Source: Pseudomonadota bacterium (GTDB lineage Bacteria; Pseudomonadota; Gammaproteobacteria; Burkholderiales; JAKAFK01). From it: a DNA stretch of 64,000 nucleotides. The translations under genes and the position numbers were made by a program. Within the stretch, counting starts at the first letter, position 1. Every line of letters starts with the position of its first letter. Positions 1 to 64,000 of the stretch are shown piece by piece. Location of the stretch: assembly GCA_021788645.1 (NCBI GenBank), contig JAJYKK010000004.1, positions 1 through 64,000 on the forward strand, given 5' to 3'. The notes beneath the pieces were generated by a model that had not been told where the DNA came from, did not search any database, and was given only the letters and a program-made list of their open reading frames with translations.

Positions 1-238
1 ACACTTGGGAGGCCAAATCATCCTTTTGCCCGGCGCTGCTGACGCGACAGTACACTACCGTATCCCGCTTCTCGGGTGCCGCGCCCATCACGGTGCGCAC
101 GTCCGATTCGTCAAAATAACGGTGCCCAGAAGGAAGGCGCTTCGCCACGATTTTCCCTTCGCGTTCCCAGCGGCGCACCGTCGATGTGGATCGACCGATG
201 CGCCTTGCGAACTCGTGGATGCGATAATTATTAGCCAT
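1..238 (-). CDS. IS607-family serine recombinase/resolvase TnpA, N-terminal part (truncated by window edge)
   Basis: Reverse-strand translation from ATG at 238: MANNYRIHEFARRIGRSTSTVRRWEREGKIVAKRLPSGHRYFDESDVRTVMGAAPEKRDTVVYCRVSSAGQKDDLASQV. This is a MerR-like HTH followed by the YCRVSS serine-recombinase start. Absent from the ORF track because it has no stop in the window. Confidence 0.9.
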   Translation of the reverse strand, partial: MANNYRIHEFARRIGRSTSTVRRWEREGKIVAKRLPSGHRYFDESDVRTVMGAAPEKRDTVVYCRVSSAGQKDDLASQV

Positions 239-270
239 AGTGTGGTATTACACATATATCTGGATAATAA

Positions 271-1068
271 TCAAACATCAGTTGTCATCTCTGCATCCGG
301 ATGGCACCCGGCGAGAAAGCCCATCATCTCCGTGGCATCCTTCGAGAGATAGAAGCGAATCATCTTCTCGTTGAATTCCTGTGCCTTGGCGGCGGGCACG
401 CTAATGGCGTCGATACCGTGCGACATGAGCACGCCATTCATCATGAAGCGCGAGGTGCGCTTGTTACCGTCGAAGAAGAACTGCTGCAATGCGCCGAACA
501 GGAAGAATGCGGTGGCCCGCTCGAACGGCTCGCACTCTTGTAGGGCTGTCACGCCTTCGCTGAACACCCGGTTGAGTTCCGGTGCGCCGGGTAGTGTCGG
601 CAGCGGCGTATAGCGCCCACGCTCACCGAGGCCCACATCCGGGGTGTAGTTCTTCTCCTGACCTTCGCCACGGAACACACCCCATTCCAAGGCTTCCTTG
701 CGAGCGACAATGCCGTTCAGTTCGATAAACACGGTCTTGGTGAGGGAGAACTGGCCGCTCTTGACCATCGCCAGCAGACGTTTGGAGCTTTCCGCTAGGT
801 TCAGAACTTGCTCCTGATCTGAAATCTTCCGTCCGCCGATAGTCACACCGTCCAGCAGGGTCTTGATCTCGGGGAAGGTGAAGGGATTGCCTTCGAGCAC
901 CGAAGCGTCCCAGACAAACTCAGCCAACATCCTGTGGAAGCGGAAGCAGACCCGCTCAAGTGAGTGTGACGGGATAGAAGTCGGCACTGCCGACCTGTCC
1001 CACCGGAAGCCAAGCGCCTCAAAGAGAGTCATATCGCGACACCTATCAATCACTGAATACGGGTTCAT
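271..1068 (-). CDS. Fic family protein with a degenerate catalytic motif (QFFFDGNKR)
   Basis: Fic core FLFGALQQFFFDGNKRTSRFMMNG and an upstream ASVLEGNPFT inhibitory-helix-like segment; likely start MNPYSV (ORF could start at 1095). Confidence 0.85.
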   Translation of the reverse strand: MNPYSVIDRCRDMTLFEALGFRWDRSAVPTSIPSHSLERVCFRFHRMLAEFVWDASVLEGNPFTFPEIKTLLDGVTIGGRKISDQEQVLNLAESSKRLLAMVKSGQFSLTKTVFIELNGIVARKEALEWGVFRGEGQEKNYTPDVGLGERGRYTPLPTLPGAPELNRVFSEGVTALQECEPFERATAFFLFGALQQFFFDGNKRTSRFMMNGVLMSHGIDAISVPAAKAQEFNEKMIRFYLSKDATEMMGFLAGCHPDAEMTTDV

Positions 1069-1425
1069 GGTAACCATACGTTGCGCTCGCGCCAATCACA
1101 AAACACGATATTGGCGTGATCGCAGGCCGGTGCGACGGCGCCACGTTTCGGTTACGGGAATCGGGTACCCGACATGGGGCCCCCGCGAAGATCAGTCCCG
1201 CCCCTGCGCCGCCTGGACAGGATCCTGCCGCTTGCGGACATGACCGCAGGGCGTGCTTCACCGGCCAACCGGGGGCGGCCGGGGCGTCTTCGCGCCGTTG
1301 CGCCAGGCCGTGCGTTCCGGGCACAGCCCGGCATGGCCCCGCTTCTTCTCGCCTTGCGCCACCTGGCAGCCGTTCGTATTGGCAGGCTTGGAGTCGCTGC
1401 GCGTCGTGCATTATACTCTTGGCCT

Positions 1426-1839
1426 ATGAGTGATGAAAACGATATTCGACACGGACGACATTGTGTTTTCAAGATGCACGTCCATTTGGTCTTTCTCGCG
1501 AAATATCGCCGCAGCGTCTTCGACGGCGACGCCATCGGCCGGTTGCACGCCATCTTCGCCAATGTCTGCGCCGACTTCGGAGCGCAGCTGATCGAGATGG
1601 ACGGCGAAGACGATCACGTCCATCTGCTGGTCGAGTATCCGCCCAAGGTGGCCGTCTCCAGCCTCGTCAACAGCCTCAAGGGCGTGTCCAGCCGCCTGCT
1701 GCGCAAAGAGCGCCCGGACATCCAGAAGCGCTACTGGAAAGGCGTGCTGTGGTCGCCGTCCTACTTCGCCTCATCATGCGGCGGCGCCCCGATCTCCATG
1801 GTGCGCGAGTACCTCGAGCGGCAGCAGCCCGCGCGCTGA
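1426..1839 (+). mobile_element. tnpA: IS200/IS605-family Y1 (HUH) transposase TnpA
   Basis: 137 aa MSDENDIRHGRHCVFKMHVHLVFLAKYRR...DDHVHLLVEYPPKVAVSSLVNSLKGVSSRLLRKE...WSPSYFASSCGGAPISMVREYLERQ. HUH motif (HVH) and C-terminal Tyr present. Confidence 0.93.
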
Positions 1840-2052
1840 AACACCGGGATGGCCGCGCCCTCCAAGGGGGCTGCCATGCGCAGGTCGCAGGCGGGATCGT
1901 GCCAGGCGGGGGGGCGCAAGCGGGCTCGCCGGTTGCGTGCGCCTCCGCGGGGCGAGGGGGTGCGGCGGGGGCCTCGCGGCCATATCCTAAAGTACTTTCA
2001 ATGCGTGCCGTTACTGGTTGACTGGCCGAAGTTTCCAATTATAGTGAAGCCC

Positions 2053-2247
2053 ATGGACGTCGAACTCGATAACTTGGAAGAAAAAATAGGGCAGTTCGTG
2101 GCCCTATGCCATCATTTGCGCGCCGAAAACACGCAGTTGCGGCAGCAGTTGGCGGCCGCGATCAACGAGAACAAGCAGCTGGTCGGCAAGATCGCCGAAT
2201 CCCGAAAACGCCTCGAGGGCTTGCTCGAACGGATTCCGGAGGAGTGA
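2053..2247 (+). CDS. TIGR02449-like / ZapB-like small coiled-coil protein
   Basis: MDVELDNLEEKIGQFVALCHHLRAENTQLRQQLAAAINENKQLVGKIAESRKRLEGLLERIPEE, located immediately upstream of zapA. Confidence 0.8.
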   Translation: MDVELDNLEEKIGQFVALCHHLRAENTQLRQQLAAAINENKQLVGKIAESRKRLEGLLERIPEE

Positions 2248-2458
2248 TCAACACGGCTTTGGCGGTGCGGCCGCCCTCGGCCGATGCGCGGTGGACGCTT
2301 CTGGCGGGCGTGAGGCGCCGGCAGGGGGCGTCAACCGCCGCCAGCGGGAAGCGTTCCGACGCTTCGCGAAAAGCCCGGCATTCGCGCGCGGCGCGCACGA
2401 GATTAAGGGGGGCGCTGGGGACAGCGGCCATGCTTGAATACGTTTTTTGGGACAAAGA

Positions 2459-2770
2459 ATGAACGCCGACACGAAAAGCATGGATGTAACGATCATGGGG
2501 CGCGAGTTTCGGGTCGCCTGCCCCGAGCATGAGCAGCCGGCGCTGCTCGCCTCGGTCGATTATCTCGAGCGCCGCATGCGCGAGATTCGCGACTCCGGCA
2601 AGGTGATCGGCATCGAGCGCATCGCCATCATGGCGGCGCTGTACATTGCGCACGAACACCTGACCGCCCCGGGGTACGACGACTTTGATGTCGGGGATTT
2701 TCGGCGTAGAATAAGATCCATGCAGGCCACGATCGATCGCGCCATGTCGGAGCAGGATTCGCTGTTCTGA
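2459..2770 (+). CDS. zapA: Cell division protein ZapA
   Basis: MNADTKSMDVTIMGREFRVACPEHEQPALLASVDYLERRMREIRDSGKVIGIERIAIMAALYIAHE; synteny with 6S RNA and fau. Confidence 0.9.
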   Translation: MNADTKSMDVTIMGREFRVACPEHEQPALLASVDYLERRMREIRDSGKVIGIERIAIMAALYIAHEHLTAPGYDDFDVGDFRRRIRSMQATIDRAMSEQDSLF

Positions 2771-2805
2771 CGCTGTGCGGCGGGCGTGCGCAGGTTCGGT
2801 TTCGG

Positions 2806-2990
2806 GTTGTCCCCTGCGGTGTTTGTCAAGACTATTGATGCTTTGAACCAACAGTCTTTTAGACGTGGTTGCGAGCTAAAGGAGTGCTGTTGTGCGCGTC
2901 CGATCGGATGTGCCTGATGCATTCGGCGAGCGACCCCCTTGAACCCAAGGTTCAAGAGATGATGGTCTGACGGCATTCGCGGGGGGCTTC
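2806..2990 (+). ncRNA. ssrS: 6S RNA
   Basis: zapA-ssrS-fau synteny. 5' TCCCCTGCGGTGTTTG pairs with 3' GGCATTCGCGGGGG, and the 3' half has CCTTGAACCCAAGGTTCAAGAGATGATGGTCTGACGGCATTC, resembling the E. coli 6S 3' half. Ends are approximate. Confidence 0.85.
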
Positions 2991-3037
2991 CTTCTCGCCC
3001 TGGGGCGTCCTTCTTCATTTCCACCTTCGAGCCCCTC

Positions 3038-3622
3038 TTGGACAAACGGGAATTGCGCCGCCTCTTGCGCGCGAAGCGCAATGCGCTCACGCCGCGTCAG
3101 CGGCGGGTGGCCGCCGAGCGCCTCGTGCATGCGGCGTTGGCGGCGGGCCTGCTGCTCGGGCACCGCCGGCTTGGATTCTACGTTCCTTTCGACGGCGAGA
3201 TGGATCCGTTGCCGTTGCTCAATCGCGCGCTCTGGCTCAAGAAAAGGTGCTACCTCCCGGTCGTCCCGCAGGGGCGCGCGAAGCGGCTCGCCTTTACCCG
3301 GGTGAGCGCGCGCAGGAGCTGGTACCTGAACCGCTTCGGCATCCAGGAGCACTTCTCGCCGCGCCCCGTGCGCGCCCGCCAGCTCGACGTGGTGTTCGTG
3401 CCGCTCGTGGGTTTCGACGACGCGGGTCATCGGCTGGGGTTCGGCGGCGGGTTCTATGACACGAGCCTCGCGCACCTGGCGCGCCGCCGTGCCTGGCGCA
3501 AGCCCCGGGTGATCGGCGTGGCCTTCGAATGCCAGCGCGTGTCCCGGTTGCCGCACGAGGCCTGGGACATCCCGCTGGACGCCGTGCTCACCGAGGTGGG
3601 GCTGCACCGATTCCGGCGCTGA
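3038..3622 (+). CDS. fau: 5-formyltetrahydrofolate cyclo-ligase
   Basis: KRELRRLLRAKRNAL...PLVGFDDAGHRLGFGGGFYDTSL; downstream of 6S RNA. Confidence 0.93.
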   Translation: MDKRELRRLLRAKRNALTPRQRRVAAERLVHAALAAGLLLGHRRLGFYVPFDGEMDPLPLLNRALWLKKRCYLPVVPQGRAKRLAFTRVSARRSWYLNRFGIQEHFSPRPVRARQLDVVFVPLVGFDDAGHRLGFGGGFYDTSLAHLARRRAWRKPRVIGVAFECQRVSRLPHEAWDIPLDAVLTEVGLHRFRR

Positions 3623-3667
3623 GTTCGCCGCGCCCTGCGCACAACGACACATCCTGGAGACCAGAAA

Positions 3668-4342
3668 ATGGAAGAACTCGAGCTCGTCAGCTTCAAATTG
3701 TGCCCGTTTGTCCAGCGCTCGGTGATCACCCTGCTGTACAAGGATGTGCCTTTCAAGCTGACATATATCGATTTGGCCCACCGGCCCGAGTGGTTTCGCC
3801 GGCTTTCGCCGCTCGGCAAGGTTCCCCTGCTCAAGGTGGGCGAACGGGCCGTATTGTTCGAGTCCGCGGTCATCAACGAGTACCTGGACGAGACCACGCC
3901 CCCGTCCCTGCATCCGGAAGATCCGCTCGCGCGTGCCGTCAACCGCGCCTGGATCGAATTCGGTTCGGCCTGTCTGATGGATCTGTATCGGTTCACCACG
4001 GCCGCCGACGCGTCGGCCTATGAGGAGCAAAGGCAGGCCCTGACGGAGAAGATGCGCCGGCTGGAGGAGGGCGTCGCGCCGGCGCCCTATTTCAACGGCC
4101 CGAACTTTTCCTTGGCCGACGCCGCCCTCGCCCCCTTGTTGACGCGCCTTGACCTGCTGAACCGAACCCACCAGTTCTTCGACCCGTCCGCATTTCCTCG
4201 GCTGGCCGCCTGGACGCGCGCCTTGACCGACCTGGAGGCCGTGCGCCATTCGGTGGTGCCCGACTTCGCGTCCCTGTACCTGGATTTTCTCCGAACCCGG
4301 GGAGGGCACTTCGCCACGTTCCTGCCGGCCGCGCCACTCTGA
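3668..4342 (+). CDS. Glutathione S-transferase family protein
   Basis: LVSFKLCPFVQRSVITLLYKDVPFKLTYIDL...PLGKVPLLKVGERAVLFESAVINEYLDE. Confidence 0.88.
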   Translation: MEELELVSFKLCPFVQRSVITLLYKDVPFKLTYIDLAHRPEWFRRLSPLGKVPLLKVGERAVLFESAVINEYLDETTPPSLHPEDPLARAVNRAWIEFGSACLMDLYRFTTAADASAYEEQRQALTEKMRRLEEGVAPAPYFNGPNFSLADAALAPLLTRLDLLNRTHQFFDPSAFPRLAAWTRALTDLEAVRHSVVPDFASLYLDFLRTRGGHFATFLPAAPL

Positions 4343-4442
4343 CGCCCAGGCAGCCTGGATAGCCAGGCGCGGTTCGCCAACGGCGCGCCCTTGCCTTGCG
4401 GCCGGCAACCCCAACGCCATTCCCCGACGAAGGAACTAGCCG

Positions 4443-4898
4443 ATGCGATACTGGTTGATGAAGTCCGAGCCCTCCGACGTGAGCATTGACGACCTGGGCG
4501 CCCTGCCGGGGCAGCGCGTGGCCTGGTACGGCGTGCGCAATTATCAGGCGCGAAATTTCATGCGTGACCAGATGCGCGTGGGCGACCAGGTTTTTTTCTA
4601 CCATTCGAATTGCGAGGAGCCGGGCATCGCCGGGCTTGCGGCGGTGTGCACGCGGGCCTATCCGGATGCGACCCAATTCGATCCGGCCAACAAGTACTAC
4701 GACCCCAAGGCGACGCTCGAGTCGCCGCGCTGGTTCAACGTCGACGTGAAGCTGGTGCGGAAGACCCGGCTCATCGGCCTCAAGGAACTGCGCGGCCATC
4801 CGGCACTCGCCCACATGCGCATCCTGCAGAAGGGCAACCGCCTGTCCATCACGCCGGTGGACCCGGCCGAGTGGAAATTCATTACCGCGCTCCTGTGA
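4443..4898 (+). CDS. EVE domain-containing protein (thymocyte nuclear protein-like)
   Basis: MRYWLMKSEPSDVSIDDLGALPGQRVAWYGVRNYQARNFMRDQMRVGDQVFFYHSN. Confidence 0.93.
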   Translation: MRYWLMKSEPSDVSIDDLGALPGQRVAWYGVRNYQARNFMRDQMRVGDQVFFYHSNCEEPGIAGLAAVCTRAYPDATQFDPANKYYDPKATLESPRWFNVDVKLVRKTRLIGLKELRGHPALAHMRILQKGNRLSITPVDPAEWKFITALL

Positions 4899-4943
4899 GG
4901 GCGTCGGCACAAGGCCCGTTGCCCTTGCGCAGGCGGCGGCGCC

Positions 4944-5681
4944 TCAGCGGCTGGCCTCGTTGTACAGATCGATGCAGCGCTTCAACGTCTGGGCCGCGTT
5001 GGCCGGGTTCGTGACCGTGCAGCCCGCGCCGAGCGCCGCGGCTCCCGTGCCGGCGGCCGGAGCAGGCGACGGCCCCGGCGCCGGCCCGGATGCCGCGATG
5101 GGGCGCCGTTTCGCCTGCGCCGTCCTGAGGTGCTGGTACTCGCTGCGCAGCTTGCGGTTCTCCTGCTCAAGGCGCAGATTCTGCTCTTGCAGCGCGTTCA
5201 AGGCGTTGCCGGGACGCGGCGCCAGCAGGCGGTGGATGAGGCCCAGTACGCCCAGCAGGATCAAGGCGGCGATGAGTCCCGCGGCGGCGAGGAGGACCCT
5301 TTTCTTCGTGAAGAGGGTCCGCGAGGGATGCTCCTCGGTGCCCGCATCCTCTTCTTCGGTCCCGCGTGTGCCGGGACCCGGAACCCCCATCGTCGCGTCG
5401 GCGGCCTCAGCCGCCGCGTCCCCCTCTTCGAGCGAATCCGATGCCGGGGGGCGCCTGACGATGCGCACGAGGATGGCCTTGAGCCGGCCGAGGAGCCCGG
5501 GGCGCAGCGGCGCCTCGGCCTCGTCGGCCTCGTCTTCCGCGGCGGGCATTGCAGCCGTCACGTCCGCGGCTTCGGCCGGCAGGTCGAGCTCCTCCACCGG
5601 TGTAGCCGCATCCGCCTCCGTGAGCTCCCGGGACAGGATTCGCGCCTTGAGGCGCGCCAGAAACGACAAGAGCTTGCGCAT
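4944..5681 (-). CDS. Hypothetical protein with acidic region, one TM helix and coiled coil
   Basis: Acidic N-terminal half, TM segment VLLAAAGLIAALILLGVLGLI, coiled coil LNALQEQNLRLEQENRKLRSEYQHLRTAQ. No family recognised. Confidence 0.6.
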   Translation of the reverse strand: MRKLLSFLARLKARILSRELTEADAATPVEELDLPAEAADVTAAMPAAEDEADEAEAPLRPGLLGRLKAILVRIVRRPPASDSLEEGDAAAEAADATMGVPGPGTRGTEEEDAGTEEHPSRTLFTKKRVLLAAAGLIAALILLGVLGLIHRLLAPRPGNALNALQEQNLRLEQENRKLRSEYQHLRTAQAKRRPIAASGPAPGPSPAPAAGTGAAALGAGCTVTNPANAAQTLKRCIDLYNEASR

Positions 5682-6059
5682 GCACGACGTCCAGGCTGCT
5701 TCGCCGACGGGGATCCGCGGCTCCCGTGCCCGATGGTGCGGGGAGAGCGATGCGCCGGCGGGAAGATTGATGGCTCAAAAAATCCCTTTACGGCAATTGC
5801 GGCAGTTTTCGGCGCTCCTTGAGTTCCGCGGCGCCCGGAAGGGAGTGGCGTCGAGGCGGCAATGCGCCCTCGCCTCCCCGGAAACCTTGGCGGCCGCCTC
5901 GCATTTGAGGCCATCGGGGCGTCCAATCTGGCCTATCCTTAGGAGGTTCGTTTCTGGTCCAGACGGCGAGGCGGCCAAACCGGCAGGCGGGCTGTCCCCA
6001 CCCTGCGCGCCGTCCGGCGTCTTCTGATCAACCCGCGTGTCCGGGAAAGGAGGGGTGCC

Positions 6060-6530
6060 ATGTCAGTCCATGCGATTCCCGAAGGCTATCGCAGCGTTAC
6101 GCCGTACCTGGGTGTCAGGGGTGCGGCGGAGGCTATCGAGCATTACAAACGGGCGTTGGGCGCCGTCGAACTGTTTCGCCTGAGCACGCCCACCGGCGGC
6201 GTCGGCCATGCTGAGCTCATGGTTGGGGATTCGCGCATCATGCTGGCGGACGAGCGCCCGGAGGGCGTGCTGCGAAGCCCCTTGACGCTGGGCGGGACCG
6301 CCATAGGCCTGCACGTCTATGTCGAGGACGTGGACGCCCGTTTTGCGCGGGCGATCGAGGCGGGCGCCAAGGTCATCAGCCCGGTAAAGGATCAATTCTA
6401 CGGGGACCGCACAGGAACCCTCGAGGACCCCTTCGGGCATGTCTGGACGCTCGCCACGCACAAGGAGGACCTGTCGCCGGAGGAAATCGCCAAACGGGCC
6501 GAGGCTTTCTTCAAGCCGGGCGGGGAATGA
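6060..6530 (+). CDS. VOC (glyoxalase/PhnB-like) family protein
   Basis: YRSVTPYLGVRGAAEAIEHYKRALGAVELFRLSTPTGGVGHAELMVGDSRIMLADE...DPFGHVWTLATHKEDL. Confidence 0.93.
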   Translation: MSVHAIPEGYRSVTPYLGVRGAAEAIEHYKRALGAVELFRLSTPTGGVGHAELMVGDSRIMLADERPEGVLRSPLTLGGTAIGLHVYVEDVDARFARAIEAGAKVISPVKDQFYGDRTGTLEDPFGHVWTLATHKEDLSPEEIAKRAEAFFKPGGE

Positions 6531-6794
6531 GCCGTCGCATGGCGCGGCGCCCCGATCGGCGCCGCATGGCCGCGCCCGGGCCTCGCCGTCAGGCGAGGCG
6601 GCCGCCCGCTGCAGGCGGCGAGCCATGATGGCCTTCGGCCACGACGGGATGACAACGCGCCAGGCTTAATCTAGCGCTGGGCCGGAGCGGACGCCCGTTA
6701 GGTGGCGCCTGCCGCTCAGCCCGCAAGCGCCTCCCGGCGCGCCGGACCGCCGAGTCGTCTCGGGCGGTGCGCAAAATCCGCGGCCGCGGCTCGA

Positions 6795-7181
6795 TTACAT
6801 CTGTTCCCAGGGCAGCCCCTCGAAGCGCCAGCCGTTTTGCGAGCCGCGATGGTGGTTCTCGTCGAGCTCGCCCTCGAACCCGTGAAGGACGTTGAAGACG
6901 CTGGTGAAGCCGGCGTCCTCCAGCGTGTGGCCGGCTTCCACCGAGCGCTTGCCGCTGCGGCAGATGAGGAGCACGGGCCGGTTGGTGGACGCGGCCTTCT
7001 TCACGTGGGCCACGAAGTCGGGATTGATCTCCCAGTTGGGACCGTCATTCCAGGGGATGGAGATGGCGTCCTTGGGGTGTCCGACGAACAGGTATTCCAT
7101 TTCGCTTCTGACATCGATGAAGACCGCATCGATGTTGTTCTCCAGGAATTCAAAAGCATCCTTCGGCGATAGGTGCTGCAT
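6795..7181 (-). CDS. Rhodanese-like domain protein
   Basis: MQHLSPKDAFEFLENNIDAVFIDVRSEMEYLFVGH...RPVLLICRSGKRSVEAGHTLEDAGFTSVFNVLHGFEG; active-site loop CRSGKRS. Confidence 0.92.
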   Translation of the reverse strand: MQHLSPKDAFEFLENNIDAVFIDVRSEMEYLFVGHPKDAISIPWNDGPNWEINPDFVAHVKKAASTNRPVLLICRSGKRSVEAGHTLEDAGFTSVFNVLHGFEGELDENHHRGSQNGWRFEGLPWEQM

Positions 7182-7225
7182 GTGCCTTCTCCTGCAAGGG
7201 CGGCCCCTCGGTGGGCCCATGTCTG

Positions 7226-7369
7226 TCAGTGTCTGCCGGCGCGCTTTTTCTTGAGCTTGAATGCGGCCCAGTACAGCAGCAGCTTGAAAAGCGCTACCGC
7301 GGCAACTGCGACGCTCGCCGTGAGGATGAAGGACGCGAGCATCGCAAGGAGGGTGAGGGCGGCGGTCAT
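7226..7369 (-). CDS. Putative 47-aa small hydrophobic protein
   Basis: MTAALTLLAMLASFILTASVAVAAVALFKLLLYWAAFKLKKKRAGRH: hydrophobic helix plus basic tail, directly upstream of the rhodanese on the same strand. Below the ORF-track size cut-off. Confidence 0.4.
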   Translation of the reverse strand: MTAALTLLAMLASFILTASVAVAAVALFKLLLYWAAFKLKKKRAGRH

Positions 7370-7592
7370 TCTGGTTGTTGGACTGGATGCGCGCCATCCG
7401 GCGGCGGGCGGGCGCCCATCGATGACGAGCTAGTCTCCGATCCGCAACATGAATTATTATATCCCCAGGCGCGTGAAGAATTTTAACGCGAAACGGCCCC
7501 CTCGTCTTGCGAATCCGGGACGAGGACGGCGCCGAACGATCCGCCTTGTTCAACGCCTGCGTCCGTGCACGCGACAACCTTCCCGGCAAACC

Positions 7593-10500
7593 ATGACCAC
7601 TGAACGAACCGCTGTGCTGCTGCAAGCCCTGGCCTCCCGCATCCTCGTGCTCGACGGGGCCATGGGCACCATGATCCAGGGCTACGGCCTCACCGAGAAG
7701 GACTACCGGGGCAGCCGCTTCGCGGATTTTCCGTACGACCTCAAGGGCAACAACGATCTCCTGTCCCTGACCCAGCCCGCCATCATCCGCGCCATCCATG
7801 AGGCCTACCTGGCGGCCGGCGCCGACATCATCGAGACCAACAGCTTCAATTCGACCGGCGTGGCGATGGCCGACTATCACATGGAGGACCTGGTCTACGA
7901 GCTCAATCTCGAGGCGGCGCGTCTCGCCCGGGCGGCCGCCGACGACGCGCAGGCGAAGACGCCCTCCAAACCCCGCTTCGTGGCGGGGGTGCTAGGACCC
8001 ACCAACCGGACCGCGTCCATTTCGCCGGACGTGAACGATCCGGGCTTTCGCAACATCACCTTCGACCAGCTCGCGCAAGCCTACGGCGTGGCGGTGCAAG
8101 GCCTCCTGGACGGCGGCGCCGACATCCTGATGGTGGAAACCATCTTCGACACGCTCAATGCGAAGGCCGCCCTCTTCGCCATCGAGACGCTCTTCGAGGC
8201 GCGCGCGCTCACCGTCCCCGTCATGATCTCGGGCACGATCACCGATGTGTCCGGACGGACGCTGTCCGGACAGACGGCGGAGGCGTTCTGGAACGCGCTG
8301 CGCCATGCGAAGCCGCTGTCCATCGGCCTCAATTGCGCATTGGGCGCGAAGGAACTGCGCCAGTACATCGAGGAGCTCTCGCTCAAGGCCGATGCCTTCG
8401 TGAGCGCCCATCCCAATGCCGGACTGCCCAATGCCTTCGGCGAATACGACGAGACGCCGGAAGCGATGGCGCGCGAGATCCGCGAGTGGGCGCAAGCGGG
8501 GCTGCTCAACATCGTCGGCGGCTGCTGCGGCACCACGCCCGCCCACATTGCCGCCATTGCCCAAGCCGTCGGCGATGTGGCGCCCCGGGCGCTGCCGGTC
8601 ATCGAGAGGCGGCTGCGGCTGTCCGGGCTGGAGGCGCTCGACATCGGCCCCGATTCGCTCTTCGTGAATATCGGCGAGCGCACCAATGTGACCGGATCGA
8701 AGGCCTTCGCGCGGCTCATTTCCGCAGGCGATTACGAGCAGGCGCTGGCGGTCGCGCGCGCCCAGGTGGAAAACGGGGCCCAGATCATCGACGTCAACAT
8801 GGACGAGGCGATGCTCGACTCGGAGCGGGAGATGGTGGCCTTCCTGAACCGCGTCGCCGCGGAGCCGGACATCGCGAAAGTGCCGGTGATGATCGACTCC
8901 TCCAAGTGGTCGGTGATCGAGGCGGGACTCAAGTGCATCCAGGGCAAGGGCATCGTGAACTCGATCAGCCTCAAGGAGGGCGAGGAGGAATTCGTGCACC
9001 GGGCGCGCGCCTGTCGCCGCTATGGGGCGGCTGCCGTGGTGATGGCCTTCGACGAGCGGGGGCAGGCCGACAGCCGGGCGCGCAAGGTGGAGATCTGCAC
9101 GCGCTCCTACCGCATCCTCACCGAGCGGGTGGGGATGGCCCCCGAAGACATCATCTTCGATCCCAACATCTTCGCGGTGGCCACCGGCATCGAGGCGCAC
9201 AACACCTATGCGATCGATTTCATCGAGGCGACGCGCGAGATCAAGCGCACGCTCCCCTATGCCAAGGTGAGCGGGGGCGTGTCCAACGTCTCCTTCTCCT
9301 TCCGCGGCAACGACCCGGTGCGCGAGGCGATCCACACCGCCTTCCTGTACCACGCGGTGGCGGCCGGCATGGACATGGGGATCGTGAATGCGGGCCAGCT
9401 GGGCGTCTACGCGTCCATCGAACCGACGCTCCTCGAGCGCGTCGAGGACGTGCTGTTCAACCGGCGGCCGGATGCCACCGAGCGGCTGGTCGAAGTCGCG
9501 GGCCAGGTGAAGGGCGTGGCGCGGGAGCAGACCGAGGACCTGTCCTGGCGCGAGGCGCCGGTGCGCGAGCGCCTGGTGCACGCGCTCGTCAAGGGGATCA
9601 CCAGCCACATCGTGCAGGACACCGAGGAGGCGCGCCAGGGGGCCGGGCATCCCATCGAGGTGATTGAAGGTCCCCTGATGGACGGGATGAACGTGGTGGG
9701 CGACTTGTTCGGCGAGGGCAAGATGTTCCTGCCGCAAGTGGTCAAGTCGGCGCGCGTCATGAAGCAGGCGGTCGCCCATCTCGTGCCCTACATCGAGCAG
9801 GAGAAGTCGCGGCTCGGGGAGGCGGCGAGGGCCAAGGGCAAGATCGTCATGGCGACGGTCAAGGGCGATGTGCACGACATCGGCAAGAACATCGTGGGCG
9901 TGGTCCTGCAGTGCAACAACTACGAGGTGATCGACCTGGGCGTGATGGTCCCGGCCGCCAGGATTCTCGACACCGCCCGCCAGGAGAACGCGGACATCGT
10001 CGGGCTGTCCGGACTCATCACCCCTTCCCTGGAAGAGATGGCGCACGTGGCGAAGGAGATGGCGCGCCTGGGCATGGACATTCCGCTGCTCATCGGCGGG
10101 GCGACCACGTCGCTGTCGCATACCGCCGTCAAGATCGCGCCCCACTATGGCGGCCCCACGGTCTACGTGAAGGACGCCTCGCGCAGCGTGGGCGTGTGCA
10201 TGAATCTGTTGTCCAGGGACTTGCGCGCCCCCTATGTCGAGCGGCTCAAGGCCGAGTATGCCGAGGTGCGCGAGCGCCATCAGACCCGCAAGCCGGTGGC
10301 GCCCCGCGCCAGCCTGGCGGCGGCGCGGGCCAACGGGCTTGCCACCGACTGGTCGGTCTATCGCCCGCCCGTGCCCAAGCGGCTCGGGATCCAGGTGTTC
10401 AGGGACTACCCCTTGGCGGAACTCGTGAGCCGCATCGACTGGACCCCGTTCTTCCAGACCTGGGATCTGCACGGCAAATATCCCCAGATTCTGGACGACG

Positions 10501-11279
10501 CCGTTGTGGGCACCCAGGCGCGCGCGCTGTTCGCCGACGCGCAGGCCATGCTGCGCCATATCGAGGACGAGCGATGGCTGCAGGCCCATGCGGTGATCGG
10601 CTTGTTCCCGGCCGCCCGGGTCGGCGACGACATCGAGGTCTACCGCGACGAGTCGCGCGCCCAGGTGCTCGAGGTCTTCCATGGCCTGCGCCAGCAGATG
10701 GAGAAGCCGCCGGGCCGCCCCAATCTGTGCCTGGCCGATTTCGTCGCCCCCAGGGAGTCCGGCGTGCGGGACTATGTCGGCTTCTTCGCCTTGACCACCG
10801 GCGCCGGCCTGGATGGGCACGTGGCGGCGTACGAGAAGGCCCACGACGACTACAACGCCATCCTGGTCAAGGCGCTTGCGGACCGGCTGGCGGAAGCCTT
10901 CGCCGAACGGCTCCACGAGCGCGTGCGCAAGGAGTTTTGGGGCTATGCGGCGGACGAGAGGCTGACCAACCAGGCGCTTATCGACGAGCAATACCGCGGG
11001 ATTCGCCCGGCGCCGGGCTATCCGGCGTGCCCCGACCATACCGAGAAAGGGCCGCTCTTCGAGCTCCTCGGGGCCACCGCGAACGCCGGCATCACGCTCA
11101 CCGAAAACTTCGCGATGTGGCCGGCGTCCTCCGTTTCGGGCTTCTATTTCGCCCACCCGGACGCCAGTTATTTCGCCGTCGGCAAGATCGGCGAGGATCA
11201 GCTGGCGGATTATGCCGCGCGCAAGGGCTGGGACGGCGAGACGGCGAGGAAATGGCTGGCGCCGATCCTGGCCGCTTGA
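7593..11279 (+). CDS. metH: Cobalamin-dependent methionine synthase
   Basis: [29 protein letters not shown]12 motif [32 protein letters not shown]-terminal AdoMet activation domain ([15 protein letters not shown]). Confidence 0.97.
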
Positions 11280-11285
11280 GCCGCG

Positions 11286-11735
11286 TCAGGGATCGCGGCA
11301 CCATTTCGCCACCTGGTCGCGCCAGTAGGCGAGGTTGGCCTGCTCGCCCAGGGTCAGGTGGGCGCGGGCGACATCGTAGGGGATGAGGCGGATGCCGTTC
11401 GTGTCCTCGTCGAAGCGCAGCAGCCCCAAGGCGTTGGCGCACTGTCGCGCCTGCCGGGCGAACAGGGGCCCGGCGCCATCGATCGACCGGCGCTCGGGCC
11501 GCGCGCGTCCATGGGCGAGGGCTTGCGTGCGGGCGAGCGCGCGCTGCTCGTGCCGGCGGACCGCTGGCGTGACCGGCGCCGCAGCGGGCAGCTGCAGACG
11601 CAGCGCGGGCCGCCCCCGCGGCCGCGCGCTCGAATAATGGACCTGGTGCCGGCTGTCGGTCCATCGGTAGATGGCGCTCGAGGCGGTGGCCGGAAGCAGG
11701 GCGATAACCAAGGCGACGGCCAAGCGACGGCCCAC
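11286..11735 (-). CDS. DUF4124 domain-containing protein
   Basis: Signal peptide then SSAIYRWTDSRHQVHYSSARP. Confidence 0.8.
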   Translation of the reverse strand: MGRRLAVALVIALLPATASSAIYRWTDSRHQVHYSSARPRGRPALRLQLPAAAPVTPAVRRHEQRALARTQALAHGRARPERRSIDGAGPLFARQARQCANALGLLRFDEDTNGIRLIPYDVARAHLTLGEQANLAYWRDQVAKWCRDP

Positions 11736-11849
11736 GAATGCCCTCCTTGACGGTGCGAAAGGGGGTCCCCGGTGCGACCATGCGCCGTCATTCTGGATAT
11801 AGGCGAGTTCCCTGCCCCGCTCAAGGTCTTCCTGGGGCGGGTCGCGCCC

Positions 11850-12506
11850 TCAAAGGGCGGCCGGACGGTCCCGGGCTGCGGCCTTGGTGAGCGCGTCGGC
11901 CTGGGCGCGGGTCAGCCAGCGCCATGGCAGCGGCATGAGGCCCGGGACTGCGCGCCGGTAGGCCGCATACGGCGCGCCATGGGTGTGCAGGAGCTTTTTT
12001 TCTTCCAGGCGGGATCCCACGACGAGGTAGGCCGTGATGGCGAGCGCGGACGCGAGTCGCGCGGCATCCATGGGCTGCGTCCACAGCATCACGAGACCGA
12101 GGAAGTACCAAGGATGGCGGACGAAGCGGTGCAGGGGGGAGATGCGCAGGCGTTGCCTGTCGTCGGGGGTCGCGTCCCGGGTCTGCCACTGGCGCAACCC
12201 GAGGAACTCCTGCAGGTCGTACGCGCGCAGCGTCCAGAGGAAGCCGGCTGCCGCCCCCGCCCCGAGCACCCGGGCGATCGGGGTGCCCACGCCGGGCCAT
12301 GCCCATACCACCGGACCGCGCGCCGCCCATGCGAGGCCCAAGGGCACGACCGCCGAGACCAGCGCGACGGCGTTGAACAGGAGCCGGTAGGCCGGGGCGA
12401 GCGGCGGAAATCGGCGGGCGAAGGCGGTCTTGGCGCGTGTTGAGGCGAGCGCCGAGTGGAGCACGAAATAGCCGGTCCAGGCGGCCAGGATCCAGACGAT
12501 GCGCAA
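11850..12506 (-). CDS. NnrU/isoprenylcysteine methyltransferase-like membrane protein
   Basis: Multi-TM protein with RISPLHRFVRHPWYFLGLVMLW and GSRLEEKKLLHTHGAPYAAYRRAVPGLMPLP. Confidence 0.85.
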   Translation of the reverse strand: MRIVWILAAWTGYFVLHSALASTRAKTAFARRFPPLAPAYRLLFNAVALVSAVVPLGLAWAARGPVVWAWPGVGTPIARVLGAGAAAGFLWTLRAYDLQEFLGLRQWQTRDATPDDRQRLRISPLHRFVRHPWYFLGLVMLWTQPMDAARLASALAITAYLVVGSRLEEKKLLHTHGAPYAAYRRAVPGLMPLPWRWLTRAQADALTKAAARDRPAAL

Positions 12507-12702
12507 GGGAAGATTCGCAAGATGAATTAAGGTTCATTGTTGGCGCCAAAGCCCCGTCCGTCAAGTGATGTCGCGCGGACGGCCGGGGCACGACGCCGGG
12601 AACTTAACCGGCATCTGCAAGACAAACAACGACTTGCTGTGCTATGGTGAAAAACATGCTCACGGCAGGACCGTGAGCGAGGACCAACAAAAGGGAGGCT
12701 CT

Positions 12703-13167
12703 ATGCGCAACCTTGCCGATCGCGTTTATTTTGCCCTGGCGGCCTGCTGGCTTTGCGCCGGCCTGGCGGCCTGGGCGCCCGCGCAGGCGGATGCCCTGTC
12801 CGGCGTGCACAGGACCGAGGTGGGGCGGGCGACCTACTACGGGCAGGCATTCCAGGGGAAGACGACGGCCAGCGGGATTCCCTTCAACAAGCACACCCTG
12901 GTGGCCGCCCATCCGACCTATCCCTTCGGGACGGTCCTGCGGGTGACCAACCTGCGCAACCATCGGCATGTCGACGTCCGCGTCGTCGACCGCGGGCCGG
13001 CTTTGTTTGCGCGCGCCCGCGGGGTCATCATCGACCTGTCGCACGCGGCCGCCCGGAAACTGGGCTTCCTGCACCGCGGCTGGACCCGGGTGCGCCTGGA
13101 GGTGGTGCATTGGGGTTCTGGCGCGGACATGGCGACGGTCGGCGCGCCCGCGGGCGGGCATTCCTGA
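12703..13167 (+). CDS. Septal ring lytic transglycosylase RlpA-family protein
   Basis: GRATYYGQAFQGKTTASGIPFNKHTLVAAHPTYPFGTVLRVTNLRNHRHVDVRVVDRGPALFARARGVIIDLSHAAARKLGF. Confidence 0.9.
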   Translation: MRNLADRVYFALAACWLCAGLAAWAPAQADALSGVHRTEVGRATYYGQAFQGKTTASGIPFNKHTLVAAHPTYPFGTVLRVTNLRNHRHVDVRVVDRGPALFARARGVIIDLSHAAARKLGFLHRGWTRVRLEVVHWGSGADMATVGAPAGGHS

Positions 13168-13216
13168 TTCCCCCGGGGCGGGGCCGCGCGCAGGCGCGGT
13201 CCCGCCGCCTGCGCCG

Positions 13217-13654
13217 TCAGTGGACGAGCTGTAGATGGCTCTCGATGTCGAGCACGCCGCGTATGTTCTTGACGTGATCGAGGAGGCTGCGCATCTCGCT
13301 TTCTTCGACGATGCCGTTCAGCACGACATGGCCTTGATTGGCCTGCACCTCGACGGCCTGCGCGTTGGCGACCCAATGCCCGATCTCGGAGCGGACGCGC
13401 TGCATGAGGAGTTCGTCGGAAGGCGCTTCGCCTTCGCGGCTGAGAAGCGCGCGGGTGTCGTGCGCGATGCCCTTGAGGCGGTTGCCGATGTTCCGCGAGC
13501 GCTTGCTGATGGCGTCGCCGGCCGAGCGCATGGCGCTCGATGTGCGCTCCCTGACCCTGGTGCGCCGGGAATGCCCCCGGTCCGGATCGAAGAAATACAT
13601 GAGGCCCGCCCCTACGGCCAGACCGGCCGTCAGTAATCCGATTCCTTTTTTCAT
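13217..13654 (-). CDS. BON domain-containing protein with N-terminal membrane anchor
   Basis: MKKGIGLLTAGLAVGAGLMYFFDPDRGHSRRTRVRER...LLMQRVRSEIGHWVANAQAVEVQANQGHVVLNGIVEESEMRSLLDHVKNIRGV. Confidence 0.88.
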   Translation of the reverse strand: MKKGIGLLTAGLAVGAGLMYFFDPDRGHSRRTRVRERTSSAMRSAGDAISKRSRNIGNRLKGIAHDTRALLSREGEAPSDELLMQRVRSEIGHWVANAQAVEVQANQGHVVLNGIVEESEMRSLLDHVKNIRGVLDIESHLQLVH

Positions 13655-14225
13655 GTCTTGGCTCCTCGTGGGGTTGTCGGGCGCGCCCAGGCGCGCCCCT
13701 CAGGGTGTGTCGATAGGTCCCGCCGCGACAGCGGACACGGCCCTCGCCGATGCACGTCGGGAGGCTTCCTTGAAGCGGCTTGCGGATGCGCCGGGAGGAG
13801 GGTCATGCCCGGTGCTCGGCATGCGCCGACAAAGCTGCGCCGGTGCGGAGGGGCCCCGTGGACGCCAGCGCCCGCCGGAGCAAGGCGGCCGGGTCGCCGA
13901 CCCCGGGCAGGCGGCGCGCGGGGACGTTCGCAGCGCGAGTCCGTGCGCCGGGGAATACCGGCGTTCGCGGGGCATCCGCCGGACGGGTGGGGCGCCGGCG
14001 GCCGCCGATCCGGCCCGCGCCCGGCGCCGGAACGCGAGATCCTTCGGTGTGGTCCGCCATGGGGCGCCGCGCATTCCCGTTCTCCGGTCGGCATCGCCCG
14101 CGCTTCCGGGCAAGGCGTCGTGGGCTCGGCAGCGTTGCGAACGGGAAGGCGGAGAGGTCCTGACTTCAGTATAGGACGGCGCGGCCAGGCGCATCCCGTT
14201 TCTTGCCCTTGGGGGGCGCCCCCGC

Positions 14226-15557
14226 TCAGGGTTCTTCTTCGAGGTCCGGGATGGCGAGCCGCGCGGCGGTGGCCTCCAGCGCGCCGGGGCTGATGTCGTC
14301 GCGCGCGCTCCAGGGGGCGACCCGCATGAGCAGCAGCATGCCGGGCACGGCAAGGCAGGCGCACAGAAGGAAGAAGGAGAACCAGCCGAGCGCATCGACC
14401 AAGTAGCCCGTCAACGCGTTGAACAGGCTGCGCGGGACGGCCGAGAGGCTCGTGAAGAGCGCGAATTGGGTGGCGGTGTAGAGCGGATGCGTGGTGCGCG
14501 CGATGTAGGCGGTGAAGGCGGCGGTCCCCAGGCCCACCCCGAGCGCCTCCAGGCCGATCACCCAGGCGAGCACGACCTCGTTGTGCCCGGCCTTGGCGAG
14601 CCATGCGAAGCCCAGGATGGCGGCGAGTTGCACGGCGCCGAACAGCCACAGGGCGCGGTTGATCCCGAGACGGACCATCCAGATCCCCCCGAGGAGGCCG
14701 CCGATCACGCTGGGCCACAGCCCGGCCTGCTTCGCGATGAGGCCGATGGTGGACTTCGAGAAGCCGAGGTCGAGGTAGAAGGGGGTGGCGAGCGCGGTGG
14801 CCATGCTGTCGCCGAGCTTGTACAGGAAGATGAAGGCGAGGATGATCAGGGCTTCGCGCCAGCCTTGGCGCACGATGAATTCGCGGAAGGGTTCGATGAC
14901 CGCTTCCCGCAGGGTGCGCGGCGCGCCCCGCCTGATGGCCGGTTCCTTGACCAGAAGGGTCATCGCGATGCCGGGCAGCATGAACGCGCCCGTGATCGTG
15001 AAGACGTCCTTCCAGGGCAGATGGTCGGCCAGGATGAGGGCGAGCGACCCGGGCACGAGGCCGGCCACCTTGTAGGCGTTGACATGGATGGCCGTGCCGA
15101 GTCCCAGCTCGGCATCGCTCAAGATCTCGCGGCGGAATGCATCGAGCGCGACGTCCTGGGAGGCCGAAAGGAAGGCCAGGCACAAGGCCACCGCGGCGAC
15201 CGTCCAGATCTCGGTGCCGGGCGTGAGCCACCCGAAGAGGGGCACGCACCCCAAGAGGGCGAGCTGGGAGAACAGCATCCATCCCCGGCGGCGCCCGAAA
15301 TTCGCCCACGTGAAGCGGTCCATGAAGGGGGCCCAGGCGAATTTCCAGGTATAGGGCAGCTGGATGAGCGCGAACAGCCCGATGGCCTTCAGGTCGACGT
15401 GCGACGAGCGCAGCCAGGCCGGCAGCAGGTTGATCAGGATGAACAGCGGCAGTCCGGACGAGAAACCGGTGAAGATGCAGATGAGCATCCGGCGGTTAAG
15501 GATGGCGTGCCCGAGACGGGGGTCGCGCATGATGCGGTGCAGGGATCCGAAAAACAC
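14226..15557 (-). CDS. MFS transporter, AmpG-like
   Basis: 12-TM protein; MLICIFTGFSSGLPLFILINLLPAWLRSSHVDLKAIGLFALIQLPYTWKFAWAPFMDRF. Confidence 0.9.
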   Translation of the reverse strand: MFFGSLHRIMRDPRLGHAILNRRMLICIFTGFSSGLPLFILINLLPAWLRSSHVDLKAIGLFALIQLPYTWKFAWAPFMDRFTWANFGRRRGWMLFSQLALLGCVPLFGWLTPGTEIWTVAAVALCLAFLSASQDVALDAFRREILSDAELGLGTAIHVNAYKVAGLVPGSLALILADHLPWKDVFTITGAFMLPGIAMTLLVKEPAIRRGAPRTLREAVIEPFREFIVRQGWREALIILAFIFLYKLGDSMATALATPFYLDLGFSKSTIGLIAKQAGLWPSVIGGLLGGIWMVRLGINRALWLFGAVQLAAILGFAWLAKAGHNEVVLAWVIGLEALGVGLGTAAFTAYIARTTHPLYTATQFALFTSLSAVPRSLFNALTGYLVDALGWFSFFLLCACLAVPGMLLLMRVAPWSARDDISPGALEATAARLAIPDLEEEP

Positions 15558-15705
15558 ACCATACCCAAAATCGGCACGGAAGGGAAGGCAGGCGAGCCAT
15601 TCTTTCCTTTCCGCGGCGGCGACCCGAGCCGCCGCCTATTTCTGGTAAAGTAGCGTTTACCGTTGCCTTTCGACAGACGGCGGCCGCGCCGCCCTTTTTT
15701 CCTCG

Positions 15706-16383
15706 ATGCCTGAAGCGAGCTTGTTTTCCGTTTTTCTGGTGGGCCTCCTGGGCGGGACGCACTGCGTCGGCATGTGCGGGGGGCTCGTGAGCGCGCTGTC
15801 CTTCAAGCTGCCGGGCAGCCGCGCGCAGCTGCCCTACCACGGCGCGGCGAGCGCGGGGCGCATCGTGAGCTACATGGCGGCCGGGTGCATCGCGGGCGCG
15901 CTGGGCGCCGGCACCCTGGCCTTCCGGCATTTCCTGCCGGTCGAAGAAATCCTGTACCTGGTCGCCAACGGCATGCTGATCCTGCTGGGGCTGTACCTCG
16001 CCAATCTGTGGCGGGTGCTCGTGCACCTCGAGCGCGCGGGCGGCATGCTGTGGCGGCGGCTGCAGCCCTTGATGGGGCGCTTCGTGCCGATCGCCTCCTG
16101 GCCGCAGGCGTTCGCCGCCGGACTGGTGTGGGGATGGCTCCCGTGCGGGCTCGTCTACAGCGTGCTGGTGAGCGCGCTGGCCAGCGGCAGCCCCTGGCGC
16201 GGGGCGCTGCTGATGGGGGCCTTCGGGCTCGGCACGGCGCCCAACCTGCTGGCCATGGGGGTATTCGCCCGCGAGCTCGGCCGGCTCGTGCGCAATGCCA
16301 AGGTGCGCCTGGGAGCGGGGCTCCTGATCGCAGGGTTCGGCGCGCTGGGCCTTTTCCGCCTGGCGCGCCTGTGGTTCGGCTGA
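15706..16383 (+). CDS. Sulfite exporter TauE/SafE family (UreH-like) protein
   Basis: FLVGLLGGTHCVGMCGGLVSALSFKLPG...GLVWGWLPCGLVYSVLVSAL. Confidence 0.88.
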   Translation: MPEASLFSVFLVGLLGGTHCVGMCGGLVSALSFKLPGSRAQLPYHGAASAGRIVSYMAAGCIAGALGAGTLAFRHFLPVEEILYLVANGMLILLGLYLANLWRVLVHLERAGGMLWRRLQPLMGRFVPIASWPQAFAAGLVWGWLPCGLVYSVLVSALASGSPWRGALLMGAFGLGTAPNLLAMGVFARELGRLVRNAKVRLGAGLLIAGFGALGLFRLARLWFG

Positions 16384-16408
16384 GCGGGGGCGCGTGCCCC
16401 CTGCCCGC

Positions 16409-16909
16409 CTAGTCGAAGTCCCGCGTGAATTTGACCTGATAGGCCTGGGTCTTCCCGTGCGGCGTGACGTTCACGTGGAAGGTCAGGGTCTCCGGCCGCG
16501 AGATGTGGAACGTCCCGAGATAGTAGATGGCATGCGCTTCCTTCACTTCGCGCATGTCGATGTTGGCCAGCTGGTCGGCCATGTTGACCCGGTAGGCGCT
16601 CACCTTCGCGGCCACCGCCTGGGGGGCGCCTTTCGCTTGATCGGCGAGCACCGAGATCGTGAGCAGCCCGCGATAGTGGCTGCGCGTGATGCCGTAAGAC
16701 TTGGCCACCTGCGGCGACAGGAAATCGGTCGCCACCGCGTTGTAGTGCACTTCCACTTGATTGAACCGCACGGCCTGATCGGCGGCTGAAATCCCCGGCA
16801 GCGCGAAGGCGAGCACAAAAGACAGCGCAAGCAGCGTTCTCATACGTCTCCTCCTTAAGATTCTCCGTGTTGTTCTGAACGGCGGTGCCGTGGGCACCTC
16901 CTGCTTCAA
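16409..16909 (-). CDS. DUF4426 domain-containing protein
   Basis: Signal peptide; FNQVEVHYNAVATDFLSPQVAKSYGITRSHYRGLLTISVL... Confidence 0.75.
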   Translation of the reverse strand: MKQEVPTAPPFRTTRRILRRRRMRTLLALSFVLAFALPGISAADQAVRFNQVEVHYNAVATDFLSPQVAKSYGITRSHYRGLLTISVLADQAKGAPQAVAAKVSAYRVNMADQLANIDMREVKEAHAIYYLGTFHISRPETLTFHVNVTPHGKTQAYQVKFTRDFD

Positions 16910-16936
16910 ATATACACCATGAGGCTGGGGGAATGC

Positions 16937-18661
16937 TCAGGCGTTCAGGCGCGCCAGCGCGGCGCGGACCTTGTCGGGTTCCTCCGCCTTGAGCATGCGC
17001 TGGGCCCCGGCCGTGACCTCCGGCAGATTGGCCTTGAGCACTTGCTGCTTGACCGCGAGCAGATGCGCCGGGTGCATGGAGAACATGCGCAGCCCGAATC
17101 CCAGGAGCATGCGGGTGAGGCTCGCATCGCCCGCCATCTCGCCGCAGACCGAAACCGGGATGTTGGCCTTGTGGGCCGTCTTGATGATGTAGGCCACGAG
17201 CTGCAGGATGGCCGGGTGGAGAGGATCGTAGAGGTGCGCCACGTGGTCGTCGGAGCGGTCGATGGCGAGCGTGTACTGGATGAGATCGTTGGTCCCGATC
17301 GACAGGAAGTTGAGCCGCTTCGCGAACGAGGCCGCGAGCACCGCGGCGGCCGGCGTCTCGATCATGCCGCCGATCTCGATGTCCGGATCGAAGGGGATGT
17401 CCTGGGCCCTCAGCGTCTGCTTGGCGCTTTCCAGGAGGGTCAAGGACGCGTGCAGTTCGGGCAGCGAGGAGAGCATCGGCAGCAAGAGGCGGATCTTGCC
17501 GTAATAGGAGGCGCGCAGGATCGCCCGCAGCTGGACATGGAACATCTGCGGCTCGGCGAGGCACAGGCGAATGGCCCGCAGCCCCAGCGCGGGGTTCGCG
17601 CCCACCATCTGCGCGCCGTTCAGGTGCTTGTCCGCGCCCAGGTCGAGCGTGCGCACGGTGACCGGCTTGCCCCGCATGGCCTCGGCGACCTTGCGGTAGG
17701 CCTCGAGCTGCTCCTCTTCCCCCGGGAGCTCCTTGCGGTTCAGGAACAGGAACTCGGTCCGGAACAGGCCGATGCCCGAGGCGCCGGTCTCCTTGACGCG
17801 GTCGATGTCCTGCGGCAGCTCGATGTTGGCCAGCAATTCCACCGTCGTCCCGTCGAGCGTCGTGGCCCGTGCCGTGCGCAGCCTTTTCAGCTTCTGCCGT
17901 TCGAGCTCGAACTGGGTTTGCCGCAGCCGGTATTCCGCCAGCACCTGCTTGTCGGGATTGACGATGATCACGCCTTGCGCCCCGTCGACGACGAGCAGCT
18001 CGTCTTCCCGGATCAGCTGGCGCGCATGGTGCAAGGCCATGACGGACGGAATGTTGAGGCTGCGTGCGACGATCGCCGTATGCGAGGTGGCGCCGCCGAC
18101 GTCGGTGATGAAGGCGGCGAACCGGTGGCTCTTGAACTGGATCATGTCGGCCGGGCTCAGGTCGTGCGCGACCAGGATCCGGCTTTGTTCGGGGCTTGCC
18201 GACATGGGGGCATGGGACGGGTGGCCGAGCAGCACCTTCATGATGCGCTCGGCCACCTGGATCACGTCGGCCTTGCGCTCCCGCAGGTACGGATCATCGA
18301 TGCGGTCGAATTGCTCGACCAGCTTGTCCGTCTGCTGCTTGAGCGCCCATTCGGCGTTGCACTGGCTGGTCTCGATGAGGGTGCGGGGGACCGTCGACAG
18401 CGTGGAGTCGTTCAGGATCATCAGGTGCAGGTCGAGGAAGCCTGCGAACTCGGCCGGCGCATCGGGCGGGATGTGTTCGCGCAGCGCCAGCATCGCTTCC
18501 CGTGCGGTGCTCACCGCCCGCTCGAAGCGCTCGACTTCCGCCGGAATGCCCGCCGGCGGCAGGACGTAGTGGGCGACCTCGAGCGACACGGTGGAGACGA
18601 TGTGCGCATAGCCGATCGCGATGCCGGCGGAGACGCCCGTCCCGTGCATGGTGAAGCTCAT
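16937..18661 (-). CDS. ptsP: Phosphoenolpyruvate-protein phosphotransferase (Enzyme I)
   Basis: MSFTMHGTGVSAGIAIGYAHIV; phospho-His loop DVGGATSHTAIVARSLNIPSVM; GIGLFRTEFLFLNR; VSVCGEMAGDA. Confidence 0.94.
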   Translation of the reverse strand: MSFTMHGTGVSAGIAIGYAHIVSTVSLEVAHYVLPPAGIPAEVERFERAVSTAREAMLALREHIPPDAPAEFAGFLDLHLMILNDSTLSTVPRTLIETSQCNAEWALKQQTDKLVEQFDRIDDPYLRERKADVIQVAERIMKVLLGHPSHAPMSASPEQSRILVAHDLSPADMIQFKSHRFAAFITDVGGATSHTAIVARSLNIPSVMALHHARQLIREDELLVVDGAQGVIIVNPDKQVLAEYRLRQTQFELERQKLKRLRTARATTLDGTTVELLANIELPQDIDRVKETGASGIGLFRTEFLFLNRKELPGEEEQLEAYRKVAEAMRGKPVTVRTLDLGADKHLNGAQMVGANPALGLRAIRLCLAEPQMFHVQLRAILRASYYGKIRLLLPMLSSLPELHASLTLLESAKQTLRAQDIPFDPDIEIGGMIETPAAAVLAASFAKRLNFLSIGTNDLIQYTLAIDRSDDHVAHLYDPLHPAILQLVAYIIKTAHKANIPVSVCGEMAGDASLTRMLLGFGLRMFSMHPAHLLAVKQQVLKANLPEVTAGAQRMLKAEEPDKVRAALARLNA

Positions 18662-18689
18662 GTTGTGCGGCTCCGCCCGCCCGGCCGGC

Positions 18690-18959
18690 TCATTCGCGTT
18701 CGCCGAAGCGTTCGTTGACCAGCTTGACCACGGCAAGCACCGCCTCCGCCTCATCCGGGCCGCTGGCCTCGACCTGGAGGACGGTCCCCTTGCCGGCCGC
18801 GAGCATCATGACGCCCATGATGCTCTTGGCGTTGATGCGCCGGCCGTTCGTCGACAGCCAGACCTCGGACGCGAAGCGCCCGGCCTCGTGCGTCAGCTTC
18901 GCCGACGCCCGGGCATGCAGCCCCAGCTTGTTAACGATCCTTACATCTTGGCGCTGCAT
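18690..18959 (-). CDS. ptsH: HPr-family phosphocarrier protein
   Basis: VRIVNKLGLHARASAKLTHEAGRFASEVWLSTNGRRINAKSIMGVMMLAAGKG. Confidence 0.95.
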   Translation of the reverse strand: MQRQDVRIVNKLGLHARASAKLTHEAGRFASEVWLSTNGRRINAKSIMGVMMLAAGKGTVLQVEASGPDEAEAVLAVVKLVNERFGERE

Positions 18960-19353
18960 GGCAGACTTCCTCGTTGATGTTCACGATGCCCTCGTGCCCG
19001 CCGCTCAGGGCTTTGCCGATCACGGTGCCCAGCGGCTCGTTGCGGTAGGTGAGGGCCCGCACGAGCATGGGCAGATTGGCCCCCGAGACGCCTTCCACGG
19101 ACCCGGGCTCCAGCAGCCGGCAGACGATGTTGCACGGCGTGGCGCCGTACATGTCGCTCAGGATCAGGACGCCGTCGCCCTGGTCGAGCGAGCGGACCAG
19201 GGTGCGCGCCCTGGCCAGCATGACCGCCGGGTCGTCGTGCACCGTCACCGACAGGTGCTCCAGATGCTCCGGCCGCGCGCCCAGCACGTGCGCCGCGCAG
19301 TGGATCAGGCTGTCTCCGAGCGCGCCGTGGGCAATGATCAGAATGCCTATCAT
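18931..19353 (-). CDS. PTS mannose-family EIIA component
   Basis: MIGILIIAHGALGDSLIHCAAHVLG...VLILSDMYGATPCNIV; overlaps the HPr gene. Confidence 0.93.
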   Translation of the reverse strand: MIGILIIAHGALGDSLIHCAAHVLGARPEHLEHLSVTVHDDPAVMLARARTLVRSLDQGDGVLILSDMYGATPCNIVCRLLEPGSVEGVSGANLPMLVRALTYRNEPLGTVIGKALSGGHEGIVNINEEVCHAAPRCKDR

Positions 19354-19476
19354 GACTTCCTCTGCAGTTCCTCGTCCGGCGGGAGCTTGCGCGCTGGCCG
19401 CGCGGGTGCCGTCCAAAGGGGGCGGCATGCCGGGCAAGCGTCTATTCTAGTGCAAAACGAGGCGCGCGCACGCGCC

Positions 19477-20523
19477 TTACGGCACGACATGGAGGATGAG
19501 CCCCTTCTCCACGAAGTGGAGGCGCCGCGCCATCGATTGGGTCAGATACACCTGGCCCCGGTCGTCGATCAGCATCACGTCCTTGATGCCCATCCGGCGG
19601 GCCGCCGCCCGCCAGCCCCGCGTCCCGGCGATGAAGATGGGCTTCGAGGCCGCATCCGACAAGGCGCCGGACAGGGGGCCGGGCGGCGCGATCACGGTGA
19701 CCGACTCCACCCCTTGCGCGGGGTAGCCCGTGCGCGGGTCGATGATGTGGCAATAGCGCTTGCCGTCCAGGATGAAATAGCGTTCGTAGTCGCCCGAGGT
19801 GCCGATCGATTCGCCGTCGCGCAGGGGGGTGACGGCGATCGGGCCCGGCCGGCGCGGGTCCTGGATGCCGACGCGCCAGGAACGGCCGCCATGGCGGCCG
19901 ATGGCCTGGATGTTGCCGCCGATGTTGATGAGGGCGGAGGTGACCCCATGCGCGCGCAGGTAGCGCGCGGCCAGATCGAGCGCATACCCCTTGTAGCCTC
20001 CGAAGTCGAGGCGAACCTGCGGGTTGGTGCTATAGACCGTCTGGCCCTGCACATGAATGTCGGTCATCTCGGGATGGGCGCGCACGAGGCGGGCGATCTC
20101 GGCGGGGTCCGGGCGCACCGGGCGGAAGGTGTCGGCTTCGAATCCCCACAGCCGGATGAGTTTTCCGATGGCGGGGTCGAAGAGGCCTCCCGAGCGCAGG
20201 GAGAAACGGGTGGCGTCCGCCAGCATGGGGCCCAGCCCCGGGGGCAGCGGGACCGGTTGCGGGCCCTGGGCGAACGCGGCGTCGAGCCGGGTGAGCTCGC
20301 TCGGGTGCCAGGCGTGCCATTGCCGGTTGAGGGTGTCGAACTGGTGGAGCACATGGCCGACGAGCCGCTGGGCGCGTGCCCGGTCGCGGCCTTGCACGCT
20401 CACCTGGACGAGGGTGCCGAAGACGTAGCTCTGGCTTTGATAGAACTGCGGGCGGCTGCAGCCGGCCATCGGGCCGAGGAGGGCAATCAGCGCGAGGAGC
20501 GCGCCCAGGCGGGGGATCGGCAT
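19477..20523 (-). CDS. apbE: FAD:protein FMN transferase
   Basis: Lipoprotein signal (LLGPMAGC); LDFGGYKGYALDLAARYLRAHGVTSALINIGGNIQAIG; HIIDPRTGYPA. Confidence 0.94.
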   Translation of the reverse strand: MPIPRLGALLALIALLGPMAGCSRPQFYQSQSYVFGTLVQVSVQGRDRARAQRLVGHVLHQFDTLNRQWHAWHPSELTRLDAAFAQGPQPVPLPPGLGPMLADATRFSLRSGGLFDPAIGKLIRLWGFEADTFRPVRPDPAEIARLVRAHPEMTDIHVQGQTVYSTNPQVRLDFGGYKGYALDLAARYLRAHGVTSALINIGGNIQAIGRHGGRSWRVGIQDPRRPGPIAVTPLRDGESIGTSGDYERYFILDGKRYCHIIDPRTGYPAQGVESVTVIAPPGPLSGALSDAASKPIFIAGTRGWRAAARRMGIKDVMLIDDRGQVYLTQSMARRLHFVEKGLILHVVP

Positions 20524-20539
20524 CGCGGCGGGCAAAGGC

Positions 20540-21826
20540 TCAGGGGCTCGACCGGTGCGGATCGGTTTGCTCCAGCTCGACGGCCGCCGCCAGCATCGCG
20601 AGCCTCGCCACGACGCCATACGTGTAGAAGCGGTTCGGGGCGGAGTCGGGATTGGCGGCGCAATTGGGCAGGGTGCACGAGTTCTCGAAGGCCAGCGGGA
20701 CGAAGTGCATGCCCGGGGCGTTCAGGTTCTCGTCCTTGTCGCGCCCGGTGTGCACCCGGTAGAAGCCGCCGACGACGAAATGGTCGATCATGTAGATGAC
20801 CGGTTCGGCCACCGCCTCGTTGATGTTCTCGAAGGTGTAGACGCCTTCCTGGATGATCACCTCCGAGACGTGCTGCCCTTCCTTGACCACCGCCATCTTG
20901 TTGCGCTGCTTGCGGTTCAGGTTCCGGACCTCGGCCGAGCTCTTGACCGTCATGACGCCCATGCCGTAGGTGCCCTGGTCGGCCTTGACGACCACGAAGG
21001 GGTCTTCCTTGATGCCGTACTCGTCGTATTTGCGCCGGATGTCCAGCAGCAGCCTGTCGACGAAGTTGGCCAGGCACTCTTCGCCGGCACGTGCCTGGAA
21101 GTCGATGCGCCCGCAGTGGTAGAAGTTGGGGTTGATCAGCCACGGGTCGATGCCGATGAGCTGGGCAAAGGATTGCGCCACTTCGGCGTAGGCCTTGAAG
21201 TGCAGGGACTTGCGGCGCGTCGACCAGCCCGCATGGAGCGGCGGCAGCACGGTCTGCTCGAGCTCTTTGAGCAAATCGGGCACGCCGGCCGACAGGTCGT
21301 TGTTGAGGATCACCGCGCAGGGGTCGAAGCCGTCGAGCTGCAGGCGGTTGCCCACGCGCCGGATGGGTTCGAGGGTGAGCGCGCGATCGTCGGGCAGCAC
21401 GAGCCGCGTGGGCGCGGTAATCTCCGGCAGGAGGCTGCCGATGCGCACCTTGAGGCCGGCTTGCAGCAGGATGTATTGGAGGGCGGCGACATTCTGCAGG
21501 TAAAAGGTGTTGCGCGTGTGGTTTTCCGGGATGAGGAGGAAGCGCTCGGCGTCCGGGCAGATCTTGTCGACCGCCGCCATGGCGGCCTGCACGCACAAGG
21601 GGACGAAGGCAGGGTTCAGGTTGTTGAATCCGCCCGGGAACAGGTTGGTGTCCACCGGGGCGAGCTTGAAGCCGCTGTTGCGCAGATCCACGGAGGTATA
21701 GAAGGGCGCGGCGTGGTCCCTCCATTGGGTGCGAAACCAGTGCTCGATCTCGGGCATTGCGCCCAGGATGTGTTTTTCAAGGTCGAGAAGCGGGCCGGTG
21801 AGGGCCGTCGTGAGATGGGGAACCAT
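20540..21826 (-). CDS. gshA: Glutamate-cysteine ligase, 'ferrooxidans' type (TIGR02049-like)
   Basis: SVDLRNSGFKLAPVDTNLFPGGFNNLNP...KADQGTYGMGVMTVKSSAEVRNLNRKQRNKMAVVKEGQ. Confidence 0.92.
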   Translation of the reverse strand: MVPHLTTALTGPLLDLEKHILGAMPEIEHWFRTQWRDHAAPFYTSVDLRNSGFKLAPVDTNLFPGGFNNLNPAFVPLCVQAAMAAVDKICPDAERFLLIPENHTRNTFYLQNVAALQYILLQAGLKVRIGSLLPEITAPTRLVLPDDRALTLEPIRRVGNRLQLDGFDPCAVILNNDLSAGVPDLLKELEQTVLPPLHAGWSTRRKSLHFKAYAEVAQSFAQLIGIDPWLINPNFYHCGRIDFQARAGEECLANFVDRLLLDIRRKYDEYGIKEDPFVVVKADQGTYGMGVMTVKSSAEVRNLNRKQRNKMAVVKEGQHVSEVIIQEGVYTFENINEAVAEPVIYMIDHFVVGGFYRVHTGRDKDENLNAPGMHFVPLAFENSCTLPNCAANPDSAPNRFYTYGVVARLAMLAAAVELEQTDPHRSSP

Positions 21827-22483
21827 GGGTGTCAGCGCCGCTTTTTGGCTGGGATCATGAATTCATTGTACCGAAGTCCGGCAGGAACCAAAACACGCGA
21901 GACGAAAGGCGCGGCGGACGGGGGCGCCAGGGCGCGTTTCGCGACGCATGGCGCCGCGTGCGGGGCGCCACGCGCCATCATGAAATATACCGAACGACAC
22001 GCAGGGGCTGGCCCTGCCCATCTCATCGTTTTGCTGAATCGTTCGCAGACGTTTGGCGCGCGATGGGGCGGGATTCCAGAATTTGCGCGGATGTGCGCGG
22101 CGCGGCGAAGATGTGTTTCGACGGGGGCCGATCCGGTTGGGTTCGCGGCGTGGCGGTCACGCGAAGGGGGGCTCGAGGGATGCCGCCGCGCCCCTCTTGA
22201 GGAGAGGGATAGGCACATAGGATCAAGATGCGCGCCCGTCTGTTGCGGCGGTTGGGCGAACGGAAGATCCATCGGGTGATCGGCAACGCGTGCGCGGCTT
22301 TGGTCCGCGCCAGGCGATCGGCCGGCGGCGAGGACTTCGCCCGCCAGGACGGTGCGCAAGTCGCGGCGTCGGACCCGCGCATGGTCGGCGAGCCGCCCCG
22401 GTGCCCGAGGACGCTGCCCCAGGAACCGGGGAGCGAGCGGGGCCGCATCGGTGCCGATGCGGGGCGTGTGCTTGCGAAGGGCG

Positions 22484-22512
22484 AAAAAAAAGGGGCGCCC
22501 GAAGGCGCCCCA
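22484..22512 (-). terminator. Rho-independent terminator of amt
   Basis: Minus strand GGGGCGCC TTCG GGCGCCCC followed by T8. Confidence 0.9.
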
Positions 22513-22539
22513 GGGTTTCACGGCCCAGGAAAAGACTCG

Positions 22540-23961
22540 TTATTCGACGTGCTCGCCGTGCAGGCTGATGTCCAGCCCTTCGCGTTCTTGCTCTTCCGTG
22601 ACGCGCAGGCCGATGACCATGTCGATCACCTTGAGGATGATGAAGCTCATGATGCTGTCGTAGACGATCGTGGTGCCGACGCCCAGGGCCTGGATGCCGA
22701 GTTGCGCGCCGTTGCCTTCAAGCACGCCGGCGGTGCCGCCGATGGCCTTCACCGCGAACACGCCGGTCAGCAGGGCGCCGACGATCCCGCCGACCGCATG
22801 CACGCCGAAGGCATCCAGGGAGTCATCGTAGCCCAGCATGTTCTTGAGCGAGGTGGCCGTCCAGAAGCAGATGACGCCGCCGGCGACCCCGATGATCAGG
22901 GCGCCTGTCGGATCGACGAAGCCGGAGGCCGGGGTGATCGCCACGAGCCCGGCGACGGCGCCGGAGGCGATGCCCAGGACGCTGGGCTTGCCCTTGTGGA
23001 GCCACTCGGCGAAGAGCCAGCCCATCGCGGCCGCGGCGGTGGCGATCTGGGTGACCGCCATGGCCATGCCCGCGCGGTCGTTGGCGGCGCCGGCGGAACC
23101 CGCGTTGAAGCCGAACCAGCCCACCCACAGGAGCGATGCGCCAATCAGGGTGAGGACCAGGTTGTGGGGCGCCATGGGTTCCTTGCCGTAGCCCACGCGC
23201 TTGCCCATGACCAGGGCGGCGACCAGGCCCGCGACACCGGCGTTGATGTGCACCACGGTGCCGCCGGCGAAGTCCAGTACACCCTTCGTGCCCAGCCAGC
23301 CGCCCGGCCCCCAGACCCAGTGGGCGATCGGCGCATACACGGCGAGCAGCCAGATGCCCATGAACCAGAGCAGCGCCGAGAACTTCATGCGGTCCGCGAA
23401 GGCGCCGGTGATGAGGGCGGGGGTGATGATGGCGAAGGTCATCTGGAAGGTCATGTAGACCGATTCGGGGATGGTGCCGGCGAGCGGGGTCGTCGCATCG
23501 AGGCCCATGCCATGCAGCATGAAGCGGGACAGGCCGCCCAGGATCGGGGTGCCCGGGGTGAAGGCGAGGCTGTAGCCCACCACCATCCACAGCACCGTGA
23601 CCAGGCAGGTGATGGCAAAGCTCTGCATGGCCGTCGCGAGGACGTTTTTCTTGCGCACCATGCCGGCATAGAACAGCGCGAGGCCCGGCACGGTCATCAT
23701 GAGGACGAGCGCGGTGGAGGTCAGCATCCAGGCATTGTCGCCGGAGTTGAGGTAGGCCTCCGGGTTGGGGGCGGCGGCGGGAGCCGCGGCCGCCGCAGGT
23801 GCCGCGACCGGGGCCGGCGCTGCGACCGGGGCGGGCGCTGCGGCAGGCGCCGCGGCGGCGGGCATTGCGGCGCTGGCCGGCGCGGGGGCGTTGTCCGCCA
23901 CGGCGGCGGTGCCGAGGGCGGTCAATCCCAGCAGGAGGACGGATACGAGTAGGCGTTTCAT
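22540..23961 (-). CDS. amt: Ammonium transporter
   Basis: NAWMLTSTALVLMMTVPGLALFYAGMVRKKNVL...DFAGGTVVHINAGVAGL; Ala/Pro-rich segment after the signal peptide. Confidence 0.96.
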   Translation of the reverse strand: MKRLLVSVLLLGLTALGTAAVADNAPAPASAAMPAAAAPAAAPAPVAAPAPVAAPAAAAAPAAAPNPEAYLNSGDNAWMLTSTALVLMMTVPGLALFYAGMVRKKNVLATAMQSFAITCLVTVLWMVVGYSLAFTPGTPILGGLSRFMLHGMGLDATTPLAGTIPESVYMTFQMTFAIITPALITGAFADRMKFSALLWFMGIWLLAVYAPIAHWVWGPGGWLGTKGVLDFAGGTVVHINAGVAGLVAALVMGKRVGYGKEPMAPHNLVLTLIGASLLWVGWFGFNAGSAGAANDRAGMAMAVTQIATAAAAMGWLFAEWLHKGKPSVLGIASGAVAGLVAITPASGFVDPTGALIIGVAGGVICFWTATSLKNMLGYDDSLDAFGVHAVGGIVGALLTGVFAVKAIGGTAGVLEGNGAQLGIQALGVGTTIVYDSIMSFIILKVIDMVIGLRVTEEQEREGLDISLHGEHVE

Positions 23962-23972
23962 TGGGTTCTCCT

Positions 23973-24314
<342 letters not shown>

Positions 24315-24357
24315 TCATGCTCCTTACGCAGTTAGTGCTCGCATTGCCTCCGCGGGG

Positions 24358-25539
24358 CTAGAATTTATACAGCGCTTCCAGTCCGAGAGAAGTCTGGCTC
24401 TTGCCCGCCGTGCCGTCGCTGCGCAGGAAGGCGGCCTGGTTGGACCAGTCGTGCCGGATCTCCCCTCGCAGTTCGTAGCTCGGTGCGGGCATGTAGGCGA
24501 CCGTGACGGTGCCTTCTTTCCATTTCTGGGCGATCCCGGTGCGATAGCCGTCCTTGTCATTGAAGTACTCGCCGCGCACCGACAGTAGCCAGGTGGGCGC
24601 GAGCTGGTAGTTGACGTAGCCCGCGACGCCGTCCCACGTGGCCTTGGTGGCGCCATTGGCGTCGGCGAGCGAGGCGTTGTCCTGGGTGCCATAGTCCCCG
24701 TTGACGATGAAGGTCAGCTTGTCGGTGGCGTTGAGGGTGGCGACCAGATCGAAGAGGTTGCGCATGCCCAGCGCGCTGGCGGCGGTGGGCGCGGCCGGTT
24801 CGGTGGTGAGTTCCTTGCCGCCATAGTAGGAGCCTGCCAGCGAGAACATCTTGCTGGGGGCGGCGGTGAACCCGAGTTCGAGCGTCTTGTCATGCTGCTG
24901 GGCCGAGACCTGGTCCCAGCCGTTGTTGATGCCGGCGATCAGGCTGTAGGCGCTCGTCGGTGCGTAGGTCACGCGCACGCCGGTGTGCGTGAAGGGAATC
25001 GCATAGCCGAAGAGGATGGAGCGCGAGTAGTTGGTGTCTTGCGGGCTCGCGATGAGTTCCGCGCCCGCCAGCGTCGCGAACTTGCCGGCGATCACCGTGA
25101 CCGGGCCGGTGGCGTAGCTGGCATAGGCCTGCGTCAGATCGAAGTTCGCCGCGCTCGTGGCGCCGTAGGACTGGATCACGGGGGCGTCCTGCCCGAGCGT
25201 GACGTTCACCAGTCCGCCGAAGCCGCTTGCCGGCTGCTTGGCGAGGGTCAGTGCCGCCTGGTTCAGGTTGAAGCTGTTGAAGTCGTGGCCGGCGGACGCC
25301 TTGGGCGTGTCGAAGACGCGGCTGGGGCCGCCGGTGACGAAGAGCCCCGTCGAGTTGAGCGCCGAATAACCGATATCGAGGTAGCCGCTCTCGGTGATCC
25401 CGGAGGCGGCGAAGATATCGGACAGGGTCGGGGTCTTGGCGGCCGGCGCCGCGGTGTCGGCCGAGGCGGTTGGCACGAGGCCGGGGTAGGCTCCGAGAAG
25501 TCCGGCGAGCACTAGGGCTTGAGCGAGTTGGCGCATCAT
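24358..25539 (-). CDS. Putative outer-membrane beta-barrel/porin (BBP2-like)
   Basis: Signal peptide, alternating amphipathic strands, C-terminal LGLEALYKF ending in Phe; upstream of glnK-amt on the same strand. Confidence 0.8.
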   Translation of the reverse strand: MMRQLAQALVLAGLLGAYPGLVPTASADTAAPAAKTPTLSDIFAASGITESGYLDIGYSALNSTGLFVTGGPSRVFDTPKASAGHDFNSFNLNQAALTLAKQPASGFGGLVNVTLGQDAPVIQSYGATSAANFDLTQAYASYATGPVTVIAGKFATLAGAELIASPQDTNYSRSILFGYAIPFTHTGVRVTYAPTSAYSLIAGINNGWDQVSAQQHDKTLELGFTAAPSKMFSLAGSYYGGKELTTEPAAPTAASALGMRNLFDLVATLNATDKLTFIVNGDYGTQDNASLADANGATKATWDGVAGYVNYQLAPTWLLSVRGEYFNDKDGYRTGIAQKWKEGTVTVAYMPAPSYELRGEIRHDWSNQAAFLRSDGTAGKSQTSLGLEALYKF

Positions 25540-25937
25540 GTGTGTTCCTTATGCAATATTGATCGTTATTGAAATCATGGGCGACGAGCGCTCTCAGGAT
25601 TAAGCATAAGTCATGCCAGAAATAATACAACGCATTATCAATATGTTGCGTGATAGTGACGCATATTGGGTGAAATGCCCCGCACCACAATGAATCCTAA
25701 TGCACCCTTGTGGTGCGCGGCCCGGGCGGTGGGCGCGCGTGAACGTCCAGAATCCTCGCGATGCTGGAAAAACGATGGAGAATGAATGGGATGCGCGAAG
25801 GCCTGGGGCGCCTGGCAGGGACGCTCGCGCGATGCTGGATCGTCCGGTCGGCGGCCGTGGCATAATGATCCGCGGAAGACCGGCTAGATTCGGGATCGGT
25901 TCGAGCGGATCAGATCCTACGACTCATATAAGGAAGC

Positions 25938-26213
25938 ATGATGACGAATCCGAAAGTGTTGGATGAAGTGGTCGACAAGCTCAAAGAGGCCTTCGCGCAA
26001 AGTCCGGTCAAGGACATCGAGAAGAACGTGAAGGCGGTGCTGCAAGGGGCGCTTTCGCGGCTCGACGTGGTCTCGCGCGAAGAGTTCGACGTGCAGGCGC
26101 AGGTGCTGCTGCGCACCCGGGAGAAGCTCAGCGCCCTGGAGCTGCGGATGGACGAGCTCGAGGCCAAGATCGAGGCGCTGCACAAGGCCGGCGGGGGGGG
26201 CGGGGCCGCCTGA
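25938..26213 (+). CDS. ubiK: Ubiquinone biosynthesis accessory factor UbiK
   Basis: VVDKLKEAFAQSPVKDIEKNVKAVLQGALSRLDVVSREEFDVQAQVLLRTREKLSALELRMDELEAKI. Confidence 0.92.
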   Translation: MMTNPKVLDEVVDKLKEAFAQSPVKDIEKNVKAVLQGALSRLDVVSREEFDVQAQVLLRTREKLSALELRMDELEAKIEALHKAGGGGGAA

Positions 26214-26237
26214 GCGGACGGCGCGCGTGCGGCGCCC

Positions 26238-27638
26238 TCAAGTGCCGGCGGGCGTCTTGGGGCACCGGGCGGGCAGGCGCACGGTGAACGTCGTGTAGCC
26301 GTTCCGGCACGACACGCCGATGGTGCCGCCGTGCAGCTCGACGATCGATTGGGTGATCGCAAGGCCCAGCCCGACGTGGTCCGCGGCGTCTCGTTGGCGC
26401 GCGGCCTGTGCGCGATAGAGGCGCTCGAAGATCCGCGTCCTTTCGGCTTCCGGAATTTCCGGACCGGGATTGGTCACGGAAAGGATCGCGTCGCCGTCAT
26501 CCGACAGCGCCATGTGCAGCCGGATTGCCTCGCCGCGCGCGGTGAACGCCAGCGCGTTGGAGAGCAGGTTGGAAATCGCGCGCCGCAGCATGAGCTTGTC
26601 CGCCGTGAGCCGCGCGCGGCCGGTTTGCACCAGGCGAACGCCTTGTTCGGCTGCGGCCGCCTCATAGAACGCGAACAGCGCGGCGACTTCCCTTTCCAGA
26701 TCGAGTGTCTCGCGGTTGGGCGTCTCCAGCCGATGGTCCGCCTTGGCCATGAACAGCATGTCGGCGATGATCCGGGACAGTCGCTGGCATTCCGCCTCAT
26801 TCGCCTGCAAGGCCGCGCGATAGCGCGGGAGCTCGGCGGCCCCATCGAGCGTGACCTGGGTCTGAAGCAGGCAATTGTTGAGCGGCGTGCGCAGCTCGTG
26901 GGTGAGGTCGTCCGAGAACTGCGCGAGGCGGCGAAACGAATCGTGCAGACGGGTGCGCATGCGCTCGAAGGCCCGGACGAGCTCCGCCAGCTCCCGCGGC
27001 ACCGGAGCGCCGGCCACGGGCTGGTCGAGGGTGTGCGCGGACAGCGCCGCCATGCGGGCGGAGAGTTCGGCGAGCGGCGAGAGCCCCTGCCGCACGACCA
27101 GCCAGCCGAGGCCCCCCAATGCCAGGCCGATGGCGAGGATGGTGAGGTCGATCATGCGCTCGAAGTGGCGCAGGAAAACCTGATCGTGCGTGATGTCCAG
27201 CCCGATCGCCACGCGCACCGGCCGAGCGCCGGGGATGGCGACGGGCATCCGCGCCGCCGCGACCAGCAGGACGCGAGACCCGACGGTGAGGGTCGCCGGG
27301 GTGGCCGGGGGGATTGCGGCGAGGCGGCGGATCTCGGCTTTCGCGCCGAAGGCGTCCCGAAGGGTGCCCTGATCCGCGATCAGGAAGACCATGCCGGGAT
27401 GGCCATAGCGGATGTCCGGGGCCCGGTCCTTGAGGCGGGCCCAGTCGGCAGGGGTGCGCACGGTGCGCAGCATTGCCCTGGCCCAGGCGACCTTGCCGCA
27501 GAGTTCCCGGCGGGCGTTGCCGAGAAGGCGCGCGTTGCCGAGGTAGGCGACCCCCATGCTGGCGAGCAGCATGGTGGCCGTGACCGACAGCGCGAACAGG
27601 AGCGCGATGCGGGCCCTGAGGGAGAGCGGCCCGTTCAC
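26238..27638 (-). CDS. Sensor histidine kinase (heavy-metal/QseC-like)
   Basis: Two TM helices, HAMP, H-box [20 protein letters not shown]-box [18 protein letters not shown] start overlaps the stop of the upstream response regulator gene. Confidence 0.92.
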
Positions 27639-28315
27639 GGGGCGCGCGCTTCCAGCACGTAGCCGACGCCGCGAACCGTGTGAATGAGCTTCGGTTCGAA
27701 CCCGTCGTCCACCTTGGCGCGTAGCCGTCGCACCGCGACGTCGATGACGTTGGTCCCGCCGTCGAAGTTCATGTCCCAGACCTCCGCGGCGATCAGCAGG
27801 CGCGGAAAGACCTCCCCGGGATGGCGCATCAGGAGCTCGAGCAGCGCGAATTCCTTGGCCGTGACTTCGATGCGTCGGCCCGCCCGCACCACGCGTCGAC
27901 GGACAAGATCCATTTCGAGATCGGCGACGCGCAATCGGTCGATCGCGTGGGGCGTCTGGGCGCGGCGCAGGCGTGCGCGGATGCGGGCGAGCAGCTCGGG
28001 GAAGGCGAAGGGCTTCACCAGATAGTCGTCGGCGCCCAGGTCCAGGCCCCTGACGCGGTCGTCGACCTGGTCGCGGGCGGTGAGGACGAGCACCGGCACC
28101 TCCTTGCCCGCGGCCCGCAGGCTCTCGAGCACGTGCCAACCGTCGAGGACCGGCAGCATGACATCGAGCACGATCAGGTCGAAACGCTCGGTGAGCGCGC
28201 AGTGCAGGCCGTCGCGGCCGTCCTTGGCCCAGTGCACCCTGAAGCCTGCCTGCGTGAGCCCCCTTTCGAGATACTCGCCGGCGCCTTCCTGGTCCTCAAC
28301 GATCAGTAACCGCAT
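27635..28315 (-). CDS. OmpR/PhoB-family response regulator
   Basis: [41 protein letters not shown]...[17 protein letters not shown]; winged-helix C-terminus. Confidence 0.95.
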
Positions 28316-28350
28316 GATGCTTGGCTGGGGGCGAAACGTGGTAGGAAAGG

Positions 28351-28377
28351 ATTACGCGATCGTAATGCAAACGTAAT
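28351..28377 (-). promoter_or_regulatory. Putative response-regulator operator (ATTACG half sites)
   Basis: ATTACG-N4-CGTAAT-N5-CGTAAT. Two CGTAAT direct repeats at 11-bp period plus an inverted copy, 36-62 bp upstream of the response regulator start. Confidence 0.55.
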
Positions 28378-29213
28378 CCATTTGTTTGAGAGTGCTCCTT
28401 ACCATATAGCCGTCTCTCTCTGTCCCCATTCTTGAACCCGTGGATGGGCGCGGCATAGAAACAAGATCTGTTGATCTGTAGATATAGGTATTCGGGGAAC
28501 TTGCGGGGCGCTGTGGGGGGCGGCGAAGCGTGCGTGAAGCGAAGGGGCTGCAGCATTCGATCCTTTGGTTTGGCCCTGCCGGCGAGGCACTGGTCAACAT
28601 GAACGCGCGCAGGCTTAAGCCGGCCCATCCGGGCAGGGACCGGCGCGTGCGGTCCTTAGCCGCGGGGAGCGTGGCGCGTTGCGCGCGTATTATCGCCCGA
28701 GGCGGGGGCATTGGGCAATGCCCAATACGCGCTTTCGCGGCGCCTGTGGCCGTGTCGCGGGTTCCCAGGGGCGAAAGGATCGCTCGAACCGTGCGACGAA
28801 CACAGGGGGCGGGGCGTGGGGCGACAGGTGCTTCCCGAGACACCGGAGAGGCGCGGCGAGCAAACACGGATGGGGACTGGCATGCGTGAGCCTGTGGGGC
28901 GGGTGGCGGGAATCGATTTCGGGAGAGGCGGCATCGTGGCCGCTCGCGAATCGGGAGGCGCGGATGACGCACGGCCGCAGGCGGCTTTGCCCAGGGGTAC
29001 ACCAAAATTGTTGCATAATTGCGACACTTGCGGCTTTTCTACCAGACTGTAAGGATGGTGTAAGGAATAGTCGATATAAGGATATTAAGATCAACTGATC
29101 TTGAGGTGTGCCGGGAGTGCACGAGGACGTCGAGATCGCTTGCTCTTAAATTGGGAGTGTCCGCTTCAGGACTTTTGATGCTGTGAAACGTCTCTTCGCT
29201 CTAAGGGGGCAAA

Positions 29214-30560
29214 ATGAAGCAAAAGTTTAAGCTTAATAAGTTGTCCGTCGCCATCACATCGGCGGCGACGCTTGCCACGTTGGGATTCTCCGGGCAGGCG
29301 CTGGCCGTGCCGAGCTATGCGCGCCAAACGGGTCTCGCTTGCGAAGCGTGCCATACGATCTTCCCCGAACTGACTGCCTTCGGACGCACGTTCAAGCTGA
29401 ACGGCTACACGCTGACCGGCCTGCAGCAGATCGAAGCCGCCAACGGCCAGGCCCTCAAGATCAATGCCGGCGCTCCGCTATCCGTCATGCTCCAGGCGTC
29501 CGTGTCGAACGAAGGGAAGCGTCCGCCTGGGGGGCAGAACAACAACACGGAGTTCCCGCGCCAGTTGAGCTTCTTCTATGCGGGTGAGATTTCCCCGCAC
29601 ATGGGGACCTTCATCCAGGTCACCAACGCGCAGAAGGACGGGGGCGTGGGTTTCGGCATTGACAATTCTGATGTCCGCTACGCCAACCACTACGGCACCG
29701 ACAGCATCTGGGGCTTGACGCTGAACAACAATCCGTCGGTCCAAGACGTCTGGAACGACACGCCGGCCTGGGGATACCCCTGGATTCATTCGGGCGAAAA
29801 ACCCTACGACCGCTTCCTGCCTGATGGCGCCACGAAGAACGCCCCCGGAGCTCCGGACATTATGCTGGACAGCCTGGGGCAGGCCGTTGCTGGTTTGGGC
29901 GCCTACACGATGATCGACAATGCCTGGTACGCGGAGTTGTCCTTCTATCGCTCTGCCAACATGGGCACCCTGGTCGAGCCGGTTGCCGGATCGATCAATG
30001 GTCTTGCTCCCTACGCGCGCGTTGCCTGGCAACATAATTTCGGCGACATCTACTGGGAAATCGGCGGCTTCGGCATGCAGACCCAGGAACTCGACGGCAA
30101 TGGCAACGAAAACGTGTACAAGGATCTCGGCCTGGACTCGCAATTGGAAATCCCCGTCTCAGGCAGCGACTTGCTAGCCCTGCACGCACGCTATTCGCAT
30201 GAGACTCAGGACTATGGCACTTCGGGGGCGGCTGCCGGGGCGAGTGCTTCGAACTCCAGCGACACGCTGAAGAACTACCATATCGACGGCATCTATCACT
30301 TTGGTCATGTGGCCGACGTGGGGCTGGGATGGGACGACTGGACCGGCACTTCGGATGCAGCCCTGTACGCCTGGGGCAACGGGACCACGAACGTGGGCGG
30401 GAGTCCGGACACGGCTTCCTGGACCGCTCAGGTGGAATACCTGCCTTGGGAAAACACCAAGCTGGGCCTTCAGTATCGCGCCTACACGAAGTATGTTGGC
30501 TCGACGAGCAGCGTGTCGAACGACAACTACCTCATGGCGTACGGCTGGTTCGCTTGGTAA
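29214..30560 (+). CDS. Exported monohaem cytochrome c fused to predicted outer-membrane beta-barrel (Cyc2-like)
   Basis: Signal peptide then AVPSYARQTGLACEACHTIFPELTAFGRTFKLNGYTLTG (single CxxCH), then about 400 aa of strand-like aromatic/Gly-rich sequence ending ...LMAYGWFAW. Confidence 0.75.
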   Translation: MKQKFKLNKLSVAITSAATLATLGFSGQALAVPSYARQTGLACEACHTIFPELTAFGRTFKLNGYTLTGLQQIEAANGQALKINAGAPLSVMLQASVSNEGKRPPGGQNNNTEFPRQLSFFYAGEISPHMGTFIQVTNAQKDGGVGFGIDNSDVRYANHYGTDSIWGLTLNNNPSVQDVWNDTPAWGYPWIHSGEKPYDRFLPDGATKNAPGAPDIMLDSLGQAVAGLGAYTMIDNAWYAELSFYRSANMGTLVEPVAGSINGLAPYARVAWQHNFGDIYWEIGGFGMQTQELDGNGNENVYKDLGLDSQLEIPVSGSDLLALHARYSHETQDYGTSGAAAGASASNSSDTLKNYHIDGIYHFGHVADVGLGWDDWTGTSDAALYAWGNGTTNVGGSPDTASWTAQVEYLPWENTKLGLQYRAYTKYVGSTSSVSNDNYLMAYGWFAW

Positions 30561-30939
30561 GCCTGTAGCGAGATGTTGAAGTAGATGTTCGGTGCCTCCT
30601 CTGGCCCTGCGGGGCAGTATGCCCGCAAGGCCAGAGGATCCGTAGCAGGCATCGCACAGGTACGGGGTCGCGTGGGCGCGTACTCCCCGGTACCACAGGA
30701 TCAAGAATTGTTGCAGGGCCTGGCCGCTGCCATGAAGAGGCGGGTCATGCCAAACCTTCCCTGGAGGGAGGGGTTCCGCCCGAGATGCACGTCCGAGTGC
30801 CACAAAAGGCGTGAAGCCACCGCCAAGATGGGCTTGCAACTGGAGCGTGGACTCGAAGAGAATAGGCAACGAAGAGCCGATTATTCAGAAGATCGCAGTG
30901 ACGATAGCCTTAAATCCTCAATCAACGGGTGGCAGCAGA

Positions 30940-31443
30940 ATGGATGATAACGTGAATCGCGTCGACGGCTGGCAAAGGCGCCGCAAAGGGCTGGGGGTGA
31001 TCGCAGGGGCGCTTGCGCTTGCGCTCAGTGTCCCGGCCAGCGCCGCAGGGACCGCAGGGGGCGACGCCGCGCTCACCGAGCAGCTCAAAGCCCTTCAGGC
31101 CGCCATCAGCGCGCTGTCGGCCAAGGTGGACGCCCTGCAGAAGAAACAGGCTCAGGCGCCGGCGCCCTCGCCCCAGGCGACTGAAGCGGCTGCCCGGCAG
31201 GCCGTCCAGGAGATTGAGCAGCAGAAGGTCAAGCTGCAAGACGCCTGGGACAGCATCAAGCTTGGGCTGTCGAAGTCGAGGGTCCGGGCGCTTCTGGGGG
31301 AACCTTCCACCCGCTTCTCGCTCAATAGTGACCAGCGGATCTGGTATTACTCCTATCCCGGCAAGGGGTCCGGGTCGGTGATCTTCGGCCGAGACGGGAA
31401 GGTTACCGGGAGCCAAAAGCCGCCCGGGATGAGTTTCTGGTGA
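30940..31443 (+). CDS. Exported coiled-coil protein with BamE/SmpA-like C-terminal domain
   Basis: Signal peptide; heptad-like ALTEQLKALQAAISALSAKVDALQKKQ; C-terminal IKLGLSKSRVRALLGEPSTRFSLNSDQRIWYYSYPGKGSGSVIFGRDGKVTG. Confidence 0.65.
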   Translation: MDDNVNRVDGWQRRRKGLGVIAGALALALSVPASAAGTAGGDAALTEQLKALQAAISALSAKVDALQKKQAQAPAPSPQATEAAARQAVQEIEQQKVKLQDAWDSIKLGLSKSRVRALLGEPSTRFSLNSDQRIWYYSYPGKGSGSVIFGRDGKVTGSQKPPGMSFW

Positions 31444-31536
31444 TCATTCGCCGTGGCGTCCGCTGCTCTCGGATGATCGGCGCCGCCCGGGCATGCGCCA
31501 CTGGGCTGACGAACCGTTCCTCTGGCACGTTGCGCG

Positions 31537-31832
31537 ATGGGCCTCGATCCTGAGAAAACATCCAGACGGACGTTCCTGGCGACCGGCGTGACGCTCGCCG
31601 CCACGGCCGCCGCGGCGGTGGCCGGGATGGGCATGCGGCTGGCGCCGGCCAAGCTGTCGAAGGCGGCGCTCCATTACCGGAACACGCCGGTCGGCGGCAA
31701 GGCAGCAGCAATTGCATCCAGTTCGTCGCGGGGCCGCAACCCGATGCCGACGGCACCTGCCAAGTCGTGGCCGGCGCCGTCAGCCCCCACGGCTATTGCG
31801 TCGCCTACTCGCCGAACTGGGGAAGCCGCTAG
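31537..31832 (+). pseudogene. High-potential iron-sulfur protein (HiPIP) gene with apparent 1-nt deletion frameshift
   Basis: Frame 1 gives SRRTFLATGVTLAAT...ALHYRNTPVGGKA. The next frame gives SNCIQFVAGPQPDADGTCQVVAGAVSPHGYCVAYSPNWGSR*. Inserting one T after 31704 joins the frames and creates the missing first ligand Cys (GGKACSNC). Confidence 0.85.
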
Positions 31833-32182
31833 CGGATGCCAGCGGTGCCGCGGACGGCGCGCGGCAACGGCGCTAACGCCCTGAGCGGGTGGGTAAAAAT
31901 TCCTTCGCGCGGCATAAAAAAATTTTTCTCGAGAGGGTTGCCCAAAGACGAACTCTTTGCGCTATACTTGGTCCAACATGATAAAGGATATGGAGATCCC
32001 ATTATCTACCTGATTGGACTATTTTTTGATTTCCGTCCCGTCGGGCGCGAGGCGATGGCCGATGGGGTCCTGCGGTTGAGAGATTAAACGTTGTGCGCCG
32101 TGCGTGAATCGGTGCGACCGGCGTGCCAGCGGTTTTACACTTGGCATATTTCCAACCTTTGCTTCTTAAGGAGTAAACAGCG

Positions 32183-32467
32183 ATGAGCATCAAGGACGAA
32201 AAAATCTCCCGGCGGACGTTCCTCAAGGGCAGCGCCATGCTGGCCTCCATCGGTGTGGTCGCCGCCACCGGCGCGCTGAGCCGCTCCGCCTACGCCGGCG
32301 TGCCCAAGGCCGCCATGCAGTATCAAGACAAGCCCAAGAACGGCCAGCACTGCTCGAACTGCATCCAGTTCGTCCCTGGTGCTTCCGCCAAGGCTGCCGG
32401 CAAGTGCAAGCTTGTCGACGGTGCCATCAGCCCGAACGGCTGGTGCGCGGCCTACTCCGCCAAGTAA
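32183..32467 (+). CDS. High-potential iron-sulfur protein
   Basis: Tat signal SRRTFLKGSAMLASIGVVA; cluster ligands HCSNCIQFVPGASAKAAGKCKLVDGAISPNGWCAAYSAK. Confidence 0.95.
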   Translation: MSIKDEKISRRTFLKGSAMLASIGVVAATGALSRSAYAGVPKAAMQYQDKPKNGQHCSNCIQFVPGASAKAAGKCKLVDGAISPNGWCAAYSAK

Positions 32468-32548
32468 TCGCGGAACGCGCGGGTCCCGCCGGCTGACGGG
32501 ATCCGCGAGCGCCCCGCTGGGGGCGCATCATGTGTGTTTGCTTTATCT

Positions 32549-32572
32549 TGGCCCCTCGCGGGCCATTTTTTT
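32549..32572 (+). terminator. Rho-independent terminator after HiPIP
   Basis: TGGCCC-CTCGC-GGGCCA followed by T7. Confidence 0.85.
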
Positions 32573-32658
32573 ATCCGCACGAGCGCGCCAACACGCCGCG
32601 CTACCGAATCGCCACTGCCTTTGCCGCGGTGCGCGCCCCTAAGGCACCAGAGCCGCGG

Positions 32659-33033
32659 TCACTGACTATCGGGGAAGGTGCTGTCGGCGAGTCCCACGTC
32701 AAGGGCCGTGGCGAAGCTGGGCAGCCGCGCTTGCGTCTGGGCGAGCCCGAAGGCCGCCGTGGGCTGCATGCGCACGCACACCATGCGCACCCCGATGGCG
32801 CGGCAGGCGTTGGAGAGGCTCTCGAGCCATCGGCAGTAGGCATCGTCGATAAGCGCGAGGCCCGCCAGGTCATAAGACAGCGTCGCCGCCCGCAACCCTT
32901 GCAGCCGCTCCAGGATGGCCACGACGAGCGTGCCGGGGTCGCCGACGTCCAGGCTCTGGGACGGTTCCAGAAGGATCTGGCCGTTGCCGATCGGAGTGAG
33001 ATGAAAGCCCAGCTCGCTGGCGTCTTGTAGCAT
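32659..33033 (-). CDS. RsbS-like STAS domain protein
   Basis: IGNGQILLEPSQSLDVGDPGTLVVAILERLQGLRAATLSYDLAGLALIDDAYCRWLESLSNACRAIGVRMVCVRMQPTAAF; follows the RsbR-like gene. Confidence 0.75.
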   Translation of the reverse strand: MLQDASELGFHLTPIGNGQILLEPSQSLDVGDPGTLVVAILERLQGLRAATLSYDLAGLALIDDAYCRWLESLSNACRAIGVRMVCVRMQPTAAFGLAQTQARLPSFATALDVGLADSTFPDSQ

Positions 33034-33051
33034 GTCGAGGCGGTTCCGGAA

Positions 33052-33918
33052 TCAATGCGGCGTCGATACGTGGATCTCCATGCGCCGGAAAGCTTCCTTC
33101 AGCCCGTCGGACAGGCTCGCGCGCGTGGTGACGTTGCCGAGATCGATGTTCAGGTTGGTCAGCGCCCGGGCGATTTCCGGACGAATCCCCGTCAGGATGG
33201 CATCGGTGCCCATGAGCTGCACCGCGCGCACCATCTGGATGAGATGGTGCGAGACCTGGGAGTCGATGGCGCGCACGCCGGTGACGTCCATGACGACCGC
33301 GCGGGCGCGATCGCTGGCGATGCGGTTGAGGAGCGCTTCCATGATCAGCATGGTCCGGCTGGAGTCGAGCGTCCCGATGATCGGCAAGGTGAGCACCCCG
33401 TCCCAGATTTCGGTGATGGGCGTGGCGGTCTCGCGCAGTTCCTCCTGTTGCGCGTAGATCGTGCGCTCCTTCTCCTCGAGGTAGGACTCGAACACCACGA
33501 GCGACAATTCGTTGAACACGTTGGACAACAGCAGGAGAATGGCGCGCACGCCGTCGCCGTCCACGCTCTCGTCGCCTTCGAGCGCCTCGATGAAGATCTT
33601 CTGCAGAAACTGCGCATAGCGCAGGAAGTCGGCCATGCGGCCGCCGCGCAGAAGAATCTGCTTGGCCACGTTGCTGAAGAAGCCCTGCAAGGCCTTGAAC
33701 TCGGCCGTCTGGTGATCGAGCGGGTTGTCGGTCTTGAAGAGCGCGACCATCAGCTCCAGAAATTCAACGCTGAAATCGGAAATCTCGTCGGCGCTCATGA
33801 TCTGGTTCGCGCCGAAGACATCGCGCGCGCGCGCCTCGATCAGGGAAGACATCCTCCCGATCTGAAGCTTCGTCTGCTCGAGCAAGGTGCGTCGGGTCTT
33901 CGACATCGCATTGCGCAT
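33052..33918 (-). CDS. RsbR-like protein (RsbR N-domain + STAS)
   Basis: ATPITEIWDGVLTLPIIGTLDSSRTMLIMEALLNRI...AVVMDVTGVRAIDSQVSHHLIQMVRAVQLMGTDAILTGIRPEIARALTNLNIDL. Confidence 0.9.
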   Translation of the reverse strand: MRNAMSKTRRTLLEQTKLQIGRMSSLIEARARDVFGANQIMSADEISDFSVEFLELMVALFKTDNPLDHQTAEFKALQGFFSNVAKQILLRGGRMADFLRYAQFLQKIFIEALEGDESVDGDGVRAILLLLSNVFNELSLVVFESYLEEKERTIYAQQEELRETATPITEIWDGVLTLPIIGTLDSSRTMLIMEALLNRIASDRARAVVMDVTGVRAIDSQVSHHLIQMVRAVQLMGTDAILTGIRPEIARALTNLNIDLGNVTTRASLSDGLKEAFRRMEIHVSTPH

Positions 33919-34012
33919 GCTTCTTTTCCTTTCGTTACGACAATTGCCGATGCAAACGGCCGCACCCTACGGCGCCGCCGGGCTCTCGACGGTATGCGCG
34001 CGCGCCCGCGCG

Positions 34013-35062
34013 TCAGGCCGCGCGCGCCGTGGCCACGCACACCGATTGGTCGTCGGTCGCGCGTCCCATGACGTTGCCGAGCAGGTAGGCGACCACCTGC
34101 GGATGCTGATGCACAAGGCCCGGGAATTCTCCGGCCACGGAACGATTCCGGATGCCGTCGCTCGCGGTGATGATGGTGCACTGGCGCCGGCACGCGATGT
34201 CGGCGACGACCGGTTCTTCGTGCTCCTTGCCGAGGATCCCGGGCGCAAAGCCGAGACTGGATACGCTCTCGTCGCTATGAATCTGGGCGGACATGTCGCC
34301 CACGCCTGCCAGGCAGGCGCTGCCGCGCGCAAGATCGAGGGTGACCGCGACCCCGACGGCGCCGCGCCGCGACGCCAGCGTCTGATCGACTTGTCGCAGC
34401 AGACGCTGCGGCGCGACCCCGAGGGCCACCGCCGAGGCCAGTCCGTCGGTGGTTTCCTGCGCCTCCAGGCCGTGCCCGAGCCCGTCCAGATGGATCCAGG
34501 CCAGGCGCTGCCCGTCGATTTTAAGGTAGACCCGATCGCCGTTGTAGCGGTCGTCCGCGAGCGATCGTGAAAACAGACCCACCCGGACGTGCGGTTGCCC
34601 GAGCCGCTCCTTCGGGGCATGGACCGCCCGGAAACGCGCCCACACCAGCGTGCCGTGCCAGCGGGGCGGGCCGGGCGCCCGCGGCTGCGTGTACAGCCCC
34701 CACTCGTGCGACAACCGCGCGATGCTCCCGAGGCCCTTGCCCAGGGTATGTGCGGTCGAGAAGCCGTCCTGCGCCGCCTGCACGGGGTCATCGATGCCGC
34801 CGCCGAAATCCAGCGCGACCAGGTCGAGGGTCTGTCCGGGCTGCTGCCAGACCTGCACCAAGCCGCGGCGGTGCGCATGCTTGAGCTGATTGCTGGCCAT
34901 CTCCGCGGCCGCGAGCGTCATGTTCTCCCGGTCAGTCTCGACAAACCCGAGCCGGCGCGCCGCGGCCTGCACCCGTGCGCGCAGGAGGACGCCATCGCTC
35001 TCGTCCTGGATGAGGCTGTTGTACAGCAGGCGGCAGGCATCGCGGCTGTCCACTTCGGTCAT
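34013..35062 (-). CDS. Fused RsbT-like ATPase + RsbX/SpoIIE-like PP2C phosphatase
   Basis: N-terminal GHKL motifs AAAEMASNQLKHA, DFGGGID, GKGLGSIARL. C-terminal PP2C motifs NGDRVYLKIDGQRLAWIHLDGLGHGLEA and ITASDGI. Confidence 0.88.
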   Translation of the reverse strand: MTEVDSRDACRLLYNSLIQDESDGVLLRARVQAAARRLGFVETDRENMTLAAAEMASNQLKHAHRRGLVQVWQQPGQTLDLVALDFGGGIDDPVQAAQDGFSTAHTLGKGLGSIARLSHEWGLYTQPRAPGPPRWHGTLVWARFRAVHAPKERLGQPHVRVGLFSRSLADDRYNGDRVYLKIDGQRLAWIHLDGLGHGLEAQETTDGLASAVALGVAPQRLLRQVDQTLASRRGAVGVAVTLDLARGSACLAGVGDMSAQIHSDESVSSLGFAPGILGKEHEEPVVADIACRRQCTIITASDGIRNRSVAGEFPGLVHQHPQVVAYLLGNVMGRATDDQSVCVATARAA

Positions 35063-36051
35063 GCCGCCACGTCCTCTAGCCCGGAAGACAGGAACGTCTC
35101 GGAATGGACCGCTCCCTTGGGGTCGCGCACCGCCAGCACGATGCGTCCGCGTCCGGTGCCCTTGGCCTGGTACAGTGCCTCGTCGGCGCGCCGGATGAAG
35201 GCCTGCAAACTGGAATCGGCGGGTTCCCGCCCCGACAGGGAGGCAAGGCCGATGCTGACGCGGCCATCCATCGCCGCAAGCACCTCCTTCGCCTTCTCGA
35301 CGGCGATATCCGCGCCGGCGAAGATCAGCATCGCGAACTCGTCGCCGCCGAAGCGGAACGCGTAATCGACCTCGCGCCGGATGACCGAGCGCATCGCGTC
35401 GGCCATCTTGCGCAGATACGCGTCCCCCGCCTGATGCCCGAACTCGTCATTGACCGCCTTGAAGTGATCGAGATCGAATAGGGCGAGGCACAGGGATTCG
35501 TCCTTCTGGCGAAGGGTCCGGTTGAACGCGCACGCGACCCGGTCATCGTAGGCGCGGCGGTTCAGCAGTCCGGTCAGGGCATCCGTTTCCGCGCGCCGCA
35601 GCGATTCGCGCAGTTCCATCTGGCGCTTCTCCAGGATCTGCTGCAGCGCCTCCAGCTCCGCTTCCGTGCGGGCCCGGGTCTCCTCCAGGTAGCGCGTCAT
35701 CTCGGCATTGCGCCGCTGAAGCAAGGAGGGGTCGACATCCTCGGTGGAGTGCAGAAGGCGCTGCCGCAGTTCGTCGACCAGCGGCGCCATGGGCGGCGGG
35801 CGAAGCCGCACGATCTCGGTGGCCTGATCCTGCCATTCGACGCGCAGCCGATCCCCGTCGAGGGTGAGCCGGACAGGCAGGGGCTGATGGAGTTGGCTGC
35901 GGGCCATGCGAAGCCGGCGCGCGGCGTCCAGCGTCGGCAGCGTCGCCGCAAACGCGTTGGCCCCGAGCGCCCTGGCCGATTGCAGGACGAACCCGAGGAA
36001 GGTTTGCAGATCCGGCTCGATCGTGAGGTTTTGCGTCAGGAGCTCCACCAT
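35059..36051 (-). CDS. Diguanylate cyclase (GGDEF) with N-terminal uncharacterised domain
   Basis: DALTGLLNRRAYDDRV...FDLDHFKAVNDEFGHQAGD...FRFGGDEFAMLIF; ATGA overlap with the RsbT/X gene. Confidence 0.93.
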   Translation of the reverse strand: MVELLTQNLTIEPDLQTFLGFVLQSARALGANAFAATLPTLDAARRLRMARSQLHQPLPVRLTLDGDRLRVEWQDQATEIVRLRPPPMAPLVDELRQRLLHSTEDVDPSLLQRRNAEMTRYLEETRARTEAELEALQQILEKRQMELRESLRRAETDALTGLLNRRAYDDRVACAFNRTLRQKDESLCLALFDLDHFKAVNDEFGHQAGDAYLRKMADAMRSVIRREVDYAFRFGGDEFAMLIFAGADIAVEKAKEVLAAMDGRVSIGLASLSGREPADSSLQAFIRRADEALYQAKGTGRGRIVLAVRDPKGAVHSETFLSSGLEDVAA

Positions 36052-36649
36052 ACCCACCGATCCTCCTTCCTGGCCGCTCATCCCCGTCGTGTTTGCGCCG
36101 CACGCCCCTCCGGGCGCGGCCTGGCCGCGTGGGTTGTTTTCGTTCGTATGACGCCCGATTATGCGCCCAAACGCAGGAAATAGGAAGCATACGCGTCGGT
36201 TGCATCCCTCGTCTGGCCGGCGCCCGGGATGCTCGGCGCCTCCGGTGGTTCGGAGCAGTGGCGCGGGGGGGCTCTCGAAGGATTCCGGCGTCGATCCGCC
36301 GGTGCCGGTCGGTGCTCCTCCTAGCCCCTTCCGGGTCCCGGCGCGGCTGCGCAATGCCGACGGCGCCGGTGCCGCTGTCGAGCCCGCCCGCGGGTGCGAC
36401 GGGGTGCCGATCTCGCCTGCGGAGATCGGCCCCGAGCGTGCGTCCGGGATGCCCTTGCCCTCCCGCTTCCAGGGCCGCTGCGTTCTGCGCCGCGGCGCGA
36501 CCCTTCCCGCAGCGCAAGGCCTTCTTGGGGCCCCGGGGTTCCGGCCCGCGCCCGAACCTTTGGGCGATGCCGCGGTCTCATCGTTTAACCCAGTCATAGA
36601 CCCGCCCTGCCAGGCAAGCGCCTGGAAGCGGCGGCAACGGAGTCGCCTC

Positions 36650-38491
36650 ATGTCTTCCAGCGATCGCGGCGCTGCCCCGCGCGGCGGCGGGCGCGGCTCG
36701 CCTCCGCGCGCGCGGTGCCCAGTGCCGGCCCACCCCGTTCAGAAAGCGTCCGTCCCCGAGCGGGGGGCGCTTGTTCCCGACGCCGACATCGACCATGCCG
36801 ACGACGGCATCCTCATTGCAGATACCCGCGGGCAGGTGACCGCGATCAATGGGGCCTTTGCCCGGCGAACCGGGTATGGCGCGCGCGATGTGCTCGGCAA
36901 GCCGCTCCGGACGCTTGAGCTCGCCGCCGCGCCGGCATCCGCCTATGGCGCGCTGCGCGAGGCGCTCGCCCGCAGCGGGTGCTGGCGGGGCGAACTCATG
37001 ATTCGCCGGAAAAACGGGGAAACCGCGCGCGAGCAGGTGAGTGTCAGCGTCGCGCGCGACTGCGGCGGCCAGCCGACCCACTACATCGCCGTATTCTCGG
37101 ATTGCGCGAACGAGTTCCGCAAACGGCTTTCGTTTGCGGCACACCACGACGAACTCACCGGGCTGCCCAACCGCAAGCACTTTTTCGAGCGCCTGGCCCT
37201 GGGGATCGAGCAGGCGGCGAGGCACGGGCGGCGGCTGGGCGTGCTGTTCCTTGATCTCGATCATTTCAAGGCCATCAACGACACCCTGGGCTTCGAGGCG
37301 GGCGATGCGCTGCTCGGGCAGGTGGCCGCCCGGCTGCGCACCCTGGCGTCCGGCGAGGACCTGCTGGCGCGCGTGGGCGACGATGAATTCACGCTGCTGG
37401 TCGAGGCCGACCCCGATGCCGCGGCGCTCGCCCATGCGGCCGCGCGGATCGTGCGCGACCTGACGCCGCCCTTCTCGGCGCAGGAGGCCACCTTGGTGCT
37501 CTCGGGCTCGGTCGGCATCAGCCGCTACCCGGAAGATGGGCGCGATCCGCACGAGCTCCTCAGGAATGCGGAGCTCGCGATGTTCGAGGCCAAGGGGCAT
37601 GGCCGCAATCGGCACGCCTTCTATTCGCGGCGCCTGCAAAGCGGCCTGCGCGAACGGTTCCTGTTGACCAACGATCTGCGCGGCGTCCTGGAGGGCGATG
37701 CCCTGGTGCTGCACTACCATCCCATCATGGACGTCGCGGCCGGAACCATGAGCGGGGTGGAAGCGCTCGCGCGCTGGAAACACCCGGTCTTCGGGCTGGT
37801 GCCGCCCGAGCGCTTCATTTCGCTCGCCGAGGACGCCGGCCTGATTGCGGCCCTGGGCACCCGCGTCCTGGCGGGCGCATGCCGGCAGCTCAAGGCCTTC
37901 GATGCGTCCGGCATGGCGGGCCTGCGGATGGCGGTCAACCTGTCCGCCTTGCAAGTGCGGCAGCCCGATGTCGTGGCGCTCGTGCGGCGGGCGATCGAGG
38001 AAGCGGCGGTGGATCCGGCGCGCATCGAGATCGAGATCACGGAAAGCGCCATCATGCAGGACACCGAGGACTCCCTGGCCGTGCTGCGTGCGCTGAAGGC
38101 GTTGGGGGTGGGCATCGCGATCGACGATTTCGGCATGGGCTACTCGTCGCTGGGCTACCTGCGGCGCTTTCCGGCGGATCGGCTGAAGATCGACAAGGCG
38201 TTCATTGCCGAGGCGGCGAACCGGCGCGAGGACGCGGCGATCCTGGATGCGATCATCGCGCTGGCGCGCGCCCTCGGGCTCAAGGTCGTCGCCGAAGGCG
38301 TGGAACGCGCGGAGCAGCTCGAATTCCTGCGCTCGCGCGGCGCCCACGAGGCGCAAGGCTTCTATTTCAGCCCGCCGCTTGCGCCCGAGATGCTCCTGCA
38401 GGAACATGCCCGCCTCCATGAGGCGTTCGCCCGCCGGGCACCGCACGCTGCCGGGGCAGAGGGCTTGTTGAGCGGGGCCGTGGCGCGATAG
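36650..38491 (+). CDS. PAS-GGDEF-EAL protein (GGDEF site degenerate: GDDEF)
   Basis: DGILIADTRGQVTAINGAFARRTGY; ARVGDDEFTLLVE; GVEALARWKHP; IEIEITESAIM; IAIDDFGMGYSSLGYL; VVAEGVE. Confidence 0.93.
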   Translation: MSSSDRGAAPRGGGRGSPPRARCPVPAHPVQKASVPERGALVPDADIDHADDGILIADTRGQVTAINGAFARRTGYGARDVLGKPLRTLELAAAPASAYGALREALARSGCWRGELMIRRKNGETAREQVSVSVARDCGGQPTHYIAVFSDCANEFRKRLSFAAHHDELTGLPNRKHFFERLALGIEQAARHGRRLGVLFLDLDHFKAINDTLGFEAGDALLGQVAARLRTLASGEDLLARVGDDEFTLLVEADPDAAALAHAAARIVRDLTPPFSAQEATLVLSGSVGISRYPEDGRDPHELLRNAELAMFEAKGHGRNRHAFYSRRLQSGLRERFLLTNDLRGVLEGDALVLHYHPIMDVAAGTMSGVEALARWKHPVFGLVPPERFISLAEDAGLIAALGTRVLAGACRQLKAFDASGMAGLRMAVNLSALQVRQPDVVALVRRAIEEAAVDPARIEIEITESAIMQDTEDSLAVLRALKALGVGIAIDDFGMGYSSLGYLRRFPADRLKIDKAFIAEAANRREDAAILDAIIALARALGLKVVAEGVERAEQLEFLRSRGAHEAQGFYFSPPLAPEMLLQEHARLHEAFARRAPHAAGAEGLLSGAVAR

Positions 38492-38500
38492 CGCCAGGCG

Positions 38501-39172
38501 TCAGGCCGGGCGGATCGGCTGCCAGCCTCTCGTGCCCGCGGGATCCTGCGGATCCCAGCTGGACAGCTCCCCCGCCTCGAGGTCGAAGTGCCAGCCATGC
38601 AGCGTCAGCGTCCCGCGCGCGACGCGCTCGAGGATCCAGGGGAAGGTGAGGAGATTGTCGAGCGAGACCCGGATCGCCTCCTGCTCGCAGGCGCGCGCCA
38701 GCGTCTCGGCATCCAGGTCGCGGGCGCGCGCCAGGACGCGGTTGCGGGCGTGGCCTGCCACCTGCATCCAGCTCGCCACGAAGGGGGAGTCCTCGGGATG
38801 CTCGCCGGGATTCTCCATGAGCGCCCGAATGCCGCCGCAATGGGTGTGGCCGAGTACGATGATGTGCTGCACCTCGAGCCGGCGGACGCCGAACTCCAGG
38901 GCGGCGCTGGTGCCGTGATAATTGCCCCCGGTCTCGAAGGGCGGGACCAGGTTGGCTACGTTGCGGATGACGAACAAGTCGCCGGGGTCGCAGTCCGTGA
39001 TGATGGCCGGATCCACCCGGGAATCGCAGCAGCCGATGATGAGCGTCCGCGGCGACTGTCCTGCCTTGACCAGCCGCCTGAACACGTCCGGCTGCCCGCC
39101 GTAGTGTGTCTTGCGGAAGCGCCCGAATCCTTCGATGAGCTTGTCGATATGGTCCATGTCCAGGGTCCTCAC
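38501..39172 (-). CDS. Beta-class carbonic anhydrase
   Basis: [35 protein letters not shown]...[29 protein letters not shown]. An internal start MDHID lies at 39157. Confidence 0.95.
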
Positions 39173-40056
39173 GTGCGCGTGAGGCGCAGCAAGGCCTCAC
39201 GGTACTTCTCCGTGGTCTTGGCGATCACCTCGGCGGGAAGCCTGGGCGCGGGCGGCGTCTTGTTCCACCCGATGCTCTCCAGGTAATCCCGCACGTATTG
39301 CTTGTCGAAGCTCGGCGGATTGCTGCCCACGGCATACTGGTCAAGGGGCCAGAAGCGGGAGGAGTCCGGCGTGAGGGCCTCGTCGATGAGGTAAAGGCGC
39401 CCGGCCGCGTCGAGCCCGAACTCGAACTTGGTGTCGGCGATGATGATCCCTTTCGGCGCGGCATGGTCGGCCGCCTCCTGGTAGAGCTTGAGGGCCACCT
39501 CCTGCACCTGGATCGCGAGCGGTTCGCCGAGCAGTTCGGCCGCCTGTGCGAAGCTGATGTTCTCGTCGTGGGCGCCTGCTTCGGCCTTGGTCGAAGGGGT
39601 GAATATCGGCGCGGGCAGCTTTTCCGCTTCGCGCAGGCCCGACGGCAGCGGGATTCCGCACACGCTTCCCGTGCGGCGATAGTCCTTCCAGCCGGAGCCC
39701 ACCAGGTAGCCCCGGACGATGGCCTCCACAGGCAGGGGCCTGAGCCGCCGCACCACGATGGCACGGCCTTGGACCTGTGCCTTCTCCCGCGGATCGCCGA
39801 CGACGGATTCGGGGGGCTCGCCGGTCAGGTGGTTGGGGATGATGTGCCCCAGGCGGGCAAACCAGAAATTGGACACCGCCGTGAGGACCTCGCCCTTGCC
39901 CGGGATGGGGTCCGGCAATACCACGTCGAAGGCCGACAGCCGGTCGGTGGTGACGATCAGCAGCCGCTCGCCATCGATTTCGTAGATGTCGCGGACCTTC
40001 CCGCGATTGAGGAGTTTGAGGCTCTTGATCGTCGATTCAAATAACGGTGTATTCAT
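39169..40056 (-). CDS. purC: Phosphoribosylaminoimidazolesuccinocarboxamide synthase
   Basis: [52 protein letters not shown]. Confidence 0.97.
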
Positions 40057-40542
40057 TTGGGTTGTCGTCGTGCTATCGTGTTAGGGGCACGCACAGCGTG
40101 GACGGCTTCTCGGGCAGCCGCCTGGCCCTTGCGCGCTTCGGGCGGACCGCCGGCCCCGAGGCCGCGCGTGGAGGAACCGTCCGGCGTGCTGCCGGACCAG
40201 GGACCCGCCGACATCGAAAGCCGCCCCATCGGGCGAACCTCGCGTTGGCGGCGCCATCGAAGGGTGTCTGGAACCGATAGCATTCTACGTCGCCTCCCCC
40301 GTTGGCGTCGACTCCACGAAGGCCGAAGGGCTTCGCGGCGCGCAGCGTCGCGCGTCAGCGTTCGGCGCTGCGCTATAGTGGGTGAACGAGGGTGCGCGCC
40401 GGCGACCCAGATGCGCGGCGTGCTGGCCGGAAACGCCGCCAAGCCCGCCGCCCGCCCGGTTCGTGACGGGCCAAGCGGGGCCGGGGAACCCGGTGCGCAA
40501 CCGATTTGCAGATGCCGATTCACTTTTTCCGAGGCACTCGCC

Positions 40543-40953
40543 ATGCAGATCGTCGTCAGCCGCGGCGAGCCGCTCGCCGAAGAGGCGCGCGAGCTTCCCG
40601 CCGCCACCTATAATCTCGCCCACAGCCTGTTGGCGCGCGGCCGCGGGGTGGCCTTCGTGCCGATCCGCAGCATGCAGTTCCTGGCGATCCTCGATCCGGA
40701 GGAGATGGTGTTCGTCGATCACCTGCGCAAGGATCTCGCGGTCATCGCCTGGCAGCGCTTCCGGCCGCAGGCCCGCGGCGCGCTCGATGCCCCGGTGCCC
40801 TACCACGCCGCGTACTACCGCGAGGACGGCGCGGCCCTGATGCGCCGCCTCCAGCCCGAACTGTCCAAGGCGCTGGCGGCCCTGGCCGCGAAGGCGCATG
40901 AGGGTGGGGCCGGCAGGATCCTCACGTTCGCCCGGCCGGCGCCCGGCCGATAA
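40543..40953 (+). CDS. Hypothetical protein
   Basis: MQIVVSRGEPLAEEARELPAATYNLAHSLLARGRGVAFVPIRSMQFLAILDPEEMVFVDHLRKDLAVIAWQRF; coding-like composition. Confidence 0.65.
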   Translation: MQIVVSRGEPLAEEARELPAATYNLAHSLLARGRGVAFVPIRSMQFLAILDPEEMVFVDHLRKDLAVIAWQRFRPQARGALDAPVPYHAAYYREDGAALMRRLQPELSKALAALAAKAHEGGAGRILTFARPAPGR

Positions 40954-40976
40954 TCCCGGGCGCGCGGCGCGAAGCG

Positions 40977-41276
40977 TCAGTCGTCCTCGCCCAGTTCGGG
41001 GTCCCACCCCTTGACCCGTGCCGCCGCCGTGGCGTGGGCGTAGAGCGCGTGATGGCGCTGGCGCAGCGGCGGCGGCAGGCGGCTGGGCAGGTTGCCGTAC
41101 TTGTCCCACGCGCGTTCCACCTGTTCCATCAGGGTCTGCATGCGGCCTATCTCCCAGCCGGCGCAGTCCTCGGTCTCGGGAATAAGGCCGAACAGCCAGC
41201 CGTCCAGCACGACCCGCCCGAGCTGGGTGATGCCGTGCTTGTCCTGGTGCAAGCCTACATAAGTCTCGGCGTTCAT
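40977..41276 (-). CDS. Hypothetical protein downstream of cbbO
   Basis: MNAETYVGLHQDKHGITQLGRVVLDGWLFGLIPETEDCAGWEIGRMQTLMEQVERAWDKYGNLPSRLPPPLRQRH; 69 bp downstream of cbbO, same strand. Confidence 0.7.
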   Translation of the reverse strand: MNAETYVGLHQDKHGITQLGRVVLDGWLFGLIPETEDCAGWEIGRMQTLMEQVERAWDKYGNLPSRLPPPLRQRHHALYAHATAAARVKGWDPELGEDD

Positions 41277-41345
41277 CTGTGCTCCCGTGGTTCTCCCGGC
41301 ATCCGGCGAATGCGCGCCGCGGCGGGCGCCCGCGCGCATGCCGCC

Positions 41346-43676
41346 TCATCGCGTCAATCCCGCGTACAGGAGCGGCAGCTTCTCCGGCAGCCGCTCCACG
41401 TGATCCACCACCATGTAGTTCTTCTGGCCGAAGATGCGGCTCACGTAGTGATCCGCGCGCGGGTCCAGGCTCATGCAGTAGGTTACCACACCTTGCTTGG
41501 CGACATCCTCGACGGCCTTCTTGGCGTCAAAGCGCAGGTATTGCGGATCCCGCACGTCCACGTCCGCCGGTTCGCCGTCGGTGATCACGATGAGCAGCTT
41601 CTTGGCCGAGCGCTGGCGCGTCAGGTGGTGACCGGCGTGGCGGATGGCCGCGCCCATGCGGGTCGAAAGCTGGCCGGTCATGCCGGCGAGCCGCGCCTTC
41701 GGCCCGTCGTCCCAGTGCTGGTCGAAGTCCTTGAAGCGGTAGTACTCGACGCCGTGCCGGCCGTCCGAACAGAAGCCATGGAGGGCGAACGGGTCGCCCA
41801 CCTTGGCGATGGCGTCCGACAGCAGCACGCACGCCTGGCGCGTGAGGTCGAGCACACTGTAGTCCTTCCCATGCACCTTGTCGTTGGTGGACTCGGACAG
41901 GTCGAGCAGGACCAGGATGGAGAAGTCGCGCGTCTTCCTTACCGAGCGCATCATGTATCGCGGGTCGGGTTGGTTGCCCAGGCGGATGTCGGTCAGCCCC
42001 TGGATCGCGGCGTTGATGTCGATCTCGTCGCCGTCCTCGAGCTTGCGGATGCGCTGCACGCCTTGAGGCTGCATGGCGTCCAGCAGGAACTTCATGCGGT
42101 GGATTTCCCGCTTGTACTGGGCGGCGATGGCATTGATCCGGTCCAGCTCGCCGGACTTGGCGCGCTTCTCCTGCACCGTGGCCCAGGCCGGCCGCTCGAG
42201 CTGGATCTGGTAGTCCCACTCCGGGTAGTGGAAGGGCTCGGACAGGGGCTCCTTGCCTTCCAGCTCGTTGATGGTGCAGCCCTCCTGGTCCAGGTAGAAC
42301 GGCGTGGACAGGACCCAGATTTCCTGGGCGTCGTCGCCGGCCAGCTCGTTGTCGACCTCGTTGACCATCTCCAGCACGCTGACATACTTGCGCACCTGCT
42401 TGACGGTCTCGAAGCCGGCGGTGGCCGCCTTGTCGAAATCGAACGCCTCGAATGCCCAAAAATAGCGGTTGTCGTCCCGGTAGGGGGCGGTGAGCCCGTC
42501 GCTGCGCGGATTGAAGGCGATCCCCTTCTCCTTCAAGGCATGGGCGAGGGCGACGCCGATGTCCCATGACACGGCGTTGGTGCCGAGCGCGTCCGCGGCC
42601 CGGGCCTGCGCGAACAGGGCGCGGCCCTCAGCGACCCACGGATCCTCGTCGCGGTAGGTCTCGTCCAGCAAGGCCCGGGCAAGCCGGTTGAGGTAGTCGC
42701 CGACGCTCGCCGACCGGGCGGGGGTCGCGACGTGCAGCCTGCTCCACATCGGCTTCAGGCCGGGAAAGCGCCGGATGGCCAGGGCCTCGACCCGGGCGTC
42801 CTCGATCACGCCGATGACCGCCATCTGCAGGGGGTTGAGGCCTTCGGCGGAAATCGGCCGCGTGGTCTCGACCAGGTGCGCGGCGCAGTGGGCGGCGGCG
42901 GCGCGGTAGAGCTCGAGGCCCGCAACCCCCTCGAAGTCGTCGAAGGCATCGGGCAGGTGCAGCAGGTAGTCCTCGATGTAGGGCCGCAGTCCTTCGCGGT
43001 TCTCGTAGTCGCCCGAGGTCGGCCGCATGAAGAAGTCGCGCGCCCACAGCGCCCGCAGGTACATGTTGATGCGGCGCTGGACGTCCACCAGCAAGGTCCC
43101 CTTGCGTTCCTTCTGGAGGATCGCCACCGATTCCTTGGAGGCCAGGCCGAAGTAGCGGATCTGCTCCTCGTAGTTGGTGCGATGCGCGTGCGCGCCCCAC
43201 AGCGCCCAGCGGCGCAGGCCGCCCAGGGTGAGCTGCTGGAAGAGCACGTCGAGCTTGTCGAGCATCGGCCGCACGCCCCGCGGGGCCTGGGCGATCAGGG
43301 TGTTGATGAACTGCAGGTACATGCGGAACAGTTCCGCATCGCCCAGGCGCCCGGCGGCGGTGGGCGAGGTGGCGAGCAGGAGCTCGATCACCGCCCCCGA
43401 GGTCTTGGAGGCCAGCATCAGCGAGGCGGTGGCGAGGTCCGAGATGACGTCCTCGCCGACCTCCCGCGCCACCTCCGGCGCGTTTTCCAGCCAGGCCTCG
43501 ACCACGGCGTCGCCGCGCCCGAGGCCGCGGATGGCGGCGGCGCCCTTGAGGTAGTTGTCCAGGGCGCGGGGCGAGAGCACCCGGGTTGCTTCGTGCCAGA
43601 CCGATGCCAGCACCGCGCGGCTGTGCTCGCTCAGGGTCGCGAGCAGTTCGGCGTAGTCTTCGAGGTTGACGGACAT
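41346..43676 (-). CDS. cbbO: RuBisCO activation protein CbbO (VWA domain)
   Basis: C-terminal VWA: FSILVLLDLSESTNDKV...SAKKLLIVITDGEPADVDV; located after cbbQ. Confidence 0.93.
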   Translation of the reverse strand: MSVNLEDYAELLATLSEHSRAVLASVWHEATRVLSPRALDNYLKGAAAIRGLGRGDAVVEAWLENAPEVAREVGEDVISDLATASLMLASKTSGAVIELLLATSPTAAGRLGDAELFRMYLQFINTLIAQAPRGVRPMLDKLDVLFQQLTLGGLRRWALWGAHAHRTNYEEQIRYFGLASKESVAILQKERKGTLLVDVQRRINMYLRALWARDFFMRPTSGDYENREGLRPYIEDYLLHLPDAFDDFEGVAGLELYRAAAAHCAAHLVETTRPISAEGLNPLQMAVIGVIEDARVEALAIRRFPGLKPMWSRLHVATPARSASVGDYLNRLARALLDETYRDEDPWVAEGRALFAQARAADALGTNAVSWDIGVALAHALKEKGIAFNPRSDGLTAPYRDDNRYFWAFEAFDFDKAATAGFETVKQVRKYVSVLEMVNEVDNELAGDDAQEIWVLSTPFYLDQEGCTINELEGKEPLSEPFHYPEWDYQIQLERPAWATVQEKRAKSGELDRINAIAAQYKREIHRMKFLLDAMQPQGVQRIRKLEDGDEIDINAAIQGLTDIRLGNQPDPRYMMRSVRKTRDFSILVLLDLSESTNDKVHGKDYSVLDLTRQACVLLSDAIAKVGDPFALHGFCSDGRHGVEYYRFKDFDQHWDDGPKARLAGMTGQLSTRMGAAIRHAGHHLTRQRSAKKLLIVITDGEPADVDVRDPQYLRFDAKKAVEDVAKQGVVTYCMSLDPRADHYVSRIFGQKNYMVVDHVERLPEKLPLLYAGLTR

Positions 43677-43787
43677 TGGGGTTCCTCGTCGTTCGCGAAA
43701 GCCGGGCGCCTGAGCGCCCGGCCAGGGGCCCGGGGGCCCGCCGGGCGGGGCCGCGGGCCCTCGATCGGCAGGCGATGACGGCCCGGC

Positions 43788-44591
43788 TCAGAAGAACGTG
43801 CTGACCGCGGCGTCCAGCGCGTCCCGCATGTCGGGATCGTCGGTGATCGGCCGCACCAGGGCGACCCGGCAGGCGGCCTGGGGCGCGACGCCCTGGCGGA
43901 TCAGGCTGCCGGCGTAGATCAGCATCCGCGTCGACAGGCCCTCGTCCAGGCCGTGGCCCTTGAGATTGCGCGAGCGCTCGGCGATGGACACCAGCTTGCC
44001 GGCCACCTCGGCGTCGATGCCCGCCTCATGGGCGACGATCTCGGTCTCGACGGCGTGCGCCGGATAGGTGAAGTCGAGGCCGCCGAAGCGCTGCTTGGTG
44101 GATTGCTTGAGGTCCTTCATCAGGGACTGGTAGCCCGGGTTGTAGCTGATCACGATCTGGAAGTCCGGGTGGGCGTGGACCAGCTCGCCCTTCTTCTCGA
44201 GGGGCAGCACGCGCCGGTTGTCGGTCAGCGGATGGATGACCACGGTGGTGTCCTGGCGCGCCTCGACCACCTCGTCGAGATAGACGATGGCGCCTTCGCG
44301 GGCGCCGATCGCGAGCGGGCCGTCCTGCCACGTCGTGCCCTCGGCGGAGAGCAGGAAGCGGCCAACCAGGTCGCTCGCCGTCATGTCCTCGTTGCAGGCC
44401 ACGGTGATCAGCGGCTTGCCCAGGCGGTGCGCCATGTATTCGACGAAGCGGGTCTTGCCGCAGCCGGTCGGGCCCTTGAGCATCAAGGGCATGCGCACCG
44501 AGTAGGCGGCCTCGAACAGTGCCACCTCGTCGGCCACGGGCCGGTAGTAGGGTTCCGTTTCGATACGGTATTGGTCGATGACATTGGACAT
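43788..44591 (-). CDS. cbbQ: RuBisCO activation AAA+ ATPase CbbQ
   Basis: [46 protein letters not shown]; Walker [12 protein letters not shown]. Confidence 0.96.
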
Positions 44592-44645
44592 GTCCGCTCC
44601 TGATTGTTCTGTCGGCCGGCAAACGCGCCCGCCCTTGAAAGCAAA

Positions 44646-44676
44646 AGCCCCCGCCGCGTCGGGCGCGGCGGGGGCT
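44646..44676 (-). terminator. Terminator-like hairpin between cbbS and cbbQ
   Basis: Perfect 13-bp inverted repeat AGCCCCCGCCGCG-N5-CGCGGCGGGGGCT; minus strand continues TTTGCTTTC. Confidence 0.75.
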
Positions 44677-44701
44677 GTGGGGTACTTCAGGCCGCCGCGC
44701 G

Positions 44702-45049
44702 CTAGACCGTCTTGCCGCGGTAGATCACCATGGCGGTGCCCTGCGACTGCTTGAAGTTGTCGTAGCCGACCAGGCGCACGTGGTTGTTCGGGTTCGCCTT
44801 GTGGCAGGCTTCGGCCTCGGCGAGGATGCGGTCGACATCGGTCTCGCCGAACATCGGCAGCTTCCACATGTACCAGTAGGAGTCCATCAGGTGTTCCGGC
44901 TCGGTATGCTCGATGGCCGGATTCCAGCCCTTCTTGACCAGGTACTCGACCTGCTGGCGGATCTCGGCCTGGTCCATGGCCGGCAGGTAGGAGAAGGTCT
45001 CGAACTTGCGGCTCGCCGGATCGGAAAGACGGGAGTTGTAGTCTTGCAT
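44702..45049 (-). CDS. cbbS: RuBisCO small subunit, form IA
   Basis: [67 protein letters not shown]. Confidence 0.97.
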
Positions 45050-45119
45050 TTCAGTTTCCTCGTATACGGTTGCCTGGCGGCGGGAGCGGGCCCGAAGCGC
45101 GCTCCCGCCCGCGGGTTGC

Positions 45120-46541
45120 TTACTTGTGGGCCACGTCCAGCTTGTCCACGGTGTCGAACTCGAACTTGATCTCCTTCCAGGTTTCCATGGCGATCTTCAG
45201 TTCGGGGCTGGATGCGGCGGCCTTGGTCAGGATCGCCTTGCCGTCCTTCTCGATGGCCACGCCCTGGTTGCGGGCCTCGACGCAGGCTTCCAGCGCGACC
45301 CGATTGGCGGCCGCGCCGGCGGCGTTGCCCCAGGGGTGGCCCAGCGTGCCGCCGCCGAACTGCAGCACCGCATCGTCACCGAAGATGGTCACGAGCGCCG
45401 GCATGTGCCAGACGTGGATGCCGCCCGAGGCGACGGCGAAGGCGCCGGGCATGGAGCCCCAGTCCTGGTCGAAGAAGATGCCGCGGCTGCGGTCTTCCTT
45501 GACGTACTTCTCGCGCAGCAGGTCGATCCAGCCCAAGGTGGCCTCGCGGTCGCCTTCCAGCTTGCCGACCACGGTGCCGGTGTGCAGATGGTCGCCGCCC
45601 GACAGCCGCAGGATCTTGGTCAGGACGCGGAAGTGGATGCCGTGGTGCGGGTTGCGGTCGAGCACGGCGTGCATGGCGCGGTGGATGTGCAGCAGCATCC
45701 CGTTGTCGCGGCACCAGTTGGCGAGCCCGGTGTTGGCGCAGAAACCGCCGGTGATGTAGTCGTGCATGATGATCGGCGCGCCGATCTCCTTGGCGTACTC
45801 GGCCCGCTTGTACATCTCCTCGGGGGTCGGGGCGGTGACGTTGAGGTAATGGCCCTTGCGCTCGCCGGTCTCGCGCTCGGCCTTGTGGATCGCCTCCATG
45901 ACGAAGTCGAAGCGCTGGCGCCAGCGCATGAAGGGCTGGCTGTTGACGTTTTCATCGTCCTTGGTGAAGTCGAGGCCGCCTCTCAGGCACTCGTACACGG
46001 CGCGGCCATAGTTCTTGGCCGACAGGCCCAGCTTCGGCTTGATCGTGCAGCCGAGCAGCGGGCGCCCGTACTTGTTCATGATGTCCCGCTCGACCTGGAT
46101 GCCCTGGGGCGGACCGCCGCAGGTCTTGACGTAGGCAATGGGGAAGCGCACGTCTTCGAGGCGCAGCGCGCGCACCGCCTTGAAGCCGAATACGTTGCCC
46201 ACCAGGGAGGTGAACACGTTGACGACCGAGCCCTCTTCGAACAGGTCGATGGGGTAGGCGATGAAGGCGTAGAAGCAGGTGTCGTCGCCCGGGACGTCCT
46301 CGATCGCATAGGCGCGGCCCTTGTAGTAGTCGAGGTCGGTCAGCAGATCCGTCCAGACGGTCGTCCACGTGCCGGTGGACGACTCGGCGGCCACGGCGGC
46401 GGCGGCTTCCTCACGGTCGACGCCGGCTTGGGGCGTGATCTTGAACACCGCCAGGATGTCGGTGTCCTTGGGCGTATAATGGGGTTCCCAGTAGGTGCTC
46501 CGGTACTCCTTGACGCCTGCGTTGTACGTCTTGACTGCCAT
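45120..46541 (-). CDS. cbbL: RuBisCO large subunit, form IA
   Basis: [38 protein letters not shown]...active site [20 protein letters not shown]. Confidence 0.98.
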
Positions 46542-46715
46542 GGCTGATCTCCTGTTGAAGGCTTTCCTATACCCACTCATCCGCTGGGGTTGTGCGAATG
46601 ATTCCCAGCACTATACTAGCCTCTGAAGATAAGATATAGTCACGATTTCTAATGCTAATCATAAGTTGAAATATATACCACGCCGGCCGGGTGGCCGGCC
46701 GGAATGGAGCCCGGG

Positions 46716-47729
46716 ATGCTACGTGTGACCTTGCGGCAGCTCAGCGTGTTCGAGGCCGTCGTGCGCCAGTCGAGCTTTTCCCGGGCGGCCGCGGCCTTGC
46801 ATCTCACGCAGCCCGCCGTATCGATGCAGATCAAGCAGATGGAAGAGGCCATCGGGCTTGCGCTGTTTGAGCAGCTGGGCAAGAAGATCTTCCTGACCGA
46901 GGCCGGGCGCGAGCTCTACCATTACAGCCGCCTGATCGCGCAGCAGCTGGAGGAGGCGGAATCCGTGTTCGACCGCCTGAAGGGCGTGGACTACGGGAAC
47001 CTCAAGATCTCGGTGGCGAGCACGGCGAATTACTTCGCGCCGGAGCTCCTGGCCGCCTTCTGCGGCCGTTATCCCAAGATCACGGTGAGCCTCGACGTCA
47101 CCAATCGCGAAGCGCTGCTGACGCAGCTCGCCCACAACGAGACCGACATGGTGATCATGGGGCAGCCGCCGGAAGGGCATGACCTGGTGGCGGAATCCTT
47201 CATGCGCAATCCCCTGGTCGTCATCGCCAACCCGGGCCATCCGCTCGCGGGCCAAAAGGGGATCGACCTGGCGCGGCTGGCCCAGGAGGTGTTCCTCGTG
47301 CGCGAGCCGGGCTCGGGCACGCGCAGCGCCATGGAGCGGTTCTTCGAGGAGCACGCGGTGGCGCTGCGCACAGGCATGGTGATGAACACCAACGAGGCGA
47401 TCAAGCAGGCGGTGCAGGCGGGGATGGGGCTTGCCGTCGTGTCGGCGCACACGGTGGCGCTGGAGCTGGAGACCGGGCGGCTCGTGCTGCTCGACGTGGA
47501 ATCCTTTCCGATCATGCGCTTCTGGTATGTCGTGCACCGGCAGAACAAGCGCCTGTCGCCGGCCGCGACCGCGTTCAAGACCTTCCTGCTGAATGAGGCG
47601 GCGACCCTCGCCAAGCCGCTGCCCGCCGAGGCCGGGGATCCGGCCTCGGCGGGCAGCGCATCGCTGCGGCGCCCGCGCCGCCCGGTCAAGCCGCGAGGAG
47701 GCGGCGGAAGTAGGCAATCGTCTCCTTGA
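46716..47729 (+). CDS. cbbR: LysR-family regulator CbbR
   Basis: [67 protein letters not shown]; divergent to cbbL. Confidence 0.93.
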
Positions 47730-48624
47730 GGCCGTCGCGCAAGCCGACCTTCGGTTCCCAGGCGAGCGCCTCCCGGGCGAGCGCAATGTCGGGCTGCCGC
47801 TGCCGGGGATCATCCTGCGGCAGGGGTTGGAAGCTCAGCGCCGACTTCGACCCGGTCAGCGCCAGCACCTGTTCGGCCAGCTCGATCATGCTGAATTCGC
47901 CGGGATTGCCGAGGTTGACCGGACCGGCAAAGCCGTCCGCGCTGCCCATCATGCGCACCATGCCGTCGATCAGGTCGTCGACGTAGCAGAACGAGCGCGT
48001 CTGGCTGCCGTCGCCGTAGATGGTGATCGGCGCGTTCCTGAGCGCCTGAACGATGAAATTGCTCACCACCCGCCCGTCGTTGGGATGCATGTTCGGGCCG
48101 TAGGTATTGAAGATGCGGACGACCTTGATGTCCAGCCGGTGCTGGCGCCGGTAGTCGAAGAACAGCGTCTCGGCGCAGCGTTTGCCTTCGTCGTAGCAGC
48201 TGCGCGGTCCGATGGGATTCACGCGCCCCCAGTAGGTTTCCTTCTGCGGATGCACCTCGGGGTCGCCGTAGACTTCCGAGGTGGAGGCCTGCAGGATGCG
48301 CGCCTTGACCCGCTTGGCGAGGCCCAGCATGTTGATCGCGCCGTGCACCGTGGTCTTGGTGGTCTGTACCGGATCGAACTGATAGTGGACGGGCGAGGCG
48401 GGACAGGCCAGGTTATAGATCTCGTCGACCTCGACATAGAGGGGGAAGGTGATGTCATGGCGCATCACCTCGAAGAAAGGATGGCCGGCGAGCGGCAGGA
48501 TGTTGGCCCGCGTTCCGGTGAAGAAGTTGTCGACGCACAGCACGTCGTGCCCATCCCCGACGAGGCGGGCGCACAGGTGGGAACCCAGGAAGCCGGCCCC
48601 GCCGGTCACCAGAATTTTTTTCAT
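47686..48624 (-). CDS. UDP-glucuronate decarboxylase (UDP-xylose synthase)-like NAD-dependent epimerase
   Basis: [41 protein letters not shown]...[20 protein letters not shown]...[17 protein letters not shown]. Confidence 0.93.
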
Positions 48625-49119
48625 CGTCTGCGCGTGTGACCTCGCCGTTTCCCCGAAGGGATTCCCTTCGGTCATGCGGGAGGCGGCAAGGCGCCGACCG
48701 CACGCCCCGAAGGACGTCCCCTGGGGAGGCGGTCGATGCCTTTGGCCGGAAGCCTGCTCACGCTCTCCTTGTCCTGTCCGGCCGATTGAATGTCGTGCGG
48801 CGTGTTCGCGCCGCCTGACGCCTTCGGCGCTTGGCCTGGCGCGGGCAGGGTCCCGGCCGTGCCCTGTGCCAGGCGAGGACCCCTCCCGGAGCGGGGCGTC
48901 TCGGCCGGTGCGTCGCAACGTGCTGCCCGTTCCCGCGCGGGGTCGTCGACCCGCGGCAAGCCGCGTCCCGGCGATTTTAGCAGACCAGGCGGGGGCCTGC
49001 ACGGCGGGCATCGCCAGGGACTGAATGCATTTACAGATTTATGGTAAGGTATGCCCTGTGGCGCCCTTGGACGAGCCGGCGCGAGGTGCGTCAACTTCCC
49101 ACAGGAGGCAGTGCCCGAC

Positions 49120-50031
49120 ATGCAGACGATCAGCCGCGGCGAATTGCAGGCGGCCCTCGAACAGGTGGAGCGCGCCATCGGCAATCACCTGGACTGGTAT
49201 GACGCCCTCGCGCGCACCCTGGTCTGCCGGCTCCCGGTCGACATGCGGCGCGCCTCGCCCACCGCCCATCGGGAATGCGCGTTCGGCCTGTGGTATTACA
49301 ACGACGCCTCCGCCGTCGTGCGGGCCCATCCGGCCTTCGCGGTCATCGAAGCGCAGCACCAGGCGATTCATGACGCGGCCTCCTCGCTTCTGCGCCAGTC
49401 GCAGCAAGGGGGCATCGATGCGCCCGCCTACGACGCCTTCACGGACGGCGTCGCCCGGTTCCGCCTGGAGCTGGAGAGCCTGCGCGCGGAGCTGCAGGCG
49501 ATGTTGGGCTCGCTCGACCCCCTCACCGGCGCCCACAACCGGATCGGCATGCTCGCATGGCTGCGCACGCAGCAGCAGTTCGTGCGGCGCGGCGTGATGT
49601 CCTGCGGGCTGGCGATGGTCGACCTGGACCATTTCAAATCGATCAACGACACCTACGGGCATCCGGCCGGAGACGCGGCCCTGAGCGAAGTCGCCCGCTA
49701 TCTCACCGAACATGTCCGTTCGTATGATCGCGTCTACCGCTATGGCGGCGAGGAATTCCTGCTCTGCCTGCCGGCCACCGAGCCCGAGGTGTCCTACGCG
49801 CTCACGGATCGGCTGCGGGAGGGGGTGGCGCGCCGTGCGATCGAGATTGTCGCCGGGCAGGTGGTCATCCAGTGCCAGATTTCCTGCGGCGTGGCCCAGC
49901 TGGATGCCGAGCTGCCCGTCGAGTCGTCGATCGAGCGGGCGGACCAGGCGCTCTACCGGGCCAAGTCGACCGGACGCAATCGCACCTGCGCGTGGGAGGA
50001 CGGCCCGGCGCGGCCGCCCGAGGCGGGGTAG
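49120..50031 (+). CDS. Diguanylate cyclase with N-terminal CZB (zinc-binding) domain, DgcZ-like
   Basis: CZB motif HRECAFGLWYYNDASAVVRAHPAFAVIEAQHQAIHDAA; YGGEEFLLCLP. Confidence 0.9.
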   Translation: MQTISRGELQAALEQVERAIGNHLDWYDALARTLVCRLPVDMRRASPTAHRECAFGLWYYNDASAVVRAHPAFAVIEAQHQAIHDAASSLLRQSQQGGIDAPAYDAFTDGVARFRLELESLRAELQAMLGSLDPLTGAHNRIGMLAWLRTQQQFVRRGVMSCGLAMVDLDHFKSINDTYGHPAGDAALSEVARYLTEHVRSYDRVYRYGGEEFLLCLPATEPEVSYALTDRLREGVARRAIEIVAGQVVIQCQISCGVAQLDAELPVESSIERADQALYRAKSTGRNRTCAWEDGPARPPEAG

Positions 50032-50065
50032 GCGCGCCGCCTGCGGCCGCAGGCGCACCACAAAG

Positions 50066-50099
50066 CGAAGCCCCCAGGGACGAACCCTTGGGGGCTTCG
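50066..50099. terminator. Hairpin between convergent dgc and fba
   Basis: CGAAGCCCCCAGGG-ACGAA-CCCTTGGGGGCTTCG (single bulge); flanking AAAG/CTTTG on one side. Confidence 0.65.
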
Positions 50100-50119
50100 G
50101 TGGCGCGGCCGACCGGAGC

Positions 50120-51184
50120 TTACTTGACCACGGCCTTCAGCTCGCCCTTGGCGTATCTGTTGGCCATGTTGTCGAGGGCGATCGCCTTGATCTTGGCGGC
50201 CTGGCCGGCGGACCCGAAGGCCTCGAAGCGGGACTTGCAGATGTCCTTCGCGGCGGCGGTGGCGTCCTTGAGGAACTTGCGCGGATCGAACTCGCTCTTG
50301 TTCTTCACCAGGTGGCGGCGGATGGCGCCGGTCATGGCAAGCCGGATATCGGTGTCGATGTTGACCTTGCGCACGCCGTACTTGATGCCCTGCTGGATCT
50401 CTTCCACCGGCACGCCGTACGTCTCCTTCATGTCGCCGCCGAATTCGCGGATGATATTGAGCCATTCCTGCGGTACCGAGGACGAGCCGTGCATCACCAG
50501 GTGCGTGTTGGGGATGCGCGCATGGATCTGCTTGACCCGTTCGATCGCCAGGATGTCGCCCGTGGGCTTGCGCGTGAACTTGTAAGCGCCGTGGGAGGTG
50601 CCGATGGCGATGGCCAGCGCGTCGACCCCCGTCTTGGCGACGAAGTCGGCGGCCTGCTCGGGATCGGTCAGGAGCTGGTCGTGGGACAGCTTGCCCTCGG
50701 CGCCGACGCCGTCTTCCTCGCCCGCCATGCCCGACTCGAGCGAGCCCAGGCAGCCCAGTTCGCCTTCGACGGAGACGCCGACGGCGTGGGCCATGTCGAC
50801 CACGCGCCGGGTGACGTCGACGTTGTATTCATAGGAGGAGGGCGTCTTCGCGTCCTCGCGCAGGGAGCCGTCCATCATGACGCTGGAGAAGCCGGAGCGG
50901 ATCGCCTGGATGCACACGGCGGGCGAGGCGCCGTGGTCCTGGTGCATCACCACGGGGATGTGCGGATAGGCCTCGACGGCGGCCTGGATGAGATGGCGCA
51001 GGAAGGCTTCCCCGGCATACTTGCGCGCGCCCGCGGAACCTTGCATGATGACCGGGCTGTCGCACTCGTCGGCCGCCTGCATGATCGCGTGGATCTGTTC
51101 GAGGTTGTTCACGTTGAATGCGGGCAGGCCGTAGCTGTTCTCGGCGGCGTGGTCCAGCAGCTGGCGCATCGAAACGAGAGGCAT
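50120..51184 (-). CDS. fba: Class II fructose-bisphosphate aldolase
   Basis: [58 protein letters not shown]...VMHQDHG. Confidence 0.97.
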
Positions 51185-51225
51185 TTCTGGGTTCTCCTTA
51201 ATCTCAAAGACAAGACGAAAAAGCG

Positions 51226-51260
51226 AAAAAAACCGAACGGCCTGTGTCAGCCACAGGCCG
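51226..51260 (-). terminator. Rho-independent terminator after pyk
   Basis: Minus strand CGGCCTGTG-N5-CACAGGCCG followed by TTCGGTTTTTTTCGC. Confidence 0.85.
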
Positions 51261-51290
51261 GAAGATCAGTGAGTGCGCCGGGGCCACGCT

Positions 51291-52724
51291 TCACGGGCCG
51301 GCATGGGCGCCGACGCGCACGATCTTGAGCGTATTGGTGCCGCCGGATTGCCCGATCGGTTCGCCGATCGTCAGCACGATCAGATCGCCGTCCCGGACCG
51401 CTCCGCGGCGACGAAGCTCATTTTCCGCTTCGATCAGGAGCTGTTCCCGATCCGTCGAGGCGGTTTTGAAGTTGACAGGGTAGACGCCGCGGAACAAAGT
51501 CACCTTTCTACGTGTTTCCACCTCGGGTGTCAAGGCGTAGATCGGCACGCCCGATTGCATGCGCGACATCCACAGGCAGGTCGAGCCCGATTCGGTCAGC
51601 GCCGCGATGGCCCGCACGTTCAGGTGATTCGCCGTGAAGATGGCGGCCATGGCGATGGATTCGTCCACGCGGGAGAACACCTTGCCCATGCGGTACTGGC
51701 CGAGCAGCGGCTCGTCTTCCTTTTCCGCCTCCACGCACACGCGGTGCATGGCGGCGATCGATTCGACCGGATAGGCGCCGGCCGCCGTCTCGGCCGACAG
51801 CATCACCGCATCGGTCCCGTCGATCACCGCGTTGGCGACGTCGGACACCTCGGCGCGCGTGGGGATGGGATTATAGATCATGGATTCCATCATCTGCGTG
51901 GCGGTGATGACCAGCTTGTTGCGTTCGCGGGCCATGCGGATCATCCGCTTCTGCAGGGCGGGCACCGCGGCATCGCCGACTTCGACGCCCAGGTCGCCGC
52001 GGGCGACCATGATGGCGTCGGAGGCCTCGAGGATCTCCTCCAGGGCGTCCACCGCCTCCGCGCGCTCGATCTTGGCCACCAGCATCCCCTTGCCGCCGGC
52101 CGCCCGCAGGAGTTCGCGGGCCTGGCGCATGTCCGCCCCGCTGCGCGGAAAGGACACCGCGAGATAATCCGCCTTGAGCTGCGCGGCGGTCGCGATGTCC
52201 TCGATGTCCTTCTCCGTGAGCGCGGCCGCCGACAGCCCGCCGCCTTGGCGATTGATGCCCTTGTTGTCGGACAGCACCCCGCCTTGCACGACCTTGCAGA
52301 AAATCTCCTCGCCTTCGACCTTCTCCACCCACAAGACGATGCGCCCATCGTCGAGGAGCAAGGTCGCGCCGCGCCCGACATCGCCGGGCAGGCCCTTGTA
52401 GTCGAGCCCCACCCGCTCCTGGGTGCCCTGGCCGCAGCGGCTGTCGAGGATGAAGGGATCCCCGTTGTTGAGATGGATCTTCCCTTCCCGGAACTTGCCG
52501 ATGCGGATCTTGGGACCCTGAAGGTCCACCAGCACGCCCACCGTGCGTCCCCGCGCGCGGGCCGCCGAACGGACCGTATCGGCACGCTGGATGTGCTCCT
52601 CGGGGGTGCCGTGGGAGAAGTTGAGGCGTACGACATCGACGCCCGTCTCGACCATGCTGTCGATCACCTTGGGGTCCGCCGATGCCGGTCCCAGGGTGGC
52701 GACGATCTTCGTTCTACGTAACAT
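51291..52724 (-). CDS. pyk: Pyruvate kinase
   Basis: RRTKIVATLGPASADPKVIDSMVETGVDVVRLNFSHG...MVARGDLGVEVGDAAVPALQKRMI. Confidence 0.97.
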   Translation of the reverse strand: MLRRTKIVATLGPASADPKVIDSMVETGVDVVRLNFSHGTPEEHIQRADTVRSAARARGRTVGVLVDLQGPKIRIGKFREGKIHLNNGDPFILDSRCGQGTQERVGLDYKGLPGDVGRGATLLLDDGRIVLWVEKVEGEEIFCKVVQGGVLSDNKGINRQGGGLSAAALTEKDIEDIATAAQLKADYLAVSFPRSGADMRQARELLRAAGGKGMLVAKIERAEAVDALEEILEASDAIMVARGDLGVEVGDAAVPALQKRMIRMARERNKLVITATQMMESMIYNPIPTRAEVSDVANAVIDGTDAVMLSAETAAGAYPVESIAAMHRVCVEAEKEDEPLLGQYRMGKVFSRVDESIAMAAIFTANHLNVRAIAALTESGSTCLWMSRMQSGVPIYALTPEVETRRKVTLFRGVYPVNFKTASTDREQLLIEAENELRRRGAVRDGDLIVLTIGEPIGQSGGTNTLKIVRVGAHAGP

Positions 52725-52782
52725 ATCCCGCCAACGTGCCGATCAATTGAACGTGTGACGCGCGCCTTTCCGGCGCGCTCCC

Positions 52783-53961
52783 TTAGGCCTTCGCGCGCGT
52801 CTCCAGGATCTCGACGGCGGGCAGCTTCTTGCCCTCGAGAAACTCCAGGAAGGCCCCGCCGCCCGTGGAGATGTAGGAGATCTTGTCCGCGATGCCATAC
52901 TTGGCGACGGCCGCGAGCGTATCGCCGCCCCCGGCGATGGAGAATGCCGGGCTGTCCGCGATGGCGAGCCCCAGGGCGCGGGTGCCGGCGCCGAACTGAT
53001 CGAACTCGAATACGCCCACCGGGCCGTTCCATACGATCGTGCCGGCCTGCTTCACGAGGGCGCCGTAGCGGGCGGCGGTGTCCGGGCCGATGTCGAAGAT
53101 CATGTCGTCGTCGGCCACCTCGGAGACCTGCTTGACGACGGCCGGCTCGTTGGCGTCGAACTGCTTGCCGACCACCACGTCGGTGGGCACCGGAATCTCG
53201 CCGCCCTTGGCCTTCGCGGCTTCGATCAGGCGCCGCGCCTCGGCGACCAGATCGGCTTCGTAGAGCGATTTGCCGACATTGAAGCCGGCCGCCTTGATGA
53301 AGGTGTTGGCGATCCCCCCGCCGACGATCAGCTGGTCCACGATGGAGGACAGCGCGTCGAGCACGGTGAGCTTGGTGGACACCTTGGAGCCGCCGACGAT
53401 GGCCACCAGGGGGCGGGCCGGCTTGTCCAGGGCGCGGCCCAGCGCGTCGAGCTCGGCGGCGAGCAGGGGGCCTGCGCAGGCGACCGGCGCATACTTCGCC
53501 ACGCCGTGGGTCGAGGCCTGGGCGCGGTGCGCCGTGCCGAAGGCGTCCATCACGTACACGTCGCACAGGCGCGCATACTGCTGGGCCAGGTCGTCGACGT
53601 TCTTCTTCTCGCCCTTGTTGAAGCGGACGTTCTCGAGCACCACGACCTCGCCCGCGCCGACCTCGACGCCCGCCAGGTAATCCCTGACCACCCGCACTTC
53701 CCGGCCCAGCAGCTTGGACAGGTGGCGAGCCACCGGGGCGAGCGAGGCCTCCTCGCTGTACACGCCTTCCTCGGGCCGCCCCAGATGGGACATCAGCATG
53801 ACCCGCCCGCCGGCCTTCATGGCGTGCTCGATGGTCGGCAGCGAGGCGCGGATGCGCGTGTCGTCGGATACGTCGCCGTTCTTGAGCGGCACGTTCAGGT
53901 CTTCGCGGATAAGCACGCGCTTACCGCGAAGATCCAAGTCGGTCATCTTGACTACGGACAT
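52783..53961 (-). CDS. pgk: Phosphoglycerate kinase
   Basis: [39 protein letters not shown]...[16 protein letters not shown]. Confidence 0.97.
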
Positions 53962-54084
53962 GTCGGACTCCTTGAGCTTACGAAATTGACCACACGGCGC
54001 CGCGCAAGGCGGCACGGGGCCGTGTGGTCCATCTCGCGGGCGGCAGGCGGGAACCCCCGCCTGCCGACTTTGGCCTTGCGCCGC

Positions 54085-55098
54085 TTATTTGGCGGTCATC
54101 AGGGCGAGGGTGGTATCCAACATGCGGTTCGAGAAGCCCCACTCGTTGTCGTACCAGGCCAGCACCTTGACCATCTTGCCTTCCATGACCTTGGTGAGGG
54201 TCGCCTCATAGGTCGAGGAGACGCTCGAGTGGTTGAAGTCGCAGGACACGAGCGGCAGGTCGTTGTAGGCGAGGATGCCCTTCAGTTCGCCTTCGGAGGC
54301 CTCCTTCATGATGGCGTGGATCTCGTCCTTGGTGGTGGCGCGCGCCGCCGTGAAGGTGAGGTCCACCAGGGAGACGTTGATGGTCGGCACGCGCACCGCG
54401 AAGCCGTCCAGCTTGCCGTTGAGCTCCGGCAGGACCAGGCCGACCGCAGCCGCCGCCCCGGTCTTGGTGGGAATCATCGACATGGTGGCCGAGCGCGCGC
54501 GGCGCAGGTCCGAGTGGTACACGTCGGTGAGCACCTGATCGTTGGTGTAGGAGTGGATGGTGGTCATCAGGCCGTTGACGATGCCGATCTTCCGGTGCAG
54601 CGGGGCCACCAGCGGCGCGAGGCAGTTGGTCGTGCACGAGGCGTTGGAGATGACCGTGTCGGTCGCCTTGAGGGCCTGGTGGTTGACGCCGTAGACGATG
54701 GTGGCATCGACATCCTTGCCGCCGGGGGCGGAGATGATCACCTTCTTGGCGCCGGCCGCGAGGTGGGCGGACGCCTTTTCCTTGCTCGTGAAGATCCCCG
54801 TGCACTCGTGCACGACGTCGATGCCGAGCTCCTTCCAGGGCAGTTCGGCGGGGTTGCGGACGGCGCAGACGCGGATCTTGTCGCCGTTGACGATCATGTA
54901 CTCGCCATCGACCGAGACTTCGCCCGGGAAGCGGCCGTGCACGGTGTCGTACTTGGTGAGGTGGGCATTGGTGGCGGCATCGCCCAGGTCGTTGATGGCG
55001 ACGATCTGGATGTCCTTGTTGCGCCCGCCTTCATAGAGCGCACGCAGGATGTTGCGGCCGATCCGGCCATAGCCGTTGATCGCGACTCGAATTGCCAT
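54085..55098 (-). CDS. gap: Type I glyceraldehyde-3-phosphate dehydrogenase
   Basis: [19 protein letters not shown]...[15 protein letters not shown]...[12 protein letters not shown]. Confidence 0.98.
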
Positions 55099-55127
55099 GG
55101 TAAAAACTCCTTTTGTCGAGGGATGGA

Positions 55128-55188
55128 GAAAATAAAAAAACGCACCGCAGCTTGGCCCCCGGGATCCGCCGGCGGACGCAAGCTGCGG
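55128..55188 (-). terminator. Rho-independent terminator after tkt (between tkt and gap)
   Basis: Minus strand CCGCAGCTTG-N24-CAAGCTGCGG followed by TGCGTTTTTTTATTTTC. Confidence 0.75.
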
Positions 55189-55198
55189 CGATGATTCC

Positions 55199-57187
55199 TT
55201 ACAGCACGCTCTTGACCGTGTTGACGACGTTCTCGACGGTGAACCCGAAGACCTTGAAGAGCTCGCCGGCGGGCGCCGATTCGCCGAAGTGGTCGATGCC
55301 GACCACCGCGCCCTCGAGCCCGACGTACTTGCGCCAGTAGTCGGTGACGCCGGCCTCGACTGCGACCCGCACCACGCCCCTGGGCAGGACGCTGTCCTTG
55401 TAGGCCTGATCCTGGCGGTCGAAGACGTTGGTCGAAGGCATCGAGACCACGCGTGCGGGGACGCCCTGCTCGGCGAGCACCTTCTGTGCGCCGACGGCCA
55501 GCGCGACTTCCGATCCGGTGGCGATGATGACCACCTTGGGTGCGCCGCCGGCGGCTTCCGAGAGGACGTAGCCGCCTTGCTTGACCCGTTCGAGGGTCGC
55601 CGCGTCGCGCTTCTGGAAGGGCAGGTTCTGGCGGCTGAAGATCAGGCTGCTGGGGCCCGTCTTGCGCTCCACGGCCTGGGTCCAGGCCACCGCGGATTCG
55701 AGCGTGTCGCACGGACGCCACACGTCCATGTTGGGAATCTGGCGCAAGGTGGCCGTCTGCTCGATCGGCTGGTGGGTCGGTCCGTCTTCTCCCAGCCCGA
55801 TGGAGTCGTGGGTGAACACGAACAGCGAGCGGATTTTCATGAGCGCGGCCATGCGCAGGGCGTTGCGCGCGTATTCGGAGAACATCAGGAAGGTGCCGCC
55901 GAAGGGGATCACGCCGCCATGCAGGGCCATGCCGTTTTCCATCGCGGCCATGCCGAACTCCCGCACCCCGTAGTTGACGTAGTTGCCGCCTTGCTTGCGG
56001 ATGGGGTGCGCCTGCGGCCAGAGCGTGAGGTTCGAGCCGGCCAGATCGGCCGAGCCGCCGACCAGTTCGGGCAGGAGCAGCGCCAAGGCCTCGATGCAGT
56101 TTTGCGAGGCCTTGCGGGTGGCGATGGTTTCCGCCTTGTCGTTGACGGCGCGGATGAACGCCGCCGCCTTCTCCGACCAGTCGGCGGGCAGCTCGCCCGC
56201 CATCCGGCGGGAGAATTCGCGGGCGAGCGCCGGATGGGCCGCGGCGTATTCGGCGAACTTGTTGTTCCAGAGCGTCTCGAGCCCCTCGCCCTTGGTGCGG
56301 CAGTCCCAGCCTTCATAGACGTCCGCGGGGATCTCGAAGGCGGGATGGGTCCAGCCCAAATGGGCGCGCACCGCGGCCACTTCCGCTTCCCCGAGGGCTG
56401 CGCCGTGCACGTCGTGGGTGCCTTCCTTGTTGGGCGAGCCCTTGCCGATCACGGTCTTGCAGCAGATGATCGACGGCTTGTCCTTGACCGCCTTGGCCGC
56501 AACCAGGGCCGCCTCGATGCTCGCGGCATCGTGCCCGTCGACGTTGGGCACGACATGCCAGCCATAGGCTTCGAAGCGCTTGGGCGTGTCGTCCGTGAAC
56601 CAGCCTTCGACATGGCCGTCGATCGAGATGCCGTTGTCGTCATAGAAGGCGATCAGCTTGCCCAGGCCCAGGGTTCCGGCGAGCGAGCAGGCTTCGTGGG
56701 AAATGCCTTCCATGAGGCAGCCGTCGCCCAGGAAGACATAGGTGTGGTGGTCGACGATCTCGTGGCCGGGACGGTTGAACTCTTGCGCGAGGATCTTCTC
56801 GGCGAGCGCCATGCCTACGGCATTGGTGATGCCTTGGCCCAGCGGGCCCGTCGTGGTCTCCACGCCGGGCGTGTAGCCATATTCCGGGTGCCCGGGCGTC
56901 CTGGAGTGAAGCTGGCGGAATTTCTTGATTTCCTCCATCGGCAGGTCGTAGCCGGTCAAGTGGAGCAGCGAGTAGATGAGCATCGAGCCGTGGCCGTTGG
57001 AGAGCACGAAGCGATCGCGGTCCGCCCACTTCGGATTCAGGGGGTTGTGGCGCAGATGGTGGTTCCAGAGGACCTCGGCGATGTCGGCCATGCCCATGGG
57101 GGCGCCGGGATGTCCCGACTTCGCCTTCTCGACCGCATCCATGGACAGCACGCGGATTGCATTTGCAAGATCTTTACGGGTTGCCAT
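55199..57187 (-). CDS. tkt: Transketolase
   Basis: [31 protein letters not shown]...[19 protein letters not shown]. Confidence 0.98.
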
Positions 57188-57679
57188 TTTCTCTCGTTCC
57201 AGTGGTTTTAAATCCTGTGCCCCGGCCTTCCAGGCAGGCCGAGGGACGCGATCCCAAGGCCCGTGCGGCCGCGGGTCTTATGCCATCGCCTTCCCGTTCG
57301 GGGAAGGGGGCGCTATTCTTGGGAAGGCCTCCGCAACGGTCGGACGCCTTGCTCCATTTCGATATACGGGTGCTGTTGTCCTTCAATTCGCCTTGGCCCG
57401 TGCGGAAGTTCCGCAGGCGGGGAGCGGCGATCGCGACGGACGAAGCACCGGATTATCGCCCACTCGGCGGGCTTGGGCAATAGTCGTAAGTGGTGGGTTT
57501 TCTTGGGGATGGACCCTGCATGCGACCCGGCCGCAGGCCGGCGCGCCCTGTCATCTTGCCGCCCCTGTCCCATGGCCTCGGGACGTGCTCTTGCGGGCAA
57601 TGATGGGGAACCGCCTAATTGTATTATGTTACTGCACGAGGCGCTTTTCGGATCCCAAAAAAAATTTATGCACGGGGCG

Positions 57680-58525
57680 TCAGCACTTATTGGCGGCCCG
57701 TACCCAGCGCTTCCAGGCGAGGAAGAGATCCGGATTGCGGGCGGCGATGACCGAGCGCGTCCAAATGTCGTCGGCCCAGAAGTCGTCGTGCTCCAGGGTG
57801 CAGATCTGTCCCCCGGCCTCTTCGAGGATCAGCGAGCCGGCCGCATAGTCCCACAGCTTTTGCCCGCCATGCAGGTACACGTCGTAGCGCCCGGCGGCGG
57901 TATAGCACCAGTCCAGGGTGCTTGCGCCGTAGTTGCGCTGCGAGCTGTAGGGGGGCGCGGCGGCCAATTGTTCGGCCAGGTGGGGGCGCAGGCGCTTGAA
58001 GTCGACGCCCGCCATGCTGCGGTGCAGGTCGGGGGTATATCCCTTGATGGGGAGCCGCTCGCCGTTCAGGAACGAGCCTTTGCCGCGCTCGGCATAGAAG
58101 ACCTCGTCGGCGACCGGATCGTAGACGACCCCCAGATGGCTGCGCCCGTTCTTGACCCAGGCCACGGAAACGGCGAAGTAGGGCAGGCCGTTCACGAAGT
58201 TGGAGGTGCCGTCGATGGGGTCGATGCACCACAAGCCCTCCCGGCCGTCGCGCCAGCGCGCCCGCTGCAGCTTGGAGGGCATCTCCTCCCCCAGCACCGG
58301 GCAATCGGCCACGGCGCGCAGGCCCGCCGCCAACGCGCCCTGTGCCACGATGTCCGCCTCGGTCACCAGGCTGCCGTCCACCTTGTGCTGCCGCGCCACC
58401 TTGAGGTAGCGCGGCATGATTTCCTGCTGCGCCACCGTCTTGACGGTGGCAATTACCGCGTCCAGCATGTCCGGATGGCCGGGTGTGCCTGCCCTGGCGG
58501 GGAATGGCTTGATGACGTTCTTCAT
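57680..58525 (-). CDS. Inositol monophosphatase family protein
   Basis: WCIDPIDGTSNFVNGLPYFAVSVAWVKNGRSHLGVVYDPVADEVFYAERGKGSFLNG; GGQKLWDYAAGSLILEEAGG. Confidence 0.92.
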   Translation of the reverse strand: MKNVIKPFPARAGTPGHPDMLDAVIATVKTVAQQEIMPRYLKVARQHKVDGSLVTEADIVAQGALAAGLRAVADCPVLGEEMPSKLQRARWRDGREGLWCIDPIDGTSNFVNGLPYFAVSVAWVKNGRSHLGVVYDPVADEVFYAERGKGSFLNGERLPIKGYTPDLHRSMAGVDFKRLRPHLAEQLAAAPPYSSQRNYGASTLDWCYTAAGRYDVYLHGGQKLWDYAAGSLILEEAGGQICTLEHDDFWADDIWTRSVIAARNPDLFLAWKRWVRAANKC

Positions 58526-58555
58526 GGCGTGAACCGGGCGCCTGGGCCAGACGGC

Positions 58556-59128
58556 CTAGGCGCCCTTCCATTTGATGGAGCAGCCCATGCTGGGAATCTG
58601 CTCCGCCGGGCCCGCGCCTGTGCGCGCGACTTGGACCATGGCCTCGAAAAGATCGCGCCGCGCGTCCGCAGGCGCCGTTTCCTTGCGCGAGGCGTCGAGC
58701 CGGCCTCGATACTGCAGCTCCAGCCGGGCGTTGAAGCCGAAGAAATCAGGCGTGCAGACGGCGCCGTAGGCCTTGGCGATCGCTTGCGTCGCGTCTTGCA
58801 CATAAGGGAACGGATAGTCGAATTCGCGCGCCACCTGGGCCATGTTCTCGAAGGAGTCCTCGGGATACTCGCTCGGATCGTTGGACATGATGGCGATCGA
58901 GCGGATCCCGTATTCGGTCAGCTCGCGGCAGTCGCGCACGAGGCGCTCGCGCACCGCCTTGACGTAGGGGCAGTGGTTGCAGATGAACATGACGAGCAGC
59001 CCGTTGGGCCCGCGCACATCGGCCAGGCTATAGCGCCGGCCGTCGATGCCCGGCAGATCGAAGTCCACGGCCTTCCAGCCGAAGTCGCAGACGGGGGTTT
59101 GCAAACTGACCATTACCTGTCTTCCCAA
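58556..59128 (-). CDS. Thioredoxin-fold (peroxiredoxin-like) protein
   Basis: FDLPGIDGRRYSLADVRGPNGLLVMFICNHCPYVKAVRERLVRDCRELTEYGIRSIAIMSND. Confidence 0.9.
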   Translation of the reverse strand: MGRQVMVSLQTPVCDFGWKAVDFDLPGIDGRRYSLADVRGPNGLLVMFICNHCPYVKAVRERLVRDCRELTEYGIRSIAIMSNDPSEYPEDSFENMAQVAREFDYPFPYVQDATQAIAKAYGAVCTPDFFGFNARLELQYRGRLDASRKETAPADARRDLFEAMVQVARTGAGPAEQIPSMGCSIKWKGA

Positions 59129-59511
59129 GAATTGACGATTGAAGCGGCCGTGGCCCGCAGGTCACGGCTGCCCTGCGAAATCCGCCCAGCGGCGCAGGCC
59201 GATGACCGGCCGGACCGGCGAATCTCCGCGGTGCCCTATTTTGTAGGATGATAGCAGGAAACCGGGAGGGGTCCCATCAGGGCGGCGCGCGCGAGACGTC
59301 TTGGCCCCGACCATGCCAAGCCAACCCACGGGCCGATATGCGCTCGCTCGTCGGAACCTGCAAGGCGGGGCTTCCTGCGCGTGCCCGCCCCTCGCCGCGC
59401 GCCTTCCCGCCGAAAGCGGCGGGACCGTCGTCCGTCGGGTGATCGAACGCCCAGGCGATTCTTGAGCGATTGCTCACAAATGCTTACAATGAGCCCGCGT
59501 AGGAGCGTGAC

Positions 59512-60114
59512 TTGATGGCGAGACCTGCCGAATTCGATCGGGATGATGTGTTAGACAAAGCGATGAACGCCTTCTGGGAACAAGGCTATTGCGCGACGGG
59601 GGTGGCCGAACTGAGTGCCGTGACGCGGCTGAAGCCAGGCAGCCTGTACGGCGCGTTCGAGTCCAAGCAGAAGCTGTTCATGGCGACCCTTGACCGGTAC
59701 GGGAAGGCGAGCGTCGAATGGCTGCAAGGCACCTTGTCGTCAGCCCCGTCGCCCGTGGCGGGGATCCGTTCCCTGTTCGCCGCGGTGGCGGCGGATGCCG
59801 CAGGGACCGCGGCGCGGCGCAGCTGCTTTCTGGTCAACACGGCATTGGAGATCGCTCGCCACGAGGAACCCATCCGGGACTTGGTCAGCCGCTATTTCCG
59901 CGAGATCGAAGGTGTGCTCAGGCGGACCCTGGAACGGGCCCGGGAGCAAGGGGAAATTTCTCAAGACAAGGATCCCGGCGCACTGGCCGCCTTCCTGATC
60001 TTGAACATCTGGGGGTTGCGTGTCCTTGGCGCCACCAAGCCCAGTCATGAGCAGGCAAGCCTGATGGTGACGCAGATACTGAGGGTGCTCGATGGCAAGG
60101 GCGAGGTCCAATAA
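59512..60114 (+). CDS. TetR/AcrR family transcriptional regulator
   Basis: FDRDDVLDKAMNAFWEQGYCATGVAELSAVTRLKPGSLYGAFESKQKLFMATLDRYGK. Confidence 0.93.
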   Translation: MMARPAEFDRDDVLDKAMNAFWEQGYCATGVAELSAVTRLKPGSLYGAFESKQKLFMATLDRYGKASVEWLQGTLSSAPSPVAGIRSLFAAVAADAAGTAARRSCFLVNTALEIARHEEPIRDLVSRYFREIEGVLRRTLERAREQGEISQDKDPGALAAFLILNIWGLRVLGATKPSHEQASLMVTQILRVLDGKGEVQ

Positions 60115-60333
60115 TGCAAACCGCCGGCAGGCGGACGGCCAGCGGCTTTCTCCTCATCCGGCCGGCCACGAGAAAGGCGCCGGCGTGTCCGCCGCGAGGC
60201 CCTGCCGTGCCCCTAGGGGCGGCAGACCGGGGGCGCGCCCGCTGGGACGGCGGACTTTGGCCGGCCCGAAATGCGGGCGCCGGGGTCGCACGGGCGCCCC
60301 GCTAGGGCCAGGAAACAGGCTGGCGTCGCCGCG

Positions 60334-63300
60334 ATGCTGAAGGCCGAACGGCTGATTCGCCACCTTCAGGGTCCGGGCGCCGCGCGCATCGCGGCGCGCC
60401 GCATCCTGCTCGCCGTCCCGCTGCTCCTCGCCGTGGCCTGGGCCGCGCTGGGCGAACGCCACGACTACCGCGACACGCGACAGCGGGTGTCGGGCGAGGC
60501 CGAGCAGGCGGCGCAGGCCGAAGCCCAGATCATCACGTTGCGGCTGATGCGGCAGTTCCAGGAACTGTCCTTCATCGCCACCGGATTCATCGGCGCGCAG
60601 GGTCCCGAACGGCTCACCGGGGAGCGTCGGCAGCTCCTTTTGCATTTCGCCGCCGCGCATCCCGAGCTCTATGCGATCAACGTGCAATCCGTCCACGGCG
60701 GCCGCATCGTCTGGTCCACCCGCCCCCAGCCCGCGCGGCCGATCACGGCGGCCGCCGGGTTCACCCCCCTGAGCGACCAACCCGAGTTCCTCCTCGGCCG
60801 GGGGCGCTTCGCGCTGCGCTCCGACGATAACGTCCTCACCTTGCGCGTGCGCAGCCCACCCGGCGCCCCCCGCTATTTCGTGGGTTCCCCCTATCGGCTG
60901 AGCGACCTGCTGGCCACCGGCGCGCGCACCCCATTCACGCTGGTCGCGCGCGACCTGCGCGACGGGAGCATCCTGGGGCGTATAGCCGGGGGCCGGGTGA
61001 CGTTCCCGAAAGCCGTGCCCGAGGGACCCGTGCGCCGCACCCTCGCAGGCATGCCGTTGGCCGTGGAGGCGGGCTGGCCGCCCGGCTATGTCGGGCAACG
61101 CTTCCGGCAGCAATTGCCTGCCCGCTTGGCGGTGCGCGCACTCGCCGTCCTCTTCGTCGCACTGGCGGTCGCGGTGGTCGCCCAACTGCTGCGCCGGACG
61201 CAGCGCCTGGCCGACCGCAATGCGGTGGCGGCAGCCGAGGCCATGGCCGCACGACAGCTCAGCGAGGGACTGTTTGACACCATCGGCGCCCTTGCGATGG
61301 TCATGGACGCACAGGGCAACATTCTCCGGCTCAACGCCGAAGCGGAGCGCTTCATGGGCTATGCGCTCGCCGAGGTGCGCGGGATTCCCTATTTCTGGGA
61401 ACGGTTCATTCCGCAGGACGAACGCCCCCGCGTGCGCCGCATCTTCGAGGCCATGCGGGACAACACCCTTCCGCGCGAGACCCAGAACCACTGGGTCTCG
61501 CGGACCGGCGAGCGGCGCTTGTTCCACTGGAGCAACACGATCATGCGCGATGCCCGGGGGCAGCCCGTCTACCTCATCACCGTCGGCACCGACATCACCG
61601 AGCGCACCCGCCTCGCACGCCAGAACGCCCAGCTGCTCGCCTACAACAGCCTGCTCGGCCAGGTCAACCATATCATCGCGCGGGCGGAAGACGCGTCGGG
61701 GTTGCTGCAAACCATTTGCGAACTCGCGGTCAGCCTCACCAACGTCGCCTTGGCGTGGATCGGCCGTCCCGACGAGGCGCTGCGCTTCGAGTTTCTCGCC
61801 AAGGCCGGCCCCGCGCTGGGCTACCTGGAGGACGCCGTGATCTCGGCCGATCCGGAGATCCCCGAAGGGCAAGGCCCCGCCGGCCGCGTCTGGCGCGAGC
61901 ACGAGCCCCTGTTCGACGTTGCGATCGACGCCGAATCCCCGCGCTCGCCCTGGCGCGAGCGCGCGGCGCGCCACGGGCTCGCGGCCACCGCGACGCTTCC
62001 GGTCTTGCGCCGGGGAGAAATCTGGGGCGTGTTCGTGCTCTACATCGCCGACGAGAGCGCGTTCGACGACGCCCTGCGCGCCTTGCTCGCCGAGTTGGCG
62101 GACGACCTCTCGCACGGCCTTGAACACCTGGAGATGCGCCGCTTGAATCAGGTCATGCTCGACCATTCCGACGCGGGCGTCGCCCTGGCGCACCACTGCG
62201 TCCTGGAATTCGGCAACGCGCGCTTGGCGCAGATGCTGGGCCTCGACGGCCCCGGTGATCTCGCCGGGCGACAGATGCGCTCCCTGTATGCGAGCGCCGC
62301 CGCCTATGCGGCGACCGAGGCACGGTGCCAGGGCCGGACGCAGGGCGGGGCGGTCCGCATGGAGGCGGTGGAATTCGCCCGCCGCGACGGCACGCCCGTG
62401 CTGGCAGACCTGGTGGGCGTGCACATGGACGAGGGGCGCTCGGTTTGGACCTTCATCGGCGTCGATGAACGCGAACGGCAGCGGCGCGCCTACCTGGAAC
62501 TCGAGCGTCTGTACCGGGCGCTGATGCGCGCGGCCGACGTGCTGCTGCAAGCCGAGGACGAACAGGCGATTCTCCAGGAGACCTGCGCGCGCCTGGTGGA
62601 CGACACCATGTTCCACGCCGTGTGGATCGGCCGGCCAGGCCCTGACGGGCTGTTCCGCGTGCTCGCGCGGGCCGGTGCGAACGCCGCGATGGTCGATGCC
62701 GTGAGGGTCCCGGTCGACCACCCGGATGCCGTGGTGTCCGCGGCCTGGCGGCGGGCCGAGACGGCTTTCCACAATGACCAGCGCGCCGCCGTCCCGGGGC
62801 CCTGGCGCGAGGCGTTGATCCGCCACGATTGGGCCGCCGTGCTGGGAACGCCGATTCGCCGCGGTTCAGTGGTCTGGGCCGTTCTCGTGTTCGTGGCCCC
62901 CGGGCGGGACGTCTTCAACGCCTCGAGCGTCGAGCTGTGCGAACGCGTCGCCGCGTTGCTCGGGCGCGGACTGGACGAAATCGACCATAAGGCGGCAATG
63001 GCCACGCTGCGGTTGGAAGAGTCGCACCGGGCGCGCCACGATGCGCTCACCCACCTGCCCAATCGGCTGAGCCTCGCAGAGCGGCTGCCCCAGGCCATTG
63101 CCCGGGCCCAGCGGCGCGGCACGCGGCTGGCGGTGGGGATGATCGACCTCGACGATTTCAAGGCGATCAACGACGCTCTCGGGCACGATGCGGGTGACTT
63201 GCTGCTGCGCACCTTCGCGGACCGGATCGAAAAGGGTGAGCGCGAAACTGATTTTTTCGCCCGCCTGGGCGGCGACGAATTCGTGGTCGTGTTCGAGGAC

Positions 63301-64000
63301 CTCGACGAACGCGAGGCATCCGAGCAGATCGTTCATGCGCTGCAACGCCTGCACCGGGCGGTCGAGCAGCCTTTCGACCTGGGCGCGGGGACGCCGGCGC
63401 ATGTCGGCATGAGCGTCGGGCTGGCGCTCTACCCGGACGATGCCCAGGAGCCCGATGCCTTGTTGCGCCTCGCCGATGCCGCGATGTATCAGGTCAAGAT
63501 GCACAAGACCGATCGCCTCCGCTGGTGGCGGATGTGGCGCCATGCCCCCGACTCCCCGATCGACCTCGAACCGCGATTCGATCCCTTTGGCCATGAGGCG
63601 AACCGCATGCTCGCCGACGGCCAGGCCGGACTCGAGGCCGTCACCCAGGAGTTCGTGAGCGCCTTCGGCATGCCGGGCGTCGGGCCGGACGGCCCCGCGC
63701 ACGTGCTGCCCAGCCTCTCCGCTCCCGAACGCGAGCGGGTCAAGGCGTCGTTGGCGGCGCATCTTCGTTTCCTGCTGCATCCGGACACGACCACCGAGGC
63801 GATCGTCGGCGCCGCGGCCCGGCTGGGGCATTCGCACGCCCTGTCGGGCGTCACCAGTGCCTGGATGAGCGAGGCGCAGCAGGCCTATCAAGACATCCTG
63901 CACAACCGCCTGGAACACATGGCCGTCACCGCGCGCCACCGCTACCGGCTGCTGCGGGTCGTGACCGCCCGGCTCCAGCTCGACATCGGCGCCCAACTCA
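60334..64000 (+). CDS. Large membrane-anchored PAS/GAF/GGDEF diguanylate cyclase with C-terminal extension, truncated by window end
   Basis: Frame stays open from ATG at 60334 to the window end. N-terminal TM, PAS (FDTIGALAMVMDAQGNILRLNAEAERFMGY), two GAF-like segments, GGDEF (FARLGGDEFVVVFEDL), then LAAHLRFLLHPDTTTEAIVGAAARLGHSHALSGVTSAWM. Confidence 0.88.
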   Translation, partial: MLKAERLIRHLQGPGAARIAARRILLAVPLLLAVAWAALGERHDYRDTRQRVSGEAEQAAQAEAQIITLRLMRQFQELSFIATGFIGAQGPERLTGERRQLLLHFAAAHPELYAINVQSVHGGRIVWSTRPQPARPITAAAGFTPLSDQPEFLLGRGRFALRSDDNVLTLRVRSPPGAPRYFVGSPYRLSDLLATGARTPFTLVARDLRDGSILGRIAGGRVTFPKAVPEGPVRRTLAGMPLAVEAGWPPGYVGQRFRQQLPARLAVRALAVLFVALAVAVVAQLLRRTQRLADRNAVAAAEAMAARQLSEGLFDTIGALAMVMDAQGNILRLNAEAERFMGYALAEVRGIPYFWERFIPQDERPRVRRIFEAMRDNTLPRETQNHWVSRTGERRLFHWSNTIMRDARGQPVYLITVGTDITERTRLARQNAQLLAYNSLLGQVNHIIARAEDASGLLQTICELAVSLTNVALAWIGRPDEALRFEFLAKAGPALGYLEDAVISADPEIPEGQGPAGRVWREHEPLFDVAIDAESPRSPWRERAARHGLAATATLPVLRRGEIWGVFVLYIADESAFDDALRALLAELADDLSHGLEHLEMRRLNQVMLDHSDAGVALAHHCVLEFGNARLAQMLGLDGPGDLAGRQMRSLYASAAAYAATEARCQGRTQGGAVRMEAVEFARRDGTPVLADLVGVHMDEGRSVWTFIGVDERERQRRAYLELERLYRALMRAADVLLQAEDEQAILQETCARLVDDTMFHAVWIGRPGPDGLFRVLARAGANAAMVDAVRVPVDHPDAVVSAAWRRAETAFHNDQRAAVPGPWREALIRHDWAAVLGTPIRRGSVVWAVLVFVAPGRDVFNASSVELCERVAALLGRGLDEIDHKAAMATLRLEESHRARHDALTHLPNRLSLAERLPQAIARAQRRGTRLAVGMIDLDDFKAINDALGHDAGDLLLRTFADRIEKGERETDFFARLGGDEFVVVFEDLDEREASEQIVHALQRLHRAVEQPFDLGAGTPAHVGMSVGLALYPDDAQEPDALLRLADAAMYQVKMHKTDRLRWWRMWRHAPDSPIDLEPRFDPFGHEANRMLADGQAGLEAVTQEFVSAFGMPGVGPDGPAHVLPSLSAPERERVKASLAAHLRFLLHPDTTTEAIVGAAARLGHSHALSGVTSAWMSEAQQAYQDILHNRLEHMAVTARHRYRLLRVVTARLQLDIGAQL

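Follow-up and report, generated by a model that had tools for sequence, protein, structure and literature searches.

A Cyc2-family cytochrome-porin gene linked to BamE-fold and HiPIP genes in a Burkholderiales genome

Cyc2 is the most widespread candidate marker for iron oxidases. A stretch of 64,000 nucleotides from a Burkholderiales genome (contig JAJYKK010000004.1, positions 1 to 64,000; hereafter the window) carries on its forward strand a gene, at 29,214–30,560, that was originally predicted from the sequence letters to encode a Cyc2-like fusion of a monohaem cytochrome c with an outer-membrane barrel. The questions raised by this locus are whether the product is a genuine Cyc2, from what donor and to what acceptor it might carry electrons, and which of the neighbouring genes might assist it.

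The cyc2 open reading frame begins with ATG, with AAGGGGG just upstream, and encodes 448 amino acids, among which PSYARQTGLACEACHTIFPELTAFGRTFKLNGYTLTG is present letter for letter as first reported. The predicted signal peptide (residues 1–31; 29,214–29,306), recognised by eye and containing a helix at residues 9–24 in the AlphaFold model, runs to ...SGQALA/VPSYARQT, the ending ...SGQALA being followed by VPSYARQTGLACEACHTIFPELTAFGRTFKLNGYTLTG. The haem c motif CEACH (residues 43–47; 29,340–29,354) lies shortly after it and contains the only two cysteines of the protein; at this amino-acid composition, chance alone would yield approximately 0.0002 CXXCH motifs. A plug segment of the form AVPSYARQT-GLA-CEACH-TIF-PEL...FGRTFK is common to 115 aligned sequences, among them a Cyc2-like protein from an Acidithiobacillus ferrooxidans plasmid, and 97–100% of them keep each of P33, R37, Q38, T39, C43, C46, H47, P51, L53, G57, R58, F60 and K61, and this conservation extends to a long-branch group (f74) whose sequences appear to be Mariprofundus-like. 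C43, C46, H47, P51, G57 and F60 are found in 115/115. Within the GRTFK plug motif (residues 57–61; 29,382–29,396), whose residues are candidates for the haem site, R58 is kept in 111 sequences and K61 in 113; since neither a Met nor a second His is conserved family-wide in this alignment, K61 of FGRxFK may, speculatively, contribute to the haem site.

The published Cyc2 consensus comprises AXPXFAR[Q/K][T/Y], CXXCH and PXL (PMC8406198), to which the window protein answers with AVPSYARQT, CEACH and PEL (in CEACH-TIF-PEL), and its 448 residues exceed the minimum length of 365. The one-letter departure, Y for F, fails the strict pattern PXFAR[QK][TY]. However, strict PXFAR is passed by just 64 of the 115 sequences, Y occupying the F position in 29 and S replacing A in 16, whereas a relaxed screen allowing F/Y and A/S is passed by 114. 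As every other feature and the full-length homology hold, the Y is best read as variation inside the Cyc2 family and not as grounds for exclusion. Screening letter for letter with PXFAR would drop the window protein and approximately 44% of the aligned sequences (51/115). The spacing from the haem-motif His to the Pro of PXL is three residues in 92 sequences including this one, five in 13, and four in all nine Mariprofundus-like sequences scored, so the original remark that the motif lacks the longer spacing of neutrophilic Cyc2 was correct.

An AlphaFold2 model, built from a 45-row alignment of the window protein and proteins of the fetched loci with two plasmid-record rows left out, contains exactly 16 beta strands between residues 89 and 447 (pLDDT 78, pTM 0.78) and an N-terminal plug at residues 36–62 of low to moderate confidence. 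This is the outcome anticipated when a structure prediction was proposed as a check, and the barrel-like sequence ends, as had been noted, in a Trp (...GWFAW). Foldseek comparison with the PDB gave the 16-strand porins OmpU, OmpT, OmpF and OmpC as best matches (E approximately 1e-11 to 1e-9), and OprP, which Keffer et al. single out as structurally related to Cyc2 (PMC8406198), was also among the matches. Approximately 360 of the 448 residues are porin-like and the best fold matches are general porins, as would be expected of an ordinary porin or nutrient channel that had acquired a CXXCH by chance and has no redox role. Such an origin is highly improbable given the invariance of both cysteines and of the surrounding plug motif in 115 sequences, and the very low chance expectation for CXXCH. 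Sequence searches of Pfam, NCBIfam and the PDB matched the product to no family, which is a gap in the libraries and not evidence against membership. Collectively the conserved plug motif, the full-length alignment across six phyla and the predicted 16-strand barrel with its N-terminal plug support the Cyc2-like architecture originally proposed, and the product as a genuine Cyc2-family fused cytochrome-porin.

Relatives of this protein were matched in 81 of 398 genomes sampled from all over the phylum, and at least 574 pattern-matched stretches in a public genome collection encode one. From these at least 574, the 80 closest loci were retained, and they come from Pseudomonadota, Acidobacteriota, Gemmatimonadota, Bacteroidota, Chlorobiota and Ignavibacteriota; the fetched set is without the chromosomal Acidithiobacillus ferrooxidans Cyc2, Cyt572 and the Mariprofundus ferrooxydans PV-1 Cyc2. 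A quick maximum-likelihood tree places the window protein in a clade with 100% support, together with its ortholog in a sister species of the same genus (G001) and a protein from a metagenome-assembled genome (L046), the closest named relative at 64% identity. The clade sits inside a large non-Mariprofundus group, and a long branch parts the window protein from the Mariprofundus-like sequences. The suggestion of a divergent Cyc2 clade therefore stands in part: there is a small, fully supported clade outside the Mariprofundus-like group, but the three-residue spacing is the commonest form and no peculiarity. The sister species also encodes another Cyc2 that is more distant (L012), of which the window genome has no counterpart at the search threshold. 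Two copies of cyc2 stand a few kb apart in some relatives (L073, at 4395–5738 and 9992–11347; L053).

The sister-species ortholog is 92% identical and its gene order is kept. Third codon positions at conserved residues are just 70% identical between the two, which argues that the protein is under purifying selection and that its conservation is not merely a matter of recent divergence. The same comparison draws attention to the cyc2 leader (29,038–29,213, forward strand), since the last 176 bp before the gene are 88–100% identical per block (44–48 of 50 positions for the leader blocks), whereas the spacer further upstream is 52–86% identical. By eye, the leader contains an 11-bp direct repeat, TGTAAGGATGG/TGTAAGGAATA, at 29,048–29,069 and a 16-bp palindrome, AAGATCAACTGATCTT, at 29,087–29,102. 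Repeats with an 11-bp spacing are used by OmpR-type regulators, and these elements are possibly a response-regulator site. Divergent from cyc2, on the reverse strand, lie a candidate regulator of the OmpR response-regulator type (27,635–28,315) and an open frame that includes a HAMP/HisKA sensor kinase (26,238–28,139), both kept in the sister species. The N-terminus of the latter is probably over-long, because its start was set mechanically and it overlaps the regulator gene. We hypothesise that this two-component pair controls cyc2. A promoter scan of the cyc2 strand found no sigma-70 site.

What might such a protein do here? The best explanation of the locus as a whole, and one that we regard as probable, is that Cyc2 takes up electrons, most likely from Fe(II), and passes them through a HiPIP to an oxidase with the assistance of a BamE-fold partner. 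Cyc2 would be exported by Sec and have haem c attached to CEACH; its C-terminal 360 residues would form a 16-strand outer-membrane porin, with the monohaem domain as a plug in its periplasmic mouth. Dissolved Fe(II) is the most likely donor; this or another small, diffusible reductant would enter the pore and reduce the plug haem, and the electron would exit at the periplasmic side to a TAT-exported HiPIP and from there reach an inner-membrane oxidase, with part of the electrons being driven uphill for CO2 fixation. The host would then be a chemolithoautotroph that also carries soxB. Our analysis supports the protein family, the conserved plug, the predicted fold, the conserved neighbourhood and the lithoautotrophic gene content on which this scheme is built, while Fe(II) as the donor, its entry, the reduction of the haem and the periplasmic exit of the electron are proposed by analogy with Cyc2 proteins that have been tested (PMC8406198). 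The gene content of the genome includes soxB, a haem-copper oxidase (COX1) and three RuBisCO genes, of which one lies inside the window. The RuBisCO large subunit gene in the window is followed by CbbQ (43,788–46,580), and genes for a class II fructose-bisphosphate aldolase and pyruvate kinase are found nearby.

The identity of the donor invites a different reading, in which the protein is an outer-membrane monohaem redox valve with the Cyc2 fold and no iron oxidase by dedication: it would take up electrons from an electrode, from Mn(II), from organics or from other cells, or release them to Fe(III). Members of the family occur in Acidobacteriota, Gemmatimonadota, Bacteroidota and numerous Proteobacteria that are not known as iron oxidisers, the function of the family is uncertain outside characterised members and known iron oxidisers (PMC8406198), and in acidithiobacilli Cyc2 isoforms are reported to take part in the reduction of ferric iron as well (PMC10715153). 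Nevertheless, three biochemically tested Cyc2s, one from each published cluster, all oxidise Fe(II) (PMC8406198), and a lithoautotrophic gene set together with a HiPIP fits high-potential electron uptake, so that we consider another donor or direction distinctly unlikely.

Uptake of electrons from Fe(II) through Cyc2 also calls for an acceptor, for which the HiPIP genes provide candidates. They were originally placed immediately downstream of cyc2; in fact a gene with a BamE domain (30,940–31,443) intervenes, and just one of the two HiPIP genes is intact. The first (31,537–31,832, forward strand) is frameshifted relative to the sister species by a one-base deletion near 31,699, at the codon of the first cluster Cys, and represents either a pseudogene or an assembly error. 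The second (32,183–32,467, forward strand) encodes a TAT-exported protein of 94 amino acids that is 99% identical in the sister species. It scores 39.8 bits against the HiPIP family PF01355 (cutoff 22) and 75.9 bits against Iro NF041615, below the cutoff of 100, and is thus described as Iro-like without being filed as Iro. Its leader (31,950–32,182) is largely identical in the sister species too; a conserved segment there carries TTGGTCCAAC, followed at some distance by TTGGACTA, and the two may form an inverted repeat. A conserved cluster of STAS-domain, SpoIIE/HATPase-like and diguanylate cyclase genes adjoins the HiPIP genes at 33,052–36,651 and resembles a module leading from a partner switch to c-di-GMP. 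HiPIP candidates that matched a regular expression alone and had no TAT motif were set aside as noise from out-of-frame matches.

A HiPIP gene adjoins cyc2 in 7 of 86 loci with enough flanking sequence, a distribution that requires four or more changes on the tree. In L017/L019, L027, L118 and a Caballeronia locus (L043) it is found upstream of cyc2 or beside it, and in the genus of the window downstream. The HiPIPs might nonetheless be unrelated to Cyc2, having come to lie there by chance or through shared regulation while serving thiosulfate oxidation or shuttling electrons from bc1 to the oxidase. The soxB gene fits a role in thiosulfate oxidation, the A. ferrooxidans Hip is more probably associated with the oxidation of sulfur (PMC4725956), the intact HiPIP gene is 1.6 kb from cyc2 with a conserved leader of its own, and the closest relative outside the genus, L046, has neither a HiPIP nor a BamE-like gene near cyc2, so neither partner can be obligatory. 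Set against this are the recurrence of the arrangement on several branches, on either side of cyc2, and the fact that no photosynthetic reaction-centre gene was found in the genome, so there is no reaction centre for a HiPIP to serve. We judge an unrelated role to be somewhat unlikely. A photosynthetic shuttle was rejected on the same absence. Gene linkage points to the HiPIP as the putative acceptor of Cyc2 electrons, and the idea of an electron-uptake locus in which an outer-membrane cytochrome feeds a HiPIP is plausible, as the linkage recurs in unrelated lineages and has a published precedent. With no reaction centre, and only a weak, sub-cutoff match to rusticyanin in the genome, it is reasonable to suppose that the HiPIP could stand in for rusticyanin.

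Comparison with known systems places the locus more precisely. Like the Mariprofundus ferrooxydans PV-1 Cyc2 and the family in general (PMC8406198, PMC7029218), the window protein has a signal peptide, a single CXXCH, a motif of the AXPXFAR type, PXL, a length above 365 amino acids and a predicted 16-strand porin resembling OprP; it differs from the PV-1 protein in having Y for F, a His-to-Pro spacing of three and not four, a long branch between them, and a BamE-like gene and a HiPIP as neighbours. The A. ferrooxidans Cyc2 of the rus operon shares the fold class and the plug, a comparison made through a plasmid-encoded Cyc2-like protein (tblastn E 3e-38, 29.5% identity) and not the chromosomal Cyc2, whereas the window has no adjacent cyc1, cup, cox or rus and has a HiPIP where rusticyanin would be. 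As described in PMC5566968, a Bradyrhizobium cluster (Percak-Dennett 2017) likewise combines cyc2 with a HiPIP gene, so that the linkage itself is not new; that cluster includes three periplasmic cytochromes c, of which none is seen beside the window cyc2, which has the BamE-like gene. The proposed scheme would work in the manner of PioABC of Rhodopseudomonas palustris, an outer-membrane iron oxidase feeding a periplasmic HiPIP (PioC), but the architecture differs, since in PioAB the cytochrome is a decahaem protein of its own that sits in a far larger barrel, and the window genome is without a reaction centre.

The gene between cyc2 and the HiPIPs (30,940–31,443, forward strand), which the original prediction did not mention, encodes a secreted protein of 167 amino acids that combines a coiled coil with a BamE fold. 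It reaches 24.1 bits against BamE PF04355 (cutoff 23.2), and its structure model consists of two long helices (residues 42–72 and 78–104) and a confident BamE-type domain. The fold matches in the PDB are OsmE (E 1.1e-3), BamE (2e-3) and 9vnj (1.7e-2), with probabilities of 0.99–1.00, and in the last of these the matching domain sits on the barrel of AtaA, a trimeric autotransporter; from the title of the entry we read this domain as TpgA (chain B). The N-terminal domain of TpgA thereby provides a precedent for a BamE-type domain that binds a barrel. In contrast to BamE, OsmE and TpgA, the window protein adds a long coiled coil and no lipobox was seen in it; as a housekeeping bamE is encoded elsewhere in the genome (contig C23, 82 bits), it is a relative with the BamE fold and not BamE itself.

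An iterated HMM search found homologs of this gene at 13 of 97 cyc2 loci with enough downstream DNA, all in Pseudomonadota, always on the same strand and directly downstream of cyc2, with five changes on the tree. The open frames stand from a slight overlap to 653 bp away from cyc2; that of L056 starts further upstream, its likely start codon lying after cyc2. The homologs conserve W103, WYY (W135–Y137), G-x-G-S-V at 143–147 and P161, and 12 of the 13 have a Trp in the terminal region. No BamE-fold gene stands next to cyc2 in L046 or in the non-Pseudomonadota relatives examined, and the gene is thus not essential to the family. We infer that the product is a dedicated assembly or docking partner of Cyc2; more speculatively, it would most likely bind the periplasmic face of the barrel. 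It is a tentative proposal, with nearly even chances, that a subset of Pseudomonadota Cyc2s has such a dedicated periplasmic partner, docking on the haem-plugged face for barrel assembly or bringing an acceptor, be it HiPIP or cytochrome, to the haem.

Among the papers searched, none connects Cyc2 with BamE or barrel assembly factors. The cyc2 gene itself adds one more member to a known family, and what seems new at the locus, and is the part worth pursuing, is the conserved and previously unremarked BamE-fold neighbour that may help Cyc2 to work. With its HiPIP, its linked BamE-fold protein and no rusticyanin gene nearby, the locus is a compact case for how Cyc2 is assembled and what accepts its electrons. 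If the proposal is true, the BamE-fold partner would add to the Cyc2 pathway of iron oxidation a subunit that has so far gone unrecognised.
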